A DNA stretch of 64,000 nt from Candidatus Methylobacter titanis (GCA_029946125.1 JAQSDX010000006.1:1-64000), one strand, 5' to 3'; positions 1-64,000 are shown, numbered from the stretch's first letter. The notes: generated from the sequence alone by a model not told the origin. Numbers and translations: made by a program.

Positions 1-123
1 CTCGCATCATGGTTAATCGTTTGGCCTGAAGCGATAATTTCCAAACAGCTTCTAATAGTTTATCTTAAATTCTGACATTATAAAAAATCAGCCCCCTACA
101 CAAAACACTACAGCAGCAAGCTA

Positions 124-485
124 TTGAACCAATTAGGATTCGGTAAACAATTACTTCCCGAAATTGAGTTGGCATACCGAAGCCAGTTAAGTGATAATTA
201 CTGGAAAACTCACCTTGAAAAAAGTTATCGAGTGACGGCATACCCAAAAGACATTGGGCTAAAAATGCAACGGTTGCTTGCTAGGTTTTCAGAGAAAGAT
301 AAGCGAAGTTAAGCGACGATTTAGTCAGACAGATTAGAGCATCATGGAATAAAATAGATGTCCGGGCCTTTGGCATTGATCCCAAAACGATGCGGCGTGG
401 ATTGTTCGAATTGAAGGAGGAGAATCCGGCGCCTAAACGTATTCGAAAAAAAGAGCGGACAGAAAGGTATAAACGGACAGAGTAA
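124..485 (+). pseudogene. Decayed transposase fragment, possibly ISAzo13-like N-terminus
   Basis: Two open frames follow each other with a frame change near 300. The first (124-312, TTG start) ends in LLARFSEKDKRS. The second, readable from about 285 to the stop at 483-485, contains FGIDPKTMRRGLFELKEENP followed by a basic tail. An 'EKD-R' segment, then a 'G-(x)3-T-(x)2-GL-EL' helix-turn-helix, then an RIRK-type basic stretch is the order I recall for the N-terminus of ISAzo13-type transposases. The linking segment is deleted or shifted and the catalytic part is absent, so the copy is dead. The family assignment is from memory of motif order only. It could be another DNA-binding protein remnant. 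Confidence 0.35.
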
Positions 486-695
486 ATCATTGGAGAAACG
501 GTAATATTACCGTACCTGTTGTCAACAGAATCATTCATCATTCACACATTTTTATGCTGGGAGGGGAAAGACATTGACTGAAATTAAAACTGAATAAGTG
601 ATTTTTCTCTGGAAAAGTGGTTCAAAATTAATGCCCGAAAATGGCTTAATTCTGCCAGCCATTGACAAACGAAACACTCTGATAGTCGCTTTTAA

Positions 696-740
696 TTTCA
701 GCCCCTTAAAAAAATTTATGGTTTAGGTTAGGGGCTGAAA
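696..740 (-). terminator. Inverted repeat after rplQ, possible terminator
   Basis: TTTCAGCCCCT at 696-706 pairs perfectly with AGGGGCTGAAA at 730-740 across a 23-nt loop. It lies about 30 nt beyond the rplQ stop and so could end the alpha-operon transcript. On the minus strand only three or so T residues follow, so as an intrinsic terminator it is weak. On the plus strand the arm is followed by an A-rich tract. Confidence 0.4.
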
Positions 741-770
741 AAATTAATAAAATACGTACTTTTTACTGAT

Positions 771-1148
771 TTAATCTTCAATAAGAGCAGTAGGTCTATC
801 AACTAACTCGACATAAGCCATAGGCGCATCATCACCGGGTCTAAACCCGCATTTCATAATACGCAAATATCCACCAGCTCTATTTTTGTAACGTGGACCA
901 AGCTCATTAAACAGCTTAGTAACCACATCACGATCACGTAATCGTGAAAAAGCAAGACGCCTTTTAGCAACGCTATCTTCTTTAGATAAAGTAATTAATG
1001 GCTCAGCATAACTTCTTAATTCTTTTGCTTTTGGTAAAGTTGTTTTTATTAATTCATGTTTAAATAATGAACTAACCATATTACTAAATAGCGCCTTACG
1101 GTGACTGCTATTTATATTGAATTTTCTTCCGGATTTACGATGTCTCAT
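771..1148 (-). CDS. rplQ: 50S ribosomal protein L17 (bL17)
   Basis: The 125-residue product begins [19 protein letters not shown], the conserved bL17 opening, and contains the family's [14 protein letters not shown] and NRAGGYLRI segments. bL17 is a bacterial large-subunit protein that packs near the exit of the peptide tunnel. The length is close to the usual 115-130 residues. It lies 17 nt after rpoA and is the last gene of the alpha operon (rpsM-rpsK-rpsD-rpoA-rplQ), the classical position. The ATG at 1146-1148 fits the conserved N-terminus. No gene follows on this strand inside the window. Confidence 0.97.
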
Positions 1149-1165
1149 TGTAAGAAGACCTAATG

Positions 1166-2179
1166 TTAGTGTGTTATTGCGTGGGTTTGATCTGCAAGGT
1201 TTTCAGGAGGCCAATTTTCCAACCGCATACCCAAAGATAAACCTTTTAAAGCAAGAATGTCTTTTATTTCTGTTAATGACTTTTTACCAAGATTTGGAGT
1301 TTTTAACAGCTCAACTTCAGTACGCTGAATTAAGTCTCCAATATAGAAAATATTCTCAGCTTTTAAGCAATTAGCAGAACGTACTGTTAACTCAAGATCA
1401 TCTACAGGACGTAGAAGAACAGGGTCAAATATTTCTTCGACTTCTACCTCCTCCTCTGCAAGCTGATCATTAACTTTTTCAAAATCGACAAAAACAGATA
1501 ATTGATCATGAAGTATAGTAGCAGCAAGCTTTATAGTTTCTTCTGGATCAACAGTTCCATTTGTTTCTAACTCGATTATTAATTTGTCTAAATTAGTGCG
1601 CTGCTCTACACGCGTACTTTCAACCTGATAGGCTACTTTAACAATCGGACTGTATGACGCATCAAGCTGAAGAGCTCCGACAACGAGGCTATGTTCGGAA
1701 TTTGATTTCCTAACACTTACAGGCTCATAACCTCTTCCACGACGCACCCTAATCTTCATATTTAAAACGCCAACTTGTGTCAAGTTGGCTATTACTAAAT
1801 CAGGATTAATAATTTCTACGTCATGCGGGATTATTATATCAGCCGCAGTTACACAACCAGCACCATGCTTAGAAAGTGTAAGCTCAACTTCATCTTTAGA
1901 ATGAAGCACAACAGCTAACTTTTTAAGGTTAAGCAAAATATCAATTACATCTTCTTGAACACCATCTATAGTAGTGTACTCATGAAGAACGCCTTCAATT
2001 TCAACATCGGTAACCGCACATCCAGGAATTGTAGACAACAATACGCGCCGCAGGGCGTTACCAATAGAATGACCAAATCCTCTTTCAAGGGGTTCAATAA
2101 CAATCTTAGAATGATTAGGTGTTTTACTTACAACCTCAACTAAACGAGGCTTCAGCAAGCCAGAAATAGAATTCTGCAT
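1166..2179 (-). CDS. rpoA: RNA polymerase alpha subunit
   Basis: 337 residues. Residues 1-235 form the N-terminal dimerisation domain that scaffolds assembly of beta and beta-prime, with the [14 protein letters not shown] signature near residue 40. An acidic linker ([12 protein letters not shown]) leads to the C-terminal domain at about 250-325. There [12 protein letters not shown] and [15 protein letters not shown] carry the arginine, asparagine and lysine residues that in Escherichia coli contact UP-element DNA and activators. The length is like the E. coli protein. It sits between rpsD (21 nt) and rplQ in the alpha operon, which ties polymerase alpha synthesis to ribosomal protein synthesis. 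Nothing is missing. Confidence 0.98.
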
Positions 2180-2200
2180 TTATATCCCTCAAAACCGCGA

Positions 2201-2821
2201 TTATTTAGAGTAAAGCTCAACTACCAACTGCTCATTTATATCACTACCTAAATCTACACGATCTGGAAGGGAACTAAATGTACCTGTCATTGCTTTAGAA
2301 TTTACCTCAACCCAAGAAGGAAAGCCATACTGCTCAGTTACAACCAAAGCATCAACAATTCTTTGTTGTTTTTTTGCTTTCTCCCTGATAGTTAGAATAT
2401 CTCCCGGAGAAACTTGGTAAGAAGGAACATTAATTAATACATTATTTACTTGAATAGATTTATGACTAACTAACTGGCGAGCTTCAGCCCGAGTCGAAGC
2501 AAAACCCATACGATAGACAACGTTATCTAATCTTGACTCCAAAAGATTCAACAAGTTTTGACCGGTTGCCCCCTTCTTCAAATCCGCCGATTTATAATAA
2601 TTTCTGAATTGTTTTTCTAAAATGCCATAAATTCTGCGTAAGCGCTGTTTAGCTCTCAACTGAATTGCATAATCGGAACTTCTTGTGCGCTTAGTACCAT
2701 GTTGGCCAGGACGCTGATCCAATTTACATTTATTTTCTAAGGACTTTCCTCTGCTTTTTAAAAACAGATCAGTTCCTTCTCTTCGACTTAATTTACAGGT
2801 AGGCCCAAGATATCTTGCCAT
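2201..2821 (-). CDS. rpsD: 30S ribosomal protein S4 (uS4)
   Basis: 206 residues, the standard bacterial length. It begins [20 protein letters not shown] and has the S4 RNA-binding domain at about 95-160 ([27 protein letters not shown]). uS4 nucleates assembly of the 30S body on 16S rRNA and helps form the mRNA entry site. In E. coli it is also the translational repressor of the alpha operon. Whether the same control acts here cannot be read from the sequence. The gene lies 19 nt after rpsK. The N-terminal segment has one cysteine (PTCKLS), so it is a form without the four-cysteine zinc site. Confidence 0.97.
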
Positions 2822-2840
2822 AACAAACTACTCCAGATTT

Positions 2841-3227
2841 TTATACGCGGCGTTTTTTCGGCGGACGACAACCATTATGCGGTATTGGCGTCACATCAAC
2901 AATGTTATTAATTTTGAATCCCAAATTGTTCAGAGAACGCACTGCTGATTCGCGACCTGGACCTGGACCCTTAATCATAACATCTAGGTTTTTCATACCA
3001 AATTCTAAAGCTACTGACCCAGCTTTTTCAGCTGCAACCTGAGCAGCAAATGGTGTGCTTTTTCTGGATCCACGAAAGCCCGATCCTCCAGATGTAGCCC
3101 AAGAAAGGGCATTTCCTTTCCTATCTGTGATAGTTATGATTGTGTTATTAAAAGAAGCATGGACATGAACTATACCATCCACAACTTCTTTTTTTATACG
3201 TTTTCTAGAACGATTTTGACTCGCCAT
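2841..3227 (-). CDS. rpsK: 30S ribosomal protein S11 (uS11)
   Basis: 128 residues with the uS11 hallmarks [49 protein letters not shown] and the basic C-terminus [10 protein letters not shown]. uS11 lies on the platform of the small subunit near the 3' end of 16S rRNA and the E site. The start at 3227 gives the usual MASQNRSRK-type opening. It lies 26 nt after rpsM in the alpha operon. Confidence 0.97.
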
Positions 3228-3253
3228 TTACTTCAACCTCTTAAAGGAATATC

Positions 3254-3610
3254 TTATTTTCTGATTGCCTTGCGCGGGCCTTTCCGAGTACGAGCATTTG
3301 TTCTCGTTCTCTGCCCTCTTAAAGGCAATCCTCTACGATGTCTTATTCCGCGATAGCAACCCAGATCCATCAAACGCTTGATATTCATAGAAACTTCACG
3401 ACGCAGATCACCTTCCACTGTCATCTTGGAAACCACATTACGAATAGCTTCTAATTGCTCTTCAGTCAGTTCTTTTATTTTTGTCGAAGGCAATACACCT
3501 ACTTCAACGCAAATTTCACTTGCAGTTTGACGACCAACACCATAAATAGCAGTTAAAGCAATCACCGCATGTTTATGATCTGGTATATTTATCCCGGCAA
3601 TACGTGCCAT
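3254..3610 (-). CDS. rpsM: 30S ribosomal protein S13 (uS13)
   Basis: 118 residues. The N-terminal [20 protein letters not shown] and the helix-two-turn-helix [11 protein letters not shown] are typical. The basic tail [18 protein letters not shown] reaches the P-site tRNA in known ribosomes. uS13 also makes the head-to-large-subunit bridges with 23S rRNA and uL5. It is the second gene of the alpha block, separated from rpmJ by 76 nt in which I see no terminator. Confidence 0.97.
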
Positions 3611-3686
3611 CTAGATACTCCCCTTGGTAGCACTCTAAAGTAAAGCGCCAAATTATAGCACTGCATTAATTATGACGCAACAATTA

Positions 3687-3800
3687 TTATCCTTGTCGTT
3701 GTTTATGTTTTCCGTCTTCACAGATAACTCTAACAACACCATTTCTTTTTACAACCTTACATTTTCTACAAATTTTCTTAACAGAGGCACGAACTTTCAC
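3687..3800 (-). CDS. rpmJ: 50S ribosomal protein L36 (bL36), GTG start
   Basis: This 37-residue gene translates from a GTG at 3798-3800 as [17 protein letters not shown] and onward to KHKQRQG. It is the zinc-binding form, with cysteines spaced C-x2-C-x12-C and a histidine in EDGKH. AGGAG lies 6 nt upstream of the GTG and supports that start. bL36 stabilises 23S rRNA near the base of the L7/L12 stalk. It sits between secY and rpsM, the usual place at the spc-alpha border. The cysteine form implies zinc-replete expression; any zinc-free paralogue would be elsewhere. Confidence 0.95.
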
Positions 3801-3832
3801 TACTAACTCCTAGATTGCTCTTGTGCAATAAT

Positions 3833-5155
3833 TTATTTTTTTAGATTAGCTTTTTTCATTAAGCCATCATATTGCTGGGACATAACATGCGTTTGCATCT
3901 GCGAGATGAAATCCATTACAACCACGACAATAATTAATAACGATGTCCCGCCAAAATAGAATGGAACATTCCAGTAAACAATCAAAAATTCAGGCAATAA
4001 ACAAACAAGTGTAATATAAAATGCGCCAATTAATGTTAATCGAGTCATCACTTTATCAATGTAAGAACTTGTTTGAAGTCCAGGTCGTATTCCAGGCAAA
4101 AATGCACCAGATTTCTTTAAATTTTCAGCAGTTTCCTTTGAATTAAACACCAAGGCAGTGTAAAAAAAACAAAAGAAAATAATAGCTGTCGCATAAAAAA
4201 TAACATAAACGGGCTGCCCAGGCGATAGCATAGTAGCCACATCCTGCAACCAAGTAAAGCCTTTGCTATTACCAAACCAACCTGCAATGGTCGCTGGAAA
4301 CAGAATTATACTCGATGCAAAAATAGGTGGAATTACGCCAGCCATATTAAGCTTTAGAGGTAAAAAACTACTTTGCCCCGCATACATCTTTCGCCCTTGC
4401 TGCCTTTTTGGGTAATTAATAAGAATCCTTCTCTGCCCTCTCTCAACAAATACCACTAGAGCTGTAACGAAAATTGACAGCAAAAACAATAAAACAATAA
4501 AAGCTCCATTCATTTCACCGGTTCGTGCAAGCTCAAGAGTACCGCCTATTGCTTTGGGCAAACCAGAAACAATACCTGCAAATATGATGAGTGAAATACC
4601 ATTTCCAATTCCGCGCTCGGTGACTTGCTCACCCAACCACATTAAGAAAATAGTACCAGTGACCAAGGTTACCGTAGTAATAACAATAAAGCTGATACCA
4701 GGACTCAATACAACTGAGAGACCACCAGCAGTTTGATTCTGCAATGCCAACGAAATCCCAATTGCTTGAAATGTTGCTAAAACTACAGTACCAAAGCGAG
4801 TATATTGAGAAATTTTACGTCTGCCTGCCTCGCCTTCTTTTTTTAGCTGCTCCATCGCTGGAATAACAACAGTCATTAATTGCATAATGATTGACGCAGA
4901 AATATAAGGCATTATTCCTAGCGCAAACAGACTTAAGCGCATCAAAGCACCACCTGAAAACATGTTAAACATATCCAGGATTGAACCACTTTGCTGCTCA
5001 AACATAACAGCGAGTGCTTTTGGATCTATTCCAGGCACAGGAATATGGGCGCCTACTCTGTATACAAAAAAAGCACCCAAAACAAAAAGTAATCTAGCCT
5101 TAAGCTCTGAAAAACCGCCGACTTTGTCAGCCACCTGCGCTCTTGAAGTACTCAC
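3833..5155 (-). CDS. secY: Protein translocase channel subunit SecY, GTG start
   Basis: 440 residues with about ten membrane helices. SecY is the pore of the inner-membrane Sec translocon and works with SecE (encoded at 30179 here), SecG and SecA. The opening region [30 protein letters not shown] and the cytosolic loop [20 protein letters not shown] are conserved. The start codon is GTG (5153-5155) and abuts the rplO stop with no spacer, which suggests translational coupling. The gene is the near-last member of the spc operon, as in other gammaproteobacteria. Confidence 0.98.
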
Positions 5156-5590
5156 TTAAACCTCTACTTTGCCGCCAACAGCTTCTATAGAAGCTTTAGC
5201 CCCACCAGTTACTTTTAACCCTTTGATAGTAACAGCGCGGGTTATTACCCCAGACATAATTACTTTTGCTTTTTTAGTAAAAGAAGGAACAATATTAGCA
5301 TCAATTAATAGTTTAAGATCAATTACGTCAGCTTTTAAGCTATCAATCTCATTCAATCTAACTTCAGCCGAATACTTACTCATTAAAGAAGTAAATCCGA
5401 TCTTAGGCAATCTACGTTGCAAGGGCATCTGACCACCCTCAAAACCAACCTTATGAAAGCCTCCACTACGAGACTTTTGACCTTTATGACCTCTTCCACA
5501 AGTTTTACCAAGTGTACACCCAATACCTCGACCTACTCTTTTAGATTTTTTTCGAGCCCCTTCACTTGAACGGATGGTATTTAAAAACAT
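5156..5590 (-). CDS. rplO: 50S ribosomal protein L15 (uL15)
   Basis: 144 residues. The N-terminal [20 protein letters not shown] and the glycine- and basic-rich [20 protein letters not shown] segment thread into 23S rRNA. The globular C-terminal part ends in [19 protein letters not shown]. uL15 is a late-assembly large-subunit protein. It overlaps the last base of rpmD's stop region by one nucleotide and runs directly into secY. Confidence 0.97.
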
Positions 5591-5775
5591 TACACTTCCT
5601 CAAATTTTAGCATGTATGATATTTTATTTATCATACCTCGGTTTTCAGGTGTATTAAGCACGATAACCGTCTGATTAATTTTCCGCAACCCTAAACCTTT
5701 TAAGCAGGCCTGATGGCGAGGTAAACGGCCAAACCTACTTTTTATCATCGTAACACTTATTTTATTGTCAGCCAT
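5590..5775 (-). CDS. rpmD: 50S ribosomal protein L30 (uL30)
   Basis: 61 residues from the ATG at 5773-5775 ([20 protein letters not shown]). An in-frame GTG two codons upstream (5779-5781) overlaps the rpsE stop and could also serve, adding two residues. I prefer the ATG because family members usually start with MA or MS just before the basic strand. A GGGTAGTGG stretch lies just upstream as a possible ribosome site. uL30 is a small large-subunit protein that lies near the 5S rRNA region. It is a standard spc-operon member. Confidence 0.95.
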
Positions 5776-5780
5776 TACCA

Positions 5781-6287
5781 CTACCCAATAATCTGTTCAA
5801 CTGATAAGCCGCGTTTTGCAGCTATTTGATTAGCACTATGCATTCCTGTAAGACCGTTAATAGTTGCCCTAACAACATTAATAGGGTTACTAGTCCCGAT
5901 GCATTTAGCTAACACGTTATGGACTCCAACTACTTCAAATACAGCTCTCATTGCTCCACCAGCAATGATACCTGTACCTTCTGAAGCAGGCTGCATATAA
6001 ACTTTAGCTGCACCAGTAGTATTCATAATAGCATACTGCAAAGTATCGCCTTTTAAGGAGACTTTACGCATATTTTTACGCGCCTGCTCTAAAGACTTTT
6101 GTATTGCAATAGGCACTTCGCGAGCCTTACTTACACCATAACCGACTCGCCCCTCACCATCACCAACTACTGTTAGCGCTGTGAAACCGAAAACTCTACC
6201 GCCTTTTACAACTTTTGCAACACGCCTTACATTAACTAATTTTTCTTGCAAACCATCTGCACTAACCTGCGAAGGTGCTGTAGACAT
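5781..6287 (-). CDS. rpsE: 30S ribosomal protein S5 (uS5)
   Basis: 168 residues. The N-terminal double-stranded-RNA-binding-like domain contains [20 protein letters not shown], the loop in which spectinomycin-resistance changes occur in E. coli. Here it looks wild type. The C-terminal domain has [18 protein letters not shown] and [13 protein letters not shown]. uS5 lies at the mRNA entry channel and is involved in decoding fidelity together with uS4. It follows rplR with a 9-nt gap. Confidence 0.97.
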
Positions 6288-6296
6288 ATTATTCCC

Positions 6297-6650
6297 CTAA
6301 AATTTCAAACCGGCTTCACGTGCCGCATCAGCTAATGCCTTGACGCGACCATGATATTTAAACCCTGAACGATCAAAAGCAACTTCAGAAACACCTGCGG
6401 AAATTGCTTTTTGTGCAATAAACTTTCCTACTTCAGCCGCAGCAGTTATATTTCCAGTATTTTTTAACGTAGATTTAATTTCGGCCTGGGTTGTTGAAGC
6501 ACTTGCTAGAGTTGTCGTTCCATCAGCACTAATGATCTGAGCATAAATATGTTGCGCAGTTTTGTGAATTGATAAACGTGTTGCACTTAATTTCTTAATT
6601 TTACTGCGCAATTTTAATGCGCGCTTCATACGAGATTGTTTCTTATCCAT
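6297..6650 (-). CDS. rplR: 50S ribosomal protein L18 (uL18)
   Basis: 117 residues. A basic N-terminal tail ([19 protein letters not shown]) is followed by a compact domain ending [22 protein letters not shown], the conserved uL18 C-terminus. uL18 binds 5S rRNA and, with uL5, helps dock the 5S particle into the central protuberance. It lies in the spc operon between rplF and rpsE with 9-nt gaps on both sides. Confidence 0.97.
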
Positions 6651-6659
6651 TACGCTACC

Positions 6660-7193
6660 TTACTTCTTCTTAGCTTCTTTTCTTGCAACATGCTCATCAG
6701 CATATCTGACACCTTTGCCTTTATAAGGTTCTGGTGGGCGATAAGCTCTTATTTTTGCAGCAACTTCACCAACTAACTGCTTGTCACTACCTTTGACAAC
6801 AATTTCTGTTTGCGTAGGTGTTTCAACAGAAACTCCAGCAGGCACTTCAAAATCAACTGGATGTGAAAAACCAAGAGCTAAATTAAGTATATTCCCTTTG
6901 GCTTGAGCTCTATAGCCCACACCAATCAAGGTCAATTTTTTTTCAAAGCCTGCTGATACACCAATAATCATATTGCTTACGATTGCTCTAGCCGTTCCAG
7001 CTTGAGCAGTAGCTTTTTTATCATTCTTATCCCACTGGACCTGGATCACGTTATCCGTAATATCTAGACTAACAGCCGAATTAATAACATAAGATAATTG
7101 ACCATTATTTCCCTTTACAGTCACATTATTACCCACTAGCTTTATATCCACACCACCTGGGACAATTACTGGAGCTTTAGCAATTCTTGACAT
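6660..7193 (-). CDS. rplF: 50S ribosomal protein L6 (uL6)
   Basis: 177 residues, made of two similar alpha/beta domains. The C-terminal signature [25 protein letters not shown] is clear. uL6 lies near the factor-binding site at the base of the L7/L12 stalk and close to the sarcin-ricin loop. The start [17 protein letters not shown] is the usual one. It follows rpsH by 15 nt. Confidence 0.97.
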
Positions 7194-7208
7194 AACCTGA
7201 CCTACACC

Positions 7209-7604
7209 TTAACAAACAGTACAAATGACTTCACCGCCATGTCCAATTGAACGGGCAGCTCTATCGGTCATAACACCATTTGATGTTGATACAATAGCAA
7301 TCCCTAGCCCGCCAAGAACTTTCGGCAACTCATCCTTAGATTTATAAATACGTAAACCAGGTTTACTAATTCTTTTTATATTTTCAATTACTGGAGCGCC
7401 TTTAAAGTACTTCAACTCGATAGTCATTTCTGTATGACTTCCGATTGTTTCCATAGAAAATCCCGTAATAAAACCTTCTTCTTTTAACACCTTGGCAATA
7501 GAAACTTTTAATTTTGACGAAGGCTGCTTAACAATTTTTTTACCAGCAGATTGACCATTTCTAATTCGGGTCAGCATATCTGCAACTGGGTCTGTCATAC
7601 TCAT
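7209..7604 (-). CDS. rpsH: 30S ribosomal protein S8 (uS8)
   Basis: 131 residues. [18 protein letters not shown] and the C-terminal [21 protein letters not shown] with a terminal cysteine are diagnostic. uS8 binds helix 21 of 16S rRNA early in 30S assembly. In E. coli it also represses spc-operon translation by binding an rRNA-like site near rplE. I did not establish such a site here. Confidence 0.97.
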
Positions 7605-7637
7605 TTTATAATCTCTCTAAACTTGATCTAAAAGATC

Positions 7638-7943
7638 TTACCAACTTGCCTTTACCAAGCCTGGCACATCGCCACGCATTGTTGCTTCTCTTAGTTTATT
7701 TCGACTAAGACCAAACTTACGGTAATAACCGTGCGGACGCCCAGTTAAGTTACAACGGTTACGAACTCTTGATGCGCTAGAGTCTCTCGGTAGCTTCTGA
7801 AGTTGTAAATGAGCAGATTCTTTATCTTCAAATGAGGCATTGGGATCTCTGATAACTTCTTTCAAAGATTTACGCTTAACATCATATTTTTTTACTAAAA
7901 TTTTACGCTTTTCTTCACGCGCAATCATTGATTTTTTTGCCAT
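7638..7943 (-). CDS. rpsN: 30S ribosomal protein S14, long zinc-free form
   Basis: 101 residues, the long form of uS14. It has a single cysteine (in [18 protein letters not shown]) and lacks the paired CxxC motifs of the short zinc form, so it should not need zinc. The C-terminal [20 protein letters not shown] is conserved. uS14 lies in the head of the small subunit near uS3, uS10 and uS19. Its neighbours rplE and rpsH are the standard ones. Confidence 0.97.
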
Positions 7944-7956
7944 TTTAATGCGCCCT

Positions 7957-8496
7957 TTAGTTCTTAAATGGAAAATTAAAAAGCTTCAACAAAGCCAAAC
8001 CTTCTTCATTAGTTTGAGCTGTTGTTGTGATAGTTATATCCATACCACGCAGAGTGTCAATTTTGTCATAATCAATTTCAGGGAAAATGATTTGCTCTTT
8101 AACACCCATGGAATAATTACCACGCCCATCAAAGCTTTTAGGGCTTAATCCTCTAAAATCGCGAATCCGAGGAATAGAAATACTTATTAAGCGATCTAGG
8201 AATTCATACATTCTATCGCTACGCAGCGTTACTTTGCAACCAATAGGCATATCATCACGGATTTTGAATCCCGCAATTGATTTTCTTGCCAATGTAACAA
8301 CTGGTTTTTGACCTGAAATTTTTTCCATGTCACTAACAGCAGATTGCAGGACTTTTTTATCGGCAACAGCACCACCAACACCCATATTGAGAGTTATTTT
8401 TGTGATCCGCGGAGCCTGCATTACAGAATTGTAAGCAAATTGCTCTACCAATGCTGGAAGGATTTTTTCTTTATATACGGTTTCTAGTCTAGTCAT
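7957..8496 (-). CDS. rplE: 50S ribosomal protein L5 (uL5)
   Basis: 179 residues, the typical length. [19 protein letters not shown], the [23 protein letters not shown] stretch and the C-terminal [20 protein letters not shown] are the family hallmarks. uL5 binds 5S rRNA, forms part of the central protuberance and bridges to uS13 in the 30S head. The gene follows rplX by 17 nt. Confidence 0.97.
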
Positions 8497-8512
8497 GATT
8501 TTTATCTACACC

Positions 8513-8830
8513 TTATACATCAACAACTTCATTTGTTGACTTAAAATATCTGACTTTTTTTCCATCTTCTAGAAACTTAAAGCCGACACGATCCGCTTTT
8601 TTGGTCTCAGGATTATATAATCCTATATTGGAAATATTAATCGGCATATCTTTGACGACAATTCCACCCGAAACCCCAGCATTTGGATTTGGTTTTTGGT
8701 TCTTTTTAACTTGGTTTATTCCTTCAACCAAAACCTTATTATCCTTTAAAACCTTACTCACCCTACCACTCTTACCTTTATCTTTACCGGTACGAACGAT
8801 AACTTCATCGCCTTGTTTAATTCTTTGCAT
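8513..8830 (-). CDS. rplX: 50S ribosomal protein L24 (uL24)
   Basis: 105 residues with an N-terminal KOW motif ([20 protein letters not shown]). The [22 protein letters not shown] segment follows and the C-terminus contains [16 protein letters not shown]. uL24 binds the 5' end of 23S rRNA and starts large-subunit assembly; its loop later lies at the tunnel exit. It stands 12 nt after rplN. Confidence 0.97.
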
Positions 8831-8842
8831 TTGAAACCTACC

Positions 8843-9211
8843 TTATAAAACTTCAGGAGCTAGCGAAATGATTTTCATAAATTTTTCACCTCTTAGCTCG
8901 CGTGTTACAGGGCCAAAAATGCGCGTACCTAGTGGCTGTAAATTATTATTTAGAATGACTGCTGCATTACCATCAAAACGAATAAGCGAACCATCAGGTC
9001 TACGTACACCTTTTCGGGTTCTTACAACTAATGCGTTGTAAACTTCGCCTTTTTTAACTCTTCCTCGTGGAATAGCATCTTTAATACTGACTTTGATAAT
9101 ATCACCAATACCAGCATAACGTCTATGTGACCCACCTAATACTTTGATACACATGACCCTTTTTGCGCCGCTATTATCGGCGACGTCAAGGTTAGTTTGC
9201 ATCTGAATCAT
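8843..9211 (-). CDS. rplN: 50S ribosomal protein L14 (uL14)
   Basis: 122 residues, the invariant length for bacterial uL14. [20 protein letters not shown] and the [21 protein letters not shown] motif are clear. uL14 lies on the subunit interface and forms an intersubunit bridge. It is also the docking site of the silencing factor RsfS in known systems. It is the first gene of the spc block, 42 nt after rpsQ. I see no convincing promoter in that gap. Confidence 0.97.
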
Positions 9212-9253
9212 GATTTATTCCTAATTATATGTTTATTAAATAGCGTAGTAATG

Positions 9254-9517
9254 CTATTTGTTGGCACTTTCCAAGACCTGAACCAACCTGAACGTTTTAT
9301 TCTTAGACATAGGCCTACATGATGTAATAGATACTACGTCGCCTTCTTGGCATACATTTTGGTCATCATGGGCCATCATTTTAGTAGAACGCTTAATATA
9401 CTTACCGTAAACAGGATGCTTAACAACCCGCTCGACTAATACTGTAATGGTTTTATCCATTTTATTACTGACAACCCGACCAGTGATCGTCCGTAATTTA
9501 GTTACATTTTCACTCAT
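9254..9517 (-). CDS. rpsQ: 30S ribosomal protein S17 (uS17)
   Basis: 87 residues forming an OB fold. [21 protein letters not shown] and [19 protein letters not shown] are the signature segments. uS17 binds 16S rRNA helices 7 and 11 early in assembly. It is the last gene of the S10 block and follows rpmC with a 1-nt gap. Confidence 0.97.
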
Positions 9518-9518
9518 T

Positions 9519-9710
9519 TTATGCGCTCGCCATTTCGTTTAATATGGTATGAATACGTGCAACATCGCGCCTAACCTTTTTCACCTGATCCGGCTTAGAC
9601 AACTGCCCAGTACCCTTTTGCATTTTAAGATTAAATTGTTCACGCGATAATTCGAGTAACATTGACCCTAATTCATCTTTTGATTTTTGGCGTAATTCAC
9701 TTACTTTCAT
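9519..9710 (-). CDS. rpmC: 50S ribosomal protein L29 (uL29)
   Basis: 63 residues, mostly two antiparallel helices. [20 protein letters not shown] and the [16 protein letters not shown] segment fit the family. uL29 lies beside uL23 at the tunnel exit, where nascent-chain factors dock. Its start overlaps the end of rplP by one base, consistent with translational coupling. Confidence 0.96.
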
Positions 9711-10123
9711 TACATTATTGTCCGAGCAGTAAAAAGTGTTTTTAAAGGCAATTTGGCCGCACCTAAAGCGAATGCTTCACGAGCTAATTCTTCAGAAACA
9801 CCCTGTATTTCATACAACATGGTTCCTGGCTTAACCTGAGCAACCCAATATTCTACACTACCTTTACCTTTTCCCATACGAACTTCTAATGGTTTTTTAG
9901 TAATTGGCTTATCTGGGAAGATTCTTATCCAGATTTTACCGCCACGCTTGACGTGCCTAGTAATTGTTCTGCGAGCCGACTCAATCTGACGAGCTGTTAA
10001 CCTGCCACGCTCAACTGACTTAAGGCCAAAATCACCAAAACTCACAGATGAGCCACGTACGGCAGTACCGTTATTTCTGCCTTTATGTTGTTTACGGAAC
10101 TTTGTTCTTTTAGGTTGAAGCAT
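9710..10123 (-). CDS. rplP: 50S ribosomal protein L16 (uL16)
   Basis: 137 residues, standard size. [39 protein letters not shown] and the [18 protein letters not shown] loop are diagnostic. uL16 binds late and positions the A-site and P-site tRNA arms. The arginine just before MGKGKG corresponds to the residue hydroxylated by the RoxA/YcfD oxygenase in E. coli, and it is present here. Confidence 0.97.
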
Positions 10124-10140
10124 TTTCTCTATCCCTTCAA

Positions 10141-10812
10141 CTATTTCTTAGAATCTGAATTAATAGATGCTATATGCGCATCCATATCGAATACTTCGCC
10201 TTTAAATATCCACACTTTGATGCCGATAATTCCATAGGTAGTATGCGCTTCAGCAGTTGCATAATCAATGTCTGCTCTTAATGTATGCAAAGGGACTCGA
10301 CCTTCTCTATACCATTCACTACGAGCAATTTCAGCGCCGTTTAATCGACCACCAACATTAATCTTTATACCCTCAGCACCTAAACGCATTGTATTAGTTA
10401 CAGCACGCTTCATTGCACGACGATACATAATTCTTTTTTCGAGCTGCTGAGCAACGCCTTCAGCCACCAATTGAGCATCTAATTCAGGCTTTCTTATTTC
10501 CTCAACATTAAGCTGAACGGGAATACCCATTATCTTAGACACTGCTTGTCTCAATGCTTCGATGTCTTCGCCTTTTTTGCCTATTACAATACCCGGTCTT
10601 GCAGTATGTATTGTAATATGCGCATTATTCGGAGGACGATTTATTTGAATACGACTTACAGAAGCATGAGCTAATTTTTTCTTAATGTAGTCCCTGACTG
10701 TTAGATCTTGATGCAGGAAAACTGAATAATCCTGACTATTCGCATACCATCGCGAATTCCAATCTTTTACAATACCTAGGCGTATACCTGTTGGATGTAC
10801 CTTTTGACCCAT
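10141..10812 (-). CDS. rpsC: 30S ribosomal protein S3 (uS3)
   Basis: 223 residues. The N-terminal KH domain (about 40-110) contains the GXXG loop in [19 protein letters not shown]. The C-terminal domain includes [20 protein letters not shown] and [20 protein letters not shown]. uS3 forms part of the mRNA entry tunnel, where with uS4 and uS5 it provides mRNA helicase activity. It lies between rplV (9 nt) and rplP (17 nt). Confidence 0.97.
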
Positions 10813-10821
10813 TTTCTGCCC

Positions 10822-11157
10822 CTACTCGTATTCTGCGACTTTAACTGTAATATGGCAGGTTCTTTTAAGGATATGATTTGCATTTCCTTTAGCTCTTGCC
10901 TTGAATCTTTTCATGGTCGCCCCTTCATTTACATAAACGGTTGACACTTTTAATTCGTCAATATCTGCGCTTTCGTTATGCTCCGCATTAGCGATTGCAG
11001 ACTCAAGAATTTTTTTGATAATTGCCGCTGCTTTTTTTGAACTAAACTTCAAAATATTCAGTGCTTTTTCAACTGGCATACCACGAATCTGATCACCTAC
11101 TAAACGCGCTTTTTGCGCAGATAGCGGGGCATTCTTTAATTTTGCTGAAATTTCCAT
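10822..11157 (-). CDS. rplV: 50S ribosomal protein L22 (uL22)
   Basis: 111 residues. The long hairpin around [20 protein letters not shown] reaches into the peptide exit tunnel, where deletions cause macrolide resistance. The hairpin is intact here. The N-terminal [21 protein letters not shown] is conserved. The gene follows rpsS by 8 nt within the S10 block. Confidence 0.97.
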
Positions 11158-11165
11158 AACACAAC

Positions 11166-11438
11166 CTATCTAGATTTCTTATCAGCCACGTGGCCTTTAT
11201 ATGTACGAGTTGGCGAAAACTCACCTAATTTATGCCCGACCATATTCTCAGAAATCAGAACAGGTATGTGCAGTCGTCCATTATGGATTGCAATAGTCAA
11301 ACCCAGCATATCTGGAATAATCATTGATCTTCTTGACCATGTTTTAATCGGTTTCCGATTATTCGTACTTACAGCATCTTCAACTTTTTTAAGCAGATGA
11401 TGGTCAATAAAAGGACCTTTTTTAATTGAACGCGGCAC
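11166..11438 (-). CDS. rpsS: 30S ribosomal protein S19 (uS19)
   Basis: 90 residues. [19 protein letters not shown] and the C-terminal [20 protein letters not shown] are the family's most conserved segments. uS19 forms a complex with uS13 in the 30S head and contacts 23S rRNA in an intersubunit bridge. It lies 12 nt after rplB. Confidence 0.97.
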
Positions 11439-11450
11439 GCTAATTCCTCT

Positions 11451-12278
11451 CTATTTGAGCTTACGACGTCTGATAATCATATTATCAGTTCGTTTGTTAT
11501 TTCTGGTTTTATAGCCTTTAGTTGGCATACCCCAGGGAGATACAGGGTGTCTACCGCCAGATGTACGACCTTCACCACCACCATGCGGATGATCCACTGG
11601 ATTCATTACAACACCTCGAACAGTGGGTCGAATCCCACGCCATCTTGATGCTCCAGCCTTACCAAGAGATATCAAATTATGTTCTGAATTTGAAACCTCT
11701 CCAATCACAGCACGACAATCAGCCATAATCTTACGCATTTCACCAGACCGCAATCTAAGGGTTGCATGAGCCCCATCTTTCGCAACCAATTGCGCAGACG
11801 TACCGGCACTACGAGCAATTTGAGCTCCTTTGCCTGGTTTCATTTCCACACAATGCACTGTAGTACCCATTGGAATATTTCTCAAAGGCATACAGTTACC
11901 GGGCTTAACAGCCGTGGTTTCCGAAGAGAGAATCTCCTGACCAACTACAAGCCCTTTAGGGGCGATGATGTATTTACGCTCACCATCCTTAAACAATATC
12001 AAAGCGATATTGGCAGTTCTGTTTGGATCATACTCCAGACGCTCAACAACAGCAGGAATATCAATTTTATTTCTTTTAAAATCAATGATTCGGTAGTGCT
12101 GTTTATGACCACCACCCACATGACGCGTTGTTATACGCCCATTATTATTACGCCCGCCACTTTTGCTATTCTTACTCAGCAAAGGCGCATAAGGTTTACC
12201 TTTATGCAAATCATCATTTTTGATCCGCACTACAAACCGTGAACCTGGTGACGTCGGTTTAGACTTTACAATAGCCAT
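11451..12278 (-). CDS. rplB: 50S ribosomal protein L2 (uL2)
   Basis: 275 residues, typical. The C-terminal [20 protein letters not shown] holds the conserved histidine, near the peptidyl transferase centre, that is important for activity in E. coli. The basic C-tail ([20 protein letters not shown]) is present. uL2 is a primary 23S rRNA binder required for subunit association. It follows rplW by 41 nt. Confidence 0.98.
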
Positions 12279-12319
12279 GCTTTCTACCGTTTCCTATTGA
12301 TCTTTTAAAACTTAAATTA

Positions 12320-12619
12320 TTAAGCAGCGGAGAAATCTATATCATGGCCAGACTTAAGTTTTACATAAGCCTTCTTCCAATCAGATCGTTGCCCCAATGA
12401 ACCGCCGAATCTTTTCTGTTTGCCCTTAACGTTTAAAACTTGAACTGAATCAACCTCAACGCTAAACATTAGTTCCACTGCATTTTTAACTTGTTTTTTT
12501 GTTGCCTGTTTTTGCACTTTAAAAACAAATTGATTATTTTTTTCTGCAGCAATAGTGCTCTTTTCAGATACAATCGGAGATTGTAGCACACCTGCTAAGT
12601 GGTATTTATTTAAACTCAC
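12320..12619 (-). CDS. rplW: 50S ribosomal protein L23 (uL23)
   Basis: 99 residues. [20 protein letters not shown] and the [20 protein letters not shown] loop are typical. uL23 lies at the tunnel exit and is the docking point for trigger factor and the signal recognition particle. Its start overlaps the last 4 bases of rplD, indicating coupled translation. Confidence 0.97.
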
Positions 12620-13236
12620 GCCAAGCGCTCCTCTAGTTGCTTCAACGCACCAGGTGTAGCAATAACTTTATCAGCCGAAACCAATAACACTGGGCTTAAA
12701 TTAATTGCCTCAATTACTTCTACATAAGGTATGTTTCGTGATGCTAAAGCTAAATTTGCATCCACATTCTCAACTACAATGAGAATACGTTTTGCTTCAA
12801 TAGTTTTTATTTTTGCGTTCAAATCCTTTGTTTTAGGACTAGACGGTAAAATATCATTACTAACAACTAAGCGATCCTGCCTAACTAACTCAGACAATAT
12901 TGACCGAACACCAACACGAAACATTTTCTTGTTTAGTTTTTGTTCGTAATTTCTAGGCCTTGCAGCAAATGAAACGCCACCTGTTCTCCAGATTGGGCTA
13001 CGAGTTGTACCCGATCTTGCGCGACCCGTTCCTTTCTGTCTCCAAGGCTTTGCACCACCACCACTCACATCAGAGCGCGTTTTCTGCGCCTTAGTTCCGG
13101 CACGAGCCCCAGCTAAATGCCTAACAACCAATTGATGAACTAAAGTTTCATTAAATGACTGCCCAAATATAGCCTCAGCCACTTCTACACTTCCAGAAGA
13201 GTCTTGTTCGTTTAAAGCTGGTATCTGAATACTCAT
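12616..13236 (-). CDS. rplD: 50S ribosomal protein L4 (uL4)
   Basis: 206 residues. The extended loop [20 protein letters not shown] reaches into the peptide tunnel; macrolide-resistance changes map there and none is evident. In E. coli uL4 also represses its own S10 operon by acting on the leader RNA. Here rpsJ follows tuf by only 5 nt, so no separate S10 leader of that kind exists. The gap from rplC is 3 nt. Confidence 0.97.
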
Positions 13237-13239
13237 GGC

Positions 13240-13890
13240 TTAACCTTTATTTCGCATTTTCATGGCGGGAGTAATTACAACATCACCGCCTTTAGCACCA
13301 GGAACTGCACCTTTTACTAAAATTAAATTTCTTGCCATATCAATGGAATGAATAGTCAGATTCTGAACGGTAACTTTTTCAGCCCCCATATGACCTTCCA
13401 TTTTCTTACCTTTAAATACACGACCCGGCGTTTGACACATCCCAATAGAACCCAACACCCTGTGTGAGCGAGAGTTACCATGAGTAGCATCTTGCATGCT
13501 AAAGTTGTGACGCTTTATACCACCAGCAAAACCTTTACCAATACTTTTCCCTTGAACATCAACAACTTGACCCTCAGAAAAAATATCTAATGATAATTGA
13601 GTTCCAGTTGTTAAACCCTCACCTTCTCCATCATCCAACCTAAACTCCCAAAGGCCGCGTCCAGCCGTCACATTTGCTGATGCATAATGACCAGCCATTG
13701 CTTTATTGACTCTAGATGACTTCTTATCGCCCGCCGCTACTTGAATAGAACGATATCCATCAACCTCAATACCTTTAACCTGAGTAACTCTGTTTGAGTC
13801 AATCTGGAGTACAGTAACTGGTACTGACGAACCATCTTCACAAAAAACTCTGGTCATACCACATTTACGACCTATAAGACCTATTGACAT
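13240..13890 (-). CDS. rplC: 50S ribosomal protein L3 (uL3)
   Basis: 216 residues. [36 protein letters not shown] and [16 protein letters not shown] are diagnostic. The glutamine before TPGRVF matches the residue methylated by PrmB in E. coli. uL3 starts 50S assembly and its loop approaches the peptidyl transferase centre. A purine-rich GGGGAATTGG precedes the ATG. It lies 19 nt after rpsJ. Confidence 0.97.
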
Positions 13891-13909
13891 CTGCCAATTC
13901 CCCTGCTTT

Positions 13910-14221
13910 TTAATTCAATTTTATTTGAACATCAACACCAGCTGCAAGATCTAACTTCATCAATGCATCTACGGTTTTTTCTGTTGGTTCAACGATATCC
14001 AATAATCTTTTATACGTTCTCAATTCATATTGATCTCTTGCATCTTTATTAACATGCGGAGAAATAAGAATTGTAAACCGCTCTTTTTTAGTAGGCAATG
14101 GAATAGGTCCTTTAACTTGGGCACCTGTTCTTCTTGCTGTTTCTACTATCTCACCAGCCGATTGATCAATCAATTTATGATCAAATGATTTCAAACGGAT
14201 TCTGATAGTTTGATTAGACAT
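13910..14221 (-). CDS. rpsJ: 30S ribosomal protein S10 / NusE (uS10)
   Basis: 103 residues, the invariant length. [20 protein letters not shown] and [20 protein letters not shown] are conserved. uS10 is part of the 30S head and, as NusE, joins NusB in transcription antitermination and links NusG to the ribosome. It starts only 5 nt after the tuf stop. The str and S10 operons therefore look fused here, with no room for a separate S10 promoter in the gap. Confidence 0.97.
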
Positions 14222-14226
14222 ATATA

Positions 14227-15417
14227 TTACTCTATTATTGATGCAACGACGCCCGCACCTACTGTACGACCACCTTCACGGATTGCAAAACGCAAACCAT
14301 CTTCCATGGCAATCGGTGAAATCAGCTTTACTTTTACTGAAATGTTATCGCCAGGCATCACCATTTCAACGCCTTCTGGTAACTCTACAGCACCTGTTAC
14401 GTCGGTAGTTCTAAAATAGAACTGCGGACGATAGCCATTAAAGAAAGGCGTATGACGACCACCCTCTTCTTTTGACAAGATATAAATTTCTGAATTAAAG
14501 TACGAATGCGGCTTAATGGTACCTTTATGCGCCAATACCTGTCCACGCTCAACATCGTCTCTTTTGGTACCTCTCAAAAGAATACCGACATTGTCGCCTG
14601 CTTGACCCTGATCAAGCAATTTTCGGAACATTTCCACACCGGTGCATGTTGTTGTCACTGTGGGCTTAATGCCGACAATTTCAATTTCCTGCCCAACCTT
14701 AACAATGCCGCGCTCAATACGACCTGTTACCACTGTACCGCGGCCTGAGATTGAGAATACATCTTCGATAGGCATCAGGAATGCACCATCGACTGCTCTT
14801 TCCGGCAAAGGAATGTAGGTGTCTAATGCTTCCACTAATTTCACCACCGAAGGAACTCCGATTTCACTGGTATCGCCTTGCAATGCAAGTAAAGCTGAGC
14901 CTACGATAATTGGCGTATCATCACCTGGAAATTCGTACATATCCAATAACTCGCGAATTTCCATTTCGACTAATTCGATCAACTCCGCATCATCAACCAT
15001 GTCCGCTTTGTTTAAGAAAACCACTACGTATGGCACGCCTACTTGCCTTGATAACAGAATGTGCTCTCTTGTTTGCGGCATGGGTCCATCAGCTGCTGAA
15101 CAGACCAGAATAGCGCCGTCCATTTGCGCCGCACCGGTAATCATGTTTTTTACGTAATCAGCATGACCTGGGCAGTCAACGTGCGCATAATGACGCGCTG
15201 CTGATTCATATTCGACGTGTGACGTGGAAATAGTAATACCACGCGCACGCTCTTCAGGTGCATTATCAATCTGATCAAAGGCCTTAACTTCTCCACCCTG
15301 GAGCTCAGCCATTACTTTTGTTAAAGCAGCAGTTAAGGTGGTTTTACCATGATCGACATGTCCGATTGTGCCGACGTTTACGTGCGGCTTACTACGCGAG
15401 AATTTTTCTTTGGCCAT
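14227..15417 (-). CDS. tuf: Elongation factor Tu (copy 1, str operon)
   Basis: 396 residues. The GTPase motifs are all present: GHVDHGKTT (P-loop), DCPGHADY (G3), NKAD (G4) and SAL (G5). Domains 2 and 3 follow from about residue 205. EF-Tu delivers aminoacyl-tRNA to the ribosome. The product differs from the second copy (30724-31914) only at the third residue from the end (SIIE here, SILE there). The coding DNA appears identical over nearly its whole length, while the flanks differ. The gene lies between fusA and rpsJ. Confidence 0.98.
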
Positions 15418-15445
15418 GAGTTAATACCTTTAATTATATTCAATT

Positions 15446-17542
15446 TTATGAAGATTTTTTAATGATCGCTTCCGCAATATTTGCAGGCGCTTCATTATAT
15501 TTTTCAAACTGCATACTGTATGTTGCCCGCCCCTGTGTTGCCGATCGCAAATCAGTTGCATAACCAAACATTTCAGCCAACGGTACTTCGCAGTTAAGCG
15601 TTTTCCCTGATGGAGTATCCTCCATACCCTGAATTATCCCACGCCGCCTATTGATATCACCTACAACATCACCCATATACTCTTCAGGTGTGGCAATTTC
15701 AACTTTCATTATCGGCTCAAGTAAAACAGGATCTGCCTTCCTAGCCCCCTCCCTGAAACACATGGACCCGGCAATTTTGAAAGCTATTTCGTTCGAATCC
15801 ACATCGTGATACGAACCATCAAATAAAGACACCTTAACATCCAGTACAGGATAGCCAGCTAGAATACCACTCTTCAACTGCTCTTGGATACCTTTATCTA
15901 CAGCTGGTATAAATTCTTTTGGAACAACACCACCAACAATTTCATTTACAAACTCATAACCCGCACCAATTTCTTGCGGCTCAATGCGCAACCAAACATG
16001 GCCATACTGCCCCCGCCCTCCAGATTGCCGAATAAATTTACTTTCCTGCTCAACTGTCTTTCGAATTGTTTCTCGGTATGCGACCTGAGGAGCACCAACA
16101 TTTGCCTCAACATTAAACTCCCTCTTCATGCGATCGACAATGATCTCTAAGTGCAATTCACCCATTCCTGAGATAATTATTTGACCCGACTCTTCATCGG
16201 TATGCACTCTAAAAGAAGGATCTTCTTGAGCTAACTTGCCCAATGCAATCCCCATTTTATCTTGATCTGCTTTTGTTTTTGGCTCCACCGCAACCGAAAT
16301 TACTGGATCCGGGAACTCCATGCGCTCAAGAACTATAACACTATTAAGATCACAAAGCGTATCTCCTGTAGTTACATCCTTGAACCCAATTGCAGCAGCT
16401 ATATCTCCAGCACAAACCTCTCTTACTTCTTCTCGGCTATTTGCGTGCATTTGCACTATGCGCCCAACACGTTCTTTTTTCTTTTTTATTGGATTATAAA
16501 TGCTATCCCCAGAATTCAGAACACCAGAATAAACCCGAAAAAAAGTTAACGTACCCACAAAAGGATCCGTAGCAATTTTAAATGCCAAAGCCGAAAAAGG
16601 GGCGCAGTCGCTAGCAGCACGCACCTCCACCTCAGAACCATCTTCAAGATGACCTTTTACAGCACCAACATCAGTTGGAGCAGGCAGATATTCTATTACC
16701 GCATCCAGCATCGCTTGAACACCCTTATTCTTAAAGGCTGAACCACAAAATGCAGGAACAATTTGATTAGCTATAGTCCGCAAGCGAATTCCAAGCTTAA
16801 TATCTTCATCTGATAAACATCCCTCTTCAAGATATTTATTCAATAAATCTTCGTTTGCCTCTGCAGAGGCCTCAACCATATATTCTCTCCATTTCTGGCA
16901 GAGACCCAGCATACTTGCAGGAACATCCTTTTCCTTAAAGGTCATCCCCATATTGGCCTCATCCCAATATATGGCTTTCATCTTAATAAGATCAACAACC
17001 CCTTCAAAACTATCCTCAACTCCAATCGGCAACTGCATTGGAACTGCTTTACTGCCTAATCTCGACTTAATTTGCTCAATGACACGAAAAAAATCTGCGC
17101 CACAGCGGTCCATTTTATTCACAAAAACCAATCGAGGAACACTATACTTGTCCGCCTGACGCCAAACTGTTTCAGACTGAGGCTCAACTCCTCCAACAGC
17201 ACAAAATATCGCGCACGCACCATCTAAAACTCGCAATGAACGCTCGACTTCAATTGTGAAATCTACATGCCCCGGCGTATCTATAATATTTATACGGTGC
17301 AAAGGAAACTGACTTTCCATTCCACTCCAAAAACAGGTAGTTGCAGCAGAGGTAATAGTAATACCCCGCTCTTGCTCCTGCTCCATCCAATCCATTGTTG
17401 CAGCACCATCATGCACCTCACCTATCTTGTGAGATACACCTGTATAGTAGAGCACACGCTCTGTTGTTGTGGTTTTACCCGCATCAATGTGCGCCATGAT
17501 ACCGATATTTCGATAAAATCCAATTGGAGTTTTACGAGCCAC
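15446..17542 (-). CDS. fusA: Elongation factor G
   Basis: 698 residues. The N-terminal GTPase domain has [40 protein letters not shown] and [10 protein letters not shown]; domains II-V follow. The domain IV segment [18 protein letters not shown] and the C-terminal [20 protein letters not shown] are typical. EF-G drives tRNA-mRNA translocation and, with RRF, ribosome recycling. It is the third gene of the str operon, 30 nt after rpsG and 28 nt before tuf. Confidence 0.98.
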
Positions 17543-17572
17543 AACTATACAGTCTTCAATGTAATTCGCTGA

Positions 17573-18043
17573 TTACCAACGATAATGAGAGAAAGCTTTA
17601 TTCGCTTCCGCCATTCTATGAGTGTCTTCACGCTTCTTAGCGGCAGAACCTCTACTTTCAAAAGCATCCATTAACTCGCCAGCTAACTTTGCAGGCATAC
17701 TTCTTTCATTTCTTTTTCGTGAAGCATCAATCAACCACCGCATCGCCAAAGCCATACGCCTTGAAGGACGGACCTCAACTGGAACCTGATATGTTGCACC
17801 GCCAACACGGCGAGATTTAACCTCTACCCTAGGCTGAACATTTTCCAAAGCCTTAGATAAAACCTCTAATGGCTCACTATGCCCTTTGCTTTCAATTACA
17901 TCTAAAGCACCATAGACAATCCCTTCAGCAATAGATTTTTTACCACTTTCCATAATCATATTCATAAATTTGGTCAGCATAATACTGCCAAATCTCGGAT
18001 CTGGAATAATTTCTCTTTTTGTAGCGACTCTTCTTCTAGACAT
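17573..18043 (-). CDS. rpsG: 30S ribosomal protein S7 (uS7)
   Basis: 156 residues. [20 protein letters not shown] and [19 protein letters not shown] are diagnostic. The C-terminal extension with [20 protein letters not shown] matches gammaproteobacterial members. uS7 nucleates the 30S head and contacts E-site tRNA. In E. coli it is the translational repressor of the str operon through the rpsL-rpsG gap. That gap here is 19 nt, short for the known structure. Confidence 0.97.
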
Positions 18044-18062
18044 TTATCTCACCAACCAACGT

Positions 18063-18437
18063 TTAGCCTTTAGGCCTTTTTGTTCCATATTTAGAGCGAC
18101 CACATTTTCTGTTAGTCACGCCTGAAGCATCCAAGCTACCACGTACAACGTGATATCTCACACCGGGCAAATCCTTAACACGACCGCCCCTTATTAGAAC
18201 CACGGAATGCTCCTGAAGATTATGCCCTTCACCACCAATATAGCTACTTACCTCAGCCCCATTAGTTAACCTAACCCTAGCCACCTTACGAAGCGCGGAG
18301 TTTGGTTTTTTAGGCGTTGTCGTATAAACACGAGTACATACCCCCCTACGCTGAGGACAAGCCTCTAGTGCAGGAACATTGCTTTTTTCTATCTTTTTAG
18401 CACGAGGCTTACGAACCAATTGGTTGATCGTGGCCAT
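18063..18437 (-). CDS. rpsL: 30S ribosomal protein S12 (uS12)
   Basis: 124 residues from the ATG at 18435-18437 ([15 protein letters not shown]). The frame is open 19 codons further upstream, but that extension has no family counterpart and lies in the leader. [18 protein letters not shown] and [13 protein letters not shown] carry the two lysines whose change gives streptomycin resistance in E. coli. Both are wild type, so the organism should be sensitive at this locus. uS12 controls decoding accuracy. It is the first gene of the str-S10-spc-alpha transcript, driven by the promoter at 18562-18590. Confidence 0.97.
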
Positions 18438-18541
18438 AACTTTGTTTACTCCGATGTACAATTTAACTGCCAGATAATAAAATAACCGCCGCACTTAATA
18501 AATACAAACGGTTAATTACGATTCGACCCGACCTAAGCATG

Positions 18542-18559
18542 TCTGCTCATTTGAGCAGA
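18542..18559. promoter_or_regulatory. Perfect 8-bp palindrome at the str promoter start site
   Basis: TCTGCTCA at 18542-18549 and TGAGCAGA at 18552-18559 form a perfect inverted repeat. It lies just beyond the -10 box of the rpsL promoter, covering the expected transcription start. It could be an operator or a 5' hairpin of the leader. No T tract follows, so it is not an intrinsic terminator of rpoC. Confidence 0.5.
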
Positions 18560-18561
18560 AC

Positions 18562-18590
18562 ATAATACTTGCTAATACCTAGCAGGTCAA
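18562..18590 (-). promoter_or_regulatory. Sigma70-type promoter of the str-S10-spc-alpha transcript
   Basis: On the minus strand TTGACC (18585-18590) and TATTAT (18562-18567) are separated by exactly 17 bases. It lies in the 175-bp gap between the rpoC stop and rpsL, about 125 bp upstream of the rpsL ATG. It is the only good promoter match I found between rpoC and rplQ, so it probably drives the whole ribosomal block. Confidence 0.75.
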
Positions 18591-18612
18591 GTCCATATTT
18601 AAAAACGATTTC

Positions 18613-21600
18613 CTAAATATTCAAAGCCTGCTTAAGGGCTTCTTCCACATCCCCAGCATCCACTGCCAGAGGGGCCTCACTCTCAACCAAATCATGCTGA
18701 GCAAATCTGTTTTTTCTGCCTTCATGAAAAGCCAAACCAGTTCCTGCTGGGATTAAACGACCAACAATAACATTCTCTTTCAATCCTTGTAAGCCATCAC
18801 TTAATCCACGCACCGCTGCATCAGTCAATACACGGGTTGTTTCCTGGAATGACGCCGCAGAAATAAATGATTCCGTCGCCAATGATGCCTTAGTAATCCC
18901 TAACAACACAGAATTGTAACTTGCCGGAATCTTTCCTTCAGCCTCCATCTTGTCATTTTCTTCTCGCATTGCAGCACGCTCAACTTGATCACCCTTCAGA
19001 AACCCTGTGTCACCTGACGCAGTAATCTCAACCTTTCTGAGCATTTGACGAATGATAGCCTCAATGTGTTTATCATTGATCTTAACACCCTGCAAACGAT
19101 ATACATCCTGGATTTCCTTAACCAGATAGTTAGCTAACTCCTCAATTCCTCTTAACCTGAGAATATCGTGTGGAGTCAACTCACCTTCTGCAATCGTTTC
19201 ACCCTTTTCAACATACTCACCCTCAAAGACCGTAATATGACGCCATTTGGGTATCAGGGTTTCAATTTGCTCACCTGCAGGGTCGGTAATTATGACCCGC
19301 TGCTTGCCTTTGGTTTCTTTCCCAAAAGCAATAGTTCCACTGGTCTCAGCAAGGATCGCAGGATCTTTTGTTTTTCGCGCTTCAAATAAATCAGCAACCC
19401 GCGGCAAACCACCGGTAATATCTCTCGTCTTACTAGACTCCTGAGGAATCCTCGCCAAAACATCACCGACCTTAACTTCTCCGCCGTCTTTGATCCCGGC
19501 AATGGCACCGGCTGGCAAGAAATATTGCGCAGGTATTTCAGTACCCGGCAAATAAATTGAATTCCCATCGCCATCAAATAGCTTCACCATTGGCCGTAAC
19601 TCCTTACCCGCACTTCCCCGCTGCTTTGGATCAGTGACGACCAATGAACTCAAGCCGGTAACTTCATCAGATTGTTTTTGTACGGTGACACCGTCGACAA
19701 AATCAACTAACTCAACCACACCATCTACTTCAGTTATTACTGGATGCGTATGAGGATCCCAAGCAACAATTATATCACCGGCATTGATTCGAGAACCTTC
19801 CTGTACGGAAAGTACCGCCCCATAAGGAATTTTATAACGCTCTTTTTCCCGGCCATAATCATCAACCACACCGACCTCACCCGATCTTGAGACCGCAACC
19901 AGGTTTCCTTCACGATTCATGACCGATTTCAGATTATTAAGACGCACAGTTCCCGCAGACTTAACCTGAACATTACTGATTGCAGCAGATCTGGATGCCG
20001 CCCCACCGATATGGAAGGTTCGCATAGTCAACTGCGTACCTGGCTCACCGATTGACTGCGCCGCAATAACACCTACCGCCTCACCAATATTCACCAGATG
20101 ACCGCGACCCAAATCACGCCCATAACAAGCAGCACAAACACCATGTCTGTTTTCACAGGTAATGATTGAACGAACCAAAACCTGGTCAATACTATGCTCA
20201 TCAAGAACAGCCACCCAGTGCTCATCCAATAACGTACCGCCGGGTACCACAACAACATCTCCAGCCGGATCCATGATGTCATTGACAGCAACTCGGCCTA
20301 ATACGCGCTCTGACAATGGCTCAACAACGTCACCACCTTCAATAATTGGGGTCATGATCAGACCATTAGTCGTACCGCAATCATCACCGTTAATTACCAA
20401 ATCCTGCGCCACATCGACTAATCTACGTGTCAGGTACCCTGAGTTTGCAGTTTTTAATGCCGTATCTGCCAGACCTTTACGGGCACCATGAGTAGAGATA
20501 AAGTACTGCAATACGTCCAAGCCTTCCCTGAAATTAGCGGTGATCGGCGTTTCAATAATAGAACCGTCAGGCTTAGCCATCAAGCCACGCATCCCAGCTA
20601 ACTGACGAATCTGAGCCGCAGAACCCCTTGCCCCTGACTCAGCCATCATAAAGATGGAATTAAATGATTTTTGTTTTACCGTCTTACCTTCAGCATTAAC
20701 AACCGACTCTTCACCCAGCCCATCCATCATGACCTTAGCTATCTGGTCGTTAGCATGCGACCAAATATCAACAACCTTGTTATATCGTTCACCGTCAGTT
20801 ACTAAGCCGGAAGCATATTGACTTTGAATCTCGTTAACTTCAGCATCAGAAGCTTTAATAATATCGACTTTTTTAGCCGGTATTACCATATCTTCGATAC
20901 CAAATGAAATTCCTGAGATCGTTGCATACCTGAAACCCAAATACATCAACTGATCGGCAAGTATTACCGTATCTTTGTTACCCAAATAACGATAACTGTA
21001 GTTAATTAACCGCGATATATTCTTTTTGGTCATATCACAGTTAACCATCTCGTAAGGCATACGATCTGGAACGACTTCCCAGATTAACGCACGACCCACG
21101 GTAGTTTCTACGCGATGAGTTTTATCTTCAGTTTCGCCATTTTCATTCACCACCTTTTCCGTGATGCGTACTTGAATTTTAGATTGCAATTCAACTGTTT
21201 TAGTTAGCAGAGCCTTATGAATTTCACCGACACTGACGAATATACTGCCATCACCTTTTGCATTAATTTTTTCACGGCTAATATAATAAAGCCCTAGAAC
21301 CACGTCTTGAGACGGGTTAATAACAGGCTCACCATTTGCAGGAGACAAGATGTTATTCGTCGCCATCATTAACGTTCTGGCTTCAATTTGAGCTTCAATT
21401 GATAACGGAATATGCACAGCCATCTGATCGCCGTCAAAGTCAGCGTTAAACGCACTACAGACCAACGGATGCAACTGGATTGCCTTGCCTTCAATCAGCG
21501 TAGGCTCAAATGCCTGAATACCCAGTCTATGCAAGGTAGGCGCACGATTTAATAAAATGGGATGCTCACGGATAACCTCTTCAAGTATATCCCAGACTTC

Positions 21601-22818
21601 AGCACCCTCCCTTTCAACCATTTTCTTCGCAGCTTTAATAGTTGTGGCCAGACCGCGAAATTGTAGCTTACTAAATATAAACGGCTTGAACAGCTCCAAT
21701 GCCATTTTTTTCGGAAGTCCGCATTGATGCAGCCTTAAAGTAGGCCCGACAACAATGACCGAACGACCCGAATAATCAACGCGCTTACCTAACAAGTTTT
21801 GTCTAAAACGACCTTGCTTGCCTTTAATCATATCTGCTAATGATTTAAGCGGTCTTCTATTGGTTCCGGTAATCGCACGACCACGACGGCCATTATCAAG
21901 CAACGCATCAACAGACTCCTGCAGCATACGCTTTTCGTTACGAACGATAATGTCAGGCGCATTCAAGTCTAACAGCCGGTTTAAACGGTTGTTTCTGTTG
22001 ATAACCCGACGATAAAGATCATTCAAATCAGAGGTTGCAAATCGACCACCATCCAGAGGCACCAGCGGGCGTAACTCAGGAGGCAATACGGGCAACACTT
22101 TCAGAATCATCCATTCAGGGCGATTTTTTGAACTCAATAACGCATCCATAACTTTCAGGCGTTTTGAGTACTTCTTAATCTTGGTTTCTGAATTGGTAGA
22201 ATTTATTTCTTCACGAAGAATTTCAACTTGTTCTTTCAAGTCAATCGATTTAAGCAAATCATAGATCGCTTCTGCACCCATTTTTGCGACAAAATCATCT
22301 CCATGCAATTCAACTGCATCTAAATAATCATCATCGGTAAGCAACTGACCTTTATCTAAAGGTGTCATGCCGGGATCTAAAACCACGAATGATTCAAAAT
22401 ATAACACGCGCTCGATTTCGCGTAGCGTCATATCCAATAACAACGCTATTCTGGAAGGCAGTGATTTTAAAAACCAAATATGTGCAACGGGACTGGCTAA
22501 ATCAATATGCCCCATTCTTTCACGGCGAACCTTGGACAACGTAACTTCAACGCCACATTTTTCGCAAATAACGCCGCGATGCTTCAGTCTTTTATATTTA
22601 CCGCAAAGGCACTCATAATCACTGACCGGGCCAAAAATCTTAGCGCAAAATAAACCATCACGCTCAGGCTTAAAGGTCCGATAATTAATCGTTTCCGGTT
22701 TTTTTACTTCACCATATGACCAGGAACGAATCATATCCGGTGATGCCAGACCAATGCTGATTCCGTCAAAATCATCGGCACGACCTTGGCGTTTTAGGAA
22801 ATTCATTAAATCTTTCAA
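18613..22818 (-). CDS. rpoC: RNA polymerase beta-prime subunit, TTG start
   Basis: 1401 residues when started at the TTG at 22816-22818, giving [20 protein letters not shown], the family's usual opening. A GAGG lies 8 nt upstream. The frame is open 37 codons further, but that part is repeat DNA. Key sites are the N-terminal zinc ribbon ([19 protein letters not shown]), the catalytic NADFDGDQ with three metal-binding aspartates, and the second zinc cluster ([15 protein letters not shown]). Beta-prime forms the catalytic clamp of RNA polymerase. It follows rpoB across an unusually long gap of about 190 bp that carries a palindromic repeat element. Confidence 0.97.
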
Positions 22819-22863
22819 GAACTTGTCCTCTTTAAATGCTTTCTGGCGTATACCAGAACAGGC

Positions 22864-23005
22864 TGTAGGTTGGGTTGCGACTGCGTAAATGCAGAGCAAT
22901 TGCTGAGACGCTTTATTTCTGCATCGCAACCCAACGGGTACGGCATTGGTTTGTCGGATTAGACTATGCTACCAACAGTAGGCGCTTTAGGCGACCCGAC
23001 CTACA
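22864..23005. repeat. MITE-like palindromic element between rpoB and rpoC
   Basis: The ends TGTAGGTTGGGT (22864-22875) and ACCCGACCTACA (22994-23005) are inverted repeats with one mismatch. Inside, GTTGGGTTGCGA (22869-22880) and TCGCAACCCAAC (22924-22935) are a perfect 12-bp pair. The element is 142 bp and non-coding. Part of it recurs upstream of mreC (about 50289-50360), including CCGACAAAC, ATGCCGT and the end CCCAACCTACA. In both places that end faces the following gene. It looks like a dispersed repeat that entered the rpoBC operon. Confidence 0.7.
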
Positions 23006-23008
23006 CAC

Positions 23009-26000
23009 CTAATCCCGCTGCAATTCTATATTGACAGCCAATGAGCGGATTTCTTTAATTAAAACATTAAATGATTCCGGCATACCGGCTTCCATTTTAT
23101 GATCGCCATCGACAATGTTTTTATACATACGCGTTCTACCGGTCACGTCATCAGATTTAACTGTCAACATTTCCTGCAGGGTATATGCCGCACCATAAGC
23201 TTCAAGCGCCCAGACCTCCATTTCCCCGAAACGCTGACCGCCAAACTGCGCTTTACCGCCTAACGGCTGCTGCGTAACCAAGCTATAAGGTCCTGTTGAC
23301 CGTGCATGCATCTTGTCATCAACTAAATGATTCAACTTCAGCATATACATATAGCCAACCGTGACTTCGCGTTCAAACGGTTCGCCGGTCAAGCCATCAT
23401 AAAGCGTAACCTGCCCATGCTCAGGCAGATCTGCCAACTTCAACATAGTGCGAATTTCGTCTTCACTTGCGCCGTCAAATACAGGAGTCGCCATAGGTAC
23501 ACCACCGACAAGATTAGTCGCCATTTCCAGGATTTCTTGATCGGTAAATGAATCTAAATCTTCTTTACGCCCACTGCTGTTATAAATCTTATCCAAATAA
23601 TCCCGGATCGCAGTAACTTTGGCTTTTTCTTGATCATATTGAGCTTCCAGCATTTTACCTATCTTGATGCCCAGACCTTTTGCTGCCCAACCCAAATGCG
23701 TCTCAAGCACCTGCCCGACGTTCATCCTCGAGGGTACGCCTAATGGATTCAGAACAATATCAACCGGATTTCCATCAGCCGTATAAGGCATGTCTTCAAT
23801 TGGTCTGATCATAGAAATGACACCTTTATTTCCATGACGTCCGGCCATCTTATCTCCAGGCTGTATGCGTCTTTTAACCGCCAGATAAACCTTGACCATT
23901 TTCAGAACACCAGGCGCCAAATCGTCACCCATAGTGATTTTTTTGCGCTTGACTTCAAATTTTTCATCAAAGTCTTTTCTTTGCTGCTCTACCTGACCAA
24001 CTACGGTTTCCAGCTGAAGATTAATCTCTTCATCCTTCATGCGGATTTTCAGCCACTCTGAATGCTTCAAGCCATTAAGATATGATTGGCTTATTTCGGT
24101 TCCCGCTTTTAACTGCCCTGGACCCGCTTGAGCAACCTTGCCAACCAAAAGTCTGGCAACACGCGCAAAAATATCTTCTTCAAGAATTTTCAGCTGATCA
24201 TCAAGGTCTTTCCGGTAACGCTTGATTTCTTCCTGCTCAATATCCAGCGCTCGCTTATCCTTCTTTACGCCATCACGGGTAAATACCTGAACATCAATAA
24301 CCGTACCTTCTATACTTCCAGGTACACGTAACGAGGTATCTTTAACATCGGCCGCTTTCTCACCAAAAATCGCACGTAATAATTTTTCTTCTGGTGTTAA
24401 CTGGGTTTCACCTTTTGGCGTTACCTTACCCACCAAAATGTCGCCGCCTTTAACTTCAGCACCAACATAAACTATTCCCGATTCATCGAGTTTGGATAAC
24501 GCTTCTTCGCTGACGTTAGGAATATCTGCAGTAATTTCTTCCGGGCTATGCTTGGTATCACGCGCTACGCAAGTTTTCTCTTCGATATGAATCGTAGTGA
24601 AACGGTCTTCTTTAACAACGCGCTCTGAAACCAGAATCGAATCCTCAAAGTTGTATCCATTCCAAGGCATAAACGCAACCAGCATGTTTTGCCCTAACGC
24701 TAACTCACCCATATCCGTAGACGGCCCATCTGCCATAATGTCGCCGGCATTAACAATATCGCCTGGCCTTACCAGTGGTTTTTGGTTGATACAGGTATTC
24801 TGATTTGAGCGTGTATATTTAATAAGGTTATAAATATCAACCCCCGGCGTACCTGTTTCGGTCTCCGTATCATTTACACGCACCACGATTCTAGCCGCAT
24901 CAACTGCTTCAATTTTACCGCCACGCGCAGCAACTACGGTCACGCCTGAATCTTTAGCAACTGTTCTTTCCATGCCTGTACCCACCAATGGCTTTTCAGC
25001 CCTTAGCGTAGGAACAGCCTGACGTTGCATGTTTGACCCCATCAATGCCCGGTTAGCATCATCATGCTCCAGGAAAGGGATAATGGACGCCGCTACCGAT
25101 ACAATCTGCTTAGATGACACATCCATATACTGCACAGTGTCAGACATGGCCAAGGTAAACTCATCTTTATGCCGACATGACACCAAGCCATCAACCAGCT
25201 TTCCGCTTGCATCCACAGCAACACTGGCCTGAGCAATGACAAACTCACCTTCTTCAATAGCCGACAAATAATCAACATGATCGGTTACTTTGCCGTCGAC
25301 TACCTTTCTATAAGGTGTTTCCAAAAACCCATAATTGTTGGTGCGCGCATATACCGACAATGAATTTATCAAGCCAATGTTTGGTCCTTCAGGTGTCTCA
25401 ATAGGACACACACGACCATAATGCGTTGCATGTACGTCACGAACCTCAAATCCAGCGCGTTCTCTTGCCAAACCGCCAGGTCCCAAAGCCGATACCCGGC
25501 GTTTATGAGTTACCTGGGATAATGGATTATTTTGATCCATAAACTGCGACAATTGACTGGAACCGAAAAACTCTTTTACCGCTGCAGAAACCGGTTTTGC
25601 ATTGATAATTTCCTGCGGCATCAATCCTTCTGAATCGGCAAGTGTTAATCGCTCCTTAACCGCTCGTTCAACCCGAACCAAACCTACACGGAATTGGTTC
25701 TCAATCATTTCTCCAACCGAGCGTACACGTCTGTTACCTAAATGGTCGATATCGTCAACATTACCGTTACCATTACGAATATCAATTAATTCTTTGAGAA
25801 CATCAATGATGTCATCTTTAGTTAAAGTACCGGGACCTGTTATTTCTTGACGCCCCAAACGACGATTAAACTTCATTCTTCCAACTGTTGATAGATCATA
25901 TCTTTCATCAGTAAAGAACAAGTTCTGAAACAAATTTTCCGCCGAATCTTTAGTCGGTGGCTCACCAGGACGCATCATCCTATATATTTCAACCAATGCT

Positions 26001-27103
26001 TCAAGACTATTGGAAGTTGGATCCAGTCTCATCGCATTAGACATGTACGGACCTTTATCTAAGTCATTGACGAACAAAGTATTAAGGTCGGTTATGCCGC
26101 TTTCAATACAGCGATCTATTATCGGTAAAGTAAGCTCGTCATTCACATTTGCGATCAACTCGCCTGTAGATCGGTCAATCAGGTTATGTCCTAATATCTT
26201 ACCAAACAAGTATTCTTTGGGAACTTCGACTTCAGTCAAACCGGACTTGTTCATTTCACGGATATGCTTAGCCGTAATTCGTCGACCCTCTTCAACCAGT
26301 ACCTGACCATCCGCAGTCTTAATATCAAACGCTGCAATTTCGCCACGCATACGCTCAGGAACGATATGGAAAATACATTTTTGTGTATCAATGGTAAATT
26401 TATTCATTTCGAAGAAAATCTTGATCATTTCTTCGTTGTCAAAGCCTAAACCTCTAAGCAAAATAGTTGCAGGTATTTTTCTGCGACGGTCTATTCGAAC
26501 AAATACACAATCTTTATGATCAAATTCAAAATCTAACCACGAACCACGATAAGGAATAACCCGAGCATTAAATAACAGCTTTCCTGACGAATGGGTCTTG
26601 CCTTTATCATGATCAAAGAAAACGCCAGGCGAACGATGCAACTGAGAGACAATTACCCGCTCTGTCCCATTAATGACAAAGGTTCCATTATCCGTCATCA
26701 ATGGCAACTCACCCATGTAAACTTCCTGTTCACGGATATCCTTGACTACTTTTGCATTCGCAGAGGCTTCTTTGTCATAAATAACAAGACGGACCAATAC
26801 CCTTAAGGGTGCGGCGTAGGTTGCGCCTCTTTGTTGACACTCTCTTACATCAAAAACAGGCTCCCCCAATCTATATTTCACATACTCCAGCACCGCATAT
26901 CCGGAATGGCTTTCAATGGGAAAAACACTAGAGAATGCAGCATGCAAACCCCTGTCTTCACGCTTTTCAGCCGTAACACCTGATTGCAAGAAGCCCGCAT
27001 ATGAATTAATTTGCGTTGCCAGAAGATAGGGAACATCAAGCACCTCAGTACCTTTCCCAAAGTTATTTCGAATACGCTTTTTTTCTGTAAAAGAGTAGGA
27101 CAT
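23009..27103 (-). CDS. rpoB: RNA polymerase beta subunit
   Basis: 1364 residues from the ATG at 27101-27103 ([20 protein letters not shown]), which aligns with the usual gammaproteobacterial start. GGAAG lies 5 nt upstream. An ATG 15 codons earlier is possible but unsupported. The rifampicin-binding region [20 protein letters not shown] with [13 protein letters not shown] has the sensitive-type key residues. The C-terminal part contains [15 protein letters not shown] and the [20 protein letters not shown] clamp-anchoring motif. It is the fourth gene of rplJ-rplL-rpoB-rpoC. Confidence 0.97.
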
Positions 27104-27162
27104 ATCGCTTCCAAACCTTTTCGTCATAGATAATTTTCTACCGTGCAATTAGTGCAAACAGT

Positions 27163-27192
27163 AAAAGGCCGGTGACAAGGTTGCCACCAGCC
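27163..27192 (-). terminator. Attenuator-like hairpin between rplL and rpoB
   Basis: On the minus strand GGCTGGTG and CACCGGCC (27185-27192 and 27167-27174) form an 8-bp stem with one G-U pair and a 10-nt loop, followed by TTTT. It stands 51 nt after the rplL stop. E. coli has a partial terminator at the same place that sets the ratio of ribosomal protein to polymerase, and this hairpin is well placed for that role. Confidence 0.55.
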
Positions 27193-27242
27193 ATACTTGG
27201 CAGACGCGTCAGATTTCAACGCCTCTGCAATCGAGTCAAAAT

Positions 27243-27611
27243 TTATTTAATTTCGACAGTAGCGCCTGCATCAACAAGCAGCTTTTGTGCTTCTTCTGCT
27301 TCAGCTTTAGAAACGCCTTCTTTCACTGTTGTTGGAACACCTTCAACAGCATCTTTAGCTTCTTTCAAGCCTAATCCAGTAAGACCGCGCACTGCTTTAA
27401 TAACTGAAACTTTGTTTTCGCCGAAAGACGTCATAATAACGTTAAATTCAGTTTGCTCTTCAGCCGCAGCTGCAGATGCAACAGGTGCAGCTGCAGCTGC
27501 AACTGCCGCTGATACACCGAATTTTTCTTCCATCGCTGAAATCAAATCAACGATTTCCATAACGCTCATCTTTGAGACCGCTTCCAAGATATCTTCTTGC
27601 GAAATTGCCAT
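27243..27611 (-). CDS. rplL: 50S ribosomal protein L7/L12 (bL12)
   Basis: 122 residues from the ATG at 27609-27611 ([20 protein letters not shown]). The open frame runs on upstream over the end of rplJ, but that part is not homologous. The N-terminal dimerisation domain, the alanine-rich hinge (about 35-53) and the C-terminal factor-binding domain ([20 protein letters not shown] and [20 protein letters not shown]) are all present. bL12 dimers form the stalk that recruits translation GTPases. It is co-transcribed with rplJ. Confidence 0.97.
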
Positions 27612-27681
27612 TGTGTATTCCTCTAAAATAATAAGTTTTAAACTGGTTGTAGCACTAGAAACGTTGCATTGCAACGCAATA

Positions 27682-28176
27682 CTATGCCGCTTCTTTCTGT
27701 TCTCTAATTGCAGCCAAAGTACGCACAAATTTCTCTGTAGGCGCTCTCATTACTGACATTAACAGAGCAATACCTTGATCGCGAGTAGGCAGACTAGCTA
27801 GTCGAGCAAGCTCAGACCCATCAAACGACTGTCCGCCAATAGCGACTATCTTGGTAATTAACTTGTCGTGAGTCTTAGCAAAATTACTGATTAAACGCGC
27901 CGCAGACCCTGGATCTTCCATAGAAAATGCAATCAATAACGGACCTACCAGTCCGCTCTGCATACATTCAAATTCTGTTCCTACTACCGCTCGTTTTGCC
28001 AACGTATTTTTTACCACACGCAGATAAACACCTGTCTCTCTCGCAGTTTTGCGCAGCTCGGTTAATTCCGAAACTGTCAATCCACGATATTCTGCTGCAA
28101 CTGCAGAATGAGCTTTAGCGGCGAATACAGCGACTTCTTCTACGACAGCTTTTTTGCTATCTAAATTTAGTGCCAC
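27682..28176 (-). CDS. rplJ: 50S ribosomal protein L10 (uL10), GTG start
   Basis: 164 residues from a GTG at 28174-28176, preceded by a strong GGAGG 6 nt upstream. The product reads [20 protein letters not shown], typical of uL10. The N-terminal rRNA-binding domain ([20 protein letters not shown]) is followed by the C-terminal helix that binds L7/L12 dimers. uL10 anchors the stalk. In E. coli the L10-L12 complex represses this operon by binding the leader, and a matching leader is present upstream. Confidence 0.97.
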
Positions 28177-28407
28177 AGCTTACCTCCGGAATTTATCCCC
28201 AGAATTAATAAAAAGCATTCATTCGAATGCCCCTTACGGTCCCTTTCCCCAGTTTTTTTTAGGTTCCAGCTTCCGTCTACGCAGGACATATTAAGTTTTA
28301 CAACTCCTGCGGTCTTTGACGGTTACCGAACGGGTCGGCAACCCAAAGTCTTTTACTCGGTAATTGCTCCTGCATTACTCTACCTTCTGCGTCCATGCAG
28401 TCGAACG
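28177..28407 (-). ncRNA. L10 leader (rplJL autoregulatory leader RNA)
   Basis: The 231-nt gap between rplA and rplJ contains, on the minus strand, GCAGGAGTTGTAAAACTTAA followed shortly by GTCCTGCGTAGACGG. This matches the E. coli L10 leader, where a CAGGGAG-type strand pairs ahead of a conserved GCGTAGACGG element. The leader lets free L10(L12)4 complex shut off rplJL translation. I identified it from this core motif and its position, not from a covariance search. Confidence 0.7.
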
Positions 28408-29103
28408 TTAAATTGAAATACTACCCTGATCTATACACAAACCAGGACCCATCGTCGAAGATAAGGTTATCTTTTTAATGTATATCCCTTTTGCAGCAGT
28501 CGGCTTTAGTTTTTTTAAATCTGCAATCAACGCCTCCAAATTACCCTGAATAGCTGTTTCATCGAATGCAACTTTACCCAGTGTGCAGTGAATAATCCCT
28601 GACTTATCAGTTCGATACCGAACCTGCCCTGATTTAGCATTTCTTACTGCTGTGGCAACATCAGCGGTTACAGTTCCAACCTTAGGGTTAGGCATTAAAC
28701 CTCTAGGACCCAAAATTTGCCCCAACTGGCCTACCACTCGCATAGCATCTGGAGAGGCAATGACCACATCAAAATTCATTTCACCTTTTTTTACTAGATC
28801 GCCTAAGTCATCCATACCGACTATATCTGCGCCAGCTTCTCTTGCAGCATCTGCATTAGGTCCTTGCGTAAAAACTGCAACTCTGACTGTTTTTCCGGTG
28901 CCGTTTGGAAGCACTGTTGCACCACGAACATTTTGATCGGACTTACGAGGATCAACGCCCATATTAACGCTAACATCAATCGCTTCATTAAACTTTGCAG
29001 TACTCAATTCTTTCAATAACTTAACCGCTTCAGCGATTGAATACTGCTTGGTTTTATCAACTTTTCCTTTGATAATTTTCGCTTTTTTTGACAACTTAGC
29101 CAT
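28408..29103 (-). CDS. rplA: 50S ribosomal protein L1 (uL1)
   Basis: 231 residues, typical. [20 protein letters not shown], the [16 protein letters not shown] motif and [20 protein letters not shown] are diagnostic. uL1 builds the mobile stalk beside the E site. In E. coli it also represses the rplKA mRNA. Its ATG overlaps the rplK stop (TAATG on the minus strand), so the two genes are translationally coupled. Confidence 0.97.
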
Positions 29104-29534
29104 TATAATCCCTCCACATTCAGGCCCATGCTATACGCACTGCCTGCAATCGTTTTTACTGCCGCTTCCAAATCTGCCGCATTCAAATCTTCCATTTTTG
29201 TTTTAGCAATTTCTTCCAACTGTGCCCGGGTTACCGTGCCCACTTTCTTAGTATTAGGATTGCTGCTGCCACTTTTAATACCCGTCGCTTTCTTCAAAAG
29301 AATTGAAGCGGGTGGGGTTTTTGTAATAAAAGTAAAACTACGATCACTATAAACAGTGATAACCACAGGCAAAGGCAAACCCTTTTCTGTGTCTTGTGTT
29401 TTAGCGTTAAAAGCCTTACAAAACTCCATGATATTAACACCTCGCTGACCCAATGCTGGACCGACTGGTGGACTTGGATTTGCTTCGCCCGCTTTAACCT
29501 GCAATTTTATATACGCAGTTATTTTTTTAGCCAT
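29103..29534 (-). CDS. rplK: 50S ribosomal protein L11 (uL11)
   Basis: 143 residues. [20 protein letters not shown] with [16 protein letters not shown] forms the N-terminal domain. The C-terminal RNA-binding domain contains [20 protein letters not shown] and ends in [13 protein letters not shown]. uL11 binds the GTPase-associated centre of 23S rRNA and is needed for RelA activation and thiostrepton action. A GGAG precedes the ATG. A terminator separates it from nusG, so a separate promoter is expected near 29540-29640, but I could not pick one out. Confidence 0.97.
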
Positions 29535-29582
29535 TATTTACTCCAAATATGGGTACAGACGCCTTTCAGCTCCCCTAGACAC

Positions 29583-29615
29583 AAAAAATCACTGCCTTAT
29601 TCAGACAGTGATTTT
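29583..29615. terminator. Bidirectional intrinsic terminator between nusG and rplK
   Basis: AAAATCACTG (29585-29594) and CAGTGATTTT (29606-29615) form a perfect 10-bp stem with an 11-nt loop. On the minus strand six T residues follow (complement of 29583-29588). It lies 26 nt after the nusG stop and should end the secE-nusG transcript. Confidence 0.8.
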
Positions 29616-29640
29616 GTAAACACTAAATACCTAAACTTAA

Positions 29641-30174
29641 TTAACTTTTTTCTACCTGCCCAAACCCAAGCTCAACCGATGTTGAACGCCCAAAAATGAG
29701 CACCGAAATTTTTATTTTACTTTTTTCGTAATTAACTTCTTCAACGACACCATTGAAATCCTTAAATGGCCCATCAATAACTCTAATCACTTCACCAGCT
29801 TCAAACATAGTCTTAGGACGAGGCTTATTTATCCCATCTTCTACTCTATTGAGAATTCCCAGTGCTTCTTTTTCTGATATTGGCGCCGGACGATCGGAAG
29901 TTCCGCCGATAAACCCCAACACCTTTGGCACATCCTTGACCAAATGCCAAGTTTCGTCGGTTAAATCCATCTGAACCAAAACATATCCCGGGAAAAACTT
30001 TCGCTCACTTTTTCTTTGCTGCCCCATCCGCATTTCCACAACTTCTTCGGTAGGCACGAGGATCTTTCCAAAATACTGCTCCAGACCTTCTCGCTTTATT
30101 CTTTCCTCTAACGCTTGCTTAACTTTATTCTCAAAATTTGAGTAGGCGTGAACAACATACCAGCGTAGAGCCAT
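29641..30174 (-). CDS. nusG: Transcription elongation/antitermination factor NusG
   Basis: 177 residues. The N-terminal NGN domain begins [20 protein letters not shown] and contains [20 protein letters not shown]. The C-terminal KOW domain contains [20 protein letters not shown]. NusG binds the polymerase clamp, suppresses pausing, and through its KOW domain joins either Rho or S10 on the ribosome. It follows secE by 4 nt, the usual secE-nusG pair, and is followed by an intrinsic terminator. Confidence 0.98.
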
Positions 30175-30178
30175 TCCT

Positions 30179-30556
30179 TTATCCTCCTTGACCGGTTAAA
30201 AAACGCACACCCCAAAACAGGAACATATCCAGCAACCACAAAATCAAACCGACAATGAAAACCATTGCAAATACCAGTAATGTAGTACGAACAGTCTCTT
30301 CACGCGTTGGCCAAATAACCTTCCTGACTTCTTGCTTGGCCTCCAAAACAAAACCCCAAAGATTCTGTCCCAGTCCCGTAGTGAGCATCAGACCCACCAC
30401 AGCAAGAATCACCACAACTAACCCAAGAACCCGGTATAAAAGTGATATTTCTGAAAAATAATAGAATGCAGCCACAGCAGCGACCACAAAGATGACGGAA
30501 AATACTTGCTTAACAACATCAGAAACTGATGTTGACGCTTCTACCTGAGTGTTCAT
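30179..30556 (-). CDS. secE: Preprotein translocase subunit SecE
   Basis: 125 residues with three predicted membrane helices (about 15-35, 40-62 and 92-115), the long form known from enteric bacteria. The conserved amphipathic segment [17 protein letters not shown] precedes the last helix. SecE clamps SecY (encoded at 3833-5155) in the membrane. The gene follows tRNA-Trp and probably shares its transcript. Confidence 0.97.
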
Positions 30557-30599
30557 GTGTTATTTACTATGAAAATAGATTGATACGCTTTAATCTGAA

Positions 30600-30675
30600 T
30601 GGCAGGCCAGGAGGGTCTCGAACCCCCAACCCGCGGTTTTGGAGACCGCTATTCTACCAATTGAACTACTGACCT
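30600..30675 (-). tRNA. tRNA-Trp (CCA)
   Basis: The reverse complement begins AGGTCAGTAGTTCAATTGGT and folds as a 76-nt cloverleaf. Its anticodon loop reads CTCCAAA, so the anticodon is CCA. The T arm is GGGGGTTCGAGACCCTC and the 3' CCA is encoded. A tRNA-Trp between tuf and secE is common in gammaproteobacteria. Confidence 0.96.
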
Positions 30676-30704
30676 ATTCAGACAAGCCTTACGTAAACTG
30701 CTAT

Positions 30705-30731
30705 ATTATACTAAATAATATTATTATTCAA
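30705..30731 (-). promoter_or_regulatory. Possible promoter for tRNA-Trp-secE-nusG
   Basis: On the minus strand TATAAT (30705-30710) lies 30 bp upstream of the tRNA-Trp 5' end. TTGAAT at 30726-30731, in the last codons of tuf, is a possible -35 box, but the spacer is only 15 bp. The -10 box is perfect and the -35 is weak. The genes may instead rely on read-through from tuf. Confidence 0.4.
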
Positions 30732-31914
30732 GTATTGATGCAACGACGCCCGCACCTACTGTACGACCACCTTCACGGATTGCAAAACGCAAACCATCTT
30801 CCATGGCAATCGGTGAAATCAGCTTTACTTTTACTGAAATGTTATCGCCAGGCATCACCATTTCAACGCCTTCTGGTAACTCTACAGCACCTGTTACGTC
30901 GGTAGTTCTAAAATAGAACTGCGGACGATAGCCATTAAAGAAAGGCGTATGACGACCACCCTCTTCTTTTGACAAGATATAAATTTCTGAATTAAAGTAC
31001 GAATGCGGCTTAATGGTACCTTTATGCGCCAATACCTGTCCACGCTCAACATCGTCTCTTTTGGTACCTCTCAAAAGAATACCGACATTGTCGCCTGCTT
31101 GACCCTGATCAAGCAATTTTCGGAACATTTCCACACCGGTGCATGTTGTTGTCACTGTGGGCTTAATGCCGACAATTTCAATTTCCTGCCCAACCTTAAC
31201 AATGCCGCGCTCAATACGACCTGTTACCACTGTACCGCGGCCTGAGATTGAGAATACATCTTCGATAGGCATCAGGAATGCACCATCGACTGCTCTTTCC
31301 GGCAAAGGAATGTAGGTGTCTAATGCTTCCACTAATTTCACCACCGAAGGAACTCCGATTTCACTGGTATCGCCTTGCAATGCAAGTAAAGCTGAGCCTA
31401 CGATAATTGGCGTATCATCACCTGGAAATTCGTACATATCCAATAACTCGCGAATTTCCATTTCGACTAATTCGATCAACTCCGCATCATCAACCATGTC
31501 CGCTTTGTTTAAGAAAACCACTACGTATGGCACGCCTACTTGCCTTGATAACAGAATGTGCTCTCTTGTTTGCGGCATGGGTCCATCAGCTGCTGAACAG
31601 ACCAGAATAGCGCCGTCCATTTGCGCCGCACCGGTAATCATGTTTTTTACGTAATCAGCATGACCTGGGCAGTCAACGTGCGCATAATGACGCGCTGCTG
31701 ATTCATATTCGACGTGTGACGTGGAAATAGTAATACCACGCGCACGCTCTTCAGGTGCATTATCAATCTGATCAAAGGCCTTAACTTCTCCACCCTGGAG
31801 CTCAGCCATTACTTTTGTTAAAGCAGCAGTTAAGGTGGTTTTACCATGATCGACATGTCCGATTGTGCCGACGTTTACGTGCGGCTTACTACGCGAGAAT
31901 TTTTCTTTGGCCAT
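30724..31914 (-). CDS. tuf: Elongation factor Tu (copy 2, tRNA-tufB locus)
   Basis: 396 residues with the same GTPase motifs as the copy at 14227-15417. The two proteins differ only near the C-terminus (SILE here). The flanks are unrelated from the base after the start codon outward and from the last four codons onward, so both copies are real loci kept alike by gene conversion. It lies downstream of tRNA-Tyr, Gly and Thr, as tufB does in E. coli, and is probably cut from the same primary transcript. Confidence 0.98.
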
Positions 31915-31946
31915 AAAAATACACCCCTAACAATCAACACAATACA

Positions 31947-32022
<76 letters not shown>

Positions 32023-32037
32023 TTAATTTTACGAATA

Positions 32038-32111
32038 TGGAGCGGGTGATGGGAATCGAACCCACGTGATCAGCTTGGAAGGCTGGAGTTCTACCATTGA
32101 ACTACACCCGC
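32038..32111 (-). tRNA. tRNA-Gly (TCC)
   Basis: 74 nt. The reverse complement begins GCGGGTGTAGTTCAATGGTA. The anticodon loop CTTCCAA gives anticodon TCC, and the 3' end is TCCA. The first pair of the anticodon stem is a C-A mismatch; otherwise the fold is standard. It lies between tRNA-Tyr and tRNA-Thr, the classical order. Confidence 0.95.
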
Positions 32112-32127
32112 GGATACTTTAAATAGA

Positions 32128-32212
32128 TGGTGGAGGGGGGAGGATTCGAACCTCCGAAGGCAGAGCCGGCAGATTTACAGTCTGATCCCTTTGGCCGCTC
32201 GGGAACCCCTCC
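32128..32212 (-). tRNA. tRNA-Tyr (GTA)
   Basis: 85 nt with a long variable arm. The reverse complement begins GGAGGGGTTCCCGAGCGGCC. The anticodon loop CTGTAAA gives anticodon GTA, and ACCA ends the molecule. It is the first gene of the tRNA-tuf transcript, starting about 20 bp below the promoter at 32232-32260. Confidence 0.96.
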
Positions 32213-32231
32213 GTTATTGAATAACCCGTTT

Positions 32232-32260
32232 ATTATCTTTCATTAACCTGCCGGTGTCAA
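32232..32260 (-). promoter_or_regulatory. Consensus sigma70 promoter of the tRNA-tuf operon
   Basis: On the minus strand TTGACA (32255-32260) and GATAAT (32232-32237) are spaced by exactly 17 bp, followed by an AAACGGG stretch. The -35 is a perfect consensus match. The expected start lies a few bases before tRNA-Tyr. The strength fits a stable-RNA and tuf operon. Confidence 0.85.
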
Positions 32261-32381
32261 CAACCAATTTAATTATTTAACAGCTAAATGCGCAATCTTT
32301 AACTAATACCATTTTTAAATGATCACCATAAAATGCATCAAATAACATCAATAAACAAATAAATACCGTGCAATAATTATT

Positions 32382-32951
32382 TTATCCCGAATTCAATTTA
32401 TTCATCACTATCGACATATCACCCGCCACCATCTGCACCAAATAGCTACGAGCAAGATCAAAAGCTGACGACATTGAATTCAGCTCATTTTTAGAGGGAT
32501 TTGACAACACAAAATCTGCCACAACTTTTCCAGCCGGAGGCCGCCCAATACCTATCCTTAAACGATAAAACTCTTTTGACCCAAGATGCGCAATAATGTC
32601 CCTCAAACCATTATGCCCAGCATGGCCTCCGTCCTTTTTTAACTTCACTAAGCCAGCGCCGAAATCCAGCTCATCATGAATGACAAGTATTTCCTCCGGC
32701 GCCAATCCATAGTACCGGGCAACCTTACCCACGGCTTGGCCGCTTCGATTCATAAATGTAGTCGGCTTTAACAGCATTACTTTACTGCCCGCAACTCTAA
32801 TTACGGCCAATAAACCATCAAACTTGGATTCACTTACCCAATCACAACCCGAATCAGATACCAATCCATCTAAAAACAAAAACCCGGCATTATGCCGGGT
32901 TTTTTCATACTGTCGACCAGGATTCCCCAAGCCAACTATAAGTTTTATCAT
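32382..32951 (-). CDS. pth: Peptidyl-tRNA hydrolase
   Basis: 189 residues. MIKLIVGLGNPGRQYEKTRH with the catalytic histidine in TRHNAGF, then LLKPTTFMNRSGQAV and HDELDFGAGLVKLKKDGGHA, define bacterial Pth. The enzyme releases peptides from peptidyl-tRNAs dropped by ribosomes. It follows rplY by 6 nt, a conserved pair. Codons 17-25 form a strong terminator-type hairpin (32879-32903), which may limit transcription into the gene. No separate promoter is evident. Confidence 0.97.
   Translation of the reverse strand: MIKLIVGLGNPGRQYEKTRHNAGFLFLDGLVSDSGCDWVSESKFDGLLAVIRVAGSKVMLLKPTTFMNRSGQAVGKVARYYGLAPEEILVIHDELDFGAGLVKLKKDGGHAGHNGLRDIIAHLGSKEFYRLRIGIGRPPAGKVVADFVLSNPSKNELNSMSSAFDLARSYLVQMVAGDMSIVMNKLNSG
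32877..32906. terminator. Intrinsic-terminator hairpin inside the pth coding region
   Basis: AAAACCCGGCA (32879-32889) and TGCCGGGTTTT (32893-32903) are an 11-bp perfect stem with a 3-nt loop. On the minus strand the stem is followed by further T residues interrupted by one G; on the plus strand it is followed by TT. It lies about 55 nt after the rplY stop and within the codons for the conserved T-R-H-N-A-G of Pth. Confidence 0.65.
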
Positions 32952-32957
32952 GCTAAA

Positions 32958-33569
32958 TTATTCAGGCTCTTCCGCAACATCATCTTTACTAGCTTTTGAA
33001 GCCATCATAGACGCAATAGGATGATCATGCTCAGAACCTTGCGCTAAAGCCACAATTTCAACGCCTGCAGGCATAATTATATCCGAAAGATGCATTGAGT
33101 CACCAATATCTAGGCCAATCAAATCCACTTCAATATAATCAGGCAACACAGATGGCAAACAGGTAACCTCAACATCAATCATAGAATGAGCCGCAATACC
33201 ACCTTTCTTGCCACCGATAGATGCATCCTCATTAATAAAATGCAAAGGCACATGCACTTTTAGCGCATCCGCCATATTTACTCGAAGGAAATCCATGTGC
33301 AAGACTTGAAATTTAGCAGGATGGCGCTGCACAGCCTTTAGAATTACCTTCTCTGTTTTACCATCGACAGTAATATCCAAAACGTGTGAATACACCGCTT
33401 CACGCGCAAGATGTTTAATTACTTCATTATGACTTAGCACAAGCATTTGAGGCTCGACATGACCACCGTATATTACCGCAGGCACATTACCTTTATGACG
33501 CGCTCTTCTAGCTGCGCTCTTACCTGATTGCCCACGACTTTCGGCAACAAACTCAAATACGTTAGACAT
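32958..33569 (-). CDS. rplY: 50S ribosomal protein L25, general stress form (Ctc)
   Basis: 203 residues: an N-terminal 5S rRNA-binding domain (about 1-95, with ESRGQSGKSAARRARHKGNV and VPAVIYGGHVEP) joined to the C-terminal TL5-type beta domain. This is the long Ctc form, not the 95-residue enteric L25. bL25 binds loop E of 5S rRNA. The acidic tail (DDVAEEPE) is typical. It lies between prs and pth, as in Pseudomonas. Confidence 0.96.
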   Translation of the reverse strand: MSNVFEFVAESRGQSGKSAARRARHKGNVPAVIYGGHVEPQMLVLSHNEVIKHLAREAVYSHVLDITVDGKTEKVILKAVQRHPAKFQVLHMDFLRVNMADALKVHVPLHFINEDASIGGKKGGIAAHSMIDVEVTCLPSVLPDYIEVDLIGLDIGDSMHLSDIIMPAGVEIVALAQGSEHDHPIASMMASKASKDDVAEEPE

Positions 33570-33628
33570 TTTTCTCTCAACCCCGTGCTATTAAGCACAC
33601 CAAATTAAATTTTATCAATTTACAGCTA

Positions 33629-34582
33629 TCAATCTACATAGAGCGAACTAACTGACTCGCCAACAGCTATGCGCCTAATGGTTTCAGCCAGCATTTCTGC
33701 AACACTTAACTGTCTTATTTTACCTGACACAGCCGCCTCATGGCTCTGCGGAATAGTGTCGGTAACAACTAATTCATCAAGCTCTGAACTATTTATATTT
33801 TTTAAGGCAGAACCTGACAACACCGCATGAGTACAATACGCAACTACTTTGATAGCGCCATGCTTCTTCAATGCTTCTGCCGCATGACATAGCGTTCCTG
33901 CGGTATCAACTAAATCATCGATCAACACACAGGTACGACCATCTACATCGCCAATTATATGCATAATTTCCGCTACGTTAGCTTTTGGTCGACGCTTATC
34001 TATAATCGCAAGATCAGCATCGTCCAAGCGCTTTGCAAGTGCCCTAGCTCTGACAACACCACCAACATCCGGCGAAACAACAATCAAATCTTTATATTTT
34101 TGCCGCCACACGTCACCAAGAAGAATTGGCGAAGAGTAAACATTATCCACAGGAATATCAAAAAAACCCTGAATTTGATCAGCATGCAAATCAACTGTTA
34201 ATACTCGATCCGCACCTGCTTGCTCAATCATTTTTGCAACAAGTTTCGCGCTAATGGGAACCCGTGCTGAACGCGACCTTCTGTCCTGCCGAGCATAGCC
34301 ATAATAGGGCATCACTGCTGTTATTCGTGACGCTGACGCCCTATTTAAAGCATCCATCATCACCAACAACTCCATCAGATTTTCATTTGTTGGCGAACAG
34401 GTCGGCTGAATAACAAAAACATCCTTACCACGAACATTTTCTTCAATCTCTACCGCGACTTCTCCATCACTAAATCTTCCGACGGTCGCCATTCCAAGAC
34501 GCATATTGAGCTTCTTTACTATACCCTCTGACAAAGCCAAGTTAGCATTTCCAGAAAACACCATCACAGAGGTGTCACTCAT
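33629..34582 (-). CDS. prs: Ribose-phosphate pyrophosphokinase
   Basis: 317 residues from the ATG at 34580-34582 ([20 protein letters not shown]). The open frame continues upstream across the tRNA-Gln gene, which cannot be coding. Features are the flexible loop [20 protein letters not shown], the ATP-binding [11 protein letters not shown] and the PRPP-binding [14 protein letters not shown]. It makes PRPP from ribose 5-phosphate and ATP for nucleotide, histidine and tryptophan synthesis. It lies 38 nt after tRNA-Gln, a typical gammaproteobacterial arrangement with ispE upstream. Confidence 0.97.
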
Positions 34583-34620
34583 CAAGCACTCCCAAATAGA
34601 ATTCAACTTAGCGAGGTAAA

Positions 34621-34695
34621 TGGCTGGGCCGCAAGGATTCGAACCTTGGTATGCGGAGATCAAAACCCCGTGCCTTACCGCTTGGCGACGGCCCA
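34621..34695 (-). tRNA. tRNA-Gln (TTG)
   Basis: 75 nt. The reverse complement begins TGGGCCGTCGCCAAGCGGTA. The anticodon loop TTTTGAT gives anticodon TTG, and GCCA ends the molecule. It lies 13 nt after ispE and 38 nt before prs, so it is probably processed from a longer mRNA. Confidence 0.96.
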
Positions 34696-34708
34696 ATAAT
34701 TATGATAT

Positions 34709-35581
34709 TCAGTTACCAGCCTTCAGCCTTGAAAACAAAGGAGATTCATTTACACCCTTCACCAGATAAACCTGCCACTTCTTTTGAAGTGACCGATAGG
34801 CACTGACTGCGGCTTTTTTAGAATCAAACTGTGCAAAAACACAAGCCCCTGTTCCGGTTAGCCTTGCCTCAGAAAATTCAGACAATTCAACCAAAGCGTC
34901 TTTAACAGGTTGGTAACGTTCGCGAACCACCCCAAGACAATCGTTTTGGTGCTGACCCGCTATAAAGTCGACTATTCTGATTGATTTACTATTCCGTGTC
35001 AAATCTTTAGCTAAAAAAACTTCTTTCGTATCTACATGACAATCAGGCCTTATTAACACAACCCACTGTTCCGGAACATCTATTCTCTCAAGCTTTTCAC
35101 CAATTCCTTCCGCCCATGATGAATACCCATATACAAACACCGGCACATCTGCTCCCAATGTCAAGCCGAGTTCCGCCAACCTTTCTCTTGATAAATTCAG
35201 ACTCCATAGCTCGTTCAGCACAACCAAAGTCGTTGCCGCATCTGAACTACCGCCACCAAGTCCGCCCCCCATAGGCAGGTTTTTTTCGACCTCAATGCAT
35301 ACGCCTTGCTCGCAGCCAGTTTCTGCTTTTAACAGCTTTGCCGCCCTGATGGTCAGATCATCGGCTTCAGGTACACCGGGTATTGTTTTTTGTAAACTAA
35401 CCACCCCGTTACCCACAGGATGAAATGTTATCCAATCACATAAATCTATGAATTGAAATACCGTCTGCAGCAAATGATACCCATCACTTCGTTGTCCGGT
35501 AATTCGCAACATTAAGTTCAATTTTGCCGGCGCCGGCCATCTTTCTGTCCAGACAGCCCGATTAATTTTTTTTAACGTCAT
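34709..35581 (-). CDS. ispE: 4-diphosphocytidyl-2-C-methyl-D-erythritol kinase
   Basis: 290 residues. WPAPAKLNLMLRITGQRSDG begins the fold, and the GHMP-kinase ATP loop PMGGGLGGGSSDAATTL is at about 100. LTGTGACVFAQFD near the end is the second GHMP motif. IspE phosphorylates CDP-methylerythritol in the MEP route to isoprenoids. It overlaps lolB by 20 bp, the conserved lolB-ispE-prs order. Confidence 0.97.
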   Translation of the reverse strand: MTLKKINRAVWTERWPAPAKLNLMLRITGQRSDGYHLLQTVFQFIDLCDWITFHPVGNGVVSLQKTIPGVPEADDLTIRAAKLLKAETGCEQGVCIEVEKNLPMGGGLGGGSSDAATTLVVLNELWSLNLSRERLAELGLTLGADVPVFVYGYSSWAEGIGEKLERIDVPEQWVVLIRPDCHVDTKEVFLAKDLTRNSKSIRIVDFIAGQHQNDCLGVVRERYQPVKDALVELSEFSEARLTGTGACVFAQFDSKKAAVSAYRSLQKKWQVYLVKGVNESPLFSRLKAGN

Positions 35582-36167
35582 TTACAACCCAGCGATCGAT
35601 AATTAACTTTAACTTGACCTGCTTATTCATAACCGTCATTTTGTGCGGCATAGTACTATTATCAACCGACTGCATTTGCTTATATTCGCTCAGCCATCCG
35701 GCCTGATTAAAGCCGGCATCGGTCTCCTTGTATGAGACCGATGGCTCCGGCAAACCTACCACCCAATACCGCAGAGACAGCACAGGAACAAGCATGCCCA
35801 ATTGCCGTTTAATAAACTCTTCAGGCTGCGTTGATGATTGCACATCATCCCCACCTCGATCTATAGTGACAACATTATCTGCTAATGAAATAACAACTGC
35901 CCCCTGACCCATGGGACCGGATAACCTTATTTTCTCTGCATCAGGACTATGATCCCAGCTTATATTGGCCGACCAGGGATCACCTTCCCCCGTCAATGCC
36001 AATCGCCCTTCAAACGACCAATGCTCCAACTCATAGAGATGGAGCATTGCAGCCCTTGAATAACGCGCATCCGGCTCAACAGGAACAACGGAACAAGCTG
36101 ACAATAAAAATATCAAGCACCCACCAACCAATAATCCTATTTTAAAACGCAGCACCCTATTTTTCAC
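35562..36167 (-). CDS. lolB: Outer-membrane lipoprotein insertion protein LolB
   Basis: 201 residues with a lipoprotein signal: a hydrophobic stretch then FLLSAC, cysteine near residue 25. The mature part has WSFEGRLALTGEGDPWSANI and IRLSGPMGQGAVVISL, which match LolB. LolB receives lipoproteins from LolA and inserts them in the inner leaflet of the outer membrane. It overlaps both the upstream TPR gene (11 bp) and ispE (20 bp), so the three are translated as one unit. Confidence 0.93.
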   Translation of the reverse strand: MKNRVLRFKIGLLVGGCLIFLLSACSVVPVEPDARYSRAAMLHLYELEHWSFEGRLALTGEGDPWSANISWDHSPDAEKIRLSGPMGQGAVVISLADNVVTIDRGGDDVQSSTQPEEFIKRQLGMLVPVLSLRYWVVGLPEPSVSYKETDAGFNQAGWLSEYKQMQSVDNSTMPHKMTVMNKQVKLKLIIDRWVVNDVKKN

Positions 36168-37902
36168 TACTCAATATTCTCTTTTGGAACTCCAGTAAAT
36201 ATTCATCTTCTGGTGCTTTTTTAATAGCCTCATTAAATATTTTTCTGGCCGCCTCTTTTCTATCCAAGCGCCACAACACCTCAGCAAGATGAGCTGCTAT
36301 CTCACCTTCCTGTTGCTTTGCATACGCCCGCTCAAGATAACTCTTAGCTTGCTCAAGCTTTCCCAGTTTAAACTGTAGCCAGCCAAAACTATCCAAAATT
36401 ACCGCCTCGTCCGGCTGTAATTTAAGCGCATGCAGCAGATATTTTTCTGCCTCGACATAACGACCCGTATTAGCTAACAAGCTATAACCCAATGCATTTA
36501 AAGCCTCCGCATCATCGGGATATTTGACTAATATTTTTTTCAGGTCAGTCTCCAGTATATCCAACTTATTAATCCGCTCCGCCATTAACGCACGCGTATA
36601 TAACAAGTCTCTTTGATCTGGCTGACTGGCCAATGCACCACTCAATAACCCAAAGGCTTTTTCATATTGCTTTTGCTGACTGAACAACCCGGCCTGCATC
36701 AAAATGATACGCAGCTTCTGTTTTGGAAACTGACCCGCCAACAGCCCCAACCGCGAATCGGCTTTCTCGAATTCATTGTCTTTTACCAGTAATGATACTG
36801 CCGCAATTGCCGAGTCAAAAACTAACGGCCCGTCAGTTACTTTATCAAACCATGTCAACGCTTTTTGCGTATGCCCACGCTTTTCTTCTATTTTTCCCAG
36901 ATAAAAACTAGCCTGATTTTGCCATTCAGGCTGACCAAGTAATTGTTTAAAGATATCCTCTGCCTTCTCGTCACGATCCAACTGCAAATGCACTAATGCC
37001 AGTGAAATCTGACTCTCAACATCCTTCGGATCAGCCAAAACAATACCCTGATAAACCTCACCCGCCGCCTCGTATTCAGCCGCTTTTATTAAAACCTGAG
37101 CCAGTAGTTTTTTAAACTTATCATTTTCAGGATATTTAACGGATGCATTTCTCAACAGGATTTTTGCTTTATTCAAATCCCCCGAAATTACCGCTATCTG
37201 GGCCTGGAATATTAATGCCTTATCCCAGCCGGGCTGAATACTCAAAGCCTGCTGCACTTTCTTTTCAGCAAGCGCATTATCTTTCATTTCCATAGCCAAC
37301 AACGACTGCACAAAATAAACCACAGCCTGATCAGGATTTTTCGCCGCCAAGGCATCCAACACCCCATAAAAAAAATTCGTCTTGCCGTCTCTTTGCAAAA
37401 CAGTGAACAATTCAAGCACCGTCTTTTCAAATTCAGCAGGATCCATTTTTAACACCGCATCCAGATGATCAACAGCAGCCTGTTTATCGCCGGTTCTTAA
37501 TGCAGATAATGCGGCTATTTTTCTTGCCGTTGGATTCTTAGGATCTTGTTTTAACCATAAAGAAACCGCCTCATCCGTTTTATTGCCATCCCTCATATAC
37601 ATGGCAATCTTTGCCGCTCTTTCAGCAAACCTGGGATCATTAACACGCTTAGCGGCCTCCATGTAACCCTCCAACGCAATGGCATATTGACCTCTTTGTC
37701 CCGCAAGCTCTGCCGCCATTAGCATGTACATCACGTCTGGATCTATCGATGTTTTTACTTCACTTTGTTGCGTTTTTTCCTTGGGTTCGTCTATTGTTAC
37801 AGGTTCAATCACTTCTTCCTGCGCACTCGGCTTCTCAGGTGAACTGGCGCAACCATTAAGAAACACGAGGATTAACACTGAAAACAATCTAAAAATTAAC
37901 AC
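36157..37902 (-). CDS. TPR-repeat lipoprotein, GTG start
   Basis: 581 residues with a lipoprotein signal (LVFLNGCASS, cysteine at residue 18). About a dozen helical TPR-like repeats fill residues 50-575, for example PDDAEALNALGYSLL and PDEAVILDSFGWLQFKLGKL. AGGA lies 7 nt before the GTG at 37900-37902. The molecular role is unknown. A large TPR lipoprotein is common upstream of lolB in Pseudomonas and its relatives. Location next to LolB suggests an outer-membrane scaffold function, which is an inference. Confidence 0.85.
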   Translation of the reverse strand: MLIFRLFSVLILVFLNGCASSPEKPSAQEEVIEPVTIDEPKEKTQQSEVKTSIDPDVMYMLMAAELAGQRGQYAIALEGYMEAAKRVNDPRFAERAAKIAMYMRDGNKTDEAVSLWLKQDPKNPTARKIAALSALRTGDKQAAVDHLDAVLKMDPAEFEKTVLELFTVLQRDGKTNFFYGVLDALAAKNPDQAVVYFVQSLLAMEMKDNALAEKKVQQALSIQPGWDKALIFQAQIAVISGDLNKAKILLRNASVKYPENDKFKKLLAQVLIKAAEYEAAGEVYQGIVLADPKDVESQISLALVHLQLDRDEKAEDIFKQLLGQPEWQNQASFYLGKIEEKRGHTQKALTWFDKVTDGPLVFDSAIAAVSLLVKDNEFEKADSRLGLLAGQFPKQKLRIILMQAGLFSQQKQYEKAFGLLSGALASQPDQRDLLYTRALMAERINKLDILETDLKKILVKYPDDAEALNALGYSLLANTGRYVEAEKYLLHALKLQPDEAVILDSFGWLQFKLGKLEQAKSYLERAYAKQQEGEIAAHLAEVLWRLDRKEAARKIFNEAIKKAPEDEYLLEFQKRILSSEK

Positions 37903-38043
37903 ACAGTCGTCCTATTAATTGCCCACATATATTTTGCCATAGATTATCAGAAAAACCAGTTGAGTCAGACAGCTGGTTTATTCCATTTGGATAAAGCCAT
38001 TATATTTCTTAGAATATACTTACATAATACAGTCGTTAAGGCC

Positions 38044-38109
38044 CAAGGTAAAAGGTTAGCCATTTAAAAAACCAACCTTGATCCTTGATCCTTGGATCTT
38101 TTTACCTTG
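38044..38109. repeat. Inverted repeat with short tandem units upstream of hemA
   Basis: CAAGGTAAAA (38044-38053) and TTTTACCTTG (38100-38109) are perfect 10-bp inverted arms. Between them lie tandem CCTTGAT units (about 38077-38096). It ends 11 bp before the hemA ATG, so the hemA leader could fold into a hairpin close to its ribosome site. Function unknown. Confidence 0.6.
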
Positions 38110-38120
38110 AACCTAATCAC

Positions 38121-39380
38121 ATGACACTTCTTGCAGTTGGGATTAATTATAACACCGCGCCGGTCTCAATCCGTGAGCGCCTTTCATTCCCTGCCGAAAT
38201 CCTTGGATCTTCGTTGCAGGAATTGTGGCACATCAAAGAAATCAGCGAAGCCGCGATATTGTCTACCTGTAACCGCACCGAATTTTACTGCACCTCAACT
38301 ACAGCAAACAAACAAATCCTGATTGACTGGGTAGCCCAAAGCAAACAAATCAATGCCGACGATTTTATGCCTTATTTGTACTGCTATACCGATAGCGACC
38401 TGATCCGCCACATGTTTCGCGTAGCATGCGGCCTCGATTCGATGATTTTGGGAGAGCCGCAAATTCTTGGGCAAATGAAAACGGCTTATCAGACCGCCTA
38501 TGATGCGGGGACCTTGGGCAAGCGCTTGGGCAGGCTTTTTCAACATACCTTTACTGCCGCCAAAAAGGTGCGCACCGATACCGCTATTGGTTCCAGCCCC
38601 GTATCGGTTGCCTTTGCCGCCGTACAACTGGCACAGCAAATCTTCGATAAACTCAGTGAGCAGACTGCCCTTCTAATAGGCGCAGGCGAAACCATAGAAC
38701 TGACCGCGCGGCATTTGTCGCAACAAGGCATCGGTCGTATTATTATTGCCAACCGTACCTATGATAAAGCCCACGCCTTGGCCTTACAGTTTAACGGCTA
38801 CGCGATCGACTTAACCGAACTGCCTATGCATCTGGCCGAAGCCGACATCGTTATCTCATCAACTGCAAGTCAACTGCCGATACTGGGCAAAGGCCGCGTT
38901 GAAAGCGCTCTAAAAAAACGCAAGCATAAACCGATGTTCATGGTAGACCTTGCCGTACCCCGTGATATTGAGGCTGAAGTTGAGCAACTTAGCGATGTGT
39001 ACCTTTACACCATCGACGATCTGCAAAACACCATAGATAAAAATATGAATACCCGCCGACTAGCTGCTGAACAGGCCGAAGAAATCATCGACACCCAAGT
39101 CGACTACTTCTTAGCTTGGCTGCGCGCCCAAGGCGCTCAATCGACCATCCAGGATTATCGGAAGCAAGCCGAACAATCCCGTGATGCGGCCTTGCAGAAA
39201 GCCTTAGGCCTACTAAAAAGCGGAGTCCCCGCCGAACAAGCCCTTAACCGACTAGCCCATAGCCTGACTAACAAACTCATCCATACCCCCAGCACCCAAA
39301 TCAGAGCCGCCGCCGAAAACCAACGCCACGATTTGATCGCCGCCGCCCGTGAAATTTTTAAATTAACTAACTCTCAATGA
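38121..39380 (+). CDS. hemA: Glutamyl-tRNA reductase
   Basis: 419 residues from the ATG at 38121 ([20 protein letters not shown]). The frame is open 12 codons further upstream without family support. The catalytic cysteine is in [14 protein letters not shown] near residue 50, and [20 protein letters not shown] follows. The NADPH domain includes [16 protein letters not shown]. It reduces glutamyl-tRNA to glutamate semialdehyde, the committed step to haem and cobalamin. The last 4 bases overlap prfA (ATGA), giving the classical hemA-prfA-prmC operon. It is divergent from the TPR-lolB operon. Confidence 0.97.
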
Positions 39381-40462
39381 AACAATCCATACAACATAAA
39401 CTCGAAAATCTGTGCGAACGCTATGACGAAATCGCCGCCTTACTTTCAGACCCTGAAGTACAAGGCAATCAAAACAAATTTCGCTCCTTAAGCCAGGAAT
39501 ACGCCCAAATTAATCCGCTGGTTGATTGCTACAAACGCTATCAACAGACTTTGGAAACGCTAGCATCAGCCAAGGAAATGGCCAATGACAGCGACCCGGA
39601 ATTAAGGGAAATGGCCAAAGAGGAAGTAAACGACGCTGAAAACCAGCGGGATGCAATCGATCATGAAATGCAAGTGCTGTTACTGCCTAAAGACCCCAAC
39701 GATAATCGCAATATTTTTATCGAAATCCGCGCCGGAACTGGTGGCGACGAAGCGGCGATCTTCTCCGGCGATCTTGCCCGCATGTATCAGCGCTACGCCG
39801 AGCGCAAAGGCTGGCAAACAGAAATTATCAACGAAAGTCACGGCGATCATGGCGGCTACAAAGAAGTCATACTGCGCGTTACCGGCAAGGATGTTTATTC
39901 CCAGTTAAAATTCGAATCCGGCGCACATCGGGTGCAGCGCGTGCCTGAAACCGAGTCGCAAGGACGCATCCATACTTCGGCCTGCACCGTCGCCATCATG
40001 CCGGAAGTCGACGAGGTTGACGCCATAGACATAAACCCATCAGACCTTAAGGTTGACACTTTCCGCGCCTCAGGAGCCGGTGGACAGCACATCAACAAGA
40101 CCGAATCTGCGATACGCATTACCCACATGCCAAGCGGTGTCGTGGTGGAATGTCAGGATGAACGCTCGCAACATAAAAATCGCGCCAGAGCCATGTCTTT
40201 ATTGGCATCGCGCTTGCTATCCGCCGAACAGGAAAAACACCATGCAGAACAATCGGCCACCCGAAAACTGCAAGTCGGCAGCGGCGACCGTTCCGAACGC
40301 ATCCGCACCTACAACTACCCGCAAGGACGCTTAACCGATCACCGCATCAACCTGACCTTGTATAAACTCGACGACATCATGCAGGGTGGGCTGGAGCATG
40401 TCCTGCAACCCTTGATCAGCGAACACCAAGCCGAACTGCTCACCCAGTTGGGCGAAGACTAA
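39377..40462 (+). CDS. prfA: Peptide chain release factor 1
   Basis: 361 residues. The stop-codon-reading loop has [20 protein letters not shown]; the PxT motif is PET here where E. coli has PAT. The catalytic GGQ lies in [22 protein letters not shown]1 ends translation at UAA and UAG. The methyltransferase that modifies its GGQ glutamine, PrmC, is encoded next. RF1 start overlaps hemA by 4 bp. Confidence 0.97.
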
Positions 40463-40467
40463 ATCAC

Positions 40468-41310
40468 ATGCACAGCATAAAATCCGTGCTGACAGACGCT
40501 GCCGACACACTGGCATTAGTCACCGATTCAGCCTTACTGGATGCGGAAGTTTTACTGTGCCTGGCACTTAACAAACCACGCTCCCATCTTCGCGCCTGGC
40601 CGGACAAACTACTACAGCCCGAGCAACTGACGGCGTTCAGGGCGTTGCTTGAACAACGCCAAAAAGGCACACCCATTGCCTATATCACCGGCAACAGGGA
40701 ATTCTGGTCGCGGGATTTTCAGGTATCGCCTGACGTATTGATTCCCAGACCCGACACCGAACTGCTTATTGAGCTCAGTTTAAAGCTGATACCGGCAGAT
40801 GAACCGGTCAAGATCATTGATCTGGGTACCGGCTCGGGCATTATTGCCATTACGCTGGCCGTTGAACGCCCTCATGCACAGATCAGCGCCACCGATATTA
40901 GCGTGGCCGCGTTAGCTATCGCCCGACTCAATGCTGACAAACACCACATCAACAATGTTCAGTTTTACCAAAGCAACTGGTATGCCGATGTTCCCGATAG
41001 CAAATTCGACCTGATTATCAGCAACCCGCCTTATATTGCAGAAGATGACAACCATCTTCTGCAAGGCGATGTCCGGTTTGAACCGCAAACAGCCTTGTGC
41101 GCCGCAGAGCAGGGACTTGGTGATATTAAAATCATCGCCACCCTAGCTCGAAACCACCTGGAACCAAAAGGACACCTGTTGATTGAACATGGCTACGACC
41201 AGCAACAGCAAGTGCAAACCCTATTTAAAAATTTGCATTATGATAAAGTACAAACTTATAAAGACTTATCCGGGCAACCCCGAGTGACTTATGGCCTATG
41301 GAACCCTTAA
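40468..41310 (+). CDS. prmC: Release factor glutamine methyltransferase
   Basis: 280 residues. An N-terminal helical domain (1-80) precedes a Rossmann methyltransferase with the SAM loop IIDLGTGSGIIAITLAVERP and the catalytic NPPY in DLIISNPPYIAED. PrmC methylates the GGQ glutamine of RF1 and RF2. It follows prfA by 5 nt, so enzyme and substrate are co-expressed. The 3' end overlaps the next gene by 13 bp. Confidence 0.96.
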   Translation: MHSIKSVLTDAADTLALVTDSALLDAEVLLCLALNKPRSHLRAWPDKLLQPEQLTAFRALLEQRQKGTPIAYITGNREFWSRDFQVSPDVLIPRPDTELLIELSLKLIPADEPVKIIDLGTGSGIIAITLAVERPHAQISATDISVAALAIARLNADKHHINNVQFYQSNWYADVPDSKFDLIISNPPYIAEDDNHLLQGDVRFEPQTALCAAEQGLGDIKIIATLARNHLEPKGHLLIEHGYDQQQQVQTLFKNLHYDKVQTYKDLSGQPRVTYGLWNP

Positions 41311-41738
41311 CTATCATGACCCAAGAACATATCCAAATTCCGCGCAAAATCATCAATCAGTTATTACATCTTGCGCAAATCTCGCCGGATCTTGAAGTAT
41401 GCGGACTTATCGGCAGTAAAAACGGCCTGCCCTGCAGCTGTTATCCCGTTAAAAATATCGCAGAACACGCGCAGCTGAGCTTCCAGCTTGACGCCGCCCA
41501 ACAAATCTCAGCCATGGCTAAAATGCGAGAGCAGGATGAACAACTATTTGCCATCTATCATTCTCACCCGACCGCACCGGCAACACCATCAATCACCGAT
41601 CTAGAGCTCTCGTCCTATCCCAATGCGTTTTATCTGATCATTTCACTCGATACCAAAGGTATTTTAGAAATGCGCTGTTTTAAAATTGATCATCAATCAG
41701 CACAAGAAATAGCGCTGTCCTTAAGCGACGATGCGTAA
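41298..41738 (+). CDS. JAMM/MPN-type metalloprotease-like protein
   Basis: 146 residues; a second ATG at 41316 could also start it and would shorten the overlap with prmC. The JAMM zinc-protease motif is complete: a glutamate in LEVCGLIG, then HSHP followed by S-x2-D in AIYHSHPTAPATPSITDLEL. Bacterial relatives remove small ubiquitin-like tails or process sulfur-carrier proteins. No sulfur-carrier or ubiquitin-like gene is visible nearby, so the substrate is unknown. Its overlap with prmC suggests co-expression. Confidence 0.8.
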   Translation: MEPLTIMTQEHIQIPRKIINQLLHLAQISPDLEVCGLIGSKNGLPCSCYPVKNIAEHAQLSFQLDAAQQISAMAKMREQDEQLFAIYHSHPTAPATPSITDLELSSYPNAFYLIISLDTKGILEMRCFKIDHQSAQEIALSLSDDA

Positions 41739-41778
41739 ATTATAATAACAAGTCCCACTTTAAGAGAGAAAACACCCG

Positions 41779-42609
41779 ATGGAACCATTTACCAACATAC
41801 GCGCACTCATCATCGACATGGATGGCGTTTTATGGCACGGCGAGCAGCCGATGCCCGGATTGACTGATTTTTTTCAAACCTTACGCGATCAACAAATACC
41901 CTTTATTCTGGCAACCAATAACGCCAGCCTGACACAGGAACAGTATGTCACTAAGCTGGCACTGATGGGTGTAGAAGTAACCCGCGATGAAATCCTAACC
42001 TCCAGCATGGCAACGGCCCTATACCTGAGCGAGCATAACAATCCGACGAACAGCCGCGTATTTGTGATTGGCGAAGATGGCGCTAGACAGCCGCTTATTG
42101 AACGCGGATTTACTCTAACCGGACTGTATGAATTAAATGATGACAAAACCAATCCCAATAAGGGCGCTGACATTGTTGTCTGTGGCATGGATAAAACCTT
42201 GTCTTGGGACAAACTGGCGACCGCTACGCTGAATATTCGCGCCGGAGCCCAATTCATCGGCACCAATGCCGATACCACGTTGCCGACAGAACGCGGCCTC
42301 ACCCACGGCAACGGCGCAATTCTGGCTGCATTAACGGCTGCCACCGGCGTAACGCCGACCATCATCGGCAAGCCCGAACCCATCATTTATCAGCAAGCCC
42401 TGACGTTACTGGGTGCTGATCCTGCGCAAACAGTGGCTATCGGCGATCGACTTGAAACCGACATTCTTGGTGCCGTTCGTACTGGCATACGCAGCCTGAT
42501 GGTTTTATCGGGCGTGTCCACTGAAGAAGATATTACAGCAGCGGATTATCAACCAACCTGGGTTATGCCCGACATCCGCGCGGTAACCCAAGCGTTGAAA
42601 AACTGCTGA
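41779..42609 (+). CDS. HAD-superfamily phosphatase (NagD-like, class IIA)
   Basis: 276 residues. HAD motif I is ALIIDMDGVLWHGEQPMPG, motif II is FILATNNASLT, and the C-terminal GKPEPIIYQQAL with AIGDRLETDILGAVRTG gives motifs III and IV. A C2 cap lies between. This fits the NagD/phosphoglycolate-phosphatase group that cleaves small phosphate monoesters. The substrate cannot be told from sequence. AAGAGAG precedes the ATG. It stands alone between the JAMM gene and dhaK. Confidence 0.85.
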   Translation: MEPFTNIRALIIDMDGVLWHGEQPMPGLTDFFQTLRDQQIPFILATNNASLTQEQYVTKLALMGVEVTRDEILTSSMATALYLSEHNNPTNSRVFVIGEDGARQPLIERGFTLTGLYELNDDKTNPNKGADIVVCGMDKTLSWDKLATATLNIRAGAQFIGTNADTTLPTERGLTHGNGAILAALTAATGVTPTIIGKPEPIIYQQALTLLGADPAQTVAIGDRLETDILGAVRTGIRSLMVLSGVSTEEDITAADYQPTWVMPDIRAVTQALKNC

Positions 42610-42699
42610 TTAGTGCTCTTGATACGCATTACCGCTAATTGCCCGGACCTACCATAAGCGCTATCATGAAAAAAACCTGAATCTACCGGAGCCGCTGCA

Positions 42700-43689
42700 A
42701 TGAAAAAATTCATCAATAACATTGATAATCTGCTGGCCGAAAGCCTCTCAGGCTTTGCCAAAGCCCATGCCGATATAGTCCAACTCAGCAGCCAACCTAA
42801 TTTTATAAGACGCATAAAACCCACTGCGCCTGGCAAAGTTGCGCTGATTTCCGGCGGAGGTTCAGGTCATGAGCCGTTGCATACCGGCTTTGTCGGTTCG
42901 GGCATGCTGGATGCCGCCTGTCCGGGCCAAGTATTCACCTCCCCTACCCCCGACCAAATGTTGGCTGCGGCGCAGGCTGTTGAAAACGGCGGCGGAGTTT
43001 TGTTCATCGTAAAAAACTATGCCGGCGACGTGATGAATTTCGAAATCGCCGCTGAAATGCTGGACTGCCAAAACGAAACCCTATTAGTGAGCGATGACGT
43101 GTCTTTCCCAAAAACCCACAGCACCGGGCGGCGCGGCGTTGCAGGCACGCTGATTGTGGAAAAAATCGTCGGCGCAGCCGCAGAAGCCGGTGCTGATTTG
43201 GCCGCCTGCAAAGCATTGGGCGATCGAGTCAACCTTGCCACTGCGTCCATGGGCGTGGCCTTAAGCAGTTGCACAGTACCTGCCTTGGGCAAACCCACTT
43301 TCGACATTGGTGACAACGAAATCGAAATGGGGGTCGGCATTCATGGCGAACCAGGACGTGAGCGTATAGCCATGCGCAGCGCCTCCGAAATTGTCGACTA
43401 TCTGGCAAACATGATTAATGACGATCTGAAGCCGCAAAAAGGCCAATCCGCGTTATTGCATGTCAACGGCTTCGGTGCGACACCGTTAATGGAACTGCAC
43501 CTTATTTATCAACTGGCCTCCGAATACTGGGAAAAACGCGGCGTTAACATCTGCCGCTCCCTGGTCGGCAACTACACCACCTCACTCGATATGGCGGGCT
43601 GTTCGATCACCCTGAGCCTGCTTGACGAAGAACTGCTCCGCCTGTGGGATGCTCCCGTCCATACGGCGGCCTTACGCTGGGGCTGTTAA
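42700..43689 (+). CDS. dhaK: Dihydroxyacetone kinase substrate-binding subunit DhaK
   Basis: 329 residues. KVALISGGGSGHEPLHTGFV and ACPGQVFTSPTPDQM form the N-terminal domain. The histidine that covalently binds dihydroxyacetone is expected in EMGVGIHGEPGRERI. GGAG lies 8 nt before the ATG. DhaK works with DhaL, encoded just downstream but on the opposite strand and overlapping by 18 bp at the 3' ends. No DhaM phosphotransfer gene is visible, so the phosphate donor is unclear. Confidence 0.93.
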   Translation: MKKFINNIDNLLAESLSGFAKAHADIVQLSSQPNFIRRIKPTAPGKVALISGGGSGHEPLHTGFVGSGMLDAACPGQVFTSPTPDQMLAAAQAVENGGGVLFIVKNYAGDVMNFEIAAEMLDCQNETLLVSDDVSFPKTHSTGRRGVAGTLIVEKIVGAAAEAGADLAACKALGDRVNLATASMGVALSSCTVPALGKPTFDIGDNEIEMGVGIHGEPGRERIAMRSASEIVDYLANMINDDLKPQKGQSALLHVNGFGATPLMELHLIYQLASEYWEKRGVNICRSLVGNYTTSLDMAGCSITLSLLDEELLRLWDAPVHTAALRWGC

Positions 43690-44319
43690 ACGCTCCGCCA
43701 ACACGCCGACCAGCGCACAAATCATTAACTGACTGGTTTTAGCGCCTGCATCAATATGGCCCCGGCTGCGCTCCTCCAAAAAAGAAGCGCGCCCCTTGGT
43801 TGCCAACATGTCCCGGGTAGACTCCATGCCGGCAATGGCTGTCCGCGCGACATTGCCCAAAACATCAGCCAGCGCAACCCCATCGGCTGCGCCCTGCCGC
43901 AAGCCTGCCGCTACCGGAATCAACACATCCAGCATCGTCTTCTCACCAGCATCGGCCTTTCCCCGCAGCTTTACCGCATCCACACCGCTGCTGAATATCT
44001 CGGCAAAAGCCTGTAAATCCAAAGGCTGTTCGCGAGCCGCCTTGCTCATCGCAACAAACAGGGTACCGTATAAAGAGCCGGACGCGCCGCCCACCGCCGT
44101 CATCATAGTCATACCGATTTTCTGCCAGGCAGCAGCCCAATCAAGTTGCGCCAACTCATCGCTTTGCGCTACCAACGCCTTGATGCCGCGCTGCAGATTA
44201 GTCACATGATCGCCGTCGCCTATAGCCTGATCCAGGGCAGTCACTTCTTCGGCATTCGTTTCGATTACCTGATCTATTGCCTGAATCAGGCTGGGTAATA
44301 ATGCTGGAACAAATTGCAT
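43672..44319 (-). CDS. dhaL: Dihydroxyacetone kinase nucleotide-binding subunit DhaL
   Basis: 215 residues from the ATG at 44317-44319 (MQFVPALLPSLIQAIDQVIE), preceded by GGAG 7 nt upstream; an upstream ATG 14 codons earlier is less likely. The magnesium-nucleotide motif is LDQAIGDGDHVTNLQRGIKA, with three conserved aspartates; the residue after DH is V where many members have G. The GGASGSLYGTLFVAM and GDVDA-like segments follow. It is all-helical and binds ADP or ATP. Its convergent, overlapping placement with dhaK is unusual, since the two are normally in one operon. Confidence 0.9.
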   Translation of the reverse strand: MQFVPALLPSLIQAIDQVIETNAEEVTALDQAIGDGDHVTNLQRGIKALVAQSDELAQLDWAAAWQKIGMTMMTAVGGASGSLYGTLFVAMSKAAREQPLDLQAFAEIFSSGVDAVKLRGKADAGEKTMLDVLIPVAAGLRQGAADGVALADVLGNVARTAIAGMESTRDMLATKGRASFLEERSRGHIDAGAKTSQLMICALVGVLAERLTAPA

Positions 44320-44709
44320 GGCATTCTCCAAGTCAAAAAAAGTCATTAGGGTGATGCGCATCCCTCACCCGCCTTACAAATCATACCCCAAGCCGCACAT
44401 CCTAAGTTAGTGCGCATTTATTCGACGGTCATATTCGTCTGTCGACTAATACAGCTTGAATTAATCATCGACAAAAGCTATGGTTTGCCCGCAATGACAA
44501 CGAATATCCATCATGCCCGATTTAAATGCCTATTTTCTTGATGTGCAAAGTCACTCAGGAGAACGTTAAAATCTGATTACAAAGCTGATGTTATGGTTAC
44601 CCAAAAAAGTCTTGCCTAATGCTGTTTCCGATATAAGGATATTTTCTATAAAGCAATACTTATCTGGATTAACGATACTCTCACCCTCTTATCGACAAGG
44701 TTACTATAA
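44320..44709. other. 390-bp gap without a gene
   Basis: No coding pattern, tRNA or known repeat is apparent between dhaL and the monophosphatase gene. It should hold the divergent promoters of both genes. A weak 7-bp inverted repeat lies near 44424-44447 (TCGACGG with CTGTCGA). AAGG precedes the ATG at 44710. Confidence 0.6.
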
Positions 44710-45474
44710 ATGTCCATTTCACAGACTGTTCTTGAAAACATCATCCGCGAAGCCGGGTCGATTGCGATGACTTACTTTAAAGATCTGAAAAACTTAGCAG
44801 TGACAAAAAAAAGTCCCCGCGACCTGGTCACCGATGCCGACGTGGCGGTTGAAGCCTTTTTACAAGCATCCCTAGCCAAACATTACCCGCAATTCGGTTT
44901 TTGGGGAGAAGAAAGCGGACAAAGCGCCAATCAAACTAACCGCTGGATTGTCGACCCGATTGATGGAACGCACTCATTTTCAAGAGGCCAGTACTTCTGG
45001 GGCATCAGCGTCGCTCTGGAAATTGACCAAGAACTCATCTTTGGCGCCGTCTATGCGCCGGCACTGGATGATTACTATGCTGCCGAAAAAGGCAAGGGAG
45101 CCTGGAAAAACGGTCAAGCCATTGCCGTCTCCAACGAAAGCAACCTTGCCGATGCAATGGTCGCAACCGGATTCGCCTGCTTGCGCTCTTACTTAAAAGA
45201 AAACAACCTGCAACGGTTTTGCCGGATCGCCGAGATAACAACCGGACAGCGCCGTTTTGGCTCTGCGGCAATCGATTTATGCCTGGTTGCGGATGGTCAA
45301 GTCGACGCTTTTTGGGAGCAAGAGCTAAACCTGTATGACGTGGCTGCCGGCGCATTGATTGCCAACGAAGCGGGAGCCACGGTTACCGACTTTCAAGGCA
45401 ATAAAGGGCTATTTCCCAAGCAAATCCTGGTAACAAACGGCAAGATTCTTAAACAGATACTGCCATTGATGTAA
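44710..45474 (+). CDS. Inositol-monophosphatase family phosphatase
   Basis: 254 residues. The metal-binding motifs of the family are complete: GEES (GFWGEESGQS), WIVDPIDGTHSFSRG near 80-95, and ELNLYDVAAGALIANEAGA near 210. These lithium-sensitive magnesium phosphatases act on inositol phosphate, histidinol phosphate, or 3'-phosphoadenosine 5'-phosphate. The tryptophan and glutamate in VDAFWEQELNLYD resemble histidinol-phosphatase (HisN) and SuhB types alike, so the substrate is undecided. It stands alone and converges on gatB. Confidence 0.88.
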   Translation: MSISQTVLENIIREAGSIAMTYFKDLKNLAVTKKSPRDLVTDADVAVEAFLQASLAKHYPQFGFWGEESGQSANQTNRWIVDPIDGTHSFSRGQYFWGISVALEIDQELIFGAVYAPALDDYYAAEKGKGAWKNGQAIAVSNESNLADAMVATGFACLRSYLKENNLQRFCRIAEITTGQRRFGSAAIDLCLVADGQVDAFWEQELNLYDVAAGALIANEAGATVTDFQGNKGLFPKQILVTNGKILKQILPLM

Positions 45475-45627
45475 CTCTCAGCTAATGCATTGACAGATTG
45501 AAACCCCAAACAGCACTCATAAAAAAACCACTCAACCCCGCGAAGGATTGGATGGTTTGTGCCGGAATGCGATTTGACAGCTTATGCAGTTAATCGCGCG
45601 GGCAGGAAACATTGCCCATATATACGC

Positions 45628-47064
45628 TTACTTTAACTTTTCTTTCAGCATCTTGTTAACTTCGCCGGGGCTGGCCTTACCCTGCATTTCTTTCATCACC
45701 TGCCCGACAAAAAAGCCAAAGACTTTATCTTTACCGCTGCGGTATTGCTCAACCTGATCCAGATTGTCGGCAATGATTTTATCGATAATCGCTTCTATCG
45801 CGCCGGTATCGGTGATCTGTTTCAAGCCCTTGGCTTCGATAATTTGGTCGGCGGTCGCGGTGCTCTGCCACATTTCCTCGAATACCTGTTTGGCGATCTT
45901 GCCGGAAATAGTGTCGTCGCTGATGCGCGTTAACAACCCGGCCAAGCGTTCGTGGCTAACCGGCGAGTCGGTGATTTCCAAGTTGGCCTTGTTAAGTGCC
46001 GCCAACAAATCGCCGGTCACCCAATTGGCGCAAATTTTTGCTGAACAAGCCGACTCCTTAACCACGGTTTCGAAATAATCACCGAGCTGCCGCGAGGATG
46101 TCAGTATCGTCGCGTTCTCTTCATCCAACGCATAGCTATCTTTAAAGCGCTGTTTTTTTGCTTGGGGCAATTCCGGTAATTGGGCTTTTATTTGCGCTTT
46201 AAAGTCTTCATCGACCAGCACCGGCAACAGATCTGGATCGGGAAAATACCGGTAATCGTTAGCCTCTTCCTTGCTGCGCATGGAGCGGGTTTCATCCTTG
46301 TCGGAATCATAAAGCCGGGTTTCCTGAACCACTTTGCCGCCGCTTTCTATCAGCTCTATTTGCCGCTCAACTTCGTGATTGATGGCTTTTTCGACAAACT
46401 TGAACGAGTTGATGTTTTTGATCTCGGCTCGTGTGCCGAATGCTTTCTGGCCTTTGGGACGCACCGATACGTTGGCATCGCAACGGAATGAGCCTTCCTG
46501 CATATTGCCGTCGCAAATACCCAAATAACGCACCAGTTCGTGTATTTTGCGCATATAAGCTACAGCTTCTTTAGCCGAACTCATTTCCGGTTCGGACACA
46601 ATTTCCAGCAACGGCGTACCGGCACGGTTTAAATCAATACCGGTCAAGCCGTGAAAATTTTCATGCAGCGATTTTCCGGCGTCTTCTTCCAGATGAGCAC
46701 GGGTGATGCCGATGCGTTTGCTGACGCCATCAACGTCAATATCCAAATGGCCGATGCCGACAATCGGCAGTTCCATCTGGCTGATTTGATAGCCTTTCGG
46801 CAAGTCGGGGTAAAAATAATTTTTTCTGGCGAACACCGAATACGGTGCGATATGCGCTTCTACGGCCATACCGAAGATGACCGCCATGCGCACGGCTTCT
46901 TCATTCAACACCGGCAGTACGCCCGGCAAGCCTAAATCGACCGCACAGGCTTGGGTGTTGGGTTCCGCGCCGTAAGCGGTGGAAGCACCTGAAAAAATCT
47001 TTGATTTGGTGGCGAGTTGGGCGTGAATTTCCAAGCCGATGACTGTTTCCCATTGTGATCTCAT
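45628..47064 (-). CDS. gatB: Asp/Glu-tRNA(Asn/Gln) amidotransferase subunit B
   Basis: 478 residues. [39 protein letters not shown] and [20 protein letters not shown] are diagnostic; the C-terminal YqeY-like tail domain ends in [17 protein letters not shown]. GatB binds the misacylated tRNA and activates it with ATP so that ammonia from GatA converts Asp or Glu to the amide. A tRNA-Gln gene is present at 34621. It follows gatA by 11 nt. Confidence 0.97.
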
Positions 47065-47075
47065 CTGTTTGCTCC

Positions 47076-48527
47076 TTACTCGAAACCTTTAGGTATCTGT
47101 GTATGCCAATCAGTGACTTGCTGATACTGATGGGCGATATTCAATAACTTATCTTCGGCAAAATAATTGCCGATGATCTGCAAACCGACCGGCTTGCCTT
47201 CGGAAAATCCAGCCGGAACCGACATCGCCGGAACACCGGCAAGATTGATTGCAATCGTGTAAATATCGGATAAATACATTTCAATCGGATTGTCGATTTT
47301 CTCGCCGATGCCGAAAGCGGTTGATGGCGTGACCGGTCCCATCATTACATCGACTTCCGACAACGCCTTTTTGAAGTCTTCGCTAATCAGACGGCGGATT
47401 TTTTGCGCCTTAATATAATAAGCGTCGTAATAACCGGCTGACAGCGCATAAGTGCCCATCAGAATACGACGCTTAACTTCCTTACCAAAGCCTTCTCCGC
47501 GTGAGCGGGTATACAGATCCGTTAAATCCGCCGGATTTTCACAGCGGTAGCCAAAGCGCACGCCGTCAAAACGCGACAGGTTGGCGGAGCATTCGGCCGG
47601 AGCAATCACATAATAAGCGGGAATGGCTAGCTTAAGGCTGGGCATGGAAACTTCCGTAACCGTAGCACCTAATTTCCGATATTCGTTAATAGCAGCTTCA
47701 AGCGTTGCCGCCACATCGCTATTTAATCCCTCGCCGAAAAATTCTTTGGGCAAGCCGATTTTTAAACCTTCAAGGCTGTTGCTTAAGCCAGCTCTATAAT
47801 CGGGAACCGGCAAATCGACGCTGGTTGAATCCTTATTATCAAAACCGGCCATAGTTTGCAGCATGATCGCCGCATCTTCGGCGTTGCGGGTCATCGGACC
47901 GCCTTGATCCAGACTGGAGGCATAAGCGATCATGCCGTAACGGGACACCCGTCCATAAGTTGGTTTTAAGCCGGTAATGCCGCAAAGTGCGGCAGGCTGG
48001 CGTATCGAACCGCCGGTATCGGTACCGGTTGCACAGGCTGCAAGCCTTGCTGCAACCGCTGCCGCCGAACCGCCGGAAGACCCGCCGGGTACGGTATTGG
48101 TATCCCAGGGATTTTTGACTGCGCCGTAATAACTGGTTTCGTTGGAGGACCCCATCGCAAACTCGTCCATATTCAGCTTACCCAGCATCACCGCACCGGC
48201 ACTATTAAATTTATCCACCACCGTTGCATTATAGGGTGCAATAAAATTATCCAACATTTTTGAACCGCAGCTGGTTTTAATGCCTTCGGTGCAGAAAATA
48301 TCTTTTTGCGCCATCGGAATGCCGGTTAACAGCTCTGCCTTGCCTGTTGCCAGTCTTAGGTCCGCGGCTTTGGCTGACTGCAAAGCTTGTTCTTCGGTAA
48401 CCGTGATATAAGTATTAAGTGAGTGGTGTTGTTTGATTCTGTCTAAAAAAGCCAAGGTCAAGTCCACGCTGGAAAACTCACCGGAACGCAAACTCTTGGC
48501 TAATTCTGCAATTGTTTTGTTATACAT
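47076..48527 (-). CDS. gatA: Asp/Glu-tRNA(Asn/Gln) amidotransferase subunit A
   Basis: 483 residues of the amidase-signature family. The Ser-cisSer-Lys triad is visible: lysine in [13 protein letters not shown], the [13 protein letters not shown] loop and the nucleophile serine in [16 protein letters not shown]. GatA hydrolyses glutamine and channels ammonia to GatB. It lies 18 nt after gatC. Operon order gatC-gatA-gatB is the common one. Confidence 0.97.
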
Positions 48528-48545
48528 ATGTGTTATTTCTTCCCG

Positions 48546-48833
48546 TTACTCAATGACTTTGGGTACTAGATAAAGCCCCGCTTCTACTTGTGGCGCAATA
48601 GCCTGAAATTTTTCGCGGTCGACTTGCTCGGTGACTACATCGGCACGCAATCTTTGCACTTGATCCATCGGGTGAGCCATAGGTTCGACGCCATCGGTGT
48701 CAAGATCGTTCATCTGCGTCATCAAATCCAGCATCCCGGACAAATCTTTTGCATAAGAGCCAACGTCCCGCTCCTCTATTCCCAGTCGCGCTAAATGTGC
48801 ACAATCTTTGACTTCACTTACGGTTAAAGACAC
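48546..48833 (-). CDS. gatC: Asp/Glu-tRNA(Asn/Gln) amidotransferase subunit C, GTG start
   Basis: 95 residues from a GTG at 48831-48833 with GGGAG 6-7 nt upstream. VKDCAHLARLGIEERDV and the VEPMAHPMDQVQRLRADVV segment are typical. GatC clamps GatA to GatB. It begins the gatCAB operon, divergent from mreB over a 128-bp AT-rich gap that must hold both promoters. I could not choose boxes with confidence. Confidence 0.95.
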   Translation of the reverse strand: MSLTVSEVKDCAHLARLGIEERDVGSYAKDLSGMLDLMTQMNDLDTDGVEPMAHPMDQVQRLRADVVTEQVDREKFQAIAPQVEAGLYLVPKVIE

Positions 48834-48922
48834 GATTAACTCCCAATAAAAATTTCAGAAAATCTATAATTAATACGTTTATAATACTTTATATCTTGCT
48901 CAAATACCCGCTTGATTGATAA

Positions 48923-50005
<1,083 letters not shown>

Positions 50006-50377
50006 TCAAGTGTCATTCTTTAAAGCACTTATTTAGGCGGCGCGTAGGCCGGATTACAACTACACGGACAGATACTTGCTCCCAGGCAGGCAACCGCTCC
50101 TGCGTTGTTCTAGTGCACGCTATCCATGGTGTTATGCCATATCTGCATTGCCTACGTGGATGTAGGCAAATGGCGTGCTCAGGAGCGTAAGCTTTCACCG
50201 CATCCGTGTCGATTATGCCGGAGGTACGACCCCAAGGATGGGAGGTAGAGCCATGCAGGAACAGCGTAACGGTATGCCGAACCTAGTGTAACCCGACAAA
50301 CTCATGCCGTCCCCCCCGTTGGGTTACGACGCAAAAAAGACGCGCCCAACCCAACCTACATAAAGAGGCATCCCGCT
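50006..50377. repeat. Repeat-filled gap between mreB and mreC
   Basis: No gene is present. Three nested inverted repeats are seen: ACACGGA/TCCGTGT (50062-50068, 50203-50209), CGCTCCTG/CAGGAGCG (50095-50102, 50180-50187) and GCCTAC/GTAGGC (50150-50155, 50162-50167). Next to them, at about 50289-50360, lies a copy of the element found between rpoB and rpoC, sharing CCGACAAAC, ATGCCGT, GTTGGGTT and the end CCCAACCTACA. The gap thus carries two repeat families side by side, the second ending 17 bp before the inferred mreC start. Confidence 0.7.
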
Positions 50378-51385
50378 ATAAAACTTCTATTTGCTACCGG
50401 ACCTTCGATCAACACCCGCCTGCTTGTAGCCATAATTGCTTCAGTGGCTTTACTGATAACCGAATACAGAAGTCATCGATTGGACTCACTCCGAGCCACA
50501 TTATCCGTTGCTGTTGATCCGATAAAATATTTGGTCAACTTACCGTCAGTATTGATCGAGCAAACCGCTTACTCGGTCAGCTCATATTCGACTTTAAAAA
50601 GTGAAAACATCCGCTTACGCAAAGAACAATTTATCGATAAAACGCGATTACTTAAATTTGATTCTCTGGAAAAAGAAAATATTCGTTTGCGTGCATTACT
50701 GGAAAACTCCTTTAAACTGGGTGAACAATTACTGATCGCAGAATTATTGTCGATCAATATGGCACCCTACGAACATATAGTGGTAGTCAACAAAGGTACA
50801 CGTTTCGGCGTCCACCCCCAACAACCGGTATTAGATGCAAATGGCGTGGTCGGACAGGTTTTTCGCGCCTTGCCATTCAGTTCTGAAATCATGTTGATTA
50901 CCGACCCGAATCATGCGATCCCCGTACAGGTCAATCGTAACGGCCTACTGACTATCGCTGTAGGCAGCGGTCAACTGAACCGACTTAACTTGCCTTTTTT
51001 ACCCAACAATGCGGATATTCGCCCTGGCGACTTGCTGATAACATCGGGTCTAGGGGGTACTTTTCCATCGGGTTATCCAGTAGCCGTGGTCGACGATTTT
51101 ACCCCGATAACAAACAAACCTTTCGTCAACATTACCGCCACCCCCAAAGCCATGCTGGATCGTAACAGGGAATTGCTGATTGTCTGGGGCGACTCATCCC
51201 CGGTTTCACTGACCACAAAGCCAAAGCCAACGCCGGAAGCCTCCGTACTCCGCCCCAATAACCAATCTTCCGGGAGCGGGTTAGTAGGCGAAGCACCCGC
51301 AAAGACAGACCGTAAATCGGCCGAGAGCAGATTAACACGCAAAGCGCCCGCAGGGGCACAGACAGGGACAGACAACGATGAATAA
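50378..51385 (+). CDS. mreC: Rod-shape protein MreC, expected start codon is ATA
   Basis: From the ATA at 50378 the frame reads (M)KLLFATGPSINTRLLVAIIA, which aligns residue for residue with the usual MreC opening (MKPIFSRGPSLQIRL in E. coli as I recall). AGAGG lies 9 nt upstream. No ATG, GTG or TTG is in frame at that point; the first standard in-frame start is GTG at 50444, which would cut off the membrane helix, with a CTG at 50420 as another option. From the ATA the product is 335 residues: membrane helix about 12-33, coiled coil about 70-110 and the beta domains (GVVGQVFRALPFSSEIMLIT and DLLITSGLGGTFPSGYPV). MreC links MreB to PBP2. It overlaps mreD by 8 bp. Confidence 0.85.
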   Translation: MKLLFATGPSINTRLLVAIIASVALLITEYRSHRLDSLRATLSVAVDPIKYLVNLPSVLIEQTAYSVSSYSTLKSENIRLRKEQFIDKTRLLKFDSLEKENIRLRALLENSFKLGEQLLIAELLSINMAPYEHIVVVNKGTRFGVHPQQPVLDANGVVGQVFRALPFSSEIMLITDPNHAIPVQVNRNGLLTIAVGSGQLNRLNLPFLPNNADIRPGDLLITSGLGGTFPSGYPVAVVDDFTPITNKPFVNITATPKAMLDRNRELLIVWGDSSPVSLTTKPKPTPEASVLRPNNQSSGSGLVGEAPAKTDRKSAESRLTRKAPAGAQTGTDNDE

Positions 51386-51860
51386 CTACTCCGGCTTTGG
51401 CCGCATTATTTTGACTGTTGTCATGGCAATGTGCTTAAGAATTGCACCTTGGCCGGGTTTTTTGACCAACATAAATCCAGATTGGATACTTCTGGTGCTT
51501 ATCTACTGGGCAATCGCCGTACCGGAACGCGTCGGCATCTTTCATGCATGGACAATCGGATTATTGACCGATGTATTGACGGGAAGAGTATTCGGTCAAT
51601 ATGCACTGGCCTATTCATTGATCATCTATGTTTGTCTGTTACTGCATAAGCGCTTGCGTCAATTTCCATTACCGCAACAAGGCTTATTTATTTTCTTTTG
51701 TTTGCTATTTACCCAAATACTGCTTTTCTGGCTTAACAGCATTCAGCACCCAACTCAACCGCACGCTTCTTTCTGGCTGCCTATTGTTACCGGCACCCTA
51801 TTCTGGCCTCCGATCTATACGGCACTCCGTCGCGTCCGCTTGTCACGACGCACCCAATAA
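51378..51860 (+). CDS. mreD: Rod-shape membrane protein MreD
   Basis: 160 residues with about five hydrophobic helices. NPDWILLVLIYWAIAVPERV and the segment GLLTDVLTGRVFGQYALAYS are the MreD signatures. MreD completes the MreBCD scaffold that activates PBP2-RodA. It overlaps the end of mreC by 8 bp and is followed 18 nt later by mrdA. Confidence 0.95.
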   Translation: MNNYSGFGRIILTVVMAMCLRIAPWPGFLTNINPDWILLVLIYWAIAVPERVGIFHAWTIGLLTDVLTGRVFGQYALAYSLIIYVCLLLHKRLRQFPLPQQGLFIFFCLLFTQILLFWLNSIQHPTQPHASFWLPIVTGTLFWPPIYTALRRVRLSRRTQ

Positions 51861-51878
51861 AACACGCCAAAAACCGAT

Positions 51879-53720
51879 ATGTCTCGTATCTATACTGTTA
51901 AAAATAAGTTAGTAGAGAGCCGCCTATTTCTCCACCGCATTATCGCTGCATTTATTGTCATATTACTATTATCCTCGGGTCTGATTGTGCGTCTGGTTTA
52001 CCTGCAAATTGTAGGTCACGAACATTACACAACACTGGCGAAAGACAACAGCATTAAAATAGAGCCTCTGGTACCGACAAGAGGCATTATTTATGACCGA
52101 CATGGCAAAGTCTTAGCTGACAACACACAATCTTTCAGCCTGGAGCTCATTCCCGAGCAAATCATCGATCTTGATGACACCTTACTACGCTTACAAAAAC
52201 TACTCGACATCTCTGACGAAAAAATCGACCAATTCCAGAAACAACGCAAACGACAAAAACGTTTCGTCAGCACCCCGTTACTAATCAGTATGAACGACGA
52301 GGAAATTGCCAAATTTGCGGTAGTCAGGCCCTATTTTCCTGGCGTTGATATTCAGGCTCGTTTGGTTCGACATTATCCCTATACCGAATTAGCTTCTCAT
52401 GTTATCGGTTACGTGGGGCGCATCAACGAAGCGGAAATGAAGACGCTGCCTATCGCCGAATATCGAGGCTCTAGCCATGTCGGCAAAATAGGCATAGAAA
52501 ACTCCTATGAATCCGAACTGCATGGCAAGACCGGCTATGCAGAAATAGAAACCAATGTACAGGGACGCGCCATCAATGCGGTAAACTCCGTCCCTCCGGT
52601 GCCGGGTGAGAACCTTTATCTGACTCTGGATATAGATTTACAAAAAACCGCTTATGACGCATTAGATACCTTCAATGGTGCCGTAGTCGCCATTGACATT
52701 AAAACCGGCGGCGTGCTGGTTTTCGCCAGCCGCCCCGGATTTGATCCTAATCCTTTTGTTGTCGGCATAAGCAATGATGCTTATCAAGCGCTGCAGTCCT
52801 CCGACAACCAACCGCTGTTTAATCGTGCGCTACGCGGCTTATATCCGCCGGGGTCAACACTCAAACCGTTTATTGCGCTGGCCGGACTTGAATACAACGC
52901 CATAAACGCCGAACACAAAACCTTCTGCCCCGGCTATTATCAGCTGCCTAATGTCAGCCACCGCTATCGGGATTGGAAAAGAGGCGGTCATGGCTCGGTG
53001 AATATGACCGATGCCATTACCCAATCCTGCGATGTGTATTTTTACAGTCTGGCATTAACGCTGGGCATAGACCGTATGCATGATTTTTTACAGGACTTTG
53101 GTTTTGGCGAAAAATCCGGCATTGATCTGTCCGGGGAAAAGCAAGGATTAATGCCGTCGCGCGAGTGGAAACGCAATCGACGCAATCAGGCCTGGTATCC
53201 GGGAGAAACACTGATCACCGGAATAGGCCAGGGATTTCTTCAGATTACGCCGATACAGCTCGCCAGAGCCACCGCCACCTTGGCAAATAAAGGCAAAGTA
53301 ATCACACCCTTTCTGGTAAAAAAATCTGCCAGCCCGGATTCCACCGCCCCGGACATAGCCACCCAGGAAGACCTTGGGTTTAAACCGGAAAATATTAATA
53401 GCATCATCTCGGCCATGGTCAATGTTATTCATGATCCACACGGCACAGCCAAAAGCATCGGCAAAGACATTAACTACCAAATCGCCGGAAAAACCGGGAC
53501 TGCGCAGGTTTTTAACATCAAGCAGGATGCCAAATACAACGAAAACGACATTGATTTCAAATTACGCGATCATGCCCTGTTTATTTCTTTTGCCCCGGCC
53601 GATGATCCCAAAATTGCAGTTGCCGTTATCATTGAAAACGGCGGTCACGGCGGCTCAGTCGCAGCACCCATCGCAGGCAAGGTTATCAAGCAATTTTTAG
53701 GAACCAATAATGAAAACTGA
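51879..53720 (+). CDS. mrdA: Peptidoglycan D,D-transpeptidase PBP2
   Basis: 613 residues. An N-terminal membrane anchor (about 20-42) precedes the pedestal domain with PTRGIIYDRHGKVLADN. The transpeptidase motifs are SxxK in YPPGSTLKPFIAL near residue 327, S-x-D/N as SCD in AITQSCDVYFYS, and KTG in QIAGKTGTAQVF. PBP2 cross-links sidewall peptidoglycan with RodA. Its end overlaps the rodA start by 11 bp. Confidence 0.97.
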   Translation: MSRIYTVKNKLVESRLFLHRIIAAFIVILLLSSGLIVRLVYLQIVGHEHYTTLAKDNSIKIEPLVPTRGIIYDRHGKVLADNTQSFSLELIPEQIIDLDDTLLRLQKLLDISDEKIDQFQKQRKRQKRFVSTPLLISMNDEEIAKFAVVRPYFPGVDIQARLVRHYPYTELASHVIGYVGRINEAEMKTLPIAEYRGSSHVGKIGIENSYESELHGKTGYAEIETNVQGRAINAVNSVPPVPGENLYLTLDIDLQKTAYDALDTFNGAVVAIDIKTGGVLVFASRPGFDPNPFVVGISNDAYQALQSSDNQPLFNRALRGLYPPGSTLKPFIALAGLEYNAINAEHKTFCPGYYQLPNVSHRYRDWKRGGHGSVNMTDAITQSCDVYFYSLALTLGIDRMHDFLQDFGFGEKSGIDLSGEKQGLMPSREWKRNRRNQAWYPGETLITGIGQGFLQITPIQLARATATLANKGKVITPFLVKKSASPDSTAPDIATQEDLGFKPENINSIISAMVNVIHDPHGTAKSIGKDINYQIAGKTGTAQVFNIKQDAKYNENDIDFKLRDHALFISFAPADDPKIAVAVIIENGGHGGSVAAPIAGKVIKQFLGTNNEN

Positions 53721-54840
53721 AACCCGAAGTGAACAATTTCATCCTCCGTCGGTTCTCGGCAATATCCTCAGAAAACTGCACATAGACATCCCTTTATTTA
53801 TCGGCTTGCTGCTTATCTCATTGTTGAGTTTCATTATTCTTTACAGCGCAGGCAGTCAGGATATGGATGTACTGATGCGCCAAGCGGCTAGGGTTGGCTT
53901 GGCTTTTCTTTTAATGACCATACTGGCCCATGTTAACCCTTATCAGTTTAAACGTTATTCAGCCCTGCTTTTTGGCTTAGGACTCCTGTTGCTCGTTGCG
54001 GTACTGGTATTGGGCCAATTCGGTAAAGGCGCACAACGCTGGCTGGATTTGGGCGTTTTTCGTTTCCAACCTTCGGAAATGATCAAAATCACCACACCCA
54101 TGATGGTCGCCTGGTATTTAGCGGAACACGCATTACCACCAAAACCGAAACAATTGCTGGTTGCCGGCATACTGATCATCATTCCGACCCTATTGATCGC
54201 CAAACAACCCGATTTAGGCACCGCATTGCTGGTTGCCAGCTCCGGTGCCGGCGTACTGTTTTTTGCCGGACTCTCCTGGCGCTTCATGTTCGCAATTGGT
54301 GCCACACTAACAGGACTGACGCCCATACTCTGGCATTTTATGCGCCCCTATCAGCGCGACCGGGTACTGACCTTCTTAAATCCGGAAGCCGATCCCTTAG
54401 GCAGGGGCTACCATATCATTCAATCGAAAATCGCCATCGGCTCCGGCGGCATCTATGGCAAAGGCTGGCTGGGCAGTACCCAGTCAGAATTGGACTTTTT
54501 ACCGGAAAGCTCTACCGACTTTATATTTGCAGTCTTTGCCGAAGAATTCGGTCTTTTCGGCTGTGTAGGCCTATTGGCTTTGTACTTGCTTATCATCAGC
54601 CGCTGCCTGTATATCGCCTCACAAGTTCAGGACACTTACAGCCGCTTATTAGCCGGCAGCCTGGCTTTCACTTTCTTTGTTTATGTTTTTGTTAACATAG
54701 GCATGGTCATCGGCGTACTCCCCGTAGTCGGCGTCCCATTACCCTTAATCAGCTATGGCGGAACCTCCATAGTGACGCTGCTATCCGGTTTTGGCATTCT
54801 TATGTCAATTCATACCCATAAGAAATTCTTACCACACTAA
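53710..54840 (+). CDS. rodA: Peptidoglycan glycosyltransferase RodA
   Basis: 376 residues with about ten membrane helices, of the SEDS family. The conserved QPDLGTALLVASSGAGVLFF, the loop LNPEADPLGRGYHIIQSKIA and the C-terminal VPLPLISYGGTSIVTLL are clear. RodA polymerises lipid II for rod elongation in complex with PBP2, encoded immediately upstream and overlapping. AGGA in the end of mrdA serves as ribosome site. Confidence 0.97.
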   Translation: MKTETRSEQFHPPSVLGNILRKLHIDIPLFIGLLLISLLSFIILYSAGSQDMDVLMRQAARVGLAFLLMTILAHVNPYQFKRYSALLFGLGLLLLVAVLVLGQFGKGAQRWLDLGVFRFQPSEMIKITTPMMVAWYLAEHALPPKPKQLLVAGILIIIPTLLIAKQPDLGTALLVASSGAGVLFFAGLSWRFMFAIGATLTGLTPILWHFMRPYQRDRVLTFLNPEADPLGRGYHIIQSKIAIGSGGIYGKGWLGSTQSELDFLPESSTDFIFAVFAEEFGLFGCVGLLALYLLIISRCLYIASQVQDTYSRLLAGSLAFTFFVYVFVNIGMVIGVLPVVGVPLPLISYGGTSIVTLLSGFGILMSIHTHKKFLPH

Positions 54841-54855
54841 ATTGATACCAAGCCC

Positions 54856-55980
54856 ATGAATCTAAAATCGACTTTAACCCCTATCGTACTTGGTTGCGCT
54901 TGCTTATCCGTTATATCCTGCGTTTCTGAGCAAACCACTCCCACTCCTGATTCTTACCAACATCCTGTAGGTGCTGCAGCTTCCGCTCCTGCTCACACGC
55001 CTTACCAACGTCCTGTAGGCAAGGAAGCGGAAGCGATGAATATCTTTATTGAGCAGATGGCAACAAAACACCAGTTCGATAAATCCGAACTTGATGATTG
55101 GTTTGAAACCGTCCAGATCAAGCAAGATATTATCAAAAGAATTTCCTCACCCTCGGAAGCCATGCCTTGGTACAAATATCGCAAAATATTTCTAACCGAA
55201 GCACGCATCAACGCCGGCGTACAATTTTGGAGAGACAACGCCTCAGCGCTAGCGGCTGCAGAACAACAATACGGCGTTCCCGCTGAAATCATTACTGCGA
55301 TTATCGGTGTTGAAACCTTGTTCGGAAAAAACACCGGCAACCATCGCGTAATCGATGCTTTATCTACATTGGCCTTTGCCTATCCTCCACGCAGTAAATT
55401 CTTTGTTAGCGAACTTGAAAATTTCTTACTGCTCTGTCGTGATGAACACATCCACCCCACCGAGCCCCTTGGCTCTTACGCCGGAGCCATGGGCTTGCCA
55501 CAATTTATGCCCAGCAGTTTCAGAGCCTATGCCGTTGATTTTGACAATGATAATCGTCGCGACATCTGGCACAACAACAGCGATGTGATCGCCAGTATTG
55601 GCAATTATTTTGCCAAACATCACTGGCAAGCAGGTAAAGCTATTGCTGTTCCCGTTACGGCCAAAGATGAAGCTTCCGCTCCTGCTAACGCCCCTCGCCT
55701 ACGTCCTGTAGGCGAAAACTATAAGTCAGCACTCAATAAAGACCTTAAGCCGAATTTAAGTCTTACTGAGTTAGAATCCCTTAACTTAATATTATCGAGG
55801 CAATTACCTTTAGACAGTAAAGTGAAACTACTTAACTTTGAACTACAACAAGGCGAAGAACTCTGGGCGGCGTTAGACAATTTTTATGTCATTACTCGCT
55901 ACAACCACAGTCCTTTATATGCCATGGCCGTTTATCAGTTAAGTCTATCTATTTTAGACAAAAAAGGCTCTTACCCATGA
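54856..55980 (+). CDS. mltB: Lytic murein transglycosylase B (lipoprotein) with in-frame repeats
   Basis: 374 residues. A lipoprotein signal ends at a cysteine near residue 22. The catalytic glutamate is at about 153 in IIGVETLFGKNTGNHRVIDA, and GSYAGAMGLPQFMPSSFRAY follows, both typical of MltB. It cuts glycan strands to form anhydromuropeptides. Two 14-residue insertions of the form ASAPAxxPxxRPVG (residues 42-55 and 273-286) are encoded by near-identical 42-bp repeats. The gene follows rodA and overlaps rlpA by 4 bp. Confidence 0.92.
   Translation: MNLKSTLTPIVLGCACLSVISCVSEQTTPTPDSYQHPVGAAASAPAHTPYQRPVGKEAEAMNIFIEQMATKHQFDKSELDDWFETVQIKQDIIKRISSPSEAMPWYKYRKIFLTEARINAGVQFWRDNASALAAAEQQYGVPAEIITAIIGVETLFGKNTGNHRVIDALSTLAFAYPPRSKFFVSELENFLLLCRDEHIHPTEPLGSYAGAMGLPQFMPSSFRAYAVDFDNDNRRDIWHNNSDVIASIGNYFAKHHWQAGKAIAVPVTAKDEASAPANAPRLRPVGENYKSALNKDLKPNLSLTELESLNLILSRQLPLDSKVKLLNFELQQGEELWAALDNFYVITRYNHSPLYAMAVYQLSLSILDKKGSYP
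54979..55020 (+). repeat. 42-bp repeat A inside mltB
   Basis: GCTTCCGCTCCTGCT at the left and CGTCCTGTAGGC at the right frame this unit. It is about 36/42 identical to the unit at 55672-55713 and is read in the same frame. A further half-unit (CATCCTGTAGG) precedes it at 54961. AGCGGAAGC just downstream can pair with GCTTCCGCT, forming a hairpin. Confidence 0.8.
55672..55713 (+). repeat. 42-bp repeat B inside mltB
   Basis: Second copy of the unit at 54979-55020, in the same reading frame and ending CGTCCTGTAGGC. Its end contains CGCCTAC and GTAGGCG, a hairpin like the GCCTAC/GTAGGC pair in the mreB-mreC gap, so both probably belong to one dispersed palindromic family. Confidence 0.8.
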
Positions 55981-56774
55981 GTAAAATCATACCGATACTT
56001 TTAATTTCTGTTTTATGCAGTTGTACCACCGAACAATTAAAAACGAACGACATCTCAAGCCTAACATCAGCTACAACTGCATCCCCAGCTAAACACCATC
56101 CCATACTAAGCATGAACGTCCCTGATACCCAGGACATCGCCGACGAACAAGACCTCTTCCCTCGCATTACCCGCTACCTGAAACAAGGCATAGCCTCATG
56201 GTACGGCCCAAGATTTCACGGAAGAAAAACCGCCTCCGGCGAAATATACGATATGTATGCGATGACCGCCGCACATAAAACACTGCCGCTTTCATCTTAT
56301 GCTCGCGTCACCAACCTGAAAAATCAACGTAGCGTTATTGTTCGTATCAATGACAGAGGCCCTTTTTACGGCAACCGGGTTTTGGATCTGTCTTACGCGG
56401 CCGCCCAGAAACTGGACATTGAACAGGCCGGATCAGGAAAGGTTGAAATCAAGGCGATAGCACCTGAACAGGCATTAGCGCATCTACAAAAAGTAGCGCA
56501 AAAACAAGAAAAAAGCGTCTATTTACAAGTAGGCACTTTTGGTAAAAAGAAAAAAGCGTTGATATTGCAAAATAAAATTGCCGCCCATCATCTACCCCAG
56601 CCTGAAATACTACCCTCAACCCACAAAGGCTCTACGCTCTACAGGGTTCAAATGGGACCTATCAACTCTTCGGCGAGTGCCCACAAGCTGAATGCACAGT
56701 TGGCAAAACTGGGTATAACAAAAACCCAATTTGTTACTGAAACTGATCAAAATCAAATCTCCATGATACAATAA
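55977..56774 (+). CDS. rlpA: Septal ring lytic transglycosylase RlpA
   Basis: 265 residues. A lipoprotein signal has its cysteine near residue 14-16 (VLCSCTTE). The double-psi barrel at about 65-160 contains GIASWYGPRFHGRKTASGE, YAMTAAHKTLPL and the catalytic aspartate region VRINDRGPFYGNRVLDLS. A C-terminal SPOR domain (about 178-255) binds denuded glycan at the septum. In Pseudomonas RlpA cleaves such strands. Its ATG overlaps the mltB stop. Confidence 0.93.
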   Translation: MSKIIPILLISVLCSCTTEQLKTNDISSLTSATTASPAKHHPILSMNVPDTQDIADEQDLFPRITRYLKQGIASWYGPRFHGRKTASGEIYDMYAMTAAHKTLPLSSYARVTNLKNQRSVIVRINDRGPFYGNRVLDLSYAAAQKLDIEQAGSGKVEIKAIAPEQALAHLQKVAQKQEKSVYLQVGTFGKKKKALILQNKIAAHHLPQPEILPSTHKGSTLYRVQMGPINSSASAHKLNAQLAKLGITKTQFVTETDQNQISMIQ

Positions 56775-56810
56775 AACTATGTTTTACTAAGTCCACCCCA
56801 TTAGAGAGCA

Positions 56811-57980
56811 ATGATTCTTTTTAAAAATCTCCCCGTTTTTTTATTTTTTAGTTTAATTTTAGCCGCAATCCCGGCAAACGCAGAAGATGCCGGAATCTCA
56901 ACCCCGGCAGCGCCTACTATTGCTGCCAGTAGCCATATATTACTTGACTACAACACCGGTAAAGTACTGGCGGAAAACAATGCCGATGTTAAGCTCGCCC
57001 CTGCCAGTCTCACCAAAATTATGTCTGTTTATGTGGTATTTCGCGAAGTCGGCAATGGTCACTTACATTTCGACGATATGGTTACCATCAGCAAAAAAGC
57101 TTGGGAAACGCCCGGCTCCCGCATGTTTGTCGAAGTCGGCAAACAAGTTAAGATCCAAGATTTGCTGTTAGGTGTCATCATTCAATCCGGCAACGATGCC
57201 AGTGTTGCTCTGGCTGAACATATCGCAGGCAATGAATCCACTTTTGCCGACATGATGAATCAACATGCCGAACGCCTGGGCATGAAAAACAGCCACTTTG
57301 AGGATAGCAACGGACTACCCATCGAAAACCATTACACCACCGCGCGCGATCTGGCCATACTTACCCAGGCGTTAATCAAAGAATTCCCCGACTACTACCG
57401 CTGGTTTTCACAAAAAGAATTCACTTTCAACAATATCGTTCAGCATAATCGCAATAAACTGCTGTCGCGTGATGAGTCAGTGGATGGCGTTAAAACAGGA
57501 TTTACTGATGCCGCAGGCTATTGCTTGGTCGCCTCTGCATTAAGAAATGACATGCGCCTGATTTCTGTCGTCATGGGCGCAGGCAGTCCCAACTCCAGAG
57601 CCAGCGAAAATCAAAATCTGCTCAATTATGGCTTTCGTTTTTTTGAATCACACAAACTGTATCAAGCAAAAACGGCCTTATCCGAAGCCAGAGTATGGAA
57701 GGGCGACACTAAAAATCTGCAAATTGGCCTAGCCGAAGATCTTTATGTGACTATTCCCCGCCGCCATTACGATGACCTTAAAGCCATCATTACCATTGAT
57801 AAAAAAATTGTTGCCCCCGTTAAAGCAGGTACCAAACTGGGTAAGGTCAACGTCACACTTAAAGGCGAAGTGGTCGCAGAAAAAGACCTGATAGCGCTAA
57901 AATCGGTAGAGCAAGGCAATATTTTCCAGCGACTTTATGACAGCGGAATGATGTTACTAGAGAAGCCGGATGGACAATAA
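56811..57980 (+). CDS. dacA: D-alanyl-D-alanine carboxypeptidase (PBP5/6 family)
   Basis: 389 residues with a cleavable signal peptide (cut near ANAEDA). The penicillin-binding motifs are SxxK in APASLTKIMSVYVV near residue 65, SGN in IIQSGNDASVALAEH and KTG in DGVKTGFTDAAGYCLV. The C-terminal beta domain and a hydrophobic-amphipathic tail (LYDSGMMLL) tether it to the membrane. It trims pentapeptide side chains. It is followed by an 11-bp overlap with the aminotransferase gene, the common dacA-dat-ybeD-lipB-lipA order. Confidence 0.96.
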   Translation: MILFKNLPVFLFFSLILAAIPANAEDAGISTPAAPTIAASSHILLDYNTGKVLAENNADVKLAPASLTKIMSVYVVFREVGNGHLHFDDMVTISKKAWETPGSRMFVEVGKQVKIQDLLLGVIIQSGNDASVALAEHIAGNESTFADMMNQHAERLGMKNSHFEDSNGLPIENHYTTARDLAILTQALIKEFPDYYRWFSQKEFTFNNIVQHNRNKLLSRDESVDGVKTGFTDAAGYCLVASALRNDMRLISVVMGAGSPNSRASENQNLLNYGFRFFESHKLYQAKTALSEARVWKGDTKNLQIGLAEDLYVTIPRRHYDDLKAIITIDKKIVAPVKAGTKLGKVNVTLKGEVVAEKDLIALKSVEQGNIFQRLYDSGMMLLEKPDGQ

Positions 57981-58815
57981 AACCGTCTATCTAAACGGTC
58001 AGTACCTACCGCTAGATGAAGCAAAAATATCGGTGATGGATCGCGGCTTTTTGTTTGGCGACGGGATTTATGAAGTCATCCCGTCCTACTCGGGTTTGCT
58101 GTTTCACTTCTCTGAACACATGAAGCGACTGGAAAACAGCCTGTCTTCCATTCGCTTGGTTAATCCACATGACCGAGCTCAATGGTTGGCAATTCTAACG
58201 CCATTGTTGGATACGAGCCTGGATCAGTCTATTTACCTGCAAATTACCCGTGGCGTCGCCGCCACAAGAGATCATGCTTTTCCGGCAAACGTTACGCCTA
58301 CCGTGTTCGCGATGTGCTCAAACATCGCGCCTTTTGCAAACCTGGATTCCGGCGTGAAAGCCATCAGCATTGACGACAGCCGCTGGGAACTGTGCAATGT
58401 TAAAGCCACCACGCTGCTGGCCAATATTTTGCTCCGACAACAGGCGGTAGAAAAAGGTTGTGCCGAAGCCATCCTGGTTAAGGACGGCTATGTGACCGAA
58501 GGAGCCGCAAGTAATATATTTGCCGTCATTGACGGCATTCTGATTACACCGCCTATAGGCCACGAAATATTGCCGGGCATAACCCGTGATGTCATTCTGG
58601 AAATCGCCCGGCAAAACAACATTCCCTACAGTGAAGACATCATTGCATTGGATGCCTTAAAAACAGCCAGCGAAATCTGGTTAACCAGCTCTACACGGGA
58701 AATCGTACCGGTTGTTCAACTCGACAATGAAATCATTGCAAACGGTAAACCCGGCCCCGTATGGAAAACCATGAATCGACTATTTCAGGCTTACAAACAA
58801 TCCAGCCATGAGTGA
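57970..58815 (+). CDS. Class IV aminotransferase, probable D-amino-acid aminotransferase
   Basis: 281 residues of the PLP fold-type IV family. VSVMDRGFLFGDGIYEVIPS contains the arginine and the FGDGIYE motif, YLQITRGVAATRDHAF follows, and the PLP lysine lies in NVKATTLLANILLRQ. VTEGAASNIFAVIDG and WLTSSTREIVPVVQLD are further marks. D-alanine aminotransferase makes D-glutamate and D-alanine interchangeable for peptidoglycan, which suits its overlap with dacA. A branched-chain or aminodeoxychorismate function is less likely but not excluded. Confidence 0.85.
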   Translation: MDNKTVYLNGQYLPLDEAKISVMDRGFLFGDGIYEVIPSYSGLLFHFSEHMKRLENSLSSIRLVNPHDRAQWLAILTPLLDTSLDQSIYLQITRGVAATRDHAFPANVTPTVFAMCSNIAPFANLDSGVKAISIDDSRWELCNVKATTLLANILLRQQAVEKGCAEAILVKDGYVTEGAASNIFAVIDGILITPPIGHEILPGITRDVILEIARQNNIPYSEDIIALDALKTASEIWLTSSTREIVPVVQLDNEIIANGKPGPVWKTMNRLFQAYKQSSHE

Positions 58816-59071
58816 AGAAACCCTATTAGAATTTCCCTGCCAATTTCCAATCAAGGCAATGGGCAAAACCGAACTGAAACTCGACCTGCTGGTTATAGAA
58901 ATTGTGCGTCGTCATGTGGCCGACATTAATGAAGGTGCGGTAACTACACGCTCCAGCAAAGACGGTAATTACATCGCCGTAACCGTTATTATAGAAGCCT
59001 CCAGCAAGCAGCAACTGGACGCTATTTATCAGGATTTAACTGACCATCCGCATATTTTGATGGCTTTGTAG
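58808..59071 (+). CDS. ybeD: DUF493 family protein (YbeD-like)
   Basis: 87 residues. FPCQFPIKAMGKTELKLDLL and YIAVTVIIEASSKQQLDAIY with a C-terminal HPHILMAL match the YbeD family, an ACT-like small fold. Its role is unknown; it may be regulatory. In many gammaproteobacteria it lies between dacA and lipB, as here. It overlaps the aminotransferase by 8 bp. Confidence 0.92.
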   Translation: MSEETLLEFPCQFPIKAMGKTELKLDLLVIEIVRRHVADINEGAVTTRSSKDGNYIAVTVIIEASSKQQLDAIYQDLTDHPHILMAL

Positions 59072-59086
59072 GACGTTATCGTCCCC

Positions 59087-59695
59087 ATGCCGATAACCAT
59101 CCGAAATCTGGGTATCCAGCCCTATGAATCCACCTGGCAAGACATGCAGCGACTCACCCAAAATCGCGATGCCCAAACCGCTGATGAAATCTGGATTACA
59201 GAACACCCTGCCGTTTATACGCTGGGTCTAAACGGCAAGCGTGAGCACCTGCTGAATACCGAGGCCATACCCGTCATTAATTCCGACCGGGGCGGACAGG
59301 TGACCTATCACGGCCCCGGCCAGCTGATTATTTATACCCTGATCGATATTAAACGGCTGAATCTCGGCATTCGATCACTAGTCACCATCCTCGAACAAGC
59401 CATGATCTTTGCCTTGGCGCAATACAGTATTATCGCGGTCGCCCGAGCCGATGCCCCCGGCGTTTATGTCAATGACAAAAAAATCGGCTCCATCGGGCTA
59501 CGTATTAAAAGAAATTGCAGCTATCATGGCCTGAGTATCAACAACCACATGGATTTGCGCCCTTTCGACCACATCAATACCTGCGGCTATTCGGGCCTTG
59601 AAGTAACCCAACTGGCCGATCTGGGCGTGACCGTCAGCAATGCTGAACTCGCCATTCCTGTTACCCAAGCTATCATCACGGCATTAGCAAAATGA
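59087..59695 (+). CDS. lipB: Octanoyltransferase LipB
   Basis: 202 residues. [20 protein letters not shown] carries the conserved histidine loop, [20 protein letters not shown] holds the catalytic lysine, and [13 protein letters not shown] the catalytic cysteine. LipB moves octanoyl groups from acyl carrier protein to lipoyl domains. Its last 4 bases overlap lipA (ATGA). Confidence 0.96.
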
Positions 59696-60681
59696 CTTAT
59701 CAAGCGCCCTCCCGTTCCACGCCCGAATCTCACCAGCGCAACACCGAAAAGCTGGCAAAAATCCCGATCAAAGTAGAGCCGGCCGAAACGACTTTGCGCA
59801 AACCGGAGTGGATACGCATAAAAATATCGGCCAGCGACGAAGTCACCCGCATCAAGCAACTGCTGCGCGAAAACAACCTGCATACCGTTTGCGAAGAAGC
59901 CGCCTGCCCCAACCTGGGCGAATGTTTCCAGCACGGCACCGCCACCTTCATGATCATGGGCGATTTGTGTACCCGTCGCTGCCCTTTTTGCGATGTCGCG
60001 CACGGCAAACCGCTGCCGCTGGATAAAGACGAACCCCAACACCTGGCCGATGCCATACAGGCAATGACCTTGAAATATGTCGTCATCACCTCGGTAGACC
60101 GTGACGATTTAAGAGACGGCGGCGCCGGGCATTTTGCCGAATGCATCGAAAAAATCCGTTTGCAAACGCCCACCACCAAAATAGAAATCCTGGTACCCGA
60201 CTTTCGCGGACGCATCGAAAAAGCCGTTGCCCTATTAGCCGAACAACCCTGCGACGTATTCAATCACAACTTGGAAACCGTCCCCCGACTGTACAAACAA
60301 GTCCGCCCCGGTTCCGACTACCAAGGCTCGCTGAATTTACTGCAACAATACCACCAAATCCTGCCGCAAGTCCCCACCAAATCGGGCCTGATGCTCGGCG
60401 TAGGCGAACAGCCGGACGAAGTCCATCAAGTCATGAAAGACTTATTGGCCCACGGCTGCTCAATGCTGACCATAGGCCAATACCTGCAACCCAGTAAAGC
60501 CCATTTGCCGGTTCAAAACTACGTCACCCCCGAACAATTTGATGAATACGGCGCAGTTGCAAAAGCCCTAGGGTTTAAACAAGTCGCCAGTGCGCCAATG
60601 GTCAGATCATCCTACCACGCTGACCTTCAGGCTAAGGGCGTAATGCCCGATTGTGACAATTCCAATGCTAAATTGTACTGA
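59692..60681 (+). CDS. lipA: Lipoyl synthase LipA, C-terminal tail replaced
   Basis: 329 residues of the radical SAM family. The auxiliary cluster cysteines are in [12 protein letters not shown] (about 67-78), the SAM cluster in CTRRCPFC (about 93-100), and the RSSYHA serine motif lies near 310. LipA inserts two sulfurs into octanoyl groups. After the conserved YHADLQAKG the tail [14 protein letters not shown] is unlike the family, and the stop codon (60679-60681) lies inside the 20-bp repeat array. The natural end was thus overwritten by inserted DNA, but all catalytic parts remain. Confidence 0.95.
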
Positions 60682-60712
60682 ACATCGCTAATTTGTACTC
60701 TACATCGCTAAA
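60651..60712 (+). repeat. Array of ~20-bp repeats at the lipA 3' end, possible Tn7-like end
   Basis: TTGTACTGAACATCGCTAAT (60673-60692) and TTGTACTCTACATCGCTAAA (60693-60712) match at 17 of 20 bases. A divergent third unit, TTGTGACAATTCCAATGCTA and onward, lies at 60651-60672. A partial GCTACT follows at 60714. Tn7-type ends start with TGT and carry several 20-22-bp transposase-binding sites of this kind. If TGTGACAAT at 60652 is the outer end, the five bases before it are CCGAT. Confidence 0.55.
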
Positions 60713-60730
60713 CGCTACTGAGTAACAATC

Positions 60731-62461
60731 ATGCGAAAAGCAATCCCAAGGATCAAAGAATTTCCAGATGATGGGCGCATCTGGCGGGTAGATTGGTTTG
60801 GCGGCGTAGAGCGTAATCACATGGTTCCCACTGAACCTAAAATTCAACTCATCATCAGCCCGCTACTGAACGGCGTAACAGACTACGCCGCCTCAAGTGC
60901 GGTCAATCACGAAGAGCGCCGAACAATCAGCATTGGTGTTGGACAACTACCGCTTGTCACCATCGGATCGCTCTGGCTCAACCGCCGCTGTCTCAACGAG
61001 GCAGCGGGCAAAGATAAAATCTTCCATAATCTCATAATTTCACCTGATACAGTTCGCTTAGTTAAGTCCGATATCAAAGTGGACGGACAGCCTCTCATAC
61101 TCAAGCGCTTCCATCAAATCGGAGCCGGGCTCGCAGCAAATTGTCTAGCCATTAAATGGCGTGACGATCCCTACGGCATCATTGTACCTATTGCCGAGAT
61201 TATCCGATTTTACTATGCCATCTCTACCGACTTGGCTAAGGCCATCTTTGCCGGCGACTTCCGTCATGACCTTGGCTCGATCGTGAACCCTGCTGAGTGC
61301 GCTTTCATCGAGCAGGAAAAACGCTGTTTGCTCAAACTGCGCAAGGAGTTCGCAGATGCAGACGCTTGGATTATTGGTCGCATTCTGAACAATCAGGAAG
61401 CCTTTGCAGGAGCCACTCTCGTGCATGATTCCATGATCAAGGAGGCTGTGCAAAACAAACCACGCCTATATCCGAAAGCCGCATTCCCTTTCATTGCTTC
61501 AACCAACCTGCGAGCACGGGTGAAGCCAATGCGAACGCCAGATGATAGCGGCTGGCGTTATATCGTTTTCGCCTTGGAACATTGCACCGGGCCGTTTCCT
61601 TTTGATGCAATCACCTGCGATCGAGATAATAGCAACCTGCGCCCAGAAAAAGACGAAGATCTTCCAGACGATCAGAAAAAACCTGCATTTCCGGCTAAAC
61701 CGGCTTCTGGTAAGGACATGACCGATGGGGAATTGCAGAGTGACAATGAACCTTCCAACAATATGCAATCGGCAGTCGTTACCCTGCCAGAGGATCGTTT
61801 TGGTGCATTGTCCAGCATGGAACTGGAAAAGCCAGAAAAAGAGATGTGTCATCACATTAGCGCCGATACTGTTCGCCCCCTCGCTTTGCCAACAGATGTA
61901 CTCGGTACTGGTGATGGCACCTATTCGGACAACGGAGTGACTCCAACAGTGGTAGAAACTGAACGTGTGCGTCAGACTCCTCTACCGGTCAGCTTCGGAA
62001 ATTTCGAGGCTATGATACGGTATTTGGATGAGTTACCGGGATACCAGGCTAGAATCCGGCCGATAAAAGACTCCATAGAGCACATTCCGCTGACAAAGCC
62101 ACGATGGACTAGACAATGGAGTTACCTGGATTCCGGACGGAAAATCAAGCGCTCAGTAGTAATCGCCGATGTAATTTATAAGCAGCAAGTCTACAGTTTG
62201 GTCGAATTTCAATGGCGTGAAGGGGAGGCGTTCAAACTTGCCTTGATGTCTTTGCCCAGTGGCATACGGACGAGTGATGAGCTGATGAATAAATTGCTCT
62301 ATGTGCTGGCCAAAAAAACTGGACGCTGGGAAAATACAAAGCCACTGCCAGCAGATATTCGCCTCGCAACACTAAAACATACATGGCCATGTGTAGGAGC
62401 ATACGCTGATGCGGTGACATCAAAAATCCATGTGCTGTTTCAGTTTGGTGATGACAATTAA
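60731..62461 (+). CDS. TnsE-like protein (Tn7-type target selection)
   Basis: 576 residues. The N-terminal part has RIWRVDWFGG (16-25); the central part has IIVPIAEIIRFYYAIST (140-156). Then comes a charged, low-complexity linker (about 310-415) and a C-terminal domain (about 424-576) with VVIADVIYKQQVYSLVEFQW. This order of a WR-x-x-WF strand, a PxxE-(x)2-R helix and a C-terminal beta domain is what I recall of Tn7 TnsE, which directs transposition to replicating DNA. No transposase genes (tnsABCD) are in the window, so function is inferred. It starts 18 bp after the repeat array. Assignment is from motif memory and needs a profile search. Confidence 0.6.
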   Translation: MRKAIPRIKEFPDDGRIWRVDWFGGVERNHMVPTEPKIQLIISPLLNGVTDYAASSAVNHEERRTISIGVGQLPLVTIGSLWLNRRCLNEAAGKDKIFHNLIISPDTVRLVKSDIKVDGQPLILKRFHQIGAGLAANCLAIKWRDDPYGIIVPIAEIIRFYYAISTDLAKAIFAGDFRHDLGSIVNPAECAFIEQEKRCLLKLRKEFADADAWIIGRILNNQEAFAGATLVHDSMIKEAVQNKPRLYPKAAFPFIASTNLRARVKPMRTPDDSGWRYIVFALEHCTGPFPFDAITCDRDNSNLRPEKDEDLPDDQKKPAFPAKPASGKDMTDGELQSDNEPSNNMQSAVVTLPEDRFGALSSMELEKPEKEMCHHISADTVRPLALPTDVLGTGDGTYSDNGVTPTVVETERVRQTPLPVSFGNFEAMIRYLDELPGYQARIRPIKDSIEHIPLTKPRWTRQWSYLDSGRKIKRSVVIADVIYKQQVYSLVEFQWREGEAFKLALMSLPSGIRTSDELMNKLLYVLAKKTGRWENTKPLPADIRLATLKHTWPCVGAYADAVTSKIHVLFQFGDDN

Positions 62462-62584
62462 TCCAGTCGTATCTAGTTTCTAGCATATTCTGACATAGAC
62501 ACTTCGAAAAACCCATGCATCATGAGATAATGATATGGTGGCGATCGGTCAACTAACAGCATAGCCCATAATCAAAGAAACGAT

Positions 62585-64000
62585 ATGAATAATCCAGTTC
62601 CTCCTAAGCTTCATTTTGATGTAAGTACAGGACTAAAAAGCGTACTAGGGAGCGAACTTATCACTGATGATGAGGTAGCCATTTTTGAGCTTGTAAAGAA
62701 TTCATTTGATGCTGACGCAACACAAGTTGATCTGTTTTTTGGAGATAATCAAATTATCGTCGCCGACAATGGCGTTGGAATGACTTATGACGATATTCGC
62801 AAAAAATGGCTTTTTGTTGCTTACTCATCGAAAAAATCACCTAATAAACTTAGTGACTTCCGGGATGACATAGCAGAGCGAAGGCATTACGCAGGTAGTA
62901 AAGGAATCGGGAGATTCTCATCTGACCGTCTTGGTGGAGTGGTTAGGCTCCAGACTCGCACAAACTCCGAGGTGTCGGGGCCCGTCCATTCAATAGTCGT
63001 TGATTGGACTCTCTTTGACAATAACCACCTCGACCACTTTGAAAGCATTGGCGTTACTTACACACCTCAATCAACTGGATTTATAATTCCCACAGAGATT
63101 CCAAGACTAAAATTCGGCACCGTCATTACTATTGAAAAAACTCGATGTGTTTGGAATCGAGATAAAATTCTTCGAATTAAGTCGGCACTTGCGAAACTTA
63201 TTAATCCATTTGGTGCGGAGGCAGATGGGTTTCGTATCATGATACACGCACCCTCTGAACAAAAGGCTGATCAAACAGCGCTAATGCTGGCAATAAAAGA
63301 AGATAAAGTAGAAGATCTATCTCCAAACGCTTTGGTAAATGGTGAAGTTGGGAACTTCATTTTTTCTACCCTTCAAGTTAAAACAACTTTCATCAAGGTG
63401 CATATACCCCCTGAAGGGAACTACATTGAAAGTTCGCTTACGGATCGTGGGGAGTTGATTTATCGCATTAGAGAGCCGAACATTTACCCCTTACTCACGC
63501 GATCTGGATTTCAGTGTCAATTATTCTTCCTGAACCAGTCCGCAAAGATGACTTTTGCCAAACGAATGGGTGTGCCATCCGTTCAGTTTGGCTCGGTTTT
63601 TCTATTTCGGAATGGTTTTCGCGTATTCCCAATTGGAGAAGAGGGGAATGATTGGTACAAGATGGATCGTCGTAAGGCGCAGGGTTACGCGCGGTATCTT
63701 GGCACACGTGATGTTATTGGCCGAATCGATGTTTCCGGTGCTGATAGTGATTTTCAAGAAGCTACCAGCCGAAATGCCGGGTTGATTGAAACTCCGGCAG
63801 TAGAACAATTAAGTAAGTGTTTTCTAGATCATTGTTTAAAGCGTCTGGAGCGTTATGTTGTTCCTGTCACTTTTGTTGATGTAGAAGATAAGCTTACTAG
63901 TGATCTGTCACGCCTTCTGACAGACCCAGGCCGAGCGCGTGTTACTTCTGTAATAGCCAAGCTTGTCGATAGCGAGGAAGTTGAACTTCTCGAATACAGT
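62585..64000 (+). CDS. GHKL (Hsp90-like) ATPase, partial, runs off the window
   Basis: The frame is open from the ATG at 62585 to the last base, 472 codons with no stop, so the 3' end is missing. The GHKL nucleotide site is complete: N box IFELVKNSFDADATQ (about 34-47), G1 box DNGVGM (61-66) and G2 box GSKGIGRFSSDRLG (104-117). This resembles the MORC/Hsp90-type ATPases found in mobile and defence-linked loci, not a sensor kinase, since no histidine phosphoacceptor domain precedes it. The family and role are not known to me. It follows the TnsE-like gene by 123 bp, in which I see no clear promoter. Confidence 0.8.
   Translation, partial: MNNPVPPKLHFDVSTGLKSVLGSELITDDEVAIFELVKNSFDADATQVDLFFGDNQIIVADNGVGMTYDDIRKKWLFVAYSSKKSPNKLSDFRDDIAERRHYAGSKGIGRFSSDRLGGVVRLQTRTNSEVSGPVHSIVVDWTLFDNNHLDHFESIGVTYTPQSTGFIIPTEIPRLKFGTVITIEKTRCVWNRDKILRIKSALAKLINPFGAEADGFRIMIHAPSEQKADQTALMLAIKEDKVEDLSPNALVNGEVGNFIFSTLQVKTTFIKVHIPPEGNYIESSLTDRGELIYRIREPNIYPLLTRSGFQCQLFFLNQSAKMTFAKRMGVPSVQFGSVFLFRNGFRVFPIGEEGNDWYKMDRRKAQGYARYLGTRDVIGRIDVSGADSDFQEATSRNAGLIETPAVEQLSKCFLDHCLKRLERYVVPVTFVDVEDKLTSDLSRLLTDPGRARVTSVIAKLVDSEEVELLEYS

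Follow-up and report, generated by a model that had tools for sequence, protein, structure and literature searches.

The DNA analysed here is a window of 64,000 nucleotides (positions 1-64000 of an 84.8-kb contig, JAQSDX010000006.1, of Candidatus Methylobacter titanis, GCA_029946125.1), together with a flanking stretch, contig 60001-80000. At the right edge of the window two open reading frames (ORFs) lie on the same (+) strand, the second of which (62585-64000) is cut by the window edge and ends at contig position 64969. The first-pass annotation had placed this pair at the edge of inserted DNA, and indeed a complete Tn7-like transposon of 11.9 kb (60654..72527) is inserted here across the stop codon of lipA, with the window ending inside the element. 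Its genes follow the order TnsE-like, ATPase, response regulator, vsr, C5-methyltransferase, tniQ, tnsC, tnsB and tnsA, such that vsr sits between the regulator and methyltransferase genes (Table 1).

Table 1. Features of the lipA-associated transposon and its cargo (contig numbering, identical to that of the window up to 64000).
Feature	Position	Strand	Basis and remarks
lipA (lipoyl synthase), attachment site	59692..60681	+	Final codons (CDNSNAKLY) read from the transposon end
Target-site duplication GATTG	Left copy 60649..60653; right copy contig 72528-72532, outside window	.	Sequence reading
Left transposon end, terminal inverted repeat starting TGACAATTCCAATGCTAAATTGTACTG	60654..60693	+	Repeat search; with 20-bp direct repeat
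Divergent TnsE (profile-based), 576 aa, transposon core gene	60731..62461	+	hhalign vs canonical TnsE; conserved downstream of lipA
paraMORC-type GHKL ATPase / histidine kinase (P0001), 794 aa	62585..64000 in window, continues to contig 64969	+	Pfam, HK853 profile, Foldseek
Response regulator (P0002), 311 aa	64966-65901	+	4-bp overlap with ATPase gene; beyond window edge
vsr	66046-66449	+	Pfam Vsr 5.6e-19; beyond window edge
C5-methyltransferase	66403-67824	-	Pfam DNA_methylase 3.4e-48; beyond window edge
tniQ	68115-68981	-	Pfam TniQ 2.1e-31; beyond window edge
tnsC	68978-69865	-	Pfam TniB 7.4e-78; beyond window edge
tnsB	69862-71757	-	Pfam Mu-transpos_C 2.2e-10; beyond window edge
tnsA	71739-72392	-	Pfam TnsA_N 1.4e-16; beyond window edge
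Right transposon end, TGACAATTCCAATGCTAAATTGTACTG inverted, ending at 72527	contig 72488-72527, outside window		Repeat search

The element combines the features expected of the Tn7-like class, namely tnsA, tnsB, tnsC and tniQ genes, inverted ends, a 5-bp duplication on both sides and a fixed site. The arms of the inverted repeat are 40 nt long, 85% complementary and 11794 nt apart, and the direct repeat at the left end probably represents TnsB sites. Joining the flanks restores the lipA codons ...CCC GAT TGA, and hence the element straddles the stop codon of lipA, the final codons of which it now provides. Five related elements have their transposon end 44-48 bp beyond the codons TCNTCNTAYCAYGC of lipA (SSYHAD codons), as counted on the sequences themselves; in one of them (locus L018) the target-site duplication is TTTTA. 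This spacing is that expected of a TniQ/TnsD-type selector reading lipA, which suggests that TniQ targets lipA. In the copy studied here tniQ stops prematurely at residue 288, whereas the L018 and L019 versions read through, so this copy may have lost the ability to home; the stop could also be an assembly error. We found no description of lipA as a Tn7-like insertion site in the open-access literature, and this recurrent attachment site at the 3' end of lipA should be of use to transposon biologists. Tn6022-like elements have been described with remote TnsE genes close to their left end (Faure et al., 2023; PMC10293859), and the present element resembles them in having tnsABC-tniQ at one end, a lone divergent TnsE near the other and cargo in between. 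However, Tn6022-like elements use TnsF and insert in comM, whereas the present element sits at the lipA 3' end and has no ORF of at least 90 aa, as a candidate tnsF, between tniQ and the methyltransferase gene.

The product of the first ORF yielded no match in Pfam, NCBIfam, PADLOC or PDB sequence searches, and was not matched by the TnsE_C model (PF18623) either, although that model found canonical TnsE elsewhere in the same order. Nevertheless, when an alignment of ten proteins of this type (A5) was compared by hhalign with four PF18623-positive TnsE proteins, the two matched over 323 columns at E 9.9e-8 (reversed controls, 0.2-0.4), in agreement with the earlier reading of this ORF as TnsE-like. 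Furthermore, a plasmid relative (L208) is matched by both profiles, and four further genomes of the same order have the gene immediately downstream of lipA (L018, 93%; L019, ~90%; L020, 71%; L023, 64%). On the strength of these profile comparisons, the ORF is best regarded as a divergent TnsE, a target-choosing core gene of the transposon that lies outside the kinase/RNase module described below.

The second ORF had been annotated as a GHKL/Hsp90-type ATPase, and a GHKL ATPase of the MORC/MutL kind is supported: the portion within the window matches HATPase_c_3 at E 5e-16, and an AlphaFold2 model of a relative (L071; pLDDT 83) retrieves SMCHD1 (2.7e-10), MutL LN40 (2e-9) and also Hsp90 in Foldseek searches. 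The complete gene confirms the GHKL module and adds a kinase half. P0001 consists of an N-terminal HATPase_c_3 domain (residues 30-131) with an S5-like module, a coiled coil, DHp helices carrying H584, and a C-terminal HATPase_c domain (690-792). The combination of an N-terminal GHKL domain and an S5-type module is that of the paraMORC/MORC ATPases; HATPase_c_3 is detected in 60/60 relatives, with E35, N39, D61, G63, G65, G107 and G109 invariant. In the kinase half, H584 and the N, G1 and G2 boxes (N702, G733, G756, G758, G760) are invariant in 60-80 sequences. The family profile matches HK853 at 1.6e-14 across the DHp and CA domains and ZraS at 3.8e-15, the invariant histidine aligns with the phospho-histidine of the HK853 motif 'ISHEL', and the HK853-RR468 complex is also retrieved by the L071 model (4e-11). 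No nuclease domain of Pfam was detected in the ATPase by domain search. The kinase half and the receiver partner of the complete gene rule out an orphan chaperone-like ATPase of the Hsp90/MORC type.

The adjoining response regulator begins 4 bp before the ATPase stop codon. Accordingly, the statements of the first-pass annotation that the locus is a two-gene cassette and that the ATPase has no kinase partner do not stand: both are artefacts of the window edge, which cuts the locus, the full ATPase containing its own histidine-kinase module next to a response-regulator partner. Among the regulators, the Response_reg domain is matched in 54/71, the receiver aspartate D66 is present in 74/74, as are Y94, R143-G144, R252 and H257 (N253 in 71/74), and the canonical lysine of REC strand beta5 is replaced by arginine (R118) in 72/74 (97%). 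Thus, the residues by which a two-component pair is recognized are in place, namely a phospho-histidine in a DHp helix, the N/G1/G2 boxes and the receiver aspartate. In the model of the L071 regulator (pLDDT 91), the receiver (1-116) is followed by long helices and a mostly helical C-terminal half, in which RNxLAH ends a helix that is followed by a hairpin and the last helix. The receiver half of this model matches the REC fold and is the only part reported by a whole-model Foldseek search; a viral fold library search likewise returned receiver and Rossmann-type matches only. No DNA-binding output domain was found by domain search or in the model and no DNase domain was found, nuclease Pfam matches being limited to weak HEPN-type ones. 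A weak PADLOC match to a HamA-like domain was dropped, having no support in relatives.

The RNxLAH motif is typical of HEPN RNases, which are recognized by RX4-6H with a polar residue after the arginine, a pattern that the regulator displays. The C-terminal halves show weak Pfam matches to RiboL-PSP-HEPN (3 members, best 3e-4), Abi_2 (3), MAE_28990 (2), LA2681 and Apea, and hhalign comparison with two HEPN families gave E 0.006 and 0.019, with mainly the motif aligned, compared to 0.28-0.62 for reversed controls. PDB sequence searches with this half gave nothing useful. Identity across the rest of this domain is about 25%, with conservation peaking at the R and H of the motif. Taken together, these sequence data support well the view that the C-terminal half is probably a HEPN domain.

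Using three ATPases as queries, we collected 88 homologous loci, spread over about a dozen phyla: 80 full or partial ones from genome contigs and 8 from viral contigs, of which at least 2 duplicate genome loci. The phospho-histidine, the phospho-aspartate and the HEPN R and H are essentially invariant across them. The adjoining regulator is a complete REC-HEPN protein in 76 loci, is partial at contig ends in 3 and lies beyond the end of the contig in another 3; 4/88 loci (Bacteroidota) encode a stand-alone receiver without HEPN, and 2/88 (L136, L147) a different tail with an extra gene, for which a caspase/CHAT-like reading found no Pfam or NCBIfam support. A C5-methyltransferase gene lies within four genes in 79/88 loci. 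In 33 loci the genes, overlapping by a few bp, are ordered Dcm>GHKL>REC, and in 38 Dcm is convergent, mostly overlapping the 3' end of REC by about 20-120 bp. The distance matrices correlate (GHKL-REC r = 0.91, GHKL-Dcm r = 0.70, permutation p 0.002), with shared ancestry contributing to these values. No cognate DNA endonuclease was found beside the methyltransferase, only Vsr in some loci, such that these are not type II restriction-modification (R-M) systems.

The ATPase tree conflicts with taxonomy, the protein of the window grouping with sequences from Ignavibacteriota (73%) and Myxococcota (74%). Five copies of the module are associated with Tn7-like elements: that of the window, one in Aeromonas after a canonical tnsABCDE (L084), one in Hahella that follows a TnsF-like gene within a comM-type element (L091), and those in Rhodospirillaceae (L093) and Lysinibacillus (L123). 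These represent five separate changes on the ATPase tree, and by this phylogenetic reckoning Tn7-like elements captured the module five times independently. Other neighbours include phage integrases (7/124), resolvases, type I R-M and MADS genes, raw counts that give context rather than enrichment; Vsr occurs in 11 loci, and some module loci are found in viral contigs. The suggestion that the ATPase is cargo with a likely link to defence is in keeping with these data.

Taking the observed gene unit, its domains, invariant residues and distribution as the starting point, we infer the sensed signal, the direction of regulation, the RNase activity and the anti-phage role as follows. The C5-methyltransferase would mark self DNA, and a dimeric GHKL+S5 clamp of the paraMORC/MutL kind would detect foreign DNA, either by its unmodified target sites or by an infection-associated DNA structure; this trigger is a guess, and no residues for binding DNA or sensing methylation were identified. 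Driven by ATP, the clamp would close and switch on the C-terminal kinase, which would autophosphorylate at H584 and pass the phosphate to D66 of the regulator, both residues being invariant. Phosphorylation could then change the dimer state of the regulator, allowing its C-terminal half to act as a HEPN RNase, and the predicted RNase would cut RNA and stop either phage growth or host translation. Given the conserved ATP-binding, phospho-His, phospho-Asp and probable RNase sites, the methyltransferase and the clamp, together with the lack of a DNA-binding output or a DNase, the simplest interpretation is that a sensor of R-M-like type signals to an RNase through a phosphorelay. Thus, we propose, with a probability of roughly 0.6, that a lipA-targeting Tn7-like transposon carries here, as cargo, a mobile module of three genes whose sensor-kinase is the ATPase and in which a phosphorelay wires restriction-like sensing to an RNase. 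Such a module probably protects bacteria from viruses. A bolder, tentative extension, which we would hold at somewhat worse than even odds, is that this is a widespread form of immunity in which a MutL/MORC-type clamp checks DNA against the cognate C5 mark and reports a mismatch by His-Asp phosphorelay to the HEPN RNase, restriction being executed on RNA by signalling and not by cutting DNA.

Several other interpretations have to be weighed. The intact kinase and receiver chemistry, the Vsr or HhH-GPD genes nearby and the four loci with a receiver only could point to a conventional cytoplasmic two-component system that regulates the methyltransferase or DNA repair (Vsr) and has no part in immunity, the C-terminal domain of the regulator being a helical bundle for dimerisation or protein binding. 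We consider this unlikely given that a DNA-binding output domain is lacking, that conservation of the C-terminal domain is concentrated in the HEPN motif, and that the distribution is patchy, with horizontal movement on mobile elements. The chances are smaller still for a toxin-antitoxin-like addiction unit, in which the methyltransferase or methylation would restrain the kinase/RNase, loss of the module or of methylation would kill the cell, and protection from phages would be a by-product; tight three-gene linkage, carriage on mobile elements and a methyltransferase that is nearly always close by all agree with this scheme, but the sensor, with its two ATPase domains and almost 800 residues, greatly exceeds the size that an antitoxin would need. 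The module may also have a housekeeping stress role.

Finally, TnsE and the GHKL ATPase could form a functional cassette of their own, the ATPase being, for example, an ATP-dependent helper of TnsE in target choice. The two genes are adjacent on the same strand, a GHKL gene directly follows TnsE in L018, L021 and L084 as well (in L123, Dcm lies between), and GHKL genes occur within the same element in L019, L022, L061 and L123. However, these TnsE-adjacent GHKL proteins belong to different families, and elements at the lipA site have different genes beside a TnsE that is 90% identical. In L018 the cargo comprises Dnd-like genes (identified by eye), an unrelated 569-aa GHKL protein and a 158-aa protein; in L019, where the neighbour of TnsE is a methyltransferase, it comprises an 885-aa GHKL/HK protein, a 229-aa receiver-like protein, a 193-aa HNH-like protein (by eye) and a 533-aa methyltransferase-like gene; and L021 and L022, from another genus, carry other GHKL/receiver/methyltransferase sets. 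Hence GHKL-based systems do recur in these elements, but as different families. Most other TnsE loci lack the arrangement: no GHKL gene lies beside TnsE at the TnsE-anchored loci L024, L025, L027, L028, L199-L205, L207 and L208. Conversely, tns genes are absent from the flanks (up to 8 kb) of 84/88 ATPase relatives, nearly all of which are accompanied by the regulator and the methyltransferase, and the Tn7 association of the family requires five separate origins. We therefore reject the functional pair, which the comparison of same-site elements and of other TnsE loci largely refutes, as very improbable; the linkage of the two genes mostly breaks down in other genomes, while GHKL systems hold up as frequent cargo of this element family, and the recurring order fits cargo beginning right after TnsE. 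Both genes are real, and they are parts of different things, one a transposon gene and the other the sensor of a three-gene module.

Two-component signalling is the commonest sensing chemistry of bacteria and, to our knowledge, has seldom been seen in phage defence. We found no description of a module of MORC-kinase, REC-HEPN and C5-methyltransferase in the open-access literature. The closest known group is that of the HEF_HK/Response_reg_2 two-component-like systems associated with R-M genes (Bellieny-Rabelo et al., 2021; PMC8011034), which shares the layout (a soluble protein with an N-terminal HATPase_c_3 domain, a DHp-like His helix and a C-terminal HATPase_c domain, next to a receiver) and the neighbours (a C5-methyltransferase and Vsr, the latter just downstream of the receiver gene). 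Nevertheless, HEF_HK (PF19191) matched 0/60 of the ATPases at E 0.1, and Response_reg_2 (PF19192) is absent from P0002 and matches 10/71 of its relatives weakly (best 1.7e-4), which places the present proteins outside these families; moreover, the published regulators contain no other known domain, whereas those described here have the RNxLAH HEPN-like half. Predicted defence systems that include HATPase and REC domains are listed in a figure of a 2026 paper (PMC13092281). Among restriction enzymes, the BbrUII/HgiDII family shares the N-terminal GHKL domain and is the closest NCBIfam match of P0001 (1.2e-17, residues 21-220), but the match is limited to the ATPase domain and P0001 has no nuclease region. 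MORC/paraMORC families in R-M neighbourhoods (Iyer et al., 2008; PMC2292703) likewise have a GHKL+S5 ATPase module beside DNA cytosine methylase and Vsr genes; those, however, are paired with helicases or DNases, and a term search of that paper returned no receiver partner. The proposed module would offer a testable answer to the role of paraMORC/histidine-kinase fusions beside methyltransferases. In the paraMORC-Ymh(HEPN) fusions of R-M loci, for which a PrrC-like action has been proposed (Anantharaman et al., 2013; PMC3710099), a paraMORC ATPase is similarly coupled to a HEPN RNase, albeit fused to it, whereas the probable HEPN domain described here follows a receiver domain in a protein of its own. 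VcSduA, a GHKL-Shedu protein with a paraMORC3-type GHKL ATPase and a proven anti-phage function (PMC12137116), employs a fused PD-(D/E)xK nuclease as effector, with no phosphorelay. ATPases of this kind can therefore drive nucleases by fusion, as proposed in the former case and demonstrated experimentally in the latter; if the present reading is correct, a phosphorelay that links a predicted RNase to a methyltransferase and an ATPase of the DNA-scanning type would extend the concept of restriction.

Elements of this Tn7-like family recurrently use the lipA 3' end as their attachment site, which is occupied in the same way in four other genomes of the order (L018, L019, L020 and L023), and in these as in the window copy the insertion point lies 44-48 bp beyond the conserved SSYHAD codons of lipA. 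The open-licence papers searched do not name this site as a Tn7-like target. Elsewhere in the window, two nearly identical tuf (EF-Tu) genes lie on either side of the rpoBC region, which is an ordinary arrangement.

Compared with L018 and L019, tniQ of the window's transposon copy carries a premature stop, past which the codons are still readable; given this stop, the copy is probably homing-defective, the alternative being an assembly error. In vsr, the N-terminal reading frame is broken and the remainder intact.

The cargo at this site varies. In L018, where the same transposon occupies this site, Dnd-like phosphorothioation genes (assigned by eye) are joined by a 569-aa GHKL ATPase and a 158-aa protein encoded on the other strand, possibly as a restriction partner. 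In L019, an 885-aa GHKL/HK gene and receiver-like, HNH-like and MTase-like genes appear to form a related module whose effector would be of the DNase type.

Among the ATPase relatives, two loci (L136 and L147) lack the probable HEPN half and have a different regulator tail and an extra gene, with motifs GHGS/CHGR ... SCNS/TCDS, whose product, by eye, may be caspase-like. In a Bacteroidota branch (L121, L122, L124 and L132), the regulator is a receiver only (124-141 aa), and therefore the effector is elsewhere or absent.

Coordinates of the features discussed
Feature	Locus	Position
lipA 3' end	window	60600-60660
tuf	window	14227-15417
tuf	window	30724-31914
vsr	contig	66046-66449
tniQ	contig	68115-68981
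Dnd-like cargo, 569-aa GHKL ATPase, 158-aa protein	L018	9366-16898
885-aa GHKL/HK, 229-aa receiver-like, 193-aa HNH-like, 533-aa MTase-like genes	L019	4127-9632
extra gene (222-238 aa across the two loci)	L136	11030-11698
extra gene	L147	11012-11728

A second, larger class of GHKL/HK and receiver proteins was also observed (L061, L062, L063, L065, L066, L068, L069 and L021). A Pfam scan of some members gave no clear match; the receivers bear a long C-terminal domain with a [ST]PxCD-like or AxCD motif, and Vsr and a C5-methyltransferase often accompany this class.
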